Assembly: GCA_016875405.1 (NCBI GenBank) | Contig: VGRJ01000043.1 | Location: 1-33,209, forward strand | Reading direction: 5' to 3' | Length of the DNA: 33,209 bases | From: Deltaproteobacteria bacterium | Lineage (GTDB): Bacteria; Myxococcota_A; Polyangia; Polyangiales; Polyangiaceae | In this document: positions 1 to 33,209 of the stretch, in pieces | How positions within the stretch are numbered: position 1 is the first letter of the stretch | Layout: every line of letters begins with the position of its first letter | Position numbers and translations under genes: made by a program | The notes under the pieces: model-generated | What the model saw: the letters and a program-made list of their open reading frames with translations, nothing else | Database searches by the model: none | What the model was told of the DNA's origin: nothing

Positions 1-181
1 CGTGAGCATCGGACCGGAGAGGCCAACACCGGCCGCGGCGCTCCCGCGCCGAGCGGCCCCGCGAAGGCGAGGAGCGTTCGCGGCCCAGGCGGACTCGAGG
101 ACCGAAGCGCAGCGACCTTAAAGGTCGTGAGCATCGGACCGGAGAGGCCAACACCGGCCGCGGCGCTCCCGCGCCGAGCGG
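1..181. repeat. 56-bp direct repeat, two copies 125 bp apart
   Basis: Bases 1-56 recur identically at 126-181. Each copy contains a GC-rich hairpin with a 6-bp stem (CGGCGC / GCGCCG) and a TCCC loop, at 36-51 and 161-176. The 69-bp spacer ends in an interrupted palindrome (CGACCTT-A-AAGGTCG, 113-127) that runs into the second copy. The first copy sits on the window edge, so the array may extend further left. The second copy abuts the stop codon of the minus-strand lipoprotein gene at 182, so its hairpin could help end that transcript. No gene is seen here. Confidence 0.85.
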
Positions 182-1207
182 TCACTTCACGTAGACGCGG
201 CCGGCCGCAATCCCCTGCCCGCTCACGGCCGTGTAGACGACCTTGGCGTTGACGCCGAACGGAAGCTGCCAGCGGAAGCAAGAGCCCTTCGTACCGAGCT
301 TGGCCGTCGAACCGGTGGACTTGTCCTCGGCGAGGACCGGGTTCGGCATGCCGGGGAGCGGCTGAAGCGCGATGAACTGGATGTTCATCTCCTGAATGCC
401 GGCGCCGACCGCGAGGGCCGCGTAGCACTTGTTCGGCGCCATCTGGAATTGCTGCTCGAGGATCTGACCCGCCTGGAACTGGCCGGCCACGATGTCCGTC
501 GCGGGCTGCATGCCATGGACTTCCTGCTGCTGCGCGAGGTTCAACGGCACGACGGCGATTTGAGCGGCCGCCTCGGGGAGCAGCGTCGCTTGCGGGCCGC
601 CCGCGCCACCGCCAGCGGGCGGCGGAGGCTGACCGCCGGAAGGCGGCGGCGCGCCAGGCTGACCCGACGCGGCCGGTGGCGTCCCCGGCATCCCCGGGAT
701 CGGGAACGGAAGCCCCGGCGGGATCGGGAAGGGCATCCCCGGGATCGGGGAGGGAGGAGCGGCGGTCGTGCCAGCGGGCGGAGGGGCCGTAGGCGCGGGC
801 GGTGCGGTGGTCCCCGCGGGCGGCGCTGCGGTCGGCGTCGTCGGCTGGCCGTACCCTGGCTGCGGCTGCGGGTAGCCAGGCGGCGGCTGCTGACCGTACC
901 CAGGTTGCGGCTGCGGGTAGCCAGGCGGCGGCTGCTGACCGTAGCCAGGTTGCGGCTGCGGGTAGCCAGGCGGCGGCTGCTGACCGTAGCCAGGCTGCGG
1001 GTAGCCGGGCGGCGGCTGCTGACCGTAGCCAGGCTGCGGCTGACCATAACCGGGCTGTCCATAACCGGGCTGTCCATAGCCAGGCTGACCATAGCCGGGC
1101 GGCGGCTGCTGACCGTAGCCGGCCGGGGGCTGCTCCGGCTCCTTGGGGCAACCGGTGAGCACGAGGGCGAGCAGGGCCGCGCTCGCGGCAAGCGTCGTTG
1201 TCTTCAT
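182..1207 (-). CDS. Proline/glycine/tyrosine-rich repeat lipoprotein
   Basis: A 341-residue predicted outer-surface or periplasmic lipoprotein of unknown function. The signal peptide ends in an ideal lipobox (LTGC, Cys20). Residues of about 25-120 are a low-complexity spacer of PGYGQ and QQPPPGY repeats, followed by a second Pro/Ala/Thr-rich stretch with PIPGMP-type repeats to about residue 200. The last 130 residues form a compact domain with two conserved Cys (KCY and SCF) and end in RVYVK. The same C-terminal domain occurs in the upstream gene at 1289-1918, so the two are tandem paralogues. The start is the ATG at 1207, with GGAG upstream; a GTG one codon earlier is also possible. The spacer resembles cell-wall-spanning linkers, but its role is inference. 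Confidence 0.85.
856..1130 (-). repeat. In-gene 45-bp tandem repeat encoding [11 protein letters not shown]
   Basis: Within the lipoprotein gene, a 45-bp unit encoding the 15-residue block [15 protein letters not shown] is repeated almost perfectly about three times. Shorter variants and 15-bp PGYGQ units follow towards the 5' end of the gene. The DNA copies are nearly identical, not just the protein, which suggests recent slippage or recombination. The unit lengths are multiples of three, so the reading frame is kept. Confidence 0.85.
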
Positions 1208-1288
1208 CACGTCGAGGTCTCCGATGGTTCGATCAAACGGGAGCGCTCCGGCAAACGCATCGTGCGGCTGCCGCGACGCGCGATCTCG

Positions 1289-1918
1289 TCAGCGGCTGTA
1301 CACCTGCACCGCGACGGCGCCGGCGCCGGTGCGTGCTTTGACCTCGACCAGCGCGAGGCCGGGGATGGGCAGCGGATTCTTGAAGCACTGCGCGCCCTTG
1401 CCGATCGTCGCGGCCGGCCCGACGTCGCTGTCCACCGCGAACGGCGCGCTCGCGAACGCCGCGAGCAGGGGTGGCGGCGGGTTGCCGAAATTCGGCTTCA
1501 GCGCGAGATCGACCTCGCTCACGTTCGGGAGCGACTGCGCGAGGAACGCGTAGCAGCGCCCGGACTGGAGCATCACGGGGACGGTCGCGCTGCCGCCCTC
1601 GGGGACGGTCATGCACACGAAGCCGCTCTCGGGCTTCATCCCGGGGCCGAGCTCCGCCTTCTCACGCGCCTTGATCGCGCCTTGCAAGAGCACCTGCATG
1701 CTCGCGTCGCACGGCTGAGGCGTGGCCGGCGGCGGCGGGGGCTGCGGCGCGGTCGCGGTCGGAGGAGGCGGCGGGGGAGGCGGGGGCATGGTCGCCGTCG
1801 GCGGCGGAGGCGGCGGAGGCGGCGGCGTCTGGGGCTGCGGTTCCTTCGAGCAACCGACGAGCGCGCAGACGAGCGCTCCCGCGGCGAGCGTGTTGGGGAT
1901 CGATTTGGCGACGAGCAT
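1289..1918 (-). CDS. Proline-rich lipoprotein, paralogue of the downstream gene
   Basis: A 209-residue predicted lipoprotein. It has an ideal lipobox (LVGC, Cys23), then a Pro/Ala/Thr linker made of PPPPPPP-TA blocks (about residues 30-75), then a 130-residue domain. That domain shares with its downstream neighbour the pattern CY-(F/A)-LA, a stretch ending in IGKGAQCF, a short LP segment and a final V-VYSR. The two conserved Cys may form a disulfide (inference). An ATG at 1930 is an alternative start four codons upstream; I prefer 1918 because GGGAACC lies just before it. The gene lies 81 bp upstream of the 182-1207 gene, on the same strand. Function is unknown. Confidence 0.8.
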   Translation of the reverse strand: MLVAKSIPNTLAAGALVCALVGCSKEPQPQTPPPPPPPPPTATMPPPPPPPPPTATAPQPPPPPATPQPCDASMQVLLQGAIKAREKAELGPGMKPESGFVCMTVPEGGSATVPVMLQSGRCYAFLAQSLPNVSEVDLALKPNFGNPPPPLLAAFASAPFAVDSDVGPAATIGKGAQCFKNPLPIPGLALVEVKARTGAGAVAVQVYSR

Positions 1919-2087
1919 GGTGGTTCCCATCCGTTTCGGGTCGCATCTCACCACGTCTTGCGGCCGACACACACAAAAACCACGGGCGCGTCCACGACGA
2001 ATGGCGACAGGCTCGCATTTTGTGTCGGCGAGCGCGCCCACGCACCGGCGCCGGGCAGGACGGGCCTCGCACCCCCGAGGGCCGACC
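1919..2087. other. Intergenic region with a long interrupted inverted repeat
   Basis: This 169-bp gap precedes the 1289-1918 lipoprotein gene. GCCGACACA at 1963-1971, followed by CAC-AAAA, is mirrored by TTTTGTGTCGGC at 2018-2029. The arms pair imperfectly, with a few extra bases on the left, around a loop of about 38 bases. It could be a terminator-like structure after the SpoIID gene or part of the promoter of the lipoprotein gene. No other element is recognisable. Confidence 0.4.
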
Positions 2088-3377
2088 TCAGGCAGCGCTG
2101 CGACGCGCTCGACGGCGCGAGAGCGCGAGCCCGGTCGCGACGACGAGGCCAGCGAGCCCGCCTCGCGCACCGTCGTGGCCGAGCGGGGCGACGGCGCAGC
2201 TGGAAGAGGTCTGCACGCTCCCGCCTCCGGTCACCTCGAAGCCGCCCTGGCAGTTGGGGAGGTCCTGCTTCGGATCGTAGACGAGGGGGCAGTCGTCGAG
2301 GATGTTCGAGACCCCGTCGCCGTCGACGTCCGGGTCGCAGAAGTCACCGACTCCGTCTTGATCGCTGTCGGCCTGCGAGGGGTTCGCGACCTCGGGGCAG
2401 GTGTCGTCGGCGTCGGCAACGCCGTCCCCGTCCTGGTCACCGCTCACCGACGCGCCGTCGCACTCGTCTCCCTTGCCGTCCTTGTCGGCATCGGGCTGAC
2501 CGGGGTTCGCGTTCTTCGGACAGTTGTCCTTCTCGTCGAGGATCCCGTCGTTGTCGTCATCGAGATCGCAGGCGTCGCCCTCGGTGTCGCCGTCCGTGTC
2601 GACCTGCGTCGCGTTGACGACGTCGGGGCAGTTGTCGTCCGCGTCGGCGACGCCGTCATCATCCGCGTCGGCGTCGAGCGGCGTGACGCAGCTGCCAGGC
2701 GCCTGGAGCAGCTGGATGTCGTCTCCATAGTAGAATCGCAGGATGTCGACGTAGCTCTCGCCGGTTTTCTCGAGGCAGCGCGCGCCCCACTGGCTCATGC
2801 AGCCGCGGTTCTGACCGAAGCCCGGCGGCCCGATGAAGCCGAGCGGCGTCTGCTTGACGGCGGTTCCCGTCTTGCCTTCGTTGTAGGTGACGTACTTCTC
2901 GTTGGTGGAGCTCTTGCTCCCGACGCAGGCAGGCGGCGCGGTGTTGGAGTCGCCGTTCACGTAGAAGCCGTAGGTCAGCATCCCACCGAACGACAGGTAC
3001 ATGCCGCTCGTCTCCTTCACCGCCTGCTTGGCGAGGGCGCTCGGCGTCTTGCCGCACGAGTAGACCTGGCATCCCTGGCTGTCGCAGATGTCTCCATACG
3101 AGGCCATCTCGTAATAGGCGACCGAGCGCGCCGCGATCGCCTGCGCCTTCAAGGCCTCGAGGCCGGCCCCACCGTTCTCGCAGGTGATCACGTTCGGCAA
3201 GTAGTCGTCCTCGGTGGCCTTCACGCCCTTGCCGATGACCTTCACCGTGCAGTAGGCGCTCGCGAGCGGGGCCTTGATCGCTTGCTCGACCTCGCCGACG
3301 CGCTCACCGTGGGGGGACATGCCGCAGGCAGCGGCGAACGCGAGCGGCAGGAGGGAGCAGGCGGCGCGGCGGAGCAT
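2088..3377 (-). CDS. Secreted SpoIID/LytB-domain protein with thrombospondin type 3 repeats and MYXO-CTERM-like tail
   Basis: A 429-residue exported protein. Residues 1-19 are a signal peptide, possibly a lipoprotein one (AAAC, Cys18, not an ideal lipobox). Residues 40-225 match the SpoIID/LytB fold: a YLPNVITCEN segment whose Glu67 fits the family's catalytic glutamate, the signature LEALKAQAIAARS, and near the end CMSQWGA followed by YVDILRFYYGDD. SpoIID enzymes are lytic transglycosylases acting on denuded peptidoglycan. Residues 234-365 carry about five Asp-rich calcium-binding thrombospondin type 3 repeats (DxDxDGxxDxxDNCP). The tail has Cys394, a hydrophobic segment (about 407-420) and RRRARR, as in MYXO-CTERM surface sorting signals. 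I chose ATG 3377 because the signal peptide starts there. Substrate and function are inferred. Confidence 0.88.
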   Translation of the reverse strand: MLRRAACSLLPLAFAAACGMSPHGERVGEVEQAIKAPLASAYCTVKVIGKGVKATEDDYLPNVITCENGGAGLEALKAQAIAARSVAYYEMASYGDICDSQGCQVYSCGKTPSALAKQAVKETSGMYLSFGGMLTYGFYVNGDSNTAPPACVGSKSSTNEKYVTYNEGKTGTAVKQTPLGFIGPPGFGQNRGCMSQWGARCLEKTGESYVDILRFYYGDDIQLLQAPGSCVTPLDADADDDGVADADDNCPDVVNATQVDTDGDTEGDACDLDDDNDGILDEKDNCPKNANPGQPDADKDGKGDECDGASVSGDQDGDGVADADDTCPEVANPSQADSDQDGVGDFCDPDVDGDGVSNILDDCPLVYDPKQDLPNCQGGFEVTGGGSVQTSSSCAVAPLGHDGARGGLAGLVVATGLALSRRRARRSAA

Positions 3378-3630
3378 GTGGGCCTCGGGGCGGAAGGGTG
3401 GACGTCGGGCGCGGAACCAGCCGCACCTGGTCAACGACACCACGAGCGCGGGCGCTCGCGAACCACAGATCCGCACAAAATCACCGTCATTTCAGCGGCC
3501 GAGGAAACTTGCCGTGCCGTCGGACGGCCCCGCCGCAGACACCTCGGCGGGAGCGCCGGGCTTCCAGGACCCGAACGCTGGACAGCGTAGGAGGGTTCGC
3601 GCTACGTTCCCCGCCCCTGAGAGCGGTTCC
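3378..3630. promoter_or_regulatory. Divergent intergenic region between the SpoIID-like gene and nuoJ
   Basis: This 253-bp gap must hold the promoters for both flanking genes. A strong purine-rich TAGGAGGG motif lies about 36 bases before the nuoJ ATG, but no start codon follows it at usual spacing. It is therefore either chance or a displaced ribosome site. No clear -35/-10 pair, RNA gene or palindrome could be identified. Confidence 0.3.
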
Positions 3631-4146
3631 ATGCCTCCGATCTCGTCGCTCCTCTTCCTCGTCCTCGCGGGCCTTGCACTCGGCTCGGCGGGCATCGTCG
3701 CGTTCTCGCGCAACATCATCCACTCGGCGCTGGCGCTCCTCGGGACGTTCCTCGGCGTCGCCGGGATGTACGTGACGCTGTCGGCGGACTTCCTCGGCGC
3801 GACGCAGGTGCTCGTCTACGTCGGCGGGACGCTCACGCTGATCCTCTTCGCGGTCATGCTCACCGCGCGCATCGAGGACATGAAGGTCTCGAACCCGTCG
3901 CAGGGCCTCGGGCCAGGCATCGGCCTCGTGGCCGTGGTGCTCCTGTTGCTCGGGAAGGTGGCGACGACCACCGCGTGGGCGATCAACGTCCGCCCGACGA
4001 ACCCGTCGACCGCGAAGCTTGGGCACGCGTTCCTTTCGAGCTACCTGCTCCCCTTCGAGGTCGGCTCGGTCGTGCTGCTCGCCGCGATGGTGGGCGCCGT
4101 GGTCCTCGCCCGACGCGCCGTGAAGCGCGAGTGGGAGAAGGAGTGA
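3631..4146 (+). CDS. nuoJ: NADH-quinone oxidoreductase subunit J
   Basis: A 171-residue integral membrane subunit of respiratory complex I (NDH-1), in the proton-pumping arm. Five hydrophobic helices are visible. Helix 3 has the conserved VLVYVGGTLTLILFAVML stretch, where complex I has a pi-bulge. The protein starts at the ATG where the first helix begins (MPPISSLLFLVLAG). Its length matches the family (about 165-185). nuoK follows after 2 bp, so the two are translationally coupled. No other nuo gene is adjacent, which is unusual because nuoJ normally sits inside the nuoA-N operon. Confidence 0.93.
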   Translation: MPPISSLLFLVLAGLALGSAGIVAFSRNIIHSALALLGTFLGVAGMYVTLSADFLGATQVLVYVGGTLTLILFAVMLTARIEDMKVSNPSQGLGPGIGLVAVVLLLLGKVATTTAWAINVRPTNPSTAKLGHAFLSSYLLPFEVGSVVLLAAMVGAVVLARRAVKREWEKE

Positions 4147-4148
4147 CC

Positions 4149-4457
4149 ATGGAGATCGGGCTCGTCCACTACCTGTCGGTCGCCGCGGTCCTCTTCGGCC
4201 TCGGCCTCCTCACGGTCATGACGCGGAAGAACTCGGTCGGGATCCTCCTCGGCGTCGAGCTGATCCTGAACGCCGCCGCCCTCAACTTCATCGCGTTCGA
4301 GCACTTCGTCGCGAACGACGTCGCAGGTCAGGTCTTCACGGTGTTCATCATCGTGCTGGCAGCAGCCGAGGCCGCGATCGCGCTCGCCATCGTGCTCACG
4401 GTCTACCGAAACTACCGCAGCATCATGGCGGACCGGCTGACCACGCTCCGCAACTGA
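4149..4457 (+). CDS. nuoK: NADH-quinone oxidoreductase subunit K
   Basis: A 102-residue, three-helix membrane subunit of complex I, related to MrpC antiporter subunits. Both membrane-buried glutamates known to be needed for proton translocation in NuoK are present: Glu37 (in GVELILNAAALNF) and Glu74 (in AAAEAAIALAIVL). A strong GAAGGAG ribosome site lies within the end of nuoJ, about 6 bases before the ATG. The length is normal for the family. The last codons and the TGA stop form the first copy of a 13-bp tandem repeat. Confidence 0.95.
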   Translation: MEIGLVHYLSVAAVLFGLGLLTVMTRKNSVGILLGVELILNAAALNFIAFEHFVANDVAGQVFTVFIIVLAAAEAAIALAIVLTVYRNYRSIMADRLTTLRN

Positions 4458-4496
4458 GCTCCGCAACTGAGCTCCGCAACTGAGCTCCGCAACTGA
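4445..4496 (+). repeat. 13-bp tandem repeat x4 over the nuoK stop codon
   Basis: GCTCCGCAACTGA is repeated four times without a mismatch. The first copy encodes the last codons and the TGA stop of nuoK; the others lie just downstream. The unit is not a multiple of three, so successive TGA triplets fall in different frames and together give stops in all three forward frames. Slippage duplication is the simple explanation. Confidence 0.95.
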
Positions 4497-4522
4497 GCCG
4501 GACGCGGGTCTGCTCGTCCGGC
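4497..4522 (+). terminator. Hairpin after nuoJK, candidate terminator
   Basis: GCCGGACG (4497-4504) and CGTCCGGC (4515-4522) form a perfect 8-bp stem with a 10-base loop, immediately after the 13-bp repeats and between two convergent genes. No T-run follows on either side, so intrinsic termination is not certain. Confidence 0.45.
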
Positions 4523-4570
4523 GCGCTGACGCTCGAGCGGATTCCGTCCGGAGCGAGCAGAGGTCCCGGC

Positions 4571-5074
4571 TCAGCGACGGCGAACGATCTCGGCGAGCCG
4601 CGCGACGAGGCCCTCGGCGACGAGCCGCAAGGCATCCTTTTCGAGCTTCGAGCGCTCGTTCGGCTTACCGCTCAAGCGGATCTTCGTCCGCACGGTCGGA
4701 CCGCGTGCGATGCGGCCGAGCGCGGCGACGTCCAGGTGAACGACGTCGCTCGCCTGTGACCAGTCGAAGCGCAGCACCTTGGCCGAGAGAGGGACCGGCG
4801 CTGCGGGCTTCGACGGCGACTTCGCCGAAGCCTCGGCGTTGGCCGTCCTCGTCAGCGCAGGCGTCGCGCTCGGCGGCTTGCGCTTCGCCTTCCACTCGGC
4901 CCGTCGCGTGGCGGTCGAGAGCTGCTTGCCGAGGAGCTTCGCGAGGCGTGCCGAGTCATCCCCCTCGCGAACGGCGACCTCGGACCAGGTCACGCGCGGC
5001 GTCGGGGCGGCGAACACCGGCACCACCAGCGTGAGCGCGGCGACGAACGCGAGCGAAACCAGGCGGCGCTTCAC
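4571..5074 (-). CDS. Small secreted protein of unknown function
   Basis: A 167-residue predicted exported protein. From the GTG at 5074 the N-terminus is a clear signal peptide (VKRRLVSLAFVAALTLVVP) with likely cleavage after VFA. The mature part has an N-terminal section, a Lys/Ala/Pro-rich linker (about residues 65-95), then a segment DWSQASDVVHLDVAALGRI followed by basic and helical sequence. No Cys is visible in the mature part and I do not recognise the family. It faces the kinase gene with a shared intergenic region of 106 bp. A reading frame continues upstream to an ATG at 5203, but that would overlap the kinase start and bury the signal peptide. Confidence 0.7.
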   Translation of the reverse strand: MKRRLVSLAFVAALTLVVPVFAAPTPRVTWSEVAVREGDDSARLAKLLGKQLSTATRRAEWKAKRKPPSATPALTRTANAEASAKSPSKPAAPVPLSAKVLRFDWSQASDVVHLDVAALGRIARGPTVRTKIRLSGKPNERSKLEKDALRLVAEGLVARLAEIVRRR

Positions 5075-5180
5075 GGAGTACGTCGTAGGCCGGCGGCGCC
5101 GAGCGGGCCAACCTACGAGACGCTCGCGGCAACGGGGAGCCCTTCTCGGGCGCGCGGCCTCATGCGATTCTGAGGCTCTC

Positions 5181-7100
5181 GTGGCAGTGACATCACCGCC
5201 CATCGGTCCGAAGCCGCTCGACCTCGGCGAGCGCTTCGCCGACCGCTATCGGATCGAGGAGGCGCTCGGTCGCGGTGGAATGGGGGCCGTCTACCGGGCG
5301 ATCGACGAGCTCGTCGGCGAGACCGTGGCGCTGAAGGTCTCGGCTGCGGCGCCAGGCCCGGACGGTCGCGCCTACGTGACCGACGAGCAGCGGAGAGAGG
5401 TCGCCATGGCTCGCAAGGTGACCCACCCGAACGTCGCGCGGGTCTACGACCTTGGCCTCGCGGGGCCCTCGATGTTCCTGACGATGGAGCTCATCGACGG
5501 CGAGAGCCTGTCCGCCCATCGAGGGGCGCGGCCGATGCCCCTCGGCGAGATCGTCGTCGTCGGCCGACAGATCGCCTCGGCGCTCTCGGCCGCGCACGAG
5601 GTCGGCGTCCTGCACCTCGATCTCAAGCCGCAGAACGTGATGCTCTCGCTCGGGCGAGGTCTGCGCGCGGTGCTCGTGGACTTCGGCATCGCACAGGTCC
5701 TCGGGAGCACGAGCGCCGGCTTTGGCACCCCCGACTACGTCTCGCCCGAACAGCTCGCCAGGCAGCCGCTGACGGGCGCCTCGGATGTGTACTCGCTCGG
5801 GCTCGTGCTCTACGAGCTCATCGCAGGGCGGCGCGCCTTCGACGGGGACAGCGCGGAGATTCGGGCAATGGCGCGGCTGCGCTCGGCGCCACGGCCGCTC
5901 GGGAGCGACACCCCGACCGAGCTTGCGCGCTTGATCGATGTCATGCTCGACCCGTCACCCTCGTCGCGGCCGACGGGCCTCGAGCTCGAGCAAGCGCTCT
6001 GCGCGATGCTCGACCACCCCGAGGCCACGGTGCCCGTGCGCGAGGGCGGGTCCCGCGCCGCTTCGAGCTCGCTCGCCTCCCGGCCCTCGGCAGGTCCGAG
6101 CCCGAGCAGCCGTGACATCGGCCTGCTCCCCGACGGCCTCGGCGTCGCGCTCGCGGAGGCGCACGCGAACCTCTCGCTCGTCGGGAGCGAAGCGCCCGCC
6201 GTCGCGGTCGCCGACGCCATCCTTGCGCGTGACCGGACGCACGACGTCGCGCTCGCCTTGCGCGCCGTCGCGCTGACGCGGCACTGGAACCTCACCTCGT
6301 TCGAGCACCGCGCGGACATCGCCGAGCGCGCGGCCGAGGCCGTCTCGGAGGCGCTGCGTGGCGCGAGCCACCTCGCGATGTCGCACCTCGCCGACGCGCT
6401 CGTGGCGGACTACTCGGGCGACATCGCCTACGCGGTACGTGCGCTGCGACGTGCGATCGCGCACGAGCCTCTCAACGCCTTCGCGCACGAGGTGCTCGGG
6501 CGACTCGAGCTCGAAGGTGGCCTTGGCGGTGTCGACCGCCTTCGGCTCGCCTTCGGCCTCGACATGAACCGCGTCAGCGCGCACGCCCTCATCGCGCGCG
6601 CCCTCTATTTCGACGGCCGTGTGCGAGAGGCCTTCGAGGTCCTCGACGAGATCGACCGGATCCGCTCCGACGCGAACGAGACGCGCACGCTGCGCTGCCG
6701 GCTCGCGCTCTGGAGCCGAGACCTCGACGCGGCCGCGTGGCTCCTCGCCTCGTTCCCAAAAGACAGCCCGCATATCTACGGCGCGTTCCGCCGGATCCTC
6801 GAGACGCTGACCGGCGCGCGCTCGTTCGATGACACCTTCGAGTACATCGAGGTCCTGAACGCCGTGCACACGACCCCGAAGCGTCGCGCCTTCTACTGCC
6901 AGCTGTGGGCCGAGCTCTGCGGCGCGTTCGAGCGCCCGGTCGGGCTGCGCTACGTCGTTCATGCGGCACAGCTGCCACTCTCGGATCTGCGCTGGCTCGA
7001 CGCCTGCCCTGCGCTCGACATGTACCGCGCCGAGCCGGCCTTCAAGTACGCGCGCACGCTGGTCGAAGATCGACTGACGCAGGCCTTCGAGACGCGCTGA
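5181..7100 (+). CDS. Cytoplasmic Hanks-type serine/threonine protein kinase with C-terminal TPR-like region
   Basis: A 639-residue kinase. The kinase domain spans about residues 22-285: glycine loop GRGGMGAVY, ATP-binding Lys52 (VALKVS), catalytic loop HLDLKPQN (Asp147, Asn152), DFG at 167, GTPDYVSPE activation segment and DVYSLGLVLYELIAGRRAF. The usual HRD Arg is Leu146, so it is a non-RD kinase. After a Ser/Pro-rich linker (about 290-315), residues 320-639 are helical repeats rich in Ala and Leu that resemble TPRs (A-L-R-R-A-I-A-H-E-P and similar). No membrane helix is seen, unlike PknB-type sensors. The start is GTG 5181 or GTG 5187, both preceded by TGAGG. Such kinases are abundant in myxobacteria; the substrate is unknown. 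Confidence 0.9.
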   Translation: MAVTSPPIGPKPLDLGERFADRYRIEEALGRGGMGAVYRAIDELVGETVALKVSAAAPGPDGRAYVTDEQRREVAMARKVTHPNVARVYDLGLAGPSMFLTMELIDGESLSAHRGARPMPLGEIVVVGRQIASALSAAHEVGVLHLDLKPQNVMLSLGRGLRAVLVDFGIAQVLGSTSAGFGTPDYVSPEQLARQPLTGASDVYSLGLVLYELIAGRRAFDGDSAEIRAMARLRSAPRPLGSDTPTELARLIDVMLDPSPSSRPTGLELEQALCAMLDHPEATVPVREGGSRAASSSLASRPSAGPSPSSRDIGLLPDGLGVALAEAHANLSLVGSEAPAVAVADAILARDRTHDVALALRAVALTRHWNLTSFEHRADIAERAAEAVSEALRGASHLAMSHLADALVADYSGDIAYAVRALRRAIAHEPLNAFAHEVLGRLELEGGLGGVDRLRLAFGLDMNRVSAHALIARALYFDGRVREAFEVLDEIDRIRSDANETRTLRCRLALWSRDLDAAAWLLASFPKDSPHIYGAFRRILETLTGARSFDDTFEYIEVLNAVHTTPKRRAFYCQLWAELCGAFERPVGLRYVVHAAQLPLSDLRWLDACPALDMYRAEPAFKYARTLVEDRLTQAFETR

Positions 7101-7176
7101 GCAAGCTCGGCTCCGCGGGTCTCGCGCGCTAGGCTTCGGCTCCACGCGTCTCGCGCCTGCTCCGCACCCACCGACG

Positions 7177-8301
7177 ATGATCGACGCCGCTCGCCGCTCT
7201 CAGGGGCTCCGCAAGGAGCGTACGCTCGCCTCGCCGCGCTTCGCCGACGGGGTCTTTCGCAATGCGTCCGGGGCGACGCCGGGCCTTCGCCGAGGCTCGA
7301 CCGGCGGCGTGCTCCGCGATTTCCTGCGGGGCGGGAGCCGCCGCTTCCCATCGTCGCCGCTCCCGAGCGTGAGCCCGCTCGCGGGCTGGTCGCGGCGGGT
7401 CGATGCACCCCTGCGCGCGACGTGGCTCGGTCACTCGACGGTGTTGCTCGAGCTCGGTGGAGCGCGCGTGCTCACCGATCCGGTCTGGTCGAACCGTGCC
7501 TCGCCGGTCGGGTTCGCCGGGCCTCGGCGCTTCCAGCCCGTGCCCGTCGCGCTCGATGCGCTGCCCGCGCTCGACGCCATCCTCGTCTCGCACGATCACT
7601 ACGATCACTTGGATCGCGACGCGATCTGCGCGCTGGCGCGGCGCGGCACCCCGATCTGCACGTCGCTCGGAGTCGGCGCGCACCTCGAGGCGTGGGGGAT
7701 CGAGCCCTCGCGCATCGTCGAGCTCGACTGGTGGGAGAGCTTCTCGCCACCGACCTCGGGGATCCGGATCACCGCCGCGCCATCGCAGCACTTCTCGGGC
7801 CGCGGGCTCGCCGATCGAAACCGCACGCTGTGGTCGTCGTTCGTCATCGAGAGCGACGGCGCGCGCGCGTTCTTCAGCGGCGACACGGGCCTCACCCGCG
7901 AGTACTCCGACATCGCGGCACGCTTCGGTCGCTTCGATCTCGTGATGCTCGAGGTCGGGGCGTTCCACCCCGCGTGGGGTCACATCCACCTCGGCCCCGA
8001 TCAGGCCCTCGATGCGCTCGGGCTCCTCGAGAGCAAGCGCCTGCTGCCGATCCACTGGGGCACCTTCAACCTCGCGATTCATGACTGGGATGAGCCCGCC
8101 GAGCGGCTCGTCGCCCTCGCGCCCGAGCGCGACGTCGAGCTCGTGATGCCGCGGCTCGGCGAGGTCGTGGTGCCGACGCGCGTCGAGCGGGTCGAGCCTT
8201 GGTGGCGTACGATCGATGCCCGCGAGCCTTGCCGTGACCTCGATGCGCTCGATCGAGACTCGACCGACGAGGCGTCGCTGCCCGAGGTTACGCTCGACTA
8301 A
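7177..8301 (+). CDS. MBL-fold metal-dependent hydrolase, NAPE-PLD-like
   Basis: A 374-residue metallo-beta-lactamase-fold hydrolase. Around residues 80-95 the core begins with TWLGHSTVLLELGGARVLTDPVWS. The metal-binding motif SHDHYDHLD (HxHxDH) follows, then the SQHFSGRG segment, FSGDTG with the bridging Asp, HIHLGPDQA and the late His in PIHWGTFN. This motif order is that of the N-acyl-phosphatidylethanolamine phospholipase D / UlaG-like group. The N-terminal residues (about 1-75), including FADGVFRN and LRDFLRGG, are also typical of that group. No signal peptide is seen. The exact substrate cannot be told. It lies 76 bp after the kinase and may be cotranscribed with it. Confidence 0.9.
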   Translation: MIDAARRSQGLRKERTLASPRFADGVFRNASGATPGLRRGSTGGVLRDFLRGGSRRFPSSPLPSVSPLAGWSRRVDAPLRATWLGHSTVLLELGGARVLTDPVWSNRASPVGFAGPRRFQPVPVALDALPALDAILVSHDHYDHLDRDAICALARRGTPICTSLGVGAHLEAWGIEPSRIVELDWWESFSPPTSGIRITAAPSQHFSGRGLADRNRTLWSSFVIESDGARAFFSGDTGLTREYSDIAARFGRFDLVMLEVGAFHPAWGHIHLGPDQALDALGLLESKRLLPIHWGTFNLAIHDWDEPAERLVALAPERDVELVMPRLGEVVVPTRVERVEPWWRTIDAREPCRDLDALDRDSTDEASLPEVTLD

Positions 8302-8314
8302 CGAAGTCCCGAGC

Positions 8315-9679
8315 TCAGCGCGTCGTCGGCAGCTGCCAGCGCGCGATCGCGGGCGTGTGGTCGTAGAAGGGCGGCGGCACCGCGAGGGCGTAGAGGTAGC
8401 CGTCTCCCGCGATCGCGAGGCGCGACGGGTTCACCGTCGTCTGCCACGCGGCGCCCACCCCGTTCGCGTCGTAGCGCCAGATCGCGCCGTCCCGACGCGA
8501 CACGTAGATCGAGCCGTCGAAGACGTCGCGCACCATGCCGAGCACCGGGCTCGTCGAGGTCGCGAAGGGCGAGCTGGTCGCGTCCGAGAGCCGGAGCTTC
8601 ACGAGCGCGCCTCCCTCGAGCGCGACGAGCATCGTGATCGCGTCGAAGGGGGTCGAGGCGTGCACGCGCGCCGCGAAGGTCGTCACGAGCGACTGCTTCT
8701 GCGTCGCGAGGTCGAGCTTGAAGTAATCGCCGTTCGCGTCGACGTTGCCGACGTAGAGCACGCGGTCGAAGCCATAGCTGAGGCCTGCGGGGCCGGTGTC
8801 GATGACCGCACCGCCGAACGGCCCGACCCCGGTGGTGAAGGTCTTCGATGGTACGACGAGCGGCAACGACGAGGTCGCCGGCTCGAAGCGCGCAACGCCT
8901 TGGGGTGTCGAGCCGAGCTCGCAGCCGCAGGTCGCGCAGCAGATGTAGGTGAGCGCAACGTCGAGCAGAGGCGGATCGCTCTTTGGCACGGCGATCTGCT
9001 GGAGCACGCTGACCTCCCCCATGTTGAGGTTGGTGACGCCCGCGTAGCTCGCGACCGCGCCCTTCGGCTCGATCGAGCGCAGGTAGTCCGGTCCCGAGAT
9101 GAGCGTCGCGCCCCACGCTCCGCACGCCGGATCGAACTCGAGATCCACGAGGCCCGCGACGAAGGCGGGGTCGTGGAGCGTGCCCTTCTCACCGGGGGCG
9201 CCGAGCGGCGCAGGAGCGCAGTCGATCACGCGCTCGCAGGCGCAGAAGGTCCCCCAACAGGTGGCGTCGTCGCAGTCGACGGAGCCGCACGGCAGGCGCG
9301 GGTAACACTTGCCAGCGCCGTCGCAGACCGAGCCTGGACCGCAGGTCCGCTCGCCGCAGGCTTCGGCCGGCGAGGTGGTGAGGCAGGCGCTTCCGGGAGG
9401 AACGCAGGCCCCGGGGGACGCGGCCGAGACGTCGCACACCGTCCCGGGCGCGCACGGGTTCGCGCCGGAGCGTCGACAGTCTGCGAGGCACGCACCGTCG
9501 ACGCACACCTCGCCGGGAGCTTGGCACTCCAGCTCGGCGCACGACGGTGGCGCGCCGCCCGCTCCACCGGCCGCGGCGCTCGACGACGAGGCCGCCGCGT
9601 CGAAGGAGGTGTCTCCAGAGCTGCACGCGAAGGCGCCGACGAGCACCAGCGCCGAGAGGATGGCGAGACCCGATCGCAT
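8315..9679 (-). CDS. Cys-rich lipoprotein with a probable beta-propeller-like domain
   Basis: A 454-residue predicted lipoprotein. The signal peptide (MRSGLAILSALVLVGAFAC) puts the lipidated residue at Cys19, followed by a Ser/Ala/Gly linker. Residues of about 45-160 are densely Cys-rich with repeats of the form C-xPG-x-C-x-GxC (for example CQAPGEVCVDGAC, CGPGSVCDGAGKC), a pattern common in myxobacterial surface lipoproteins. The rest has repeated short segments ending in hydrophobic-Gly turns (VLYVGNVDANGDYFKL, SIYVSRRDGAIWRYD, YLYALAVPP), which resemble propeller blades; this is inference. A CCATCGC cluster sits in the middle. The gene is convergent with the MBL-fold gene (13-bp gap) and divergent from the YceI gene. 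Confidence 0.82.
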   Translation of the reverse strand: MRSGLAILSALVLVGAFACSSGDTSFDAAASSSSAAAGGAGGAPPSCAELECQAPGEVCVDGACLADCRRSGANPCAPGTVCDVSAASPGACVPPGSACLTTSPAEACGERTCGPGSVCDGAGKCYPRLPCGSVDCDDATCWGTFCACERVIDCAPAPLGAPGEKGTLHDPAFVAGLVDLEFDPACGAWGATLISGPDYLRSIEPKGAVASYAGVTNLNMGEVSVLQQIAVPKSDPPLLDVALTYICCATCGCELGSTPQGVARFEPATSSLPLVVPSKTFTTGVGPFGGAVIDTGPAGLSYGFDRVLYVGNVDANGDYFKLDLATQKQSLVTTFAARVHASTPFDAITMLVALEGGALVKLRLSDATSSPFATSTSPVLGMVRDVFDGSIYVSRRDGAIWRYDANGVGAAWQTTVNPSRLAIAGDGYLYALAVPPPFYDHTPAIARWQLPTTR

Positions 9680-9798
9680 GCCTTCGAGCGTACAACGGCG
9701 GGGCCCGGCGCCACGCAGCGATTGTTCCATCACGGGAACGGTCCGTCTTTCATCCGCCGCTTGTCCGGCGGGTGGAACGGACTCATGCTGCCGCGACC

Positions 9799-10431
9799 AT
9801 GAAGACCATCTCCCTGCTCACCGTGCTCGCACCCCTCGCCCTCCTCGCTTGCGACGCCGATCCCGCAGCCGGAAAGGCCCGCGCGACCGCCGCCTCCGCG
9901 GCACCGGTCGCCACCGCCGCAGCCGGTGCGGCCAAGCTCGCGTTCTCGGCGCAGGGCTCGAAGGTCGAGTACGTCGGCGCCAAGGTGACCGGCAAGCACA
10001 CCGGGGGCTTCGGCGCGTTCAAGGGCCAGATCGCGCTCTCCGACGGCGCCGTCGAGAAGAGCCAGGTGAGCGTCGAGGTCGAGACGGCGTCGCTCACGAG
10101 CGACAGCGACATGCTCACCGGACACCTGAAGGGCGCCGACTTCTTCAACGTCGAGAAGTTCCCGAAGGCGTCCTTCACCTCGACCGCGATCAAGGCTGGC
10201 GGCGAGGGCGGCGCCACGCACACCGTGACCGGAAACCTCGAGCTCCACGGCGTGACGAAGTCGGTGAGCTTCCCCGCAACCATCAAGCTCACCGGCGACG
10301 GCGCCGATGTCGACGCCGAGTTCGCGATCAACCGAAAGGACTTCGGCATTGCCTACCCTGGCAAGCCCGACGACCTCATCAAGGACGACGTGCTCATCAA
10401 GCTCACGATCCGCGCGAAGAAGACCGGCTGA
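9799..10431 (+). CDS. YceI-family lipoprotein
   Basis: A 210-residue protein of the YceI lipocalin-like family. These are periplasmic proteins whose barrel binds long hydrophobic molecules such as isoprenoids. The signal peptide ends in LLAC (Cys18). After an Ala/Thr linker the YceI domain runs from about residue 50 to the end. It has SKVEYVGAKVTGKHTGGFG, SLTSDSDMLTGHLKGADFFNVEKFPKASFTST, the GNLELHGVTKSVSFP strand and a final DDVLIKLTIRAKK. The length and motif order are normal for the family. Being lipidated is a variation also seen in other delta-type bacteria. The specific ligand is unknown. Confidence 0.92.
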   Translation: MKTISLLTVLAPLALLACDADPAAGKARATAASAAPVATAAAGAAKLAFSAQGSKVEYVGAKVTGKHTGGFGAFKGQIALSDGAVEKSQVSVEVETASLTSDSDMLTGHLKGADFFNVEKFPKASFTSTAIKAGGEGGATHTVTGNLELHGVTKSVSFPATIKLTGDGADVDAEFAINRKDFGIAYPGKPDDLIKDDVLIKLTIRAKKTG

Positions 10432-10466
10432 GGGCCGACCGACCGCGACGCGCTCCCGTCGGTAAC

Positions 10467-10510
10467 CGACGAGGCCCGGGCGAACCGACGCGCGCCCCGG
10501 GCCTTCGTCG
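10467..10510 (+). terminator. Strong GC-rich hairpin after the YceI gene
   Basis: CGACGAGGCCCGGG (10467-10480) pairs with CCCGGGCC-t-TCGTCG (10496-10510), giving a 14-bp stem with one bulged T and a 15-base loop. It starts 35 bp after the YceI stop codon. Only a weak TTGT follows, so it may be an intrinsic terminator with a poor T-run, or a 3' stabilising structure. Confidence 0.6.
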
Positions 10511-10606
10511 TTGTACGGTGCAGGCGATGCCGATCGACGCCGCCCACCTCTCGAGCGCAGCGGCGCGCCGCCTCGTCTCGGGCAATGCCTCGCGCGGGGA
10601 GCGGGC

Positions 10607-11422
10607 ATGATCCGCCGGACGCTCGCGCGGCTCTGGGCCTTCGTGCTCGTGCTCGACGACCACGACGCCACCGGGGCGGCGAGCGCGATGGCCTTTCATG
10701 CGTTCCTGAGCCTGGTCCCGCTGTTCGCACTCGCAGGCTTCGCGACGCACGCGGTGCTCCACACCGACGCGGGCGCGTTTGCCCCGCTGTTTCGCCTGAC
10801 GCCGGTGGCCGTCTCGACCCTCGCCGACCGCGAGATCATGCGCCTGTCCGACGACGGCGGCGCGCTCCTGCCGCCGCTCTCGGTGGTGGCGTTTCTCTGG
10901 ATTTCCTCGGGCGGGATCGCGCGCGCCATGCTCCAGCTCGAGCTGGTCTTCGTGCGGCCTCCACGTCGCTGGCACGAGCGTCGCGCGCTCGCGATGTTGT
11001 TCGTGGTGGTGATGCTGCTCGCGACCGCCGTCGCGATCGGCGTCGGCCTCCTGGTCGCGCGGCGCGCCCCGAGCGCCTTCGGGCTCGCGAGCTTGCTCCT
11101 CCCCTTCCTCGGTCTCTGGTCGCTCGTAGGCCTGTTTTTTCGCTACGCCACGAGGCGCGACGAGGGCGCCCCGAGGCACGGGTTCCGAGGCGCGCTCGTC
11201 ACGCTCGCGTGCTGGGCGCTGCTCTCGTTCCTGTTCTCGACCTACGTCCGCGAGCTCTCGAACTACTCGCGCTTCTACGGCGGCGTCGCGGCGGTCGCGG
11301 TGCTGTTCTTCTGGCTGTGGCTGATGTCGCTCGCGCTAATCGTCGGCGCCGAGGTCAACGCGCGCCTCGAGGGAACGCGGCCGCCGCTCAGCCGGCGCCT
11401 CCGCGTGTCGGATCTCGGCTGA
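10607..11422 (+). CDS. YihY/BrkB-family inner membrane protein
   Basis: A 271-residue polytopic membrane protein of the YihY/virulence factor BrkB family. About six hydrophobic helices are visible. The family's typical features are the early AMAFHAFLSLVPLFAL segment, a cytoplasmic loop with ERRALAML, and the C-terminal motif YSRFYGGVAAVAVLFFWLWLMSLALIVGAEVNA. The molecular function of this family is not settled; members were once wrongly called RNase BN. GGGGAG lies 5-10 bases before the ATG at 10607, which supports this start. The gene ends 21 bp before the convergent patatin gene. Confidence 0.9.
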   Translation: MIRRTLARLWAFVLVLDDHDATGAASAMAFHAFLSLVPLFALAGFATHAVLHTDAGAFAPLFRLTPVAVSTLADREIMRLSDDGGALLPPLSVVAFLWISSGGIARAMLQLELVFVRPPRRWHERRALAMLFVVVMLLATAVAIGVGLLVARRAPSAFGLASLLLPFLGLWSLVGLFFRYATRRDEGAPRHGFRGALVTLACWALLSFLFSTYVRELSNYSRFYGGVAAVAVLFFWLWLMSLALIVGAEVNARLEGTRPPLSRRLRVSDLG

Positions 11423-11443
11423 CGGCTCGCGGGCGTCGCCACG

Positions 11444-12217
11444 TCACCCGACGACGGTCGGGGCTCGCGGGGCATCGAGCGCGACGGCGGCGCGGCGGTG
11501 AGCCTCGCCGAGCGCGCGTACGCCCTCCTGAAGGCGGAAAGGTCCGGAGCGCGGCAGCTCCGGGAGGACCAAGGCGGTCAGCCCATCGCGGGCGGGAATG
11601 CGGAGCGCCGGGCTCGAGCGCCTGCGCCACGGCGAGCGTGAGGTGAGGTGGTGGTAGAGCACGCGCTCGCCCGGCTCGACGCCGAGGAGCCCGGGCCGGT
11701 CGAGGATGCCGCCGTCGAGGAGCGGTCGGCCCTCGTGCATCACCGGCTGAAACAGCAGCGGCACCGCGCACGTCGCGCGCAGCGCGGGCGCGAGCGGTCC
11801 CTCGCGGAGCACGCGCGTCGCGCCCGACAGCACGTCGAAGACGCTCACGGCGACGGGCACTCGACACTCGGCGAAGCTCTCGATGGGCAGCAACGCGCGC
11901 AGGTGGCGGTCGAAGCTTCGCCCGCGGAGGAGGCCTGCACCGAGCCCGGGATCCCAGAACGCCCGCCGGTCGAGGCGGAAGAGCTCGTCCCGCAGCGCGG
12001 CGGGCGACAAGCCCGCTGCATAGAGGCCCCCCACGAGCGCCCCCGCCGACGAGCCGGTCACGCGCCGCGGCGCGAGCCCCCGCTCCTCGAGCGCGAGCAG
12101 GACACCGGTGTGAGCGAAGAAGCCAAAGAACCCCGACGACATCGTCAGCGTGAAGGGCGCTTCGGCGAGCCAGTCGGCGAGCGTCCGCGCGGGCGCGCCT
12201 CGATGGAGCGAGCACAT
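11444..12217 (-). CDS. Patatin-like phospholipase
   Basis: A 257-residue patatin-family lipid acyl hydrolase. The nucleophile elbow is GSSAG with Ser57, and the second member of the catalytic dyad is Asp168 in DGG ([13 protein letters not shown]). The oxyanion loop ahead of it is [12 protein letters not shown], lacking the usual GGG-x-R/K-G. A conserved later region ([12 protein letters not shown]) precedes the Asp, as in other bacterial patatins. No signal peptide is clear, so it is probably cytoplasmic or exported by another route. The ATG at 12217 is the likely start, although an in-frame GTG lies a few codons upstream. Substrate preference is unknown. Confidence 0.87.
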
Positions 12218-12390
12218 CGCGCAGACGATACCAAAGGCCCAGCGACCGGGCAGGGATGGACCCAACTGGATCGACCTTTCCCCACGTCCGATGCACCATC
12301 CACAACCACAAACCGGCCAGCCGGCCTGTTTTTCACACGTTTCGAACGAACCAGAATAGGCATAGAGCGTGCTTGATGAGGATCGTGCTT

Positions 12391-12402
12391 GGCCAATTGG
12401 CC
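12391..12402. promoter_or_regulatory. Palindrome GGCCAATTGGCC before the copper-monooxygenase operon
   Basis: A perfect 12-bp palindrome sits 8 bases before the AAGGAGG ribosome site of the first operon gene, within a 208-bp divergent gap whose right half is less GC-rich than its surroundings. It could be an operator overlapping the 5' leader. No regulator gene is adjacent, and chance is possible at this length. Confidence 0.35.
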
Positions 12403-12425
12403 GAATGACCAAGGAGGATGTGACG

Positions 12426-13328
12426 ATGCTTCGAGGATGGACGGTGCTGGGTGTGATGGCGAGTGTGATGGCTCTTGGCATGGGCTGCGGCAGCGCCGGT
12501 GACGACGGGGACACCGGCGGCGGTCCGACGTCGACGAGCAGCGGCGCCGGCTCCTGCCCGACGCAGGCGAAGGGAACGGTCGGCAACAAGATCACGTTGC
12601 GCGTGACGTGGCCCGAGACGCTCGGCGTCGAAGCGGGCTCGGCCGACGTGGTGATCTGGACGAAGGCGTCCCTCGACTTCGTGGGCAACGAGGTCACCGG
12701 CTCGGTGCAGCCCTGCGGCAGCGTCGTGCCCCCGCTGCAGACGAAGCAGATCGTCGGCGGCCAGAAGGTACAGCCGCTGATCCCGGACGGGGTCTGGGAC
12801 TCGACCGGGATCCCCAAGTCCTCTGTGCAGGGCACGATCAGCGGCTTCGATCCCGGCGCGACCGTCGCGATGAAGCCCGTCGGCACCGGGGTGGGCGCCG
12901 AGCTCGCGAGCCCGGTCACCGACGCATGGCCAGACAGCTGGGCCGACGTCACGACCAACGACCCGGACGGCGATGGGAACCCCGGCATGACGGCGCTCCC
13001 CAACACCACGGACGGTTTCGTCGCGCCGCCGCTCGGCATCGACCCGTCGGGGCCCCGCGCCGAGAAGCTCTTCCTCGCGACCCGCACGGTCGTGGAGCTC
13101 CAGGGCACGCGCGACACGTGCACCTCGGCCAAGGGCAAGGCGCTCGTGACGAAGTTCGACAACCACGTGGTCGGGTGCCTCGCGACCGATGGCGCTGCGT
13201 GCACGCCGGATCAAGTGGACTTCATCGACGCGAATCGAGTGATCTACGAAATCGGGGAAGCAACCTACGAGATGAAGCAAATCCCCGAGGGCGCAACGTG
13301 CGCCGAGGTGCGCAAGCTGCTCCCCTGA
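12426..13328 (+). CDS. Lipoprotein of unknown function, first gene of the Ntn-hydrolase/Cu-monooxygenase operon
   Basis: A 300-residue predicted lipoprotein. The start ATG at 12426 follows an excellent AAGGAGG site with 8-base spacing. The hydrophobic segment ends at Cys21 (LGMGC), followed by an Asp/Gly/Thr/Ser linker (residues 22-42). The mature domain starts at [23 protein letters not shown] and contains a possible Asp-rich calcium-loop-like segment, [14 protein letters not shown] (about residues 177-190). Five Cys after the linker could make disulfides. I do not recognise a family with certainty. The next gene begins 24 bp downstream on the same strand, so it is very probably cotranscribed with the two enzymes that follow. 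A role as partner or scaffold is inference. Confidence 0.85.
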
Positions 13329-13352
13329 CACGCACCGACAGTGAGGCGGTTC

Positions 13353-15890
13353 ATGAAGACACAGAGACGCTTGGTGAAGGTGGGGCTCGCCCTCGCCGCG
13401 ACGCTCGCGGTCGCGTGCGGAGGCGAGCAGACGAATCCGTCGCCGGTCCTGCCGAAGGCCGACGTCGAGATCGTGGTCGACGACTACGGCGTCCCCCACA
13501 TCTTCGCCAAGGACGACGAGGACCTGTTCTTCGCCTACGGCTATCAGCTCGCCACGGACCGCATGCTTCAGCTCGATCTCTTTCGGCGCTTCTCGCAAGG
13601 GAGGCTGTCGGAGGTGCTCGGCAAGGAGGGCCCCGGATCGGCGGGCGAGGACGCGCTCGCCGACGATCGCTTCGCGCGCATCTTCAACTGGAAGCACTGG
13701 GGCAAGCTCGACGCCGAGCTCATGAAGGCCGAGGAGCCCGAGCACTACGCGCTCACGGGCGCCTGGGTCGCCGGCATCAACCAGCGCGTCGCCGAAATCC
13801 GCTCGGGAGCCGCGCCGCGCCCCGCGGGTTTCGGAGCCGACGAGCTCGACTACCTGCCGGAGGAATGGACGACGGAGGACGTCTACGTCATCCAGAAAAT
13901 GGTCGGCTTCGGGCTCGATCAGACGATCCAGTTCGAGGTGTTCGTCACCTTCACGAAGCGCTTCGCGCCCGAGGTCCTCGACGCGGTCGAGCTCTTTCGG
14001 CCCGCCCGCGAGGTGTTTGCGATGGGCCCGCCGGCGCTCAAGTCGGCCCCCGCCGCGAGGCAGCCGAAGGCCTCGCCGCTCGCGCCGACGAAGCTCCCGC
14101 CGATCGCGAAGAACCCGGCCTGGCTCCGCTGGGGCAAGGCGCGGCCGCTCGGCAGCAACAACTGGGCGATCGACGGACGCCACACCGCGAACGGGCGCCC
14201 GCTCCTCGCGGGGGATCCGCACCTCGGCTACGACTTCAGCGGCATCACCTACGGCGTTCACCTCTCGAGCACCGAGGGCTCGGGCACCTACAACGCCGCG
14301 GGCTTCTCGTTCGTCGGCGCGCCGGGGATCTTCGCGGGCCACAACGAGAAGGTCGCCTGGACGGAGACCTCGTCGTTCGCGGACGTGATGGACATGTGGT
14401 CGGTCGAGAAGAAGGACGGAAAATTCCGGCTCGGCGACGAGCTCGTGGAGCCGGTGCTGCGCGAGGAGACGATCGCGGTCAAAGGCGAGGCGCCCGACGT
14501 CATCACCGTGGCGGACGTCCCGGGCTATGGCGTCATCATGCCGTCGTCCCTCGTCGGGTCGCCGATCCCCATCGCGGGCTCGGGGCGCGAGGTGCTCATC
14601 GGCTGGACCGGATTTCGCGCGCGACCGGCTCGCTTCTTCCGAGAGCTGAACCGAGTGCAGTCGGTCGACGCCTTCGATGAGGCGGTCAAGCGCTTGCCCG
14701 AGATGAGCTACAACTTCGTCGCGGCCGACGCGCAGGGGATCGCCTACCGCGTCGGGATCGAGGTGCCGAAGCGCGCGACGCTCGCCGAAGGTCGCGAGCC
14801 CTTTTGGACGATGAACGGCGACGACGCGACCTCGTTCTGGCCGGGCGGGTTCCTTGATCACGAGACGCTCCCCCACTCGCGCGGCGGCGAGCGCGGCTTC
14901 ATCGTCACGGCGAACAACGACCCGTTCGGGTTCACCGCGAACGGTCGCGTCGACGACGATCCGTTCTACTACGGAGCGCTCTTCGTCCCGGGCTGGCGCG
15001 CGGCGCGCATCGAGGACGAGGTGAAGCGCCTCACCGCCGAGAAGCCCAAGGGCGTCGAGCTCGCGGACATGGAGAAGCTTCAGATGGATGTGCGCGACAA
15101 CCTCGCGGACGACCTCCTGCCGGTGCTCCTCGACGTGTGGCAGAAGTCGGCGGGCAAGCCCGAGCTGGCCGATCTCCGCGAGCGCGCCGAGCTCGCGACC
15201 CTAGTCACGTCGCTCGAGGCCTGGGACCGCCGCCTCACGCGCGACTCGAGCGCCGCGGTGATCTTCCACGCGTTCTCGCACCTGCTCGCGAAGCGCGCAC
15301 TCGAAGACGACTTGAGCCCCCTGCTCTTCCAGATCGTCATGAACAGCGCGCCGATGTACCTGCTCAAGATCGGCATGCTCGCGGCGCGCGGCGATTACCC
15401 GAATGGCGACGCGGTGCTGCAAGAGGGGCGTGAACGAGTCATCCTGCTCGCGCTCGCCGACACCGCCGATTTTCTGCTCGAGCGCTTCGGCGAGGTGGCT
15501 CCGTCGGCGTACCGCTACTCGGACCTGCGCCTCTCGAGCATGGAGCACGCATACGGCCGCGGGATCCCGCTCGGCAAGGTCCCCTCCGATGGCGGCGAGG
15601 CGACAGTCAACGTCGCGCAGAGCTCCTTCCTCGAGGACGGCAAGCCCGCCAGGGAGTGGATCTCGCACTGGGGTCCGATCGAGCGACAGGTCTTCGAGTT
15701 CGACGCCGACGGCACGCCGCGCGCTCGCTACAACACCGCGCTCGGAAACTCGTCCGATCCGAAGAGCCCCTTCCACGAACACGCGCTGCAGGACTGGGTC
15801 GACGGGAATTACCGCGACATGCCCTACCGCCGCGCCGAGGTCGACGCGCACGCCTATGAGCGCAAGCTCCTCGAGGGGGTGAAGCGATGA
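13353..15890 (+). CDS. Penicillin acylase-family Ntn-hydrolase, predicted lipoprotein
   Basis: An 845-residue N-terminal-nucleophile amidase of the penicillin/acyl-homoserine-lactone acylase family. These enzymes are exported as precursors and cut themselves into alpha and beta chains. The signal peptide ends at Cys22 (VACGG). The alpha region opens with VEIVVDDYGVPHIFAKDDEDLFFAYGYQLATDRM. A Pro/Ala/Lys-rich linker (about 230-255) precedes the cleavage site. Ser268 in LGSNNW is the predicted new N-terminal nucleophile, followed by GDPHLGY. The conserved TANNDPF segment, which carries the oxyanion Asn, lies further on. The ATG at 13353 has GAGG upstream. The substrate (beta-lactam, acyl-homoserine lactone, N-acyl amino acid or other amide) cannot be decided from sequence. 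The stop overlaps the next start (ATGA). Confidence 0.92.
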   Translation: MKTQRRLVKVGLALAATLAVACGGEQTNPSPVLPKADVEIVVDDYGVPHIFAKDDEDLFFAYGYQLATDRMLQLDLFRRFSQGRLSEVLGKEGPGSAGEDALADDRFARIFNWKHWGKLDAELMKAEEPEHYALTGAWVAGINQRVAEIRSGAAPRPAGFGADELDYLPEEWTTEDVYVIQKMVGFGLDQTIQFEVFVTFTKRFAPEVLDAVELFRPAREVFAMGPPALKSAPAARQPKASPLAPTKLPPIAKNPAWLRWGKARPLGSNNWAIDGRHTANGRPLLAGDPHLGYDFSGITYGVHLSSTEGSGTYNAAGFSFVGAPGIFAGHNEKVAWTETSSFADVMDMWSVEKKDGKFRLGDELVEPVLREETIAVKGEAPDVITVADVPGYGVIMPSSLVGSPIPIAGSGREVLIGWTGFRARPARFFRELNRVQSVDAFDEAVKRLPEMSYNFVAADAQGIAYRVGIEVPKRATLAEGREPFWTMNGDDATSFWPGGFLDHETLPHSRGGERGFIVTANNDPFGFTANGRVDDDPFYYGALFVPGWRAARIEDEVKRLTAEKPKGVELADMEKLQMDVRDNLADDLLPVLLDVWQKSAGKPELADLRERAELATLVTSLEAWDRRLTRDSSAAVIFHAFSHLLAKRALEDDLSPLLFQIVMNSAPMYLLKIGMLAARGDYPNGDAVLQEGRERVILLALADTADFLLERFGEVAPSAYRYSDLRLSSMEHAYGRGIPLGKVPSDGGEATVNVAQSSFLEDGKPAREWISHWGPIERQVFEFDADGTPRARYNTALGNSSDPKSPFHEHALQDWVDGNYRDMPYRRAEVDAHAYERKLLEGVKR

Positions 15891-16867
15891 GCCGCGGGCA
15901 GACGTGGGCCCTCGTGCTCGGGCTCACGAGCCTCGTCGGCTGCTCGTCGAGCGAGCCTGCGCCGCCACCCGAGCCGGATCCGTTCGCACCCCCGGCGGAG
16001 GATGCAGGCTTCCAGCTGAAGATGGAGGTCGAGGCGCCTGCGGCGAGCGAGATCTGGAAGTGCAAGATCGACTACCTGCCGCCGACGCTCGGCTTCTTCG
16101 CCGCGAACCGCGTCGCGTCGCGCCAGAGCGATTTCATCCACCACATGGACGTGATGGCGCTCGCGTTCACACCGCTCGAGCTCGAGCCCGGCATCTACGA
16201 CTGCGACGCGATCTACTACGCGAACTCCGCGCTCATGGAGAGCGGGATCTTCCTCTACGCGAGCCAGGTACCCGAGCAGCAGATAGAACTCCCTCCGGGG
16301 ACGGCGGCCATGATCCCGTCGAAGATGAAGTACATGCAGGAGGTCCATTACGTGAACACGTCGAGCGCGCCGGTGAACGTGTTCTCGCACGTGAACGTGC
16401 ACACCATCCCGCCGCTCGAGGTCACCGACAGGATCTGGGGCGGAGTCGTACGCGACGCACACATCGCGGTTCCGCCGCTGTCGAAGCACGTCGAGTGGAC
16501 GCGCTGCATCATGAACCAGGACGTGGAGGTGCTCTTCCTCTCGTCGCACACGCACCGGCTCGGCAAGAAGGTCACCGTCGCGCGCTACGACGGCAAGGCG
16601 ACCGGCCCCGTCTTCTATGAGAACGACGACTGGCACGCGCCAAAGCTCGAGCATTTTGCGCCGCCGATGTCGCTGAAGAAGGGCGACGGGCTCGAGTTCC
16701 ACTGTCACTTCGAGAACGACGGAGCCGAGACCGTGAACTGGGGCTTCGCGGCGGACGACGAGATGTGTCAGCTCGGCCTCGTGTTCACGCCGTCGAGCAC
16801 CACGGCCGCGTGCGAGGTGGTCGAGACCTCGGACGGCGTGATCGACACGAGCGGCACCGGCAAGTAG
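15887..16867 (+). CDS. Type II copper monooxygenase-like lipoprotein (PHM/DBM fold)
   Basis: A 326-residue lipoprotein (ideal lipobox LVGC, Cys19) resembling the ascorbate-dependent copper monooxygenases peptidylglycine alpha-hydroxylating monooxygenase (PHM) and dopamine beta-monooxygenase. All six copper ligands are present with family spacing. The first site is His85, His86 (FIHHMDVM) and His154 (QEVHYVN). The second is His221, His223 (SSHTHRLGKK) and Met293 (DEMC). From ligand to ligand the spacing is 68, 67 and 70 residues, against 64, 70 and 70 in rat PHM. The rat residues that hold the substrate carboxylate (Arg240, Asn316, Tyr318) align here with Ser, Gln and Gly, so the substrate is probably not a peptidylglycine. 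The ATG overlaps the acylase stop (ATGA), which indicates coupled translation. The gene ends with TAG. Confidence 0.88.
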   Translation: MSRGQTWALVLGLTSLVGCSSSEPAPPPEPDPFAPPAEDAGFQLKMEVEAPAASEIWKCKIDYLPPTLGFFAANRVASRQSDFIHHMDVMALAFTPLELEPGIYDCDAIYYANSALMESGIFLYASQVPEQQIELPPGTAAMIPSKMKYMQEVHYVNTSSAPVNVFSHVNVHTIPPLEVTDRIWGGVVRDAHIAVPPLSKHVEWTRCIMNQDVEVLFLSSHTHRLGKKVTVARYDGKATGPVFYENDDWHAPKLEHFAPPMSLKKGDGLEFHCHFENDGAETVNWGFAADDEMCQLGLVFTPSSTTAACEVVETSDGVIDTSGTGK

Positions 16868-16913
16868 CGGACGCGCCGCTCCGGGAGAGCTCGCCAAGGG
16901 CCAGCGCGACGAA

Positions 16914-16942
16914 GGCGGCCGACCCATCGTGGACCGACCGCC
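16914..16942. terminator. Imperfect hairpin between the convergent operon and acnB
   Basis: GGCGG (16914-16918) pairs with CCGCC (16938-16942), and the inner bases pair in part, around ATCGT. It sits between two convergent genes and could end either transcript. There is no T-run, so this is only a candidate. Confidence 0.3.
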
Positions 16943-16965
16943 TCCGCGTCACGCACCGTCCGCCG

Positions 16966-19542
16966 TCAAGCCTGCAACACCGGCAGCTTCGCCTTCGCGG
17001 CCTTGGTCACGTAGGTCTTGATCTGGTCGAAGTTCATGTAGCGGTAGAGATCCGCCGCCATCGAGTCGAGGCGCGTCGCGTACGTCATGTACTCCTCGAC
17101 CGTCGGCAGCCGCCCGAGGATCGAGGCGACCGCCGCGAGCTCGGCCGAGGCGAGGTAGACGTTCGCGCCCTTGCCGAGGCGGTTCGGGAAGTTCCGCGTC
17201 GAGGTCGAGACGACGCTCGAGCCCGGGTTCACCTGCGCCTGGTTCCCCATGCAGAGCGAGCAGCCCGGCATCTCGGTGCGCGCGCCCGCGCCCGCGAACA
17301 TGTTGTAGTAGCCCTCTTCCATCAGGAGCGCTTGGTCCATCTTGGTCGGCGGCGCGACCCAGAGGCGCGTCGGCACCGGCCCGCCGAACTCCTTCAAGAG
17401 GCGCGCGGCGGCGCGGAAGTGGCCGACGTTCGTCATGCATGAGCCGATGAACACCTCGTCGATCGTGTCGCCGGTGACGGCGCTGAGCGGCTTGATGTCG
17501 TCGGGGTCATTCGGGCACGCGAGGAGCGGCTCCTTGATCTGGTCGAGGTCGATCTCGATGACGGCCGCGTACTCGGCGTCCTTGTCGGCCTCCATGAGCT
17601 CGGGGTTCGCGAGCCACTTCTCCATCGCCTGGGCGCGGCGCTCGATGGTGCGCACGTCGCCGTAGCCTTCGGCGATCATCCAGCGGAGCATCGTCACGTT
17701 CGAGCGCAGGTACTCGATGATGGGCTCTTTGTTCAGCTTGATCGTGCAGCCCGCCGCCGAGCGCTCGGCCGAGGCGTCGGTGAACTCGAAGGCCTGCTCG
17801 ACCTTGAGATCCGGCAAGCCCTCGATCTCGAGGATGCGCCCGGAGAACACGTTCTTCTTGCCCTGCTTCGCGACCGTGAGGAGCCCCGCCTGGATCGCGG
17901 CGTAGGGGATCGCGTTCACGAGGTCGCGGAGCGTGATGCCGGGCTGAAGCTTGCCCTTGAAGCGAACGAGCACGCTCTCGGGCATGTCGAGCGGCATGAC
18001 GCCGAGCGCCGCCGCGAAGGCGACGAGGCCCGAGCCCGCCGGGAACGAGATGCCGATCGGGAAGCGGGTGTGGCTGTCGCCGCCGGTGCCGACGCCGTCG
18101 GGCACGAGCATGCGGTTCAGCCAGCTGTGGATGATGCCGTCACCCGGCCGCAGCGAGATGCCGCCGCGGTTCGTGATGAAGTCGGGCAGCGTGTGCTGCG
18201 TCTCGATGTCGACCGGCTTTGGGTACGCGGCCGTGTGGCAGAACGACTGCATGACGAGGTCGGCCGAGAAGCCGAGGCAGGCGAGCTCCTTCAGCTCGTC
18301 GCGCGTCATCGGGCCCGTGGTGTCCTGCGAGCCGACGCTCGACATCGAGGGCTCGCAGTAGGTGCCGGGACGGATCCCGCGCACGCCGCACGCCGCGCCG
18401 ACCATCTTCTGCGCGAGCGTGAAGCCCTTGCCCGAGTCGGACGGATCGGCGGGCAGGCGGAAGGCCGTCGACGGGCCGAGCCCGAGGGCCTCGCGCGCCC
18501 GCTTCGTGAGGCTGCGCCCGATGATGAGCGGGATGCGCCCGCCGGCCTGTACCTCGTCGAGGAGCACGTCGGTCTTGAGGGCGAAGGTCGCGAGCGTCTC
18601 GCCGGCCTCGTTCGTGACCTTGCCCTCGTAGGGGTAGAGGACGATGACGTCGCCCATGTGGAGCTTCGAGACGTCGCACTCGAGCGGCAGCGCGCCCGAG
18701 TCTTCCATCGTGTTGAAGAAGATCGGCGCGACCTTGCCGCCGATGCAGACGCCGCCCGAGCGCTTGTTCGGGATGAAGGGGATGTCGTCGCCGAAGTGCC
18801 AGAGCACGCTGTTCGTCGCGCTCTTGCGGCTCGAGCCGGTGCCGACGACGTCGCCGACGTAGGCGACCGGGTGGCCCTTCGCCTGCACGGCCTTGATTTG
18901 CTCGAGGGCGTTCGTGATGCCCTCGCGCGGGTTCTTCAACATCGCGAGCGCGTGGAGCGGAATGTCCGGGCGCGACCAAGCGTCCTGCGCGGGCGAGAGG
19001 TCGTCGGTGTTCGTCTCGCCGGGCACCTTGAAGACGGTGAGCGTGAGCTTCGCGGCGAGCTTCGGGCGGCTCGTGAACCACTCGGCGTCGGCCCACGACT
19101 GGAGCACGGCCTTCGCGTGCGCGTTGCCCTTCTTCGCGCGCTCGGCGACGTCGTGGAAGGCGTCGAACATGAGGAGCGTCTTCTTCAATTGCTCAGCCGC
19201 GAGCGGCGCGAGCGGCGCGTCGTCGAGCAGGGCGACGAGGGGCTGGATGTTGAAGCCACCGAGCATCGTGCCGAGGAGCTCGACCGCCTTCTCCTTCGAG
19301 ACGAGCGGGCTCTTCGCCTCGCCCTTCGTCACCGCGGCGAGGAAGCCGGCCTTGACGTAGGCCGCGTCGTCGACGCCGGCAGGCACGCGCTGGGTAAAGA
19401 GCTCGAGGAGGAAGGCCTCCTCGCCGGCGGGCGGGCTCTTCAAGAGCTCGACGAGCGCGGCGGTCTCGGCGGCCGAGAGAGGCTTCGGAACGATCCCCTG
19501 GGCGGCGCGCTCCTCGACGTGCTTGCGGTAGTCCTGCAACAT
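16966..19542 (-). CDS. acnB: Aconitate hydratase B / 2-methylisocitrate dehydratase
   Basis: An 858-residue AcnB-type aconitase (E. coli AcnB has 865), interconverting citrate and isocitrate in the TCA cycle and often also acting on 2-methylisocitrate. It starts with the AcnB-specific N-terminal helical region ([22 protein letters not shown]). The swivel domain includes [20 protein letters not shown]. The [4Fe-4S] ligands are Cys702 (FIGSCMTN), Cys761 and Cys764 ([10 protein letters not shown]); the 59-residue spacing is the same as E. coli Cys710 to Cys769. GGAAG lies 8 bases before the ATG at 19542. It is divergent from a LysR-type regulator gene, with a palindromic site between them, which suggests local control. 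Confidence 0.96.
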
Positions 19543-19654
19543 GGCTTCGCTTCCTTTTCGAGGGCGCGGCGGCGCGGAGTCGGCCCGCGCTTGGCCCTCG
19601 CACCGAGGATGTATCCCTCGGCAAGTCATGCAAAAAGCGGATAATATGCATAGC

Positions 19655-19677
19655 ACTCATGCGTTTTACGCATGAGT
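19655..19677. promoter_or_regulatory. Perfect inverted repeat with T-N11-A core, predicted LysR-family operator
   Basis: ACTCATGCG and CGCATGAGT form 9-bp arms around TTTTA. The inner TGCG-N5-CGCA fits the T-N11-A box of LysR-type regulators. It lies between the divergent acnB and lysR-type genes, 9 bases before the lysR-type ATG. On the minus strand a -10-like TATTAT (19646-19641) lies just downstream of it, so the site would overlap the -35 region of acnB. That position fits activation of acnB and repression of the regulator's own gene. Confidence 0.65.
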
Positions 19678-19686
19678 TGACCACCC

Positions 19687-20571
19687 ATGGATCTGCTGCT
19701 CGTCCGCTCGCTCCTCTCAGTCGCCCGCGAGGGCACCATCGGCCGCGCTGCGAAGCGCCTCGGCGTGTCGCAGTCGGCCCTCTCGCGGCGGCTCCAGCAG
19801 CTCTCCGAGGTGCTCGGCGCCGAGGTCCTTTCGCCCCATGGTCGCGGCGTCGTCTTGACCGAGGCGGGGAGGCTCGTCGTCGCCGAGGGTTCGGCGCTCG
19901 TCGAGCGCTACGAGCGCATGCGGGCCGAGCTCGTCGCGCTCGGCAAGCTCGAGGCGGGCACGGTGCGGATCGGCGGCGGCGCGACGGCGGTGTCGTACCT
20001 GCTCCCGCGGGCGATGGCGCGCTTCCGCGTGCGGCACCCTGGGGTGAAGTTTCGGCTCGAGGAGGCCGGCAGCCGCGAGGTCGAGGCCGCCGTGCTCGAA
20101 GATCGCGTCGAGCTCGGGGTGGTCACGCTGCCGGTCCGCGCGCGCGAGCTCGAGGTGCGGCCGCTCCTCCGCGATCGCATCGTGCTCGTCGCGGCGACCG
20201 ATCACCCACTCGCGAAGAAGCGCCGCGTGGTGCCGGGCGATCTCGCGGGGCACGCACTCATCGGCTTCGAGGGCGGGAGCGCCATCCGGCGGCTCATCGA
20301 CGGCGCGCTCGCCTCGGCGGGCGTCGAGGCGAACGTCGTCATGGAGGTGCGCAGCATCGCGGCGATCTTGCGGCTCGTCGACTCGACGTCGAGCCTCGCC
20401 TTCGTCAGCGCGATGAGCGCCGAGGGGCGGCCTGTCGTCGAGGTGCGCGGCCTCACCATCGAGCGCGAGCTCGGCCTCGTCACGCGGCGCGACCGGGCGC
20501 TGTCCCGCGCGGCGGCGGCCTTTGCGGACGAGCTTGCGAAGGCGGCGGGGCGGGTCGAGCGGCGGGGGTGA
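19687..20571 (+). CDS. LysR-family transcriptional regulator
   Basis: A 294-residue LysR-type regulator. The N-terminal winged helix-turn-helix is clear: LLLVRSLLSVAREGTIGRAAKRLGVSQSALSRRLQQLSEVLGAEVL, then LTEAG. The C-terminal co-inducer domain starts with GTVRIGGGATAVSYLLPRAMARFRVRHPGVKF, and includes the ELGVVTLPVRARELEVRPLLRDRIVLVAATDHPLA segment. Length is normal. The gene is divergent from acnB with a T-N11-A palindrome between, so acnB is the likely target and the effector might be a TCA or methylcitrate intermediate (inference). No good ribosome site precedes the ATG. Confidence 0.94.
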   Translation: MDLLLVRSLLSVAREGTIGRAAKRLGVSQSALSRRLQQLSEVLGAEVLSPHGRGVVLTEAGRLVVAEGSALVERYERMRAELVALGKLEAGTVRIGGGATAVSYLLPRAMARFRVRHPGVKFRLEEAGSREVEAAVLEDRVELGVVTLPVRARELEVRPLLRDRIVLVAATDHPLAKKRRVVPGDLAGHALIGFEGGSAIRRLIDGALASAGVEANVVMEVRSIAAILRLVDSTSSLAFVSAMSAEGRPVVEVRGLTIERELGLVTRRDRALSRAAAAFADELAKAAGRVERRG

Positions 20572-20746
20572 GACCCACTCCGAGTCGCCTGCTCGGCGCG
20601 TGAATTCAGCGGCAAGATCCAAAAGTTAGTGGAGTGCCGCACAAAAATTTTGAGAGAGAGTAGAGAGAGCAGGATGCGTGCCGAAAACGCGCGACCTGCT
20701 CGCCCCGTCGGGCGTTCCCAGGGCCCGCCCTCGCACGGGAGATCTC
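20572..20746. other. Lower-GC leader region before the small Cys-rich lipoprotein
   Basis: This 175-bp stretch contains an AT-rich block (ACAAAAATTTTGAG, 20641-20654) and a purine run of GAGA repeats, unlike the surrounding GC-rich DNA. It probably carries the promoter of the downstream gene, but no clear -35/-10 pair could be fixed. Confidence 0.3.
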
Positions 20747-21094
20747 ATGAATCGCTTGCCCATTCGACTCGCACTGAACCTCACCGTTGGCTCGCTGGCG
20801 CTGCTCGTAGTGTGTGGCTGCAAGCGGGAAAGTAACCCTCCGATGAAGGTCGGCGACTCGATCTGCATCGGCGGGACATTTCACCGAGTCGATGACATGA
20901 AGGCTTATCCGTGGGTCAGCTTATCGCCCAATCCGAAGTGCGCCGAACCTGGAACGCCGAATGCCTACGTGAACATGGATCGTCTCGAGTCATTCAAGCC
21001 CGATTGCACCTGCAAGTACTCCGCGGCGTGCTTGAAGAAGTGCAAGGAGAGCGACATCGGCCTTGATAAGTGTCTTTCAACTTGCACTGACTAA
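20747..21094 (+). CDS. Small Cys-rich lipoprotein with twin CX3C motif
   Basis: A 115-residue predicted lipoprotein. The signal peptide reads MNRLPIRLALNLTVGSLALL and the likely lipidated residue is Cys25. The mature part has eight further Cys. The last four are C95-x3-C99-x9-C109-x3-C113, a twin CX3C pattern compatible with a disulfide-tied helical hairpin; C87-x-C89 precedes it. I do not recognise the family. GGGAG lies 6-8 bases before the ATG at 20747. GC content is visibly lower than in the neighbours and includes codons rare here (TTA, TTG, TGT), which suggests a different origin. Function is unknown. Confidence 0.75.
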   Translation: MNRLPIRLALNLTVGSLALLVVCGCKRESNPPMKVGDSICIGGTFHRVDDMKAYPWVSLSPNPKCAEPGTPNAYVNMDRLESFKPDCTCKYSAACLKKCKESDIGLDKCLSTCTD

Positions 21095-21183
21095 GTTGGC
21101 ATCAGCGATCCTCGGTTCCATGGTCCTCATACCGCCCGCTTCGTCGGAAGCCAAAGCACTGGGATGAGACTACTGAGCGAAGC

Positions 21184-21582
21184 TCACCCCGCGGGCTCCT
21201 CGACGATCGCCGCCACCGCGTCGACGAAGGCGCGCGCGCGCTCGAGGTCCTCGGCCGCATCGTCCACGGTGAACGTCGCCGCCGCGTCGTAGTCGGCATC
21301 GTTCCGATCGCCCGCGATTTGGCGAAGCGTGCGTGCATGGACCGTGGCGAGGAGACCTGTCCGTACGAAGTGCTCGTTCACGAGCGAGCGGACGCCCTCG
21401 TGCGTTCGAGCCGCGAGTCCGACCGTCGCGAGGAGCGCACATGCGGCGTGAAAGACGGCGTAGTACGAGCGACCGACAGCGTGCCTCGCGAAGCCGGCCC
21501 GAGCCAGCGTCTCGGCGGCGGCGAGGGTGTCGCGAGCGAGCGCGAGCGATTCGACGGCGCCAACCGGTGTACGCGGGCTCAC
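21184..21582 (-). CDS. HEPN-domain protein, putative toxin partner of the adjacent nucleotidyltransferase
   Basis: A 132-residue HEPN-fold protein of the UPF0332 type. Visible features are the helix GRSYYAVFHAACALLATVGL, then THEGVRSLVNEHFVRTG, and RNDADYD near residues 93-99. In HepT-type toxins the RNase site is R-x4-6-H; here Arg93 and Asn94 are present, but a Tyr (98) takes the place after R-x4 and no His follows. The GTG start overlaps the TGA stop of the upstream nucleotidyltransferase gene (GTGA), the usual coupling of an MNT/HEPN pair. These pairs act as toxin-antitoxin systems in which the MNT protein AMPylates HepT. Activity as a toxin here is inference. Confidence 0.85.
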   Translation of the reverse strand: MSPRTPVGAVESLALARDTLAAAETLARAGFARHAVGRSYYAVFHAACALLATVGLAARTHEGVRSLVNEHFVRTGLLATVHARTLRQIAGDRNDADYDAAATFTVDDAAEDLERARAFVDAVAAIVEEPAG

Positions 21583-21893
21583 AGGGCCACCCCGTCGCGA
21601 CGGAGCTCGGCGGCGAGCCCCGCACCGAGCTCGTCCGGCCCCGTGCCACGGACGAGCGGCTCGATGCGCACCCGGAGCTCCAGCTCGACATCGAACGCCA
21701 TGTCCTGCACCTCGCGCCGCTCCGCGCGCGTCACGTCACGAATGACCACGTACAGATCGACATCGCTGTCCTCGTCGCCCTGACCTCGGGCACGCGAACC
21801 GAACAGCGTCAGCGCGGCGAGACGGCCTCCGAAGCGCGCCTCGAGCGACGCTCGAAAGTGCGCGACGGCGAGGCGTTCGAGGGGCGAGAGCAT
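21579..21893 (-). CDS. MNT-type nucleotidyltransferase, putative antitoxin
   Basis: A 104-residue minimal nucleotidyltransferase. It carries the complete GS-x10-D-x-D motif: Gly32-Ser33, then Asp44-Val-Asp46 (FGSRARGQGDEDSDVDLYVV). MntA-type antitoxins with this motif transfer AMP to a tyrosine of their HEPN partner. The start ATG at 21893 puts the motif at the usual distance from the N-terminus (MLSPLERLAVAHFRASLEARFGGRL). The frame is open for a further 600 bases upstream, but that sequence overlaps the Uma2 gene in another frame and looks non-coding. The HEPN gene follows with a 4-base overlap. Confidence 0.87.
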   Translation of the reverse strand: MLSPLERLAVAHFRASLEARFGGRLAALTLFGSRARGQGDEDSDVDLYVVIRDVTRAERREVQDMAFDVELELRVRIEPLVRGTGPDELGAGLAAELRRDGVAL

Positions 21894-22017
21894 GCCTGAG
21901 CAGGCTAGCACGCGAGCTTGCTCTCGATGACCGGTTCGTCGGTCGTACGGACAGCCCGTGACGGTCGCGAAGGCACACGGGAGCCGCTTGGCTTTGCTCA
22001 TCGCGCGATCGCCAGGA

Positions 22018-22629
22018 TCAAGGCGCGCGATCACCGAGCGGAGCCCCCTCCCCTCGCGGCAGGAAGAGCCTTCCGACGGGCAGCTCGATCGCGTCGAAGG
22101 GGGCGATGCGCGGACTCGCCGTCTCGTCCCATGCGCCGAGACGCAGCCAGCGTCGCGGGGCATCGGGCGACGCCATGAGCTCGTACGCCTCGACGACCCG
22201 CGCCTCCGGATCGACCAGCCAGGAGAATGGCACGCCGTGCGCCGCGTAGAGCTCGGCCTTCCACACCCGGTCGTGCGCCGCGTTCGACGGCGACACGATC
22301 TCGCACACCCAGTCGGGCACCACCTCGAGCGGGCGCACGTTCGGAACCGCCAGCCGCTCGCGACGCCAGCCCGCGAGATCGGGCACGACGAGATCGCCCG
22401 ACGCGAACCGCACGTCCACCTCGGGGAAGAGGTACCAGCCGCCGGGTCCACCGTGGCCGTGCAGGTCGTCGAACGGACCTCCGAGGAGCGCACCGAGCAC
22501 CCGCTGGATTTTCGCGTGCGCCGGCATCGGCCGCGGCTGGACGAGGATGCGCTCGCCCACGATCTCGGCGCGCACGCCCTCCCCGAGCGCGAGCCACTCC
22601 GCGAACAGCGCCTCCCGCGTCTTCCCCAT
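22018..22629 (-). CDS. Uma2-family (DUF820) PD-(D/E)XK nuclease-like protein
   Basis: A 203-residue Uma2/DUF820 protein. The family shows a restriction-endonuclease-like fold; its biological role is not established. Typical segments are FPEVDVRFASGDLVVPDLAGW (the first acidic residues), then PDWVCEIVSPSNAAHDR with the conserved E and S, and VPFSWLVDPEARVVEAYEL. The start ATG at 22629 gives a normal N-terminus (MGKTREALFAEWLALGEG). An in-frame ATG at 22683 is an alternative. No ribosome site is obvious. It lies 124 bp upstream of the MNT/HEPN pair on the same strand, although the two are not obviously coupled. Confidence 0.85.
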   Translation of the reverse strand: MGKTREALFAEWLALGEGVRAEIVGERILVQPRPMPAHAKIQRVLGALLGGPFDDLHGHGGPGGWYLFPEVDVRFASGDLVVPDLAGWRRERLAVPNVRPLEVVPDWVCEIVSPSNAAHDRVWKAELYAAHGVPFSWLVDPEARVVEAYELMASPDAPRRWLRLGAWDETASPRIAPFDAIELPVGRLFLPRGEGAPLGDRAP

Positions 22630-22766
22630 CCGTGAACGGTACCACCCAGCTCCCGGCATCGCCGGCTCGAAGTCGTGGATCATGCCCCCTGGTCGTCACG
22701 AGCGGGGATGCGGTTTCACGCGAGGGACGCGTGGCAAGGCTGCAGAGCGGAGGGAGAGCGCCGCGC

Positions 22767-24155
22767 TCACTTCTTCGTGCAGGCGTTCATCGCATTGACG
22801 AACGCGGTGAGGCGGCCTTCGGTCATCGACGTCGGGTAGATGTACACGCCCAGGTATTCGCCGTCCTTCACCTGACCACACTCCTTCTTCGTGATGGATC
22901 CGATCGTCGCGGTGCTCGTTGCGGCCTCCCCGAAGTTCACCATCGGGGCGCCACCCGGCTTGCCATCGTCGAGCCAGGCACCGTACTGATCGGCGACGGT
23001 GTACTGGCTCGAGTAGAGCTCGGCAAAGTGGGTTCGGACACCCTTCGATGCACCCCACACCCAGCCGTTGCCGCGGTTCGTCATGTAGATGTAGCCGCGC
23101 CCGGGCACGCCATCCCGGCACGAAGCGATGCGGGCCGTCTCGGTCGACTTGACGTGGTTCGAGCTCGTGTCGTCGTACGCCCACTTGCTGCCGCTCGGGT
23201 GGTGGACGGTGCCGTTGTAATTGCACAGCTTCCACTCGGGGTTTTCCTTGGAGACGCGCTCGTAGACCCAGCAGCCGTTGCTCGCCGGGACCCCCTTGGC
23301 TCCAGGCGTCCCGAGGCCCGAGTAGAGCGCGAACGTCGCGATGAGCCGCTTCTTGCAGGCGATGGGCGGGCCCTCCGCAGCGACGCGCACCGCGTTGTAG
23401 GCGCGCGTCTAGCGGTCGAGCCAGCCTTCCGGCGCGAGCAGCTTCCAGCGATCGTCGCCGCCGCAAGCGACGCTCCCGTGACCGAGCAGGGCACCCATCC
23501 GGACCGGGTCACGCAGGTGCGCCTTCCTCATCGTGGCGTTCGCGAGGACGTCGGCGGTGAGCTGGATCCCGAACGCGGGCTCGCTCGCGAGCTTCTCCGC
23601 ACAAGCGGCCACATCGAGGTCGGGCCGCAGCTTCGTACACAAGGAGGGCGCGAGCGCGAGGCCGGGGTAGGTCGGGCTCTCGTCACAAGCCCCCGATGCT
23701 TCGAGCGCCGCGTAAACCGAAGCCCGCGAGACCTTCCCGGCATCGGCCGCGGTCGTGACCCAACCCGCGAAGCGCTCCTCGCACCGCTTGATCGATGCCG
23801 GATCGCCAGTCTCGGGGGCGCGATGCGCGATGACGATGAAGTGGTTCAGAATCTGCCAGTCGAGGCCGGCGCAGCGGTAGTCGTGCAGCGTCGACGTCGG
23901 CGGCTCCCAGACGCCTCCGCCCGGAGCCGGCTCGGGCTGAGGCTCGGCCGCCCCTCCTGCACCGCCCTCGTTCGCGGTCGGATCGTCGACGGGATCGACC
24001 TCGCCATCGTTGGCGGTGCCGCTCAGGCCTCCGGTGCCGGAAGGCTCGGGCAATCCCGGAACGAGGCGCCCATCGGCCTCACCGCAACCGAACGCCGCGC
24101 CGCAGGCCAGCGCCCCAATAAGCAGCAGCCTCGAGAGCCTCGAATCGATGGTCAT
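22767..24155 (-). pseudogene. Lipoprotein gene of unknown function interrupted by one in-frame TAG codon
   Basis: The reading frame from ATG 24155 to the stop at 22767 spans 463 codons and is broken only by TAG at 23409-23411. Upstream of it, residues 1-248 have a lipoprotein signal (Cys24, FGCG), an acidic and Gly/Pro-rich linker, and a helical Cys-containing domain ending GWLDR. After the TAG the same frame continues TRAYNAVRVAAEG without a gap to MNACTKK. The downstream part lacks its own signal peptide and has no convincing start (only a GTG at 23390). One base change from CAG or TGG would explain it. TAG also ends the copper monooxygenase gene as a normal stop, which argues against general recoding. 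Family not recognised. It may be a fresh pseudogene, a sequencing error or readthrough. Confidence 0.8.
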
Positions 24156-24592
24156 GCCGCGCCTTTCCATGAAGGGCGAGGACGGAACCACCGACACCGG
24201 GCGAACCCGCGCAGCCTCACCTCGGCCCGCTCGATGTCAGGGTGCGCTCCCGGCTCGCAGGCCCCTCGCGGCGAGAAGTTCACGTCCGCGTGCGGGCTCG
24301 TGTTCACGGTGGGTTCATGACTCCAGTGCTTCCCCGAGCGCTCGCCTTGGTGCCACTCCTCGGGTCCGTCGTCGGCGGCTCGGACGCGAGCTCATCGAGC
24401 GGCAGCGGCGCATCGGGTGCGACCTCCGGCAACACGAGCACCTCGACGACGGCGTCGCGACGATCCGCGATGCATTGCTGACCTACTGTCAGTGACTCGC
24501 GCGGCGCGGGCTCGGCCCTCGCTTGCAAGCCGTACGCTCCACGTCGCCACGTGCATGCGTCGACGGCGTACGCTACCCTGCCAGGAGATTCC
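24156..24592. other. 437-bp divergent intergenic region
   Basis: This gap separates two divergently transcribed lipoprotein genes and must hold their promoters. Its middle contains a short reading frame (24317-24481) that looks like the start of another lipoprotein. An AGGAG ribosome site for the right-hand gene is at its end. No RNA gene or strong palindrome was seen. Confidence 0.45.
24317..24481 (+). pseudogene. Possible remnant of a lipoprotein gene
   Basis: A 54-residue frame starts with a signal-peptide-like MTPVLPRALALVPLLGSVVGG and continues as a Ser/Gly/Thr linker (SDASSSSGSGASGATSGNTS), just as myxobacterial lipoproteins do, then stops. Where the lipidated Cys is expected there is Gly (VVGGSD, not VVGCSD). 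It may be the eroded start of a lost lipoprotein gene. No good ribosome site is seen, and a chance reading frame cannot be excluded. Confidence 0.3.
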
Positions 24593-25456
24593 ATGACGCG
24601 TCCCGAGGATGCTCCTTCGCCAGGCAAGGCCCGTCGCTCGCTCGGGGTGCTGGCGCTCGCGGCGAGCGGGTTCATCGTCACCATGAGCGGCTGCATGCGG
24701 CCCGTGTCGTCGGTGCCGCAGGTGACCGAGCGCGCCTTGCGGACGGTCGGCGAGACGGTCGAGGCCAGGCGAGCCCGCCCCTCCCTGACGGCGGCGTTCC
24801 GACGAGCCGAACGCCCTGATGGTTCGGTCGAGCTCCGCCTCGGCGTGACGTGGCTGTCTTCCTGCACGCGAACACGGCAGGTACTCGTCGAGAACACGAC
24901 CGTGACCCGCGACTCGGAGCCCGACACGGCAGGCAACGTGCTCGCGACCGGCTTCGGCGCGGCGTTGCTCGGAAGCGGCGCAGTTGCGATCGGTCATTTC
25001 GGTGCCACCCTGCCCTCGCAAGCGACCGACTGCCGACCCGACGCGGGCTCCGAGTGCTTCGATCCCGCTGCGGCCGCCGTCGGCGTCGGCGTCACGCTCG
25101 CGACCCTCGGTGCGATCGCGCTCGGTGGTGGAATTTACGGCCTCGTCGCGAGGCCGGAGCAGACGGTGGCGGTCGACGAGCGGGTGGTCGAGACGGTGGA
25201 GCCGGAGCAGCGCTGCGGAGAGCCCGTCGAGCTGCACGATCTCACGATCGGCATCGAGCCAACCCACCCGGGTGTCGCCGACGCGCGGGTCGACGGCAGC
25301 GGCGCCGCGACGCTGATCCTTCCGGCAGGGTTGCCGCCGAGCAAGGTGGTGGTCCGCGGCGTCCCGACACACCTGGAAGCCAGGGTGGACGAGGGCGCGG
25401 CGCTCGGCTGGACCTCTCCGACGCGCTCGACCGACGCGACCGAGGTGGTCCGATGA
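24593..25456 (+). CDS. Lipoprotein with two hydrophobic segments, first of a paralogous pair
   Basis: A 287-residue predicted lipoprotein of unknown function. The signal segment ends MSGC (Cys34). Two long hydrophobic, Gly/Ala-rich stretches lie at about residues 115-137 and 158-186, separated by a short Cys-containing loop (DCRPDAGSECFD). A C-terminal region follows, with RCGEPVELHDLTIGI and DARVDGSGAATLILP. AGGAG lies 6 bases before ATG 24593. The next gene overlaps by 4 bases (ATGA) and has the same architecture: lipobox Cys at the same residue 34, two hydrophobic stretches with a Cys loop between them, and an ARVD-SG-A motif. A lipid anchor plus two membrane-type helices is an unusual topology. 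Confidence 0.82.
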   Translation: MTRPEDAPSPGKARRSLGVLALAASGFIVTMSGCMRPVSSVPQVTERALRTVGETVEARRARPSLTAAFRRAERPDGSVELRLGVTWLSSCTRTRQVLVENTTVTRDSEPDTAGNVLATGFGAALLGSGAVAIGHFGATLPSQATDCRPDAGSECFDPAAAAVGVGVTLATLGAIALGGGIYGLVARPEQTVAVDERVVETVEPEQRCGEPVELHDLTIGIEPTHPGVADARVDGSGAATLILPAGLPPSKVVVRGVPTHLEARVDEGAALGWTSPTRSTDATEVVR

Positions 25457-26367
25457 CCGCACGAGCCTCGGGCTTGCGAGCAACCCGGCACACCCTCGCC
25501 CGTCAGCTGGCGCGAGCCCTCGCGTGCTTCCTCGTCAGCACCGCGCTCGGCTGCGCGAGCACCCAGTCCGTGACGCGGGAGGCCGGCCGAACCAGGGTCA
25601 GCGGCACCTTCGAGATCCCGCCGGACGGAGGACTCGCCGCATCGCTCGAGAGTTGGCCCAACGAGCTCGCGGTCCGGCTCACCCTCCGGCGCGACTGCGT
25701 CCGCATCGAGGCCGGCAGCGTCCAGCGCGCGACCGCGACGACGACGCGCCCCGACCCCGCGGCGACGTGGCTGCAGCTTGCGTCCGGCGTGACGCTCGCG
25801 GTGTCGTCCGGGCTCGTGCTCGGGAACGCGATGCCCGACGCCGACCCTCACTGCATCCGCACGGAAGACGGGTGCGTGTCATCGCGCGGTGGCGCCGTGG
25901 TGGGCGGGACGCTCCTCGCGCTGACCGCGGTCCCGCTGCTCGCGTCGGCGGTCCACGACCTCGCGACGGGCGATCGCACCACGGTGAGCGTCACCTCGGA
26001 GCCCTACGACCTGCGCCAAGAGCGCCAGGCGTGCGGCGCGGCGAAGGACCTCGAAGGCTCGATGGTCCTCCTCGACGACGAGGTGCTCGGCTTCCCCTCG
26101 GCGCGCGTCGACGCGAGCGGGTTGGCGCGGCTGCGCCTCGCTCCACCGCCCGCCGGCGCAGTGCCGCGAACCCGGCGGCTCGTGCTCTCGGAGCCATCCG
26201 CCGGGGCCGCGCGGCTCGCCTCCCGCGACCTCGTGCTCGCACGCGTGGAGCTCCCCGGCAGCGCCTTACCGCCGCGCGCCAGCGCCGCAGACCCTAGCGT
26301 GCCCCGAGCCGACGTACCCGCTCCGAGCGAGGCCCGCGAGGCTTCGCCGTTCAGCCCGAGTCGTTGA
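25453..26367 (+). CDS. Lipoprotein with two hydrophobic segments, second of a paralogous pair
   Basis: A 304-residue predicted lipoprotein (Cys34, ALGC), paralogous to the preceding gene. Hydrophobic stretches are at about residues 104-127 and 145-170, with HCIRTEDGC between them. These are followed by QACGAAKDLEGSMVLL and SARVDASGLARLRL, matching the same positions in its neighbour. It differs by a Pro/Ala/Ser-rich C-terminal tail of about 45 residues. The ATG overlaps the stop of the first gene (ATGA), so the pair is cotranscribed and probably coupled. The last 17 bases overlap the end of the convergent cysN gene. Function unknown. Confidence 0.82.
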   Translation: MTARASGLRATRHTLARQLARALACFLVSTALGCASTQSVTREAGRTRVSGTFEIPPDGGLAASLESWPNELAVRLTLRRDCVRIEAGSVQRATATTTRPDPAATWLQLASGVTLAVSSGLVLGNAMPDADPHCIRTEDGCVSSRGGAVVGGTLLALTAVPLLASAVHDLATGDRTTVSVTSEPYDLRQERQACGAAKDLEGSMVLLDDEVLGFPSARVDASGLARLRLAPPPAGAVPRTRRLVLSEPSAGAARLASRDLVLARVELPGSALPPRASAADPSVPRADVPAPSEAREASPFSPSR

Positions 26368-27646
26368 CCAGCATCGTCGCCGCGACGGTCTCGCCGTCCG
26401 CCGGATCGACGAGCAGCGCGCTGCCGAGCGCCCGGTCCTGCGCGTAGGAGGTCGCGAGGATCGGCTCGCCGAGCACGACCTGGAGCCGACCGAGGTCGTT
26501 CAGCTTGAGCTCGTCGGCCGGGGTGGTGGCGCCCGTCGAGACGTCGAGGCGATGCGAGACGCCGACGAGCTTCGCCTGCACCCGTCGGCTCTGGTGTTTG
26601 AGCCAGAGGCGCATCCCGGCGCGTGCCGGGCGGGTCGCGAGCCAGGCCGCGTCGAGGGTCACGCTCTGCCGCAACTGGAGCCCGTCAGGAAGGGCCGCGC
26701 CTTGCACGACGTAGGCGCCCCGCCCTGCGTCGACGTCGTCGGCGAGGCTCACGACGATCGACTCGCCCGACTCCGCGAGAGCCTGGCCGCCGACGTCCCC
26801 GATGACATGGCGGTCGATCCGCGTGACCGAGCTCTCCAGCATTCCGGGAGCGACGAGGACCCGATCGCCGACGGCCATGCCTCCGCCGACGAGCCGACCG
26901 GCGAGGCCGCGGAAGGTCGCGAAATCCTCGCGCTGCGGACGGATCACCCACGCCACCGGCAGCACGCCCACCCCGAGCGTCGAGGGCGCGACGCGCACGG
27001 TCTCGAGTGACTCGAGCACCGCGGGACCGTCGTACCAAGGCATCCGCGTCGAGCGCTCCACCACGTTGTCGCCGTCGAGCGCACACACCGGGATGAAGCG
27101 CAGCCGCGTCTCCCATGGGAGTGCCTCGACGTGCCGCCGCGCCTCCGCGGCGAGCGACTCGAAGCGGGCCTCCTCGAAGCCGACGCGGTCCATCTTGTTC
27201 ACGACCACGAATACGACGGGCACGCGCAAGAGCGCGGTGATCGCGAGGTGCCGGCGCGTCTGCTCCGTGAGACCTCGCTCGGCGTCGATGAGGACGATGG
27301 CGGCCTCGGCTTGCGACGCACCGGTCACCATGTTGCGCGTGTACTGGACGTGCCCGGGTGTGTCCGCGAGCACGAAGCGGCGGCGCGGCGTCGCGAAGTA
27401 GCGCCAAGCGGCGTCGATGGTGATGCCCTGCTCTCGCTCGGCGCGCAGGCCATCGGTGACGAGGGCGAGCTCGGTGCGCGAGAAGCCACGGCGGGCGCTG
27501 ACCTCCTCGATGTGCGCGAGCTGGTCGCGCATCAAGGCGCGCGCGTCGAGCAGGATGCGGCCGATCAGCGTGCTCTTGCCGTCGTCGACGCTGCCCGCCG
27601 TCGCGCAGATCAGCGTGCCGAGCGTGGGTGGGGTGACGTCGCTCAT
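26351..27646 (-). CDS. cysN: Sulfate adenylyltransferase subunit 1 (GTPase)
   Basis: A 431-residue EF-Tu-like GTPase subunit of ATP sulfurylase. GTP hydrolysis by CysN drives formation of adenosine 5'-phosphosulfate (APS) by CysD. The GTPase motifs are G1 GSVDDGKST (residues 18-26), G2 ITID, G3 DTPGH (95-99) and G4 NKMD (150-153), followed by two beta-barrel domains. It ends where CysN ends, with no fused APS kinase (CysC). It follows cysD with TGATG overlap. The 3' end overlaps the convergent lipoprotein gene by 17 bp. Confidence 0.96.
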   Translation of the reverse strand: MSDVTPPTLGTLICATAGSVDDGKSTLIGRILLDARALMRDQLAHIEEVSARRGFSRTELALVTDGLRAEREQGITIDAAWRYFATPRRRFVLADTPGHVQYTRNMVTGASQAEAAIVLIDAERGLTEQTRRHLAITALLRVPVVFVVVNKMDRVGFEEARFESLAAEARRHVEALPWETRLRFIPVCALDGDNVVERSTRMPWYDGPAVLESLETVRVAPSTLGVGVLPVAWVIRPQREDFATFRGLAGRLVGGGMAVGDRVLVAPGMLESSVTRIDRHVIGDVGGQALAESGESIVVSLADDVDAGRGAYVVQGAALPDGLQLRQSVTLDAAWLATRPARAGMRLWLKHQSRRVQAKLVGVSHRLDVSTGATTPADELKLNDLGRLQVVLGEPILATSYAQDRALGSALLVDPADGETVAATMLVNDSG

Positions 27647-28563
27647 CAGAAGTAGCCCTCGCGCTTGCGGTCTTCCATCGCAGCCTCGCTAAACTGGTCG
27701 TCGGCGCGCGTCGCGCCCCGCTCGGTGACGTCGGCCGCGACGATCTCGCCGATCACCTCGTCGAGCGTCGACGCCGTCGAGCGCACCGCACCGGTGCACG
27801 TCGCGTCACCGACCGTCCGGAAGCGCACCGAGGTGCGAAACGGCACCTCGCCCGGTCCCGGCGCCATGACGTCGGTCACGGCGTAGAGCATCCGACCGCG
27901 CTCGAACACCTCCCGCTCGTGGGCGAAGTAGATCGAGGGGAGCGCGAGGCCTTCGTCAGCGATGTACTGCCACACGTCGAGCTCGGTCCAGTTCGAGATC
28001 GGGAAGACCCGCAGGTGCTGCCCGCTCCGGACGTGGAGGTTCAACACCTGCCAGAGCTCGGGTCGCTGCTTGCTCGGATCCCATTGCCCGAGCTCGTCCC
28101 GCACGCTCACGATGCGCTCTTTCGCGCGCGCTCTGTCCTCGTCGCGGCGGGCTCCGCCGAAGAGCACGTCGAAGCGATGCTCGTCGACCGCCTCGAGCAA
28201 GGTCACCGACTGCAGGCGGTTGCGGCTCGCCCGCGGGCCGGTTTCGTCCTGCACCGTGCCGCGTGCGATCGAGTCCTCGACCTTCGCGACGATGAGCCGC
28301 TCCCCGAGCGCGGCCACCTTCGCGTCTCGGAAGGCGAGCACCTCGTCGAAGTTCTGGCCAGTGTCGACGTGCAAGAGCGGAAAAGGAAACCGCCCCGGGC
28401 GAAACGCCTTCTCGGCGAGGCGCAGAAGGACGATCGAGTCCTTGCCGCCCGAGAACAGAAGGGCGGGTCGCTCGCGCTCGGCGCTCGCCTCGCGAAGCAC
28501 GTGGATGGCCTCGTCCTCGAGGCGCCTCAGGTGGAGGTTGTTGCCGGTGGCCACGCACTCCAT
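27646..28563 (-). CDS. cysD: Sulfate adenylyltransferase subunit 2
   Basis: A 305-residue catalytic subunit of ATP sulfurylase, of the PP-loop ATP pyrophosphatase superfamily. The PP-loop is SGGKDS (residues 38-43). Conserved CysD segments follow: HVDTGQNFDEVLAFRD, FGGARRDEDRARAKERI, FPISNWTELDVWQYI and the C-terminal EAAMEDRKREGYF. The length matches the family. It is the first gene of a minus-strand cysDN operon and is divergent from cysH with only 53 bp between the start codons. A palindrome lies in that gap. Confidence 0.97.
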   Translation of the reverse strand: MECVATGNNLHLRRLEDEAIHVLREASAERERPALLFSGGKDSIVLLRLAEKAFRPGRFPFPLLHVDTGQNFDEVLAFRDAKVAALGERLIVAKVEDSIARGTVQDETGPRASRNRLQSVTLLEAVDEHRFDVLFGGARRDEDRARAKERIVSVRDELGQWDPSKQRPELWQVLNLHVRSGQHLRVFPISNWTELDVWQYIADEGLALPSIYFAHEREVFERGRMLYAVTDVMAPGPGEVPFRTSVRFRTVGDATCTGAVRSTASTLDEVIGEIVAADVTERGATRADDQFSEAAMEDRKREGYF

Positions 28564-28565
28564 TG

Positions 28566-28585
28566 TAGAAGACAGCTGTCTTGTA
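28566..28585. promoter_or_regulatory. Palindrome in the cysD-cysH divergent promoter
   Basis: AAGACAGCTGTCTT (28569-28582) is a perfect 14-bp palindrome, and two more base pairs match on each side after one mismatch (28566-28585). It begins 2 bases before the cysD start codon on one side. On the other side it overlaps TTGTAA (28581-28586), which is 18 bp from TAGACT (28605-28610), a fair -35/-10 pair for cysH. It is well placed as an operator for both sulfur operons. The regulator is not in this window. Confidence 0.55.
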
Positions 28586-28610
28586 AAGCAACCTTGGCGT
28601 CGGTTAGACT
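28581..28610 (+). promoter_or_regulatory. Candidate cysH promoter giving a leaderless mRNA
   Basis: TTGTAA at 28581-28586 and TAGACT at 28605-28610 are spaced by 18 bp. The cysH ATG is only 6 bases after the -10 element, where transcription itself would be expected to start. No ribosome site fits in between, so a leaderless message is likely if this promoter is used. Confidence 0.4.
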
Positions 28611-28616
28611 CGCACC

Positions 28617-29372
28617 ATGACGGTCGCGAGCGAGGAGACCCCCTCGGAGGAGGCGCCCTGGAGCGCGTGGATCGACTGGTCGGTCGCGCGGTTCGGGGCG
28701 TCCCTGAGGCTCGCGTGCAGCCTGAGCGTGGAGGACACGCTGCTCGTCGACGCGCTTGCCGAGAGCGCCGCCCGCCGCGGCCTCGCTCGCAGCCATGCGC
28801 CGCAGGTGTTCGTCCTCGATACCGGCCGGCTTCACGAAGAGTCGTACCGGGTCCTCGCGTCGCTGCGTGAGCGTTACGACCTCACGTTCGACGTCCGAGC
28901 GCCGGCGACGCGGAGCCTCGAGGACCTCGTGCGAAACCGGGGACCGCTGTCGTTTTACGACTCGGTCGAGGCGCGCCGCGAGTGCTGCGGGATCCGCAAG
29001 GTCGAGCCGCTCGCGCGCGCGCTCGACGGCGCCTCTGCCTGGATGACCGGCCAGCGGCGGGCGCAGGCGGTGACACGGACGAGTCTCCTGCCGCTCGAAC
29101 GCGACGACGCCCACCGCGGCATCGCCAAGGTGAACCCCCTCGCGCTCGTGACCGACGAGGCGCTGTGGGCCGAGGCCGAGCGCCGCAGCGTCGTCATCCA
29201 CCCGCTGCATCGCCAGGGCTACCCGTCGATCGGCTGCGCGCCATGCACGCGGGCCGTCGCGCCGGGAGAGGACGCGCGCGCGGGGCGCTGGTGGTGGGAG
29301 GATCCCGCCCACAAGGAGTGCGGGCTCCACGTCGCGCGCTCCAATCCCCAGACGGGGGGGAAGCCGACATGA
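28617..29372 (+). CDS. cysH: Assimilatory adenylyl-sulfate (APS) reductase
   Basis: A 251-residue reductase that converts activated sulfate to sulfite using thioredoxin. The four iron-sulfur Cys that mark the APS-reducing type are present: Cys123-Cys124 (RECCGIRK), Cys207 and Cys210 (GCAPC). The redox Cys235 lies in KECGLH. Those [4Fe-4S] Cys are absent in PAPS-type CysH, so the substrate should be APS. This agrees with the absence of an APS kinase in the cluster. The start ATG at 28617 is the first possible one. The stop overlaps the next start (ATGA). Confidence 0.95.
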   Translation: MTVASEETPSEEAPWSAWIDWSVARFGASLRLACSLSVEDTLLVDALAESAARRGLARSHAPQVFVLDTGRLHEESYRVLASLRERYDLTFDVRAPATRSLEDLVRNRGPLSFYDSVEARRECCGIRKVEPLARALDGASAWMTGQRRAQAVTRTSLLPLERDDAHRGIAKVNPLALVTDEALWAEAERRSVVIHPLHRQGYPSIGCAPCTRAVAPGEDARAGRWWWEDPAHKECGLHVARSNPQTGGKPT

Positions 29373-30010
29373 GCCGCACGCCGGGCCTTCCGCTCGTGCT
29401 CCGCCTCGAAGGACGCCGCGTGCTGCTCGTCGGCGCGGGCACCATTGCGGCCGGCAAGCTCGCCGCGCTGCTGCGGGCTGGCGCGCGGGTCCGCGTGGTC
29501 GCCCCTGCCGTCACCGAGGAGGTGGCTCGCCTCGCCGAAGATGCCGGCGCCGAGGTCGTCGTGCGCGAGGTGACGGAGAGCGACCTCGACGACGTGCGCT
29601 TCGTCGTGACGGCGACGCCCCACGCGGTGTCGCGGCAGGTTCGCGGCTGGGCCGACGCGCGGCGGCTCCTCTTGCTCGCGGTGGACGACGTGGCCGCGAC
29701 GGACGCGCACTCGCCCGCGGTGTTCGAGCGAGGCGGCGTGACGATCGCGCTCTCGAGCGACGGTCGCGCCCCGGCGCTGGTTGGCTTTCTGCGTCAGCTG
29801 CTCGAGGCGGCGCTCCCCAGCGAGGAGGAGCTAGCCGAGTGGCTCCGCCTCGCCGACGACGAGCGCGCTATCTGGAAGGCCGAGGGGCTCCCGCTGGGCG
29901 AGCGTCGAAGGCGGCTCGTCGGGCGGCTCTGCGAACAGGGTGGAGCCTGCCGCCACGTCGCGCCGAGCGAGGCTCCCGACCCCACGGGAGCCGCCGAGGT
30001 CCAGCCGTGA
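29369..30010 (+). CDS. Precorrin-2 dehydrogenase / sirohydrochlorin ferrochelatase (siroheme synthase N-domain)
   Basis: A 213-residue protein corresponding to the N-terminal part of CysG (Met8p-like). It oxidises precorrin-2 with NAD and may insert iron to give siroheme, the cofactor of the nearby sulfite reductase. It has the Rossmann motif VLLVGAGTIAAGKLAALLRAGARVRVVAP, then VRFVVTATPHAVSRQV, the VDDVAATDAHSPAVFERGGVTIALSSDGRAPALVGFLRQLLE segment, and a helical tail. The methyltransferase domain found in fused CysG is absent, so uroporphyrinogen-III methylation must come from another gene outside this window. It is coupled to cysH by a 4-base overlap. Confidence 0.92.
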   Translation: MSRTPGLPLVLRLEGRRVLLVGAGTIAAGKLAALLRAGARVRVVAPAVTEEVARLAEDAGAEVVVREVTESDLDDVRFVVTATPHAVSRQVRGWADARRLLLLAVDDVAATDAHSPAVFERGGVTIALSSDGRAPALVGFLRQLLEAALPSEEELAEWLRLADDERAIWKAEGLPLGERRRRLVGRLCEQGGACRHVAPSEAPDPTGAAEVQP

Positions 30011-30024
30011 GCGCGCCCGCATAA

Positions 30025-31002
30025 ATGACTTCTCTCAATTGCATACTCGGACTCCTCGGGGCCTGGTTTGCGCTCAACATGGGCGCGTCAGGGCTCGCAC
30101 CGTCGTTCGGCGCGGTGCTCGGCGCGCGGGTGGTCGAGGCTCCTCGCGCGCGCTGGCTCTTCGCGGGCTTCGTGATCCTGGGCGCGCTCGTGCTCGGCCC
30201 CACGGTCGCGAAGACGCTCTCGTCGGGGATCGTGCCGGTCGAGCGCTTCGACGCTCGCGCGACCCTGGTCGTTCTGCTGGCAACGAACGTGGCGATGCTG
30301 GTCGCGAACCTCGCGGCGATCCCGCAGTCGACGTCCTGGGTGATGGTCGCGGCGCTCGTCGCGCTCGGCATTCAGCAGGGAGCGCTGCTGACGCGCACGC
30401 TCACCCATCGGCTGCTGCCGGCGTGGCTCCTCCTGCCGCTCGCATCGTTCGGCTTGAGCGCGCTCGTCATGCGCGCGCTGTATCCCCTTCGCGGCGCGAA
30501 GAGCTTCGAGGTCCACGGCTGGCTCTTGCGCCACCGCCGCCTCGCTCACGGCCTCGCGCTGGCGAGCGCGTGCTACGTCGCGTTCGCGATCGGAGCAAAC
30601 AACGTCGCCAACGCCGTCGCACCACTCTCGGCCGCGGGCGCGCTCGAGGTCGGAACGGGGATGCTGGTCTTGTCGCCCCTGTTCGGGGTCGGCGCGCGGA
30701 TGTTCTCGGGGCCCGCTGACACGATCGCCCGCGACATCGTGCCGCTCGGCCTCGTCGCCGCGACGGCCTGCAACGCGATCGTCGCGAGCCTGCTCGTCGT
30801 CGCCTCGAGCCTCGGCCTGCCCCAGTCGCTCGTTCAGCTGAACGCTGCGGCGGTGCTGGGCGTCCTCCTGGTGAAGGAGGGTCGGTCGGGGCTCTTCACC
30901 GGCAAGAAGATGCGGTCGATGCTGGCGTTGTGGGCCATCACCCCTTCGCTGGCGGCGCTCCTCACCTTCGTGGCGCTCGAGCTCTCGGAGCGCTGGCGAT
31001 GA
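30025..31002 (+). CDS. PiT-family permease, probable sulfate transporter (CysP-type)
   Basis: A 325-residue polytopic membrane protein of the inorganic phosphate transporter family. The second half has the signature GANNVANAVAPLSAAGAL. The equivalent in the first half is ALNMGASGLAPSFGAVLGA, which resembles the NIGASG form of CysP sulfate permeases and not the GANDVAN form of true phosphate transporters. About ten hydrophobic helices are visible. It is located between the siroheme gene and cysK, with which it overlaps (ATGA), so uptake of sulfate is the likely job. Specificity is inferred from context and signature. Confidence 0.87.
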   Translation: MTSLNCILGLLGAWFALNMGASGLAPSFGAVLGARVVEAPRARWLFAGFVILGALVLGPTVAKTLSSGIVPVERFDARATLVVLLATNVAMLVANLAAIPQSTSWVMVAALVALGIQQGALLTRTLTHRLLPAWLLLPLASFGLSALVMRALYPLRGAKSFEVHGWLLRHRRLAHGLALASACYVAFAIGANNVANAVAPLSAAGALEVGTGMLVLSPLFGVGARMFSGPADTIARDIVPLGLVAATACNAIVASLLVVASSLGLPQSLVQLNAAAVLGVLLVKEGRSGLFTGKKMRSMLALWAITPSLAALLTFVALELSERWR

Positions 31003-31949
31003 CCGACGGGCGAACGGCACCGCGCGCAACCATCGCCAGCAGCGTGCTCGACCTCATCGGGCGGACGCCGCTCGTGAGGCTCGACCGCATCGCGCCGAAA
31101 GACGGCGCCGAGATCGTCGCCAAGCTCGAGGGCATGAACCCCGGCGGCAGCGCGAAGGACCGCGTCGCCTACCGCATGGTGCTCGCCGCCGAAGCCGAGG
31201 GCCGCCTCGGGCCCGGCAGCACCGTGATCGAGGGGACGAGCGGCAACACCGGCATCGGGCTCGCGATGGTGTGCGCGGCGCGCGGCTACCGCTGCGTGAT
31301 CGTGATGCCCGACTCGATGAGCCTCGAGCGCATCTACCTCGTGCAGCGCCTCGGCGCCGAGGTCGTCTTGACGCCTGCCAAGGACGACCTGGCGGGCGCG
31401 GTGCGCAAGGCCGAGGAGCTCGCCGCGAAGACGCCGGGCGCGTTCCTGCCGCGGCAGTTCGAGAACGCGAACAACCCGGGCGTGCACGCGACGACGACGG
31501 CCGAGGAGCTCCTCGAGGCGACGGGCGGCCGGATCGACGCGTTCGTTGCGGGGGTCGGCACGGGCGGGACGATCACCGGGGTTGGTCGGGTCTTGCGCGA
31601 GCGCTGCCCGGGCGTGTGCATCGTCGCGGTCGAGCCCGACGGCTCCGCGGTCCTCTCGGGCGAGCGGCCCGGACGCCACAAGATCCAGGGGATCGGCGCG
31701 GGCTTCGTGCCGAAGGTGCTCGATCGGGGCGTGATCGACGCGATCGTCCGGGTGCGCGACATCGAGGCCTTCGAGGCGATGAAGCGGCTCGGCGCACTCG
31801 AGGGGATCAACGCCGGGATCTCGGCCGGCGCGGCGGTGCACGTCGCGCTCGAGGTCGCATCACGCCTGCGGCCGGGACAGCGCGTCGTCACGGTCTTCCC
31901 CGACACGGGCGAGCGCTACCTGAGCTTGCAGCACTACTTCGAATTCTGA
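30999..31949 (+). CDS. cysK: Cysteine synthase (O-acetylserine sulfhydrylase)
   Basis: A 316-residue PLP enzyme that makes cysteine from O-acetylserine and sulfide. The PLP lysine is Lys53 in NPGGSAKDR (most family members have SVKDR). Further motifs are EGTSGNTGIGLAMV, MPDSMSLER, the phosphate-binding GVGTGGTITG, GIGAGFVPK, GINAGISAGAAVHVA and PDTGERYLS. The length matches CysK. The ATG overlaps the stop of the permease gene (ATGA). The last gene of the plus-strand operon cysH-siroheme-permease-cysK, it is convergent with the sulfite reductase gene, 40 bp away. Confidence 0.96.
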   Translation: MTDGRTAPRATIASSVLDLIGRTPLVRLDRIAPKDGAEIVAKLEGMNPGGSAKDRVAYRMVLAAEAEGRLGPGSTVIEGTSGNTGIGLAMVCAARGYRCVIVMPDSMSLERIYLVQRLGAEVVLTPAKDDLAGAVRKAEELAAKTPGAFLPRQFENANNPGVHATTTAEELLEATGGRIDAFVAGVGTGGTITGVGRVLRERCPGVCIVAVEPDGSAVLSGERPGRHKIQGIGAGFVPKVLDRGVIDAIVRVRDIEAFEAMKRLGALEGINAGISAGAAVHVALEVASRLRPGQRVVTVFPDTGERYLSLQHYFEF

Positions 31950-31989
31950 AGCCCGGGCCGTCGTCACGCGCTCGCGGGAGCCTGGCGGC

Positions 31990-33209
31990 TCAGCTCGCGC
32001 ACTCGCCCTCCGAGGTCTCGCCCCGGAACGCTTCTTGATCGCCGATGTCGACGAAATCCTCGGGGTTGGCCGACTCGCCGTCGATCGCCTCGAGCGGCGC
32101 AATCACCGCCCGCAGCTCGGCGGTCGACGCCCGCGCGAGGTACTCGTCGGCGCGCTCGCCCTCCTGGCGGTGCTCCTCGTACGAGGCGACGAGCGCCCGC
32201 ACGACGTCGACGACGCGGCGCGCCGGCACCTTGCCGACGATGCGGCCGAACGTCGCATCGCCCGCGACCGCCGCCCCCGCATAGACCGTGTAAAACGGCG
32301 CGGCGCGGCCCGCGATCTTGCGCATCCCGCCTTGCAAGCCGATCGGCGCGACGTGGTGGAGACCGCAGCCGTTCGGGCAGCCGCTGATCCGGATGTGGAG
32401 ACCGGCCGCGCGGTCGACGAAGGCACGGTCGGCGCGGAACGCCTCGCCGAGGAGCTGGGCCGCACCGCGCGACTGCGTGACGGCGAGCTTGCAGGTCTCG
32501 GCGCCCGGGCAGCTGCCGACGTCGGCCACGCTGCCTTCGTCGGGTTCGCCCAGCGAGAGCGCACGGAGGTGCTCGTAGAGCGGAGCGATGTCCTCGTCGC
32601 GCACCCAATGGAAGGCGACGTTCTGCGAGGGTGTGAAGCGCACGGCGCCGTCCGCGTAGGCGCGCGAGAGTGCGGCGAGCGCGCGGAGCCGGCCCACGGT
32701 GACGTCGCCGAGCGGCAGCACGATCGACACCAGCGAATAGCCAGCCTGCCGCTGCGGACGGACGTTCGTGCGGCGGAAGCGCTCGCCACGCTCGTCGCCG
32801 AGGACAGGGAGCGCGCGAGGCAAGAACCCCGGACCTCGTGGTGCGTCCCCCTCGAGGAGCGCGAGCAGCGCGTCGCGCGTCGGCGCCGGCGCGCGGCTGA
32901 CCGGCGGCGCGCTGCGGACTGGGGGCGCCTCGGGGTCGAACGGCAAGGTCGGGGCGCCGGCTGCGCGCACCGCCGCAAGCTCGACCTCGACGCGCTCGCG
33001 GAAGGCGTCCCACCCGAGCTGCCGGACGAGGAACTTGAGCCGGTTCTTCTGGCGATGAATCCGGTCACCCTCGCGGTCGAAGACGCGGAGCACCGCCTCG
33101 GCGTACGCGAGGATGTCGTTCGCGGGCACGAACGATGCGAGCTCGTGGCCCGAGCGGCAGAGGATCGCCGTGCCGCCGGCGACGGTGAGGCGAAAGCCGC
33201 GCTTCCCCT
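31990..33209 (-). CDS. Siroheme-dependent sulfite/nitrite reductase, partial (5' end outside window)
   Basis: The C-terminal 405 residues of a siroheme/[4Fe-4S] hemoprotein reductase that reduces sulfite to sulfide (or nitrite to ammonia). The cofactor Cys pattern is complete: C-x5-C (SCPGAETC) and C-x3-C (GCPNGC). The conserved SQNVAFHWV segment with the substrate-side basic region and VLPLGDVTVGRLRALA are also present. The frame is open to the right edge with in-family sequence (GFRLTVAGGTAILC then VPANDILAYAEAVLRVF), so the start lies outside. Location beside cysH, cysD and the siroheme gene favours sulfite, but the ferredoxin nitrite reductases look similar. It is convergent with cysK. 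Confidence 0.9.
   Translation of the reverse strand, partial: GKRGFRLTVAGGTAILCRSGHELASFVPANDILAYAEAVLRVFDREGDRIHRQKNRLKFLVRQLGWDAFRERVEVELAAVRAAGAPTLPFDPEAPPVRSAPPVSRAPAPTRDALLALLEGDAPRGPGFLPRALPVLGDERGERFRRTNVRPQRQAGYSLVSIVLPLGDVTVGRLRALAALSRAYADGAVRFTPSQNVAFHWVRDEDIAPLYEHLRALSLGEPDEGSVADVGSCPGAETCKLAVTQSRGAAQLLGEAFRADRAFVDRAAGLHIRISGCPNGCGLHHVAPIGLQGGMRKIAGRAAPFYTVYAGAAVAGDATFGRIVGKVPARRVVDVVRALVASYEEHRQEGERADEYLARASTAELRAVIAPLEAIDGESANPEDFVDIGDQEAFRGETSEGECAS

Follow-up and report, generated by a model that had tools for sequence, protein, structure and literature searches.

A predicted barrel lipoprotein and a penicillin-amidase family hydrolase form a conserved gene pair beside an independent copper monooxygenase-like gene in a Deltaproteobacteria bacterium

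Gene order at the locus

The lipoprotein genes A, B and C at positions 12426-16867 of the window (the whole 33,209-nucleotide stretch of DNA analyzed here) are best read as two modules lying side by side, and we put the probability of this reading at about 0.6. One module is the pair A-B, a barrel lipoprotein and an acylase that would act on acyl amides, and the other is the independent gene C, which lies behind B here because the patatin-A-B segment is inverted relative to a sister species. The three genes lie on one strand and encode 300, 845 and 326 amino acids, A and B are separated by 24 bp, and B and C overlap by 4 bp, the ATGA at the start of C taking in the TGA stop codon of B. A PROSITE-type pattern finds a lipobox in all three N-termini (MALGMG/C in A, TLAVA/C in B and TSLVG/C in C). 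The coordinates and the lipobox matches thus agree with an earlier note on this DNA, which had described three same-strand genes with this spacing and a lipoprotein signal on each, and the homologs of each gene in other genomes show that all three are real genes. Promoter and terminator scans at the locus gave no signal above chance, and the 4-bp overlap between B and C makes the cotranscription of C with A-B in this species plausible. The features of the locus are as follows, with G001 denoting the sister species.

11423..11443, no strand: left inversion junction, between the ends of a BrkB-family gene (10607-11422) and of the patatin gene
11444..12217, minus strand: patatin-like phospholipase gene (PF01734), divergent from A and part, with A-B, of the segment inverted relative to G001
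12218..12425, no strand: intergenic spacer of the divergent genes patatin and A, whose head-to-head layout is also kept in G001
12426..13328, plus strand: gene A, lipoprotein predicted to form an 8-stranded beta-barrel, of a family absent from Pfam and NCBIfam
13353..15890, plus strand: gene B, lipoprotein of the penicillin-amidase family of Ntn hydrolases, with Ser268 as Ser1 and His290 as residue 23 of the beta chain
between 15863 and 15988, no strand: right inversion junction, at the B/C border, from the DNA alignment with G001
15887..16867, plus strand: gene C, PHM/DBH-fold copper monooxygenase-like lipoprotein, an independent module

At the contig end (window positions 1-189), the stretch GTGAGCATCGGACCGGAGAGGCC... 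is repeated, with copies about 125 bases apart.

A and B as a conserved pair

A and B were searched separately in 97 related genomes, and larger regions around the matches were then read. The separate searches converged on genes lying side by side, with A and B adjacent and on the same strand at 10 loci in six genera (the window, G001, G048, G016, G057, G036, G127, G152, G344 and G315) and divergent at two further loci (G181 and G366). A-B is a conserved unit that is independent of C, and none of the eight A-B loci beyond the window and G001 has C adjoining. The trees of A and B agree in most groupings, and a single clade (support of 85/92) holds the acylase-linked A proteins. G127 and G152, which belong to another family in the phylum, nest within the set in both trees, and this suggests that the pair has been transferred. 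At the two divergent loci (L134 and L135), another conserved gene, beginning MGAVLDLAERMW, follows A.

Over its whole length, B matches PF01804 (E value of 1.7e-141, residues 37-831), which upholds its earlier assignment to the penicillin-acylase family. Ser268, His290 and Asn521 are invariant in 35/35 homologs, as is Arg549, which lies 28 residues past Asn521; in PvdQ, the N-terminal Ser acts with His23, Val70 and Asn269 (PMC7012999). These conserved catalytic residues fit the prediction that B is an active amide hydrolase, and judged by its family, its substrate is likely an amide. By sequence, the best solved structure for B is the D-succinylase 7eby. With PvdQ, the acyl-homoserine lactone (AHL) acylases and other PF01804 Ntn hydrolases, B has in common the full-length match, Ser1 and His23 of the beta chain, the Asn/Arg residues and an export signal, but unlike PvdQ and the AHL acylases, it is a lipoprotein and is partnered with A. 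The identification of B as PvdQ itself (equivalog NF051460) was rejected since its score of 81.3 bits is far under the cutoff of 950 bits.

A matched no family in Pfam or NCBIfam, and sequence searches gave no known family and no solved relative. The alignment of the A family shows five invariant Cys residues and a D-x-D-x-D-G-x-P-G stretch, with a low-complexity linker downstream of the lipobox. The AlphaFold model of A is an 8-stranded barrel (mean pLDDT of 90), for which fold searches gave a best Foldseek E value of 4e-3 and VIA Z scores of 8 to 11 spread across many barrel families. With regard to a lipocalin or calycin fold in particular, the comparison shows a predicted 8-stranded barrel whose matches are scattered across many barrel families. 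Since the barrel resembles only unrelated folds, ligand binding by A is a guess. Seven A-family matches come from one genome, G080 (L104, L113 and L143-L145), in which some of them make up the C-terminal portion of a longer lipoprotein and a close B is lacking.

A second type of partner was found for the A family. In G036 (copy 2), G066, G073, G013, G261 and G093, the A gene adjoins a FadL gene (PF03349, confirmed with Pfam), and four of these FadL-linked A proteins form a clade of their own (97/96), apart from the acylase-linked clade. What is new here is that the A family partners either an acylase or, in a separate subclade, FadL-type outer membrane channels. The sister subfamily of A thus has FadL/TodX channels as its partners in the genome, whereas none is encoded at the A-B-C locus and A itself is not a FadL. 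In a rhizobium, long-chain AHLs are taken up by way of FadL (PMC9938287), and together with the FadL link, this supports the acyl part of the role proposed for A below. Because the FadL partners belong to a different A subclade, this substrate class may not extend to A-B.

A proposed role for the pair

We propose that A would bind a hydrophobic amide by its acyl chain at the outer membrane, the candidate ligands being an AHL, an N-acyl amino acid or a lipopeptide, and would present the bound amide to B; the cell location and cotranscription, like the ligand and the substrate, we infer. B is expected to cleave itself into alpha and beta chains, after which its N-terminal serine would hydrolyze the amide. 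The sister A subfamily has FadL channels as partners instead, through which the same class of molecules is imported. C would be a separate oxidase whose gene here lies behind B. A broader and decidedly tentative idea is that A represents a new family of outer membrane barrel lipoproteins that serve as interchangeable acyl-chain adaptors, with one subfamily docking to an Ntn amide hydrolase and the other to FadL channels, so that hydrophobic amides would be captured and then hydrolyzed at the surface or taken into the cell.

In the likeliest alternative, A would not be a ligand binder but would be dedicated to the folding, export or anchoring of B and, in the other subclade, of FadL barrels. 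In favor of such a role, A has two envelope partners that are unrelated to each other, each in its own subclade, and in most loci its gene comes before that of the partner. However, the wider B clade includes some relatives of B with no A alongside, so B-family acylases do occur without it, a point that also weighs against our own proposal. A further but weak argument is that the closed barrel predicted for A, with its conserved stretch rich in Asp, resembles a binding protein more than a chaperone. We regard this alternative as possible but rather unlikely. The proposal that A binds and B hydrolyzes an acyl amide concerns a pairing that is not described in the literature covered, incompletely, on bacterial PHM-like enzymes, on FadL with lipoproteins and acylases and on myxobacterial acylases. 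The A-B and A-FadL pattern ties an unannotated lipoprotein family to the traffic of hydrophobic molecules at the myxobacterial outer membrane and offers a lead on the breakdown of acylated signals or lipopeptides.

Gene C and the inversion

The earlier recognition of C as a PHM-like copper enzyme was confirmed by a match to PF03712 (E value of 1.3e-12), by a profile search that matches PHM and DBH and by the model of C, which has the two-domain PHM fold (Z scores of 21 to 22 against PHM/DBH over about 270 residues; Foldseek E value of 4e-13). The six copper ligands, His85, His86, His154, His221, His223 and Met293, are invariant in 33 sequences and follow the pattern His-His-His for CuH and His-x-His plus Met for CuM; the ligands of PHM are given in PMC6123673. 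C thus has the two domains, the fold (Z score of about 22) and the six copper ligands of PHM and DBH, but unlike them, it is a bacterial lipoprotein, with about 20% identity and no lyase domain. It also lacks equivalents of PHM Arg240 and Tyr318, which we take to be the anchors for the peptide carboxylate and which align with Ser219 and Gly297 of C. The absence of these anchors makes peptide amidation by C unlikely; an amide or peptide substrate, as suggested in the earlier note, is not indicated. C is a PHM/DBH-like dicopper monooxygenase, and its C-H substrate is probably something other than a glycine-extended peptide. Two C orthologs (L160:6208-7596 and L163:4789-6177) have an N-terminal extension bearing C(x4)CH, possibly a fusion to a cytochrome-like domain.

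A search for C across 379 genomes from the phylum gave an ortholog in 36 of them, the window's own included, with 41 to 74% identity outside the window and a clear separation from paralogs at roughly 30%; the family is phylum-wide. Among the 22 C loci read outside the genus, A or B lay near C in none, and no neighbor common between genera was apparent by eye. In three sampled genomes outside the genus (G261, G228 and G212, the last with a weak A match), A and C were both matched, always on different contigs. C is an independent gene, conserved without A or B.

The order in the window is BrkB-family (+), patatin (-), A (+), B (+) and C (+), while that in G001 is BrkB-family (+), B (-), A (-), patatin (+) and C (+). 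In the DNA alignment, window positions 11621-15863 match positions 6280-1961 of G001 in reverse, and both flanks align forward, so that one inversion of the patatin-A-B segment between the two genomes, in either direction, accounts for the three-gene order in the window. G004 has patatin followed by C, as in G001, with two other genes in place of A-B. For 3 of 4 shared proteins, G001 and G004 resemble each other more than either resembles the window, which makes the window the outgroup of the trio. The patatin gene occurs widely across the taxonomic order, and outside the genus, its matches lie away from the sites of A, B and C.

The earlier note had proposed that A, B and C form a single operon and one envelope pathway, in which C would hydroxylate a compound beside an amide nitrogen and B would hydrolyze the amides of that same compound, and it had suggested searching for the three-gene order across Myxococcota. 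We consider such a pathway improbable. The 24-bp gap, the ATGA overlap and the three lipoboxes speak for it, as does the presence of all three genes within 6 kb in G001 too, the one relative in which they were found together. However, C in G001 lies behind patatin on the strand opposite A-B, and the A-B-C order on one strand was found in this species only and in none of the relatives searched. The pathway was rejected on gene order, given the inversion relative to G001, C without A-B in G004, the eight further A-B loci and the 22 C loci described above, and the replacement of both PHM anchor residues also counts against it. The locus shows that three tightly packed, overlapping genes can lie at an inversion junction, so that such an order calls for a comparison with relatives before it is taken for a pathway.

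That the gene order of the window or of the sister MAG is an assembly artifact is very improbable: both assemblies are fragmented and the G001 contig is only 7.8 kb, but both junctions coincide with short stretches between genes, a search for a long inverted repeat linking the two found none, G004 independently shows patatin followed by C on a 321-kb contig, and A-B and C would stay separate modules even if the order in the window were wrong.

In G263 (L164:6825-8930), a patatin-like gene (PF01734) starts 6 bp after the C ortholog, and with patatin located before C in G001 and G004, a link between C and patatin may recur.

Follow-up and report, generated by a model that had tools for sequence, protein, structure and literature searches.

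The window (the whole stretch of DNA that was analyzed, 33,209 nucleotides of contig VGRJ01000043.1) contains a lipoprotein gene whose reading frame is broken once, by an in-frame TAG. The question that the locus raises is what this TAG is: a recent nonsense mutation, an error in the assembly, or a codon that the cell reads through, restarts after or has reassigned.

The interrupted gene and its neighbors

The original prediction of a single in-frame TAG splitting an otherwise intact lipoprotein gene was confirmed by translation and by homologues that are single open reading frames (L002 and L006). The gene lies at 22767..24155 on the minus strand (the strand was absent from the prediction) and forms one frame of 462 sense positions, from the ATG at 24155, with GAAAGG upstream, to the TGA at 22769-22767. 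Its sole interruption is the premature TAG at codon 249 (23409..23411, minus strand); no second stop or frameshift was found in the gene. A signal peptide with a lipobox (MTIDSRLSRLLLIGALACGAAFGC) was called by eye at 24084..24155 (minus strand). The frame is more than chance, because intact homologues align across the TAG junction in one frame, the right half when shuffled was stop-free in 0.44% of trials, and GC3 was coding-type in both halves (left = 0.83, right = 0.89).

On the minus strand, a HEPN protein (PF05168) adjoins a nucleotidyltransferase of the MNT type (FGSRARG...DSDVDLYV), at 21184-21582 and 21579-21893. A Uma2 protein is encoded near this pair at 22018-22683, and the pair stands beside the broken lipoprotein gene. 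On the plus strand, two lipoprotein-like ORFs lie next to each other (24551-25456 and 25468-26367). They are similarly laid out, had no Pfam match and may be related.

Homologues and the residue at the stop

Homologues were searched for in 59 relatives and then in 108 genomes of the same family. Two were full-length, both from other genera of the family: L002 (genome G029), with 66% identity to the window protein over residues 42-460, and L006 (genome G128), with 50% identity over residues 19-461. L002 comes from a Myxococcales metagenome-assembled genome, on contig CANJCO010000018.1, which it shares with L012. Both are lipoproteins encoded by one uninterrupted open frame; neither is divided into two proteins with an independent start for the second, which was the arrangement named beforehand as evidence against an interrupted gene.

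The counterparts of codon 249 in these two homologues are TAC and TAT, both Tyr, so one base change suffices for TAG. Glutamine or tryptophan had been expected at the position, and for the close homologues that expectation was wrong. Distant homologues of the N-terminal domain have W or F there; the residue was aromatic (W, F or Y) in all homologues covering the site, and TAG at codon 249 was found in no homologue. The four congeneric genomes lack the gene, which left the site without a counterpart there, and on account of this absence the gene is regarded as accessory and dispensable in the genus. An origin from a phage or plasmid was rejected, as no relative of the gene was found in the viral contigs or plasmids searched.

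Domain organization of the protein

Lipoproteins that consist of the N-terminal domain only (L003, L004, L005, L008, L010 and L011) are homologues of the left half, with matches to L003, L004, L008 and L010 at E values of 1e-9 to 1e-16, and L010, L003 and L008 match PF01464 (SLT transglycosylase domain). From this homology and from predicted helices at 119-261, a degenerate SLT/lysozyme-like domain was placed at 23409..23912 (minus strand), roughly codons 82-261, and the stop at codon 249 truncates it. It resembles SLT lytic transglycosylases through its homology to lipoproteins matching PF01464, and differs from them in having no Pfam match, a substituted catalytic residue and an added C-terminal module. 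P0002, P0004 and L006 themselves did not match the Pfam profile of PF01464. The motifs TES, GPMQV and YNAG are present in the N-domain-only lipoproteins that match PF01464; the position of the catalytic Glu is occupied by Ser in the window protein and L002 and by Thr in L006, and YNAG is lost in all three proteins. The N domain is probably non-catalytic, because the catalytic Glu is replaced and YNAG is lost. A structure model of the whole protein (pLDDT 54) gave weak matches to lytic transglycosylases and goose-type lysozymes. The model has a helix at 245-261, so the stop falls within the final helix predicted for the N domain, about 12 residues before the domain border.

The C-terminal module (22770..23372, minus strand), delimited by sequence comparison, has about 200 residues, conserved cysteines, a YDDT motif and no assigned function, and occurs in 7 of 317 genomes of the class. 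It is also found on lipoproteins with other N-terminal parts (L007, L100/L009, L104 and L105), and proteins with this module only have their own signal peptides where the start is covered. Its sequence had no match in Pfam or the PDB. A model of the module (pLDDT 69, four of five models <60) gave weak barrel-fold matches, glycosidases included (Z ≤ 6.7, Foldseek E ≥ 0.16); these fold matches are too weak to use as evidence.

Age of the stop and selection

A relative-rate test of the window gene vs. L002, rooted with L006, counted 15 window-specific and 15 L002-specific changes in the right half, and 8 and 14, respectively, in the left half. The right half is thus not evolving faster than that of the intact relative L002. 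NG86 dN/dS between the window gene and L002, with dS near saturation, was about 0.21 for the left half (0.249/1.185) and about 0.28 for the right half (0.243/0.861). Among single substitutions, 4.2% in the right half and 2.7% in the left half create a stop. If the branch is assumed to have accumulated about 0.5 neutral substitutions per site, a rough calculation predicts some 24 stops in a gene that was fully neutral throughout it. Because no stop was found beyond the first, the same calculation would confine decay to about one-eighth of the branch at most. The stop is therefore a recent event or an error, as the right half has neither accelerated nor acquired a second disabling change.

A recent nonsense allele as the probable explanation

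Of the explanations listed in the original prediction, a very recent nonsense mutation is the best supported, given intact homologues with Tyr and the lack of accelerated decay. The locus is, with good probability, a recent nonsense allele (pseudogene) of an accessory lipoprotein gene, in which TAG arose by one base change from a Tyr codon. This change, in a gene for a two-domain surface lipoprotein, would have occurred recently in the lineage of this genome. Translation would then end after codon 248, and the product would be a lipoprotein in which the final N-domain helix is incomplete and the C-terminal module is missing entirely. The allele, whether fixed or still segregating, would most likely have lost its function only lately. 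We infer that living cells of the organism do carry the TAG and that the shortened lipoprotein is non-functional. One in-frame stop in a conserved, accessory gene with intact orthologues is what is seen in bacterial nonsense pseudogenes, from which the window gene has no notable difference; the case looks ordinary and of a known kind, and not like a new way of reading DNA.

Possible assembly error or mixed strains

The TAG could also have been introduced by sequencing or assembly, or by merging several strains into one consensus, with living cells carrying a sense codon and an intact gene. That the gene is intact and constrained apart from one base would fit this, as would the fragmentation of the assembly (218 contigs) and its sister-like contig C140. 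No other error was seen in the lipoprotein gene, however, and base errors are rare in polished short-read contigs, which counts against an error if the assembly was made in that way. Sequencing error, proposed at the outset, therefore keeps a modest place as an unlikely explanation, and nonsense mutation is better supported.

Contig C140 (L061) was 84% identical to positions 24509-32624 of the window, a CysN-like gene included. It passes on this flank into other sequence, and the lipoprotein gene is not there. C140 would be either a contig of a sister species in the bin or a duplication.

Readthrough, restart and recoding as unlikely alternatives

In-frame stops are widespread in bacterial genes and persist mostly on the time scale of population polymorphism; purifying selection acts on genes that have them, and readthrough was favored for many (Belinky et al., 2021; PMC7918605). 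Functional readthrough of the UAG, yielding a small amount of full-length lipoprotein, would agree with a right half conserved up to the C terminus and with the view of these authors that such cases are common, but a recent mutation accounts equally well for the conservation, no homologue shares the stop, and no suppressor tRNA was found among 37 tRNAs. The window gene is like their cases in the purifying selection after the stop and unlike them in that their trusted stops are shared between species, whereas this one is in one genome only; it fits their class of short-lived polymorphisms. Readthrough, disfavored by the tRNA search and by the homologues, is accordingly improbable. It is less probable still that the UAG would act, from its place in the final helix of the N domain, as a leaky switch, giving mostly truncated lipoprotein and a little of the full-length two-domain protein.

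The 37 tRNA genes found in the assembly all had an assigned anticodon and none had CTA, in a census that is incomplete (Tyr, Asn and Ile-GAT tRNAs are missing from the assembly). PylS was absent from the assembly, where the best hit was below the cut-off (21.9 vs. 178 bits). A suppressor tRNA and PylS were rejected on these results, and the proposed check for amber suppressor or pyrrolysine tRNA genes left both readings unsupported.

Restart at GTG 23390, by which the right half of a split gene would be translated separately, is very unlikely. This GTG (23388..23390, minus strand, codon 256) is the sole in-frame GTG start soon after the stop by sequence inspection; no Shine-Dalgarno was found upstream (ctagacgcgcgcctacaacgcg) and no signal peptide after it, in agreement with the earlier description of a right half with neither a signal peptide nor a good start. 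The C-terminal module does occur without an N domain of the window type in L007, L100/L009, L104 and L105, and the stop is near the domain border, but proteins with the module only bear signal peptides of their own, and the stop falls some 12 residues short of the border, within a helix. Homologues encoded as two proteins were not among the close relatives, and proteins with the C-terminal module only, found elsewhere, have their own signal peptides. If restart did occur at this GTG, a module that is otherwise exported would be left in the cytoplasm as a fragment.

TAG terminates 13 of 92 ORFs (~14%; 152 kb of the genome's sequence) in a count from mechanical ORF picking with the interrupted gene included, and a copper-monooxygenase-like gene at 15887-16867 is a clear case of a TAG-terminated gene; TAG appears to be a normal stop codon in this bacterium. 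The release-factor models TIGR00019 and TIGR00020, which had been used in a genetic-code screen that cautions that in-frame stops of pseudogenes imitate reassignment (PMC8629427), matched prfB in the assembly and did not match prfA. The congeners G001 and G004 carry prfA (RF1). The prfA region of G004 has its counterparts at two contig edges, the end of C101 and the start of C150; C101 carries the flank on the far side, and C150 opens with the first 18 codons of prfA, MLPIEKLESLTRRHDELE (L085:1-54, G000:C150). RF1 is not lost, and the remainder of its gene sits in the assembly gap between C101 and C150, because C150 begins inside the 5' end of prfA. With prfA cut by a contig end, RF1 was reported missing by the profile search in a genome rated 99% complete. 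Genome-wide reassignment of TAG after RF1 loss, for which the prfB-only search result could be cited, was rejected and deserves next to no credit, given the start of prfA at the edge of C150, RF1 in the congeners and the ORFs that end in TAG.

Significance

A seemingly absent RF1 together with an in-frame TAG could pass for a new genetic code, and inspection of contig ends dispelled that here, which is the lesson for method. By itself the nonsense allele is of little importance, concerning one broken accessory gene in one uncultured myxobacterium-like genome. The C-terminal module that it would remove forms a small family for which Pfam has no model, and may merit a name.

Follow-up and report, generated by a model that had tools for sequence, protein, structure and literature searches.

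A candidate XRE-cupin repressor and putative paired operators at a divergent cysD-cysH promoter with predicted leaderless messages in Polyangiaceae

Sulfate assimilation is placed under the control of one protein in the familiar cases, either CymR, of the Rrf2 type, or CysB, of the LysR type. The title of a 2015 paper reportedly ties E. coli SutR (YdcN) to sulfur utilization, and the site of PuuR contains TATAATGAAC, like the half-site described below. The SutR motif is palindromic according to the text of one article (PMC8464067). The main text of another describes the XRE-cupin regulators of Pseudomonas (PsdR, PauR, ErfA and others) as proteins that bind palindromic sites as dimers and have few, mostly local targets, with autoregulation in some (PMC7901475). 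As regards translation starts, the text of Zheng et al. 2011 describes TA-led leaderless genes with TANNNT ~12 bp upstream of the start, and leaderless genes are listed there for 8 of 33 delta-proteobacterial genomes, at a mean of 15.8% (PMC3160421). A search of the leaderless-gene literature for Myxococc, Sorangium and Deltaproteobacteria returned no paper on these bacteria by title, and we found no sulfate-assimilation regulator for this lineage in the literature searched (open-access, with subscription papers mostly outside it).

Here we describe a divergent cysD-cysH promoter in a stretch of 33,209 nucleotides, called the window throughout, that spans positions 1 to 33,209 of contig VGRJ01000043.1 of the Deltaproteobacteria bacterium assembly GCA_016875405.1 (Polyangiaceae). 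Our reading, to which we give a probability of about 0.7 and which is drawn from sequence comparison, is that one XRE-cupin repressor acting on paired operators would control cysDN, the cysH operon and its own gene, and that both messages are leaderless.

The divergent gap and its candidate operators

The genes of the sulfate-assimilation block are as follows.

26351-27646, minus strand: cysN, downstream of cysD (PF00009, PF22594)
27646-28554, minus strand: cysD, predicted leaderless, its start corrected to GTG 28554 by comparison with a second locus, C140 (PF01507; CysD models)
28617-29372, plus strand: cysH (PAPS/APS reductase), predicted leaderless (PF01507; NF002537 above cut-off)
29369-31949, plus strand: genes after cysH, namely a sirohaem-synthase-like gene starting at 29369 (PF13241), a PiT-type permease gene starting at 30025 (PF01384) and a cysteine-synthase-like gene starting at 31002 or 31044 (PF00291)

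Beyond the cysteine-synthase-like gene lies a sulfite/nitrite reductase gene on the opposite strand. CysH carries a CC ... CxxC pattern (window 28617-29372), presumably the mark of iron-sulfur APS reductases; the NCBIfam equivalog that it matches above cut-off is phosphoadenylyl-sulfate reductase, and the APS model gives 226 bits against a cut-off of 235. Elsewhere, at 16969-20568, the window contains a gene for aconitase B and, divergent from it, one for a LysR-type regulator.

The gap between the divergent cysD and cysH contains AAGACAGCTGTCTT, a perfect 14-bp palindrome at 28569-28582 that widens to 20 bp at 28566-28585 with one mismatched pair. The preliminary description of this DNA had reported this palindrome, together with a cysH -10 box lying 6 nt before the ATG, and the sequence, the coordinates and the spacing are all confirmed. 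Its 53-bp gap, by contrast, becomes an untranslated gap of 62 bp because the cysD start probably moves to GTG 28554. Among the 11 perfect 14-bp palindromes of the window this is the only intergenic one by our own gene calls; 441 kb of the same genome contain 114 of them (0.26 per kb), which corresponds to ~0.014 expected per 53 bp. With up to two mismatches, the palindrome is found at three places in the 5.02-Mb genome, namely the window, the cysD-cysH locus of C140 and contig C175, where it lies near the start of an open reading frame; the reversed control pattern gave no match at the same stringency and in the same genome. A scan of the window alone at three mismatches yielded a single match, which is not above chance (0.53 expected). 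Neither a tRNA nor an Rfam family above gathering score was found in the window, and since both predicted starts lie downstream of the palindrome, neither message is likely to carry it as an RNA hairpin.

C140 is a second, syntenic cys locus of the same assembly (L031, G000:C140:1-8330), with protein identities to the window of 94% for cysD, 94% for cysN and 71% for cysH, and 90% identity for cysD in DNA. The locus may be duplicated, or the contig may come from a sister strain, the assembly being a draft (218 contigs, 2.33% contamination, 5.02 Mb).

For comparison, 30 cysD loci of the order were fetched, the window being one of them, and the upstream DNA was read for these and for 8 others; a wider contig scan covered at least 80 loci, mostly of Actinobacteria among the matches listed, 7 of which were read. 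A 16-bp TATA-centred palindrome close to GTYCRTTATAAYGRAC was picked by eye before cysD in 12 of the 30 loci of the order. It takes a tandem form, with centres 20 bp apart, in eight loci of the family (L150, L152, L155, L157, L166, L170, L171, L173), and there the outer halves of neighbouring sites join to give GAC-N4-GTC, the core of the palindrome, or a close variant of it. Four loci of another family (L154, L156, L160, L163) have a single copy over a TATAAT that lies 8 nt before the cysD GTG. At the 17 other cysD loci of the 30 no site was picked by eye, and L149 and L151 have related sequences. The lone TATA-centred 16-mers suggest that the operator is the smaller unit, and the palindrome of the window looks like the junction of two such adjacent candidate operators:

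28558-28573: candidate operator 0, CTCCATTGTAGAAGAC (minus strand GTCTTCTACAATGGAG), covering the predicted cysD -10; score 10.9
28569-28582: the 14-bp palindrome, GAC-N4-GTC junction of the two candidate operators
28578-28593: candidate operator 1, GTCTTGTAAAGCAACC, the weaker one, covering the predicted -35 of both promoters; score 6.8

These scores come from a matrix of 20 sites before cysD in relatives, from which the window and C140 were excluded. The operators of the window are degenerate, since 18 of the 20 relatives' sites reach at least 13.8, and the better of the two falls short of 11, the cut-off applied in the gene counts that follow; the C140 pair, likewise 20 bp apart, scores 11.5 and 8.3. 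A single long palindrome, TATARCGGAC-N4-GTCCGYTATA, was rejected as the operator, with matches in 7 of 108 genomes at two mismatches against 2 genomes for the reversed control. The pattern GTCTTNTANAATGRAS has only two perfect matches, in the window and at the regulator gene described below, but it was designed from those two, and at two mismatches its 3 matches do not exceed the 4 of the control. The region upstream of cysH agrees with the regulator's own site at 12 of 16 positions, a likeness also found at one other gene of the 325 compared and weak if taken alone.

That the gap might have no dedicated operator, its symmetry arising from the -10 and -35 elements of overlapping divergent promoters and from chance, is improbable on balance. 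The TATA at the centre of the matrix does resemble a -10 box, and an early family-wide pattern scan gave 25 matches against 15 for the reversed control; 6 of the 25 adjoin cysD and 1 adjoins a metY-like gene, and motif matches also precede genes without a clear sulfur role. However, other genes have -10 boxes too, and yet sites scoring at least 11 precede only 2 of 310 genes of the same genome and, in the cys neighbourhoods of relatives, 4 of 126 non-sulfur genes (an NMT1-like/ABC-transporter pair, an FAD/NAD reductase and a sigma-54 activator). The genome that supplied the 310-gene control is not the one to which most of the homologs discussed below belong, the 126-gene control being closer, and the former lacks the C140 cysD-cysH gap because cysD was called with an early start and cysH was not called. 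Such a site precedes 30 of the 75 genes in the same neighbourhoods that are sulfur genes or diverge from cysD, and many of these sites had built the matrix. The outer GTC/GAC bases, moreover, are not promoter elements, a tandem scan of 441 kb of the genome (two sites of at least 6, 19-21 bp apart) returned the window and C140 only, and the same sites mark the regulator gene.

About as improbable is a reading close to that of the preliminary description, in which the 14-bp palindrome serves by itself as the binding site of some other regulator; LysR, GntR and TetR types would be examples. In its favour the palindrome is perfect, is the sole intergenic one, lies inside the cysD spacer and touches the cysH -35, and a LysR-type gene is present in the window. 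But C140 breaks two of the seven pairs and keeps five, the exact sequence occurs in none of the relatives' gaps that were read, where 16-bp TATA-centred sites are kept instead, the 16-bp unit stands alone in the four loci named above, and the LysR-type gene faces the aconitase B gene. Some of those gaps do have a similar GGAC-N4-GTCC junction (e.g. L173). What stands of the original idea is a single regulator over both sulfur operons, which is probable and might yet be of LysR type, with two 16-mers preferred to the palindrome as its binding sites.

A candidate XRE-cupin regulator

The candidate regulator of the genome itself is L226, encoded on contig C11, a protein with HTH_3 and Cupin_2 domains that is 59% identical to the homolog queried. 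Its N-terminal Cro/CI-type helix-turn-helix matches PF01381 with an E-value of 6.6e-13 and its C-terminal cupin matches PF07883 with 1.5e-11, both above cut-off. The nine families matched by the protein include no SutR model; the PuuR NCBIfam model matches weakly (E 3.7e-07, 29.9 bits), and as an equivalog it was rejected against its cut-off of 211. The core of the helix-turn-helix, SGVSRAALSQIE, is identical in five of five aligned homologs, and by sequence the closest protein of solved structure is 1y9q, a regulator of the HTH_3 family (E 2e-24 for the G066 homolog). The gene lies directly upstream of metY, is divergent from an aspartokinase-like gene and is preceded by GTCTTGTAGAATGAAC, a palindromic putative operator with a score of 13.5. 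Only ~30 bp separate the XRE-cupin gene from the aspartokinase-like gene, and the putative operator falls between them (L226:1244-1280); the XRE-cupin gene may itself be leaderless, with TAGAAT followed after 7 nt by an in-frame TTG. The regulator gene and the cys locus of the window are on different contigs.

Among the relatives' cys neighbourhoods, with protein clusters read by eye and no gene calls from L190, no regulator-type protein is conserved throughout; the shared clusters that look like regulators are XRE-cupin (2 loci), PAS-like (3 loci) and sigma-54 activator (2 loci). The query XRE-cupin gene adjoins cysN in G066, and in G056, G050, G043, G023 and G011 a homolog is found no more than 3 kb from cysH. 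A sulfur gene of the reference set is found within 1.5 kb of the XRE-cupin gene in 12 of the 30 loci fetched, that of the genome itself included. Sites scoring at least 11 occur within 320 bases of 11 of the 15 close homologs, L226 among them, and the other 4 have none at that threshold and distance; among the rows for more distant homologs 4 of 16 have such a site and 12 do not (two rows being the same gene).

A second matrix was built from 11 sites at 8 of the 15 XRE-cupin loci (9 sites with the genus of the window left out), omitting the sites of L217, L223 and L227 and the weaker second sites of L215 and L224. Neither matrix includes the window or C140, and the two are not fully independent, the XRE-gene sites having been found with the cysD-derived matrix. 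Over 441,209 positions of the genome, the XRE-gene matrix ranks C140 first and operator 0 of the window second, or second and fourth with the genus left out; operator 1 alone ranks 97 or 250 with these matrices. In the tandem scan it places the window first and C140 second, both with and without the genus, and 60 column-shuffled matrices all fall short of its score in the gap.

Several other genes near the cys loci and sites are of note in their own right. In four relatives a gene for a small membrane protein, all four in one cluster, separates cysH from the shared promoter (L179:6483-6845, L181:9002-9355, L184:2193-2573, L185:10558-10899); both of the proteins scanned (L179, L181) contain a PQ-loop domain, and it is possibly a transporter of a sulfur compound. 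In G066 the space between divergent NMT1-like and ABC-ATPase genes (L180:163-2206) contains an operator-like site with the high score of 22.2; the two genes are perhaps a sulfonate or sulfate uptake system. In G089 a sigma-54 activator gene with a strong site stands directly upstream of cysD (L182:8386-9396; PF00158); it has 16 matches at 39-50% identity in the genome of the window, with no clear ortholog among them. Sigma-54-activator-like genes with such a site were also seen by eye in L044, L057 and L060, and these activators could add a second level to the control of sulfur. Four family loci (L048, L050, L051, L058) have similar sites, noticed by eye, before a gene for an NmrA-like oxidoreductase, and L049 has one before a peroxiredoxin-like gene; these genes are perhaps targets of related XRE-cupin paralogs.

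Promoters and translation starts

The predicted promoter elements of the gap are listed below, the C140 counterparts having been aligned by eye.

28562-28567, minus strand: predicted cysD -10, TACAAT, 7 nt before GTG 28554 (from sequence; TAAACT at equal distance before a GTG in C140)
28586-28591, minus strand: predicted cysD -35, TTGCTT, 18-bp spacer (from sequence, by eye; TTGCTA in C140)
28581-28586, plus strand: predicted cysH -35, TTGTAA, 18-bp spacer (from sequence, by eye; TTGCAT and 17 bp in C140)
28605-28610, plus strand: predicted cysH -10, TAGACT, 6 nt before ATG 28617 (from sequence; C140 has TATTCT, likewise 6 nt from an ATG; across the genome, TANNNT peaks 6-8 nt ahead of starts)

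Any cysH start before ATG 28617 is excluded by a stop codon, TAG, in frame at 28605-28607, and the next in-frame start codon is a GTG at residue 40, inside the region conserved in C140, which leaves ATG 28617 as the only workable start. The C140 cysH has other possible starts, a GTG right after the box and a GTG after the ATG, and the automatic alignment matches the ATG of the window to the latter. On the other strand, cysD probably starts at GTG 28554 and not at the ATG with first base 28563, because that ATG overlaps the likely cysD -10 and is a CTG in C140, where the GTG is kept. An ATG-first annotation of cysD would then be wrong by three codons.

Both genes have TANNNT 5-8 nt before the start (6 nt for cysH, 7 nt for cysD from its GTG) and no Shine-Dalgarno (SD) sequence; for cysH, no SD-like 4-mer was found 3-11 nt upstream. 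Because both boxes are kept in C140 and cysH has no SD, both messages look leaderless: the cysH message is probably so, as the preliminary description had predicted in finding no room there for a ribosome site, and the cysD message probably so from GTG 28554. The same arrangement recurs through the genome. In 441 kb, a simple codon-usage caller gave 337 genes, and 27 of the 246 leading genes have a TANNNT that ends 5-8 nt before the start, all but two of these 27 lacking an SD-like 4-mer (25 genes), against a mean of 3.1 over ten control windows of equal width; among internal genes the count is 4 of 79. By this spacing, leaderless starts are common in the genome and cysH is an ordinary case, not a special one.

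It is unlikely, by comparison, that cysH is transcribed from a start farther upstream and carries an ordinary leader. The weakness of the cysH -35 would agree with such a start, as would a sigma-70 consensus scan of 28200-29000, which found no promoter, but it would have to be reconciled with the missing SD-like 4-mer, with the TANNNT box kept at 6 nt in C140 and with the clear leaderless peak in the genome.

Proposed control and comparison with known systems

Sequence comparison shows an operator match, an overlap with the promoters, a regulator family linked to sulfur genes and leaderless spacing; from these we infer how binding, repression, ligand and transcription starts might fit together. 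The cysD-cysH gap would be a back-to-back promoter with two adjacent operators 20 bp, or about two helical turns, apart, and the repressor would be the HTH_3 plus Cupin_2 protein encoded upstream of metY. Two dimers on one face of the DNA would lie over the cysD -10 and over both -35 elements, and the bound repressor would block RNA polymerase at both, turning cysDN and the cysH operon off together; through a like site it would act on its own gene. The cupin domain may sense a sulfur metabolite, and once repression is lifted the messages would begin at, or within about a base of, the start codons (cysH ATG 28617 and cysD GTG 28554). That the XRE-cupin protein represses is most likely by analogy, since its Pseudomonas relatives in architecture are described as transcription inhibitors. 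For this lineage, the analysis puts a name to a candidate regulator of sulfate assimilation, delimits a putative operator and predicts the starts to the base. We lean, somewhat less firmly, towards the wider view that across much of the order assimilatory sulfate reduction answers to a dedicated XRE-cupin repressor that also regulates itself, taking the part played elsewhere by CysB or CymR, with tandem TATA-centred operators inside the -10 and -35 elements of divergent leaderless promoters, one element setting both operons.

A CymR-like Rrf2 repressor, a type raised in the preliminary description, CymR itself controlling sulfur genes in Bacillus, is rejected as the protein that binds the gap and has next to no likelihood, because PF02082 matches nothing in this 99%-complete genome, although it matches in 13 of 14 control genomes, which leaves just the missing ~1% for such a gene. 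The locus differs from the CymR and CysB systems in this absence of an Rrf2 gene, and in an operator pattern and a linked gene that point to an XRE-cupin protein. With the Pseudomonas regulators, L226 has the XRE plus cupin architecture in common; the three known motifs there differ from each other, the likeness to the present site is one of description, and the word 'sulfur' is absent from the main text of that paper (PMC7901475). With respect to the TA-led leaderless genes, as that article's text presents them, we see no difference in the cysH and cysD case (PMC3160421). The SutR motif is likewise comparable with the present site through its description as palindromic (PMC8464067). In contrast to both SutR and PuuR, the predicted targets here are cysDN, cysH and the regulator's own gene.
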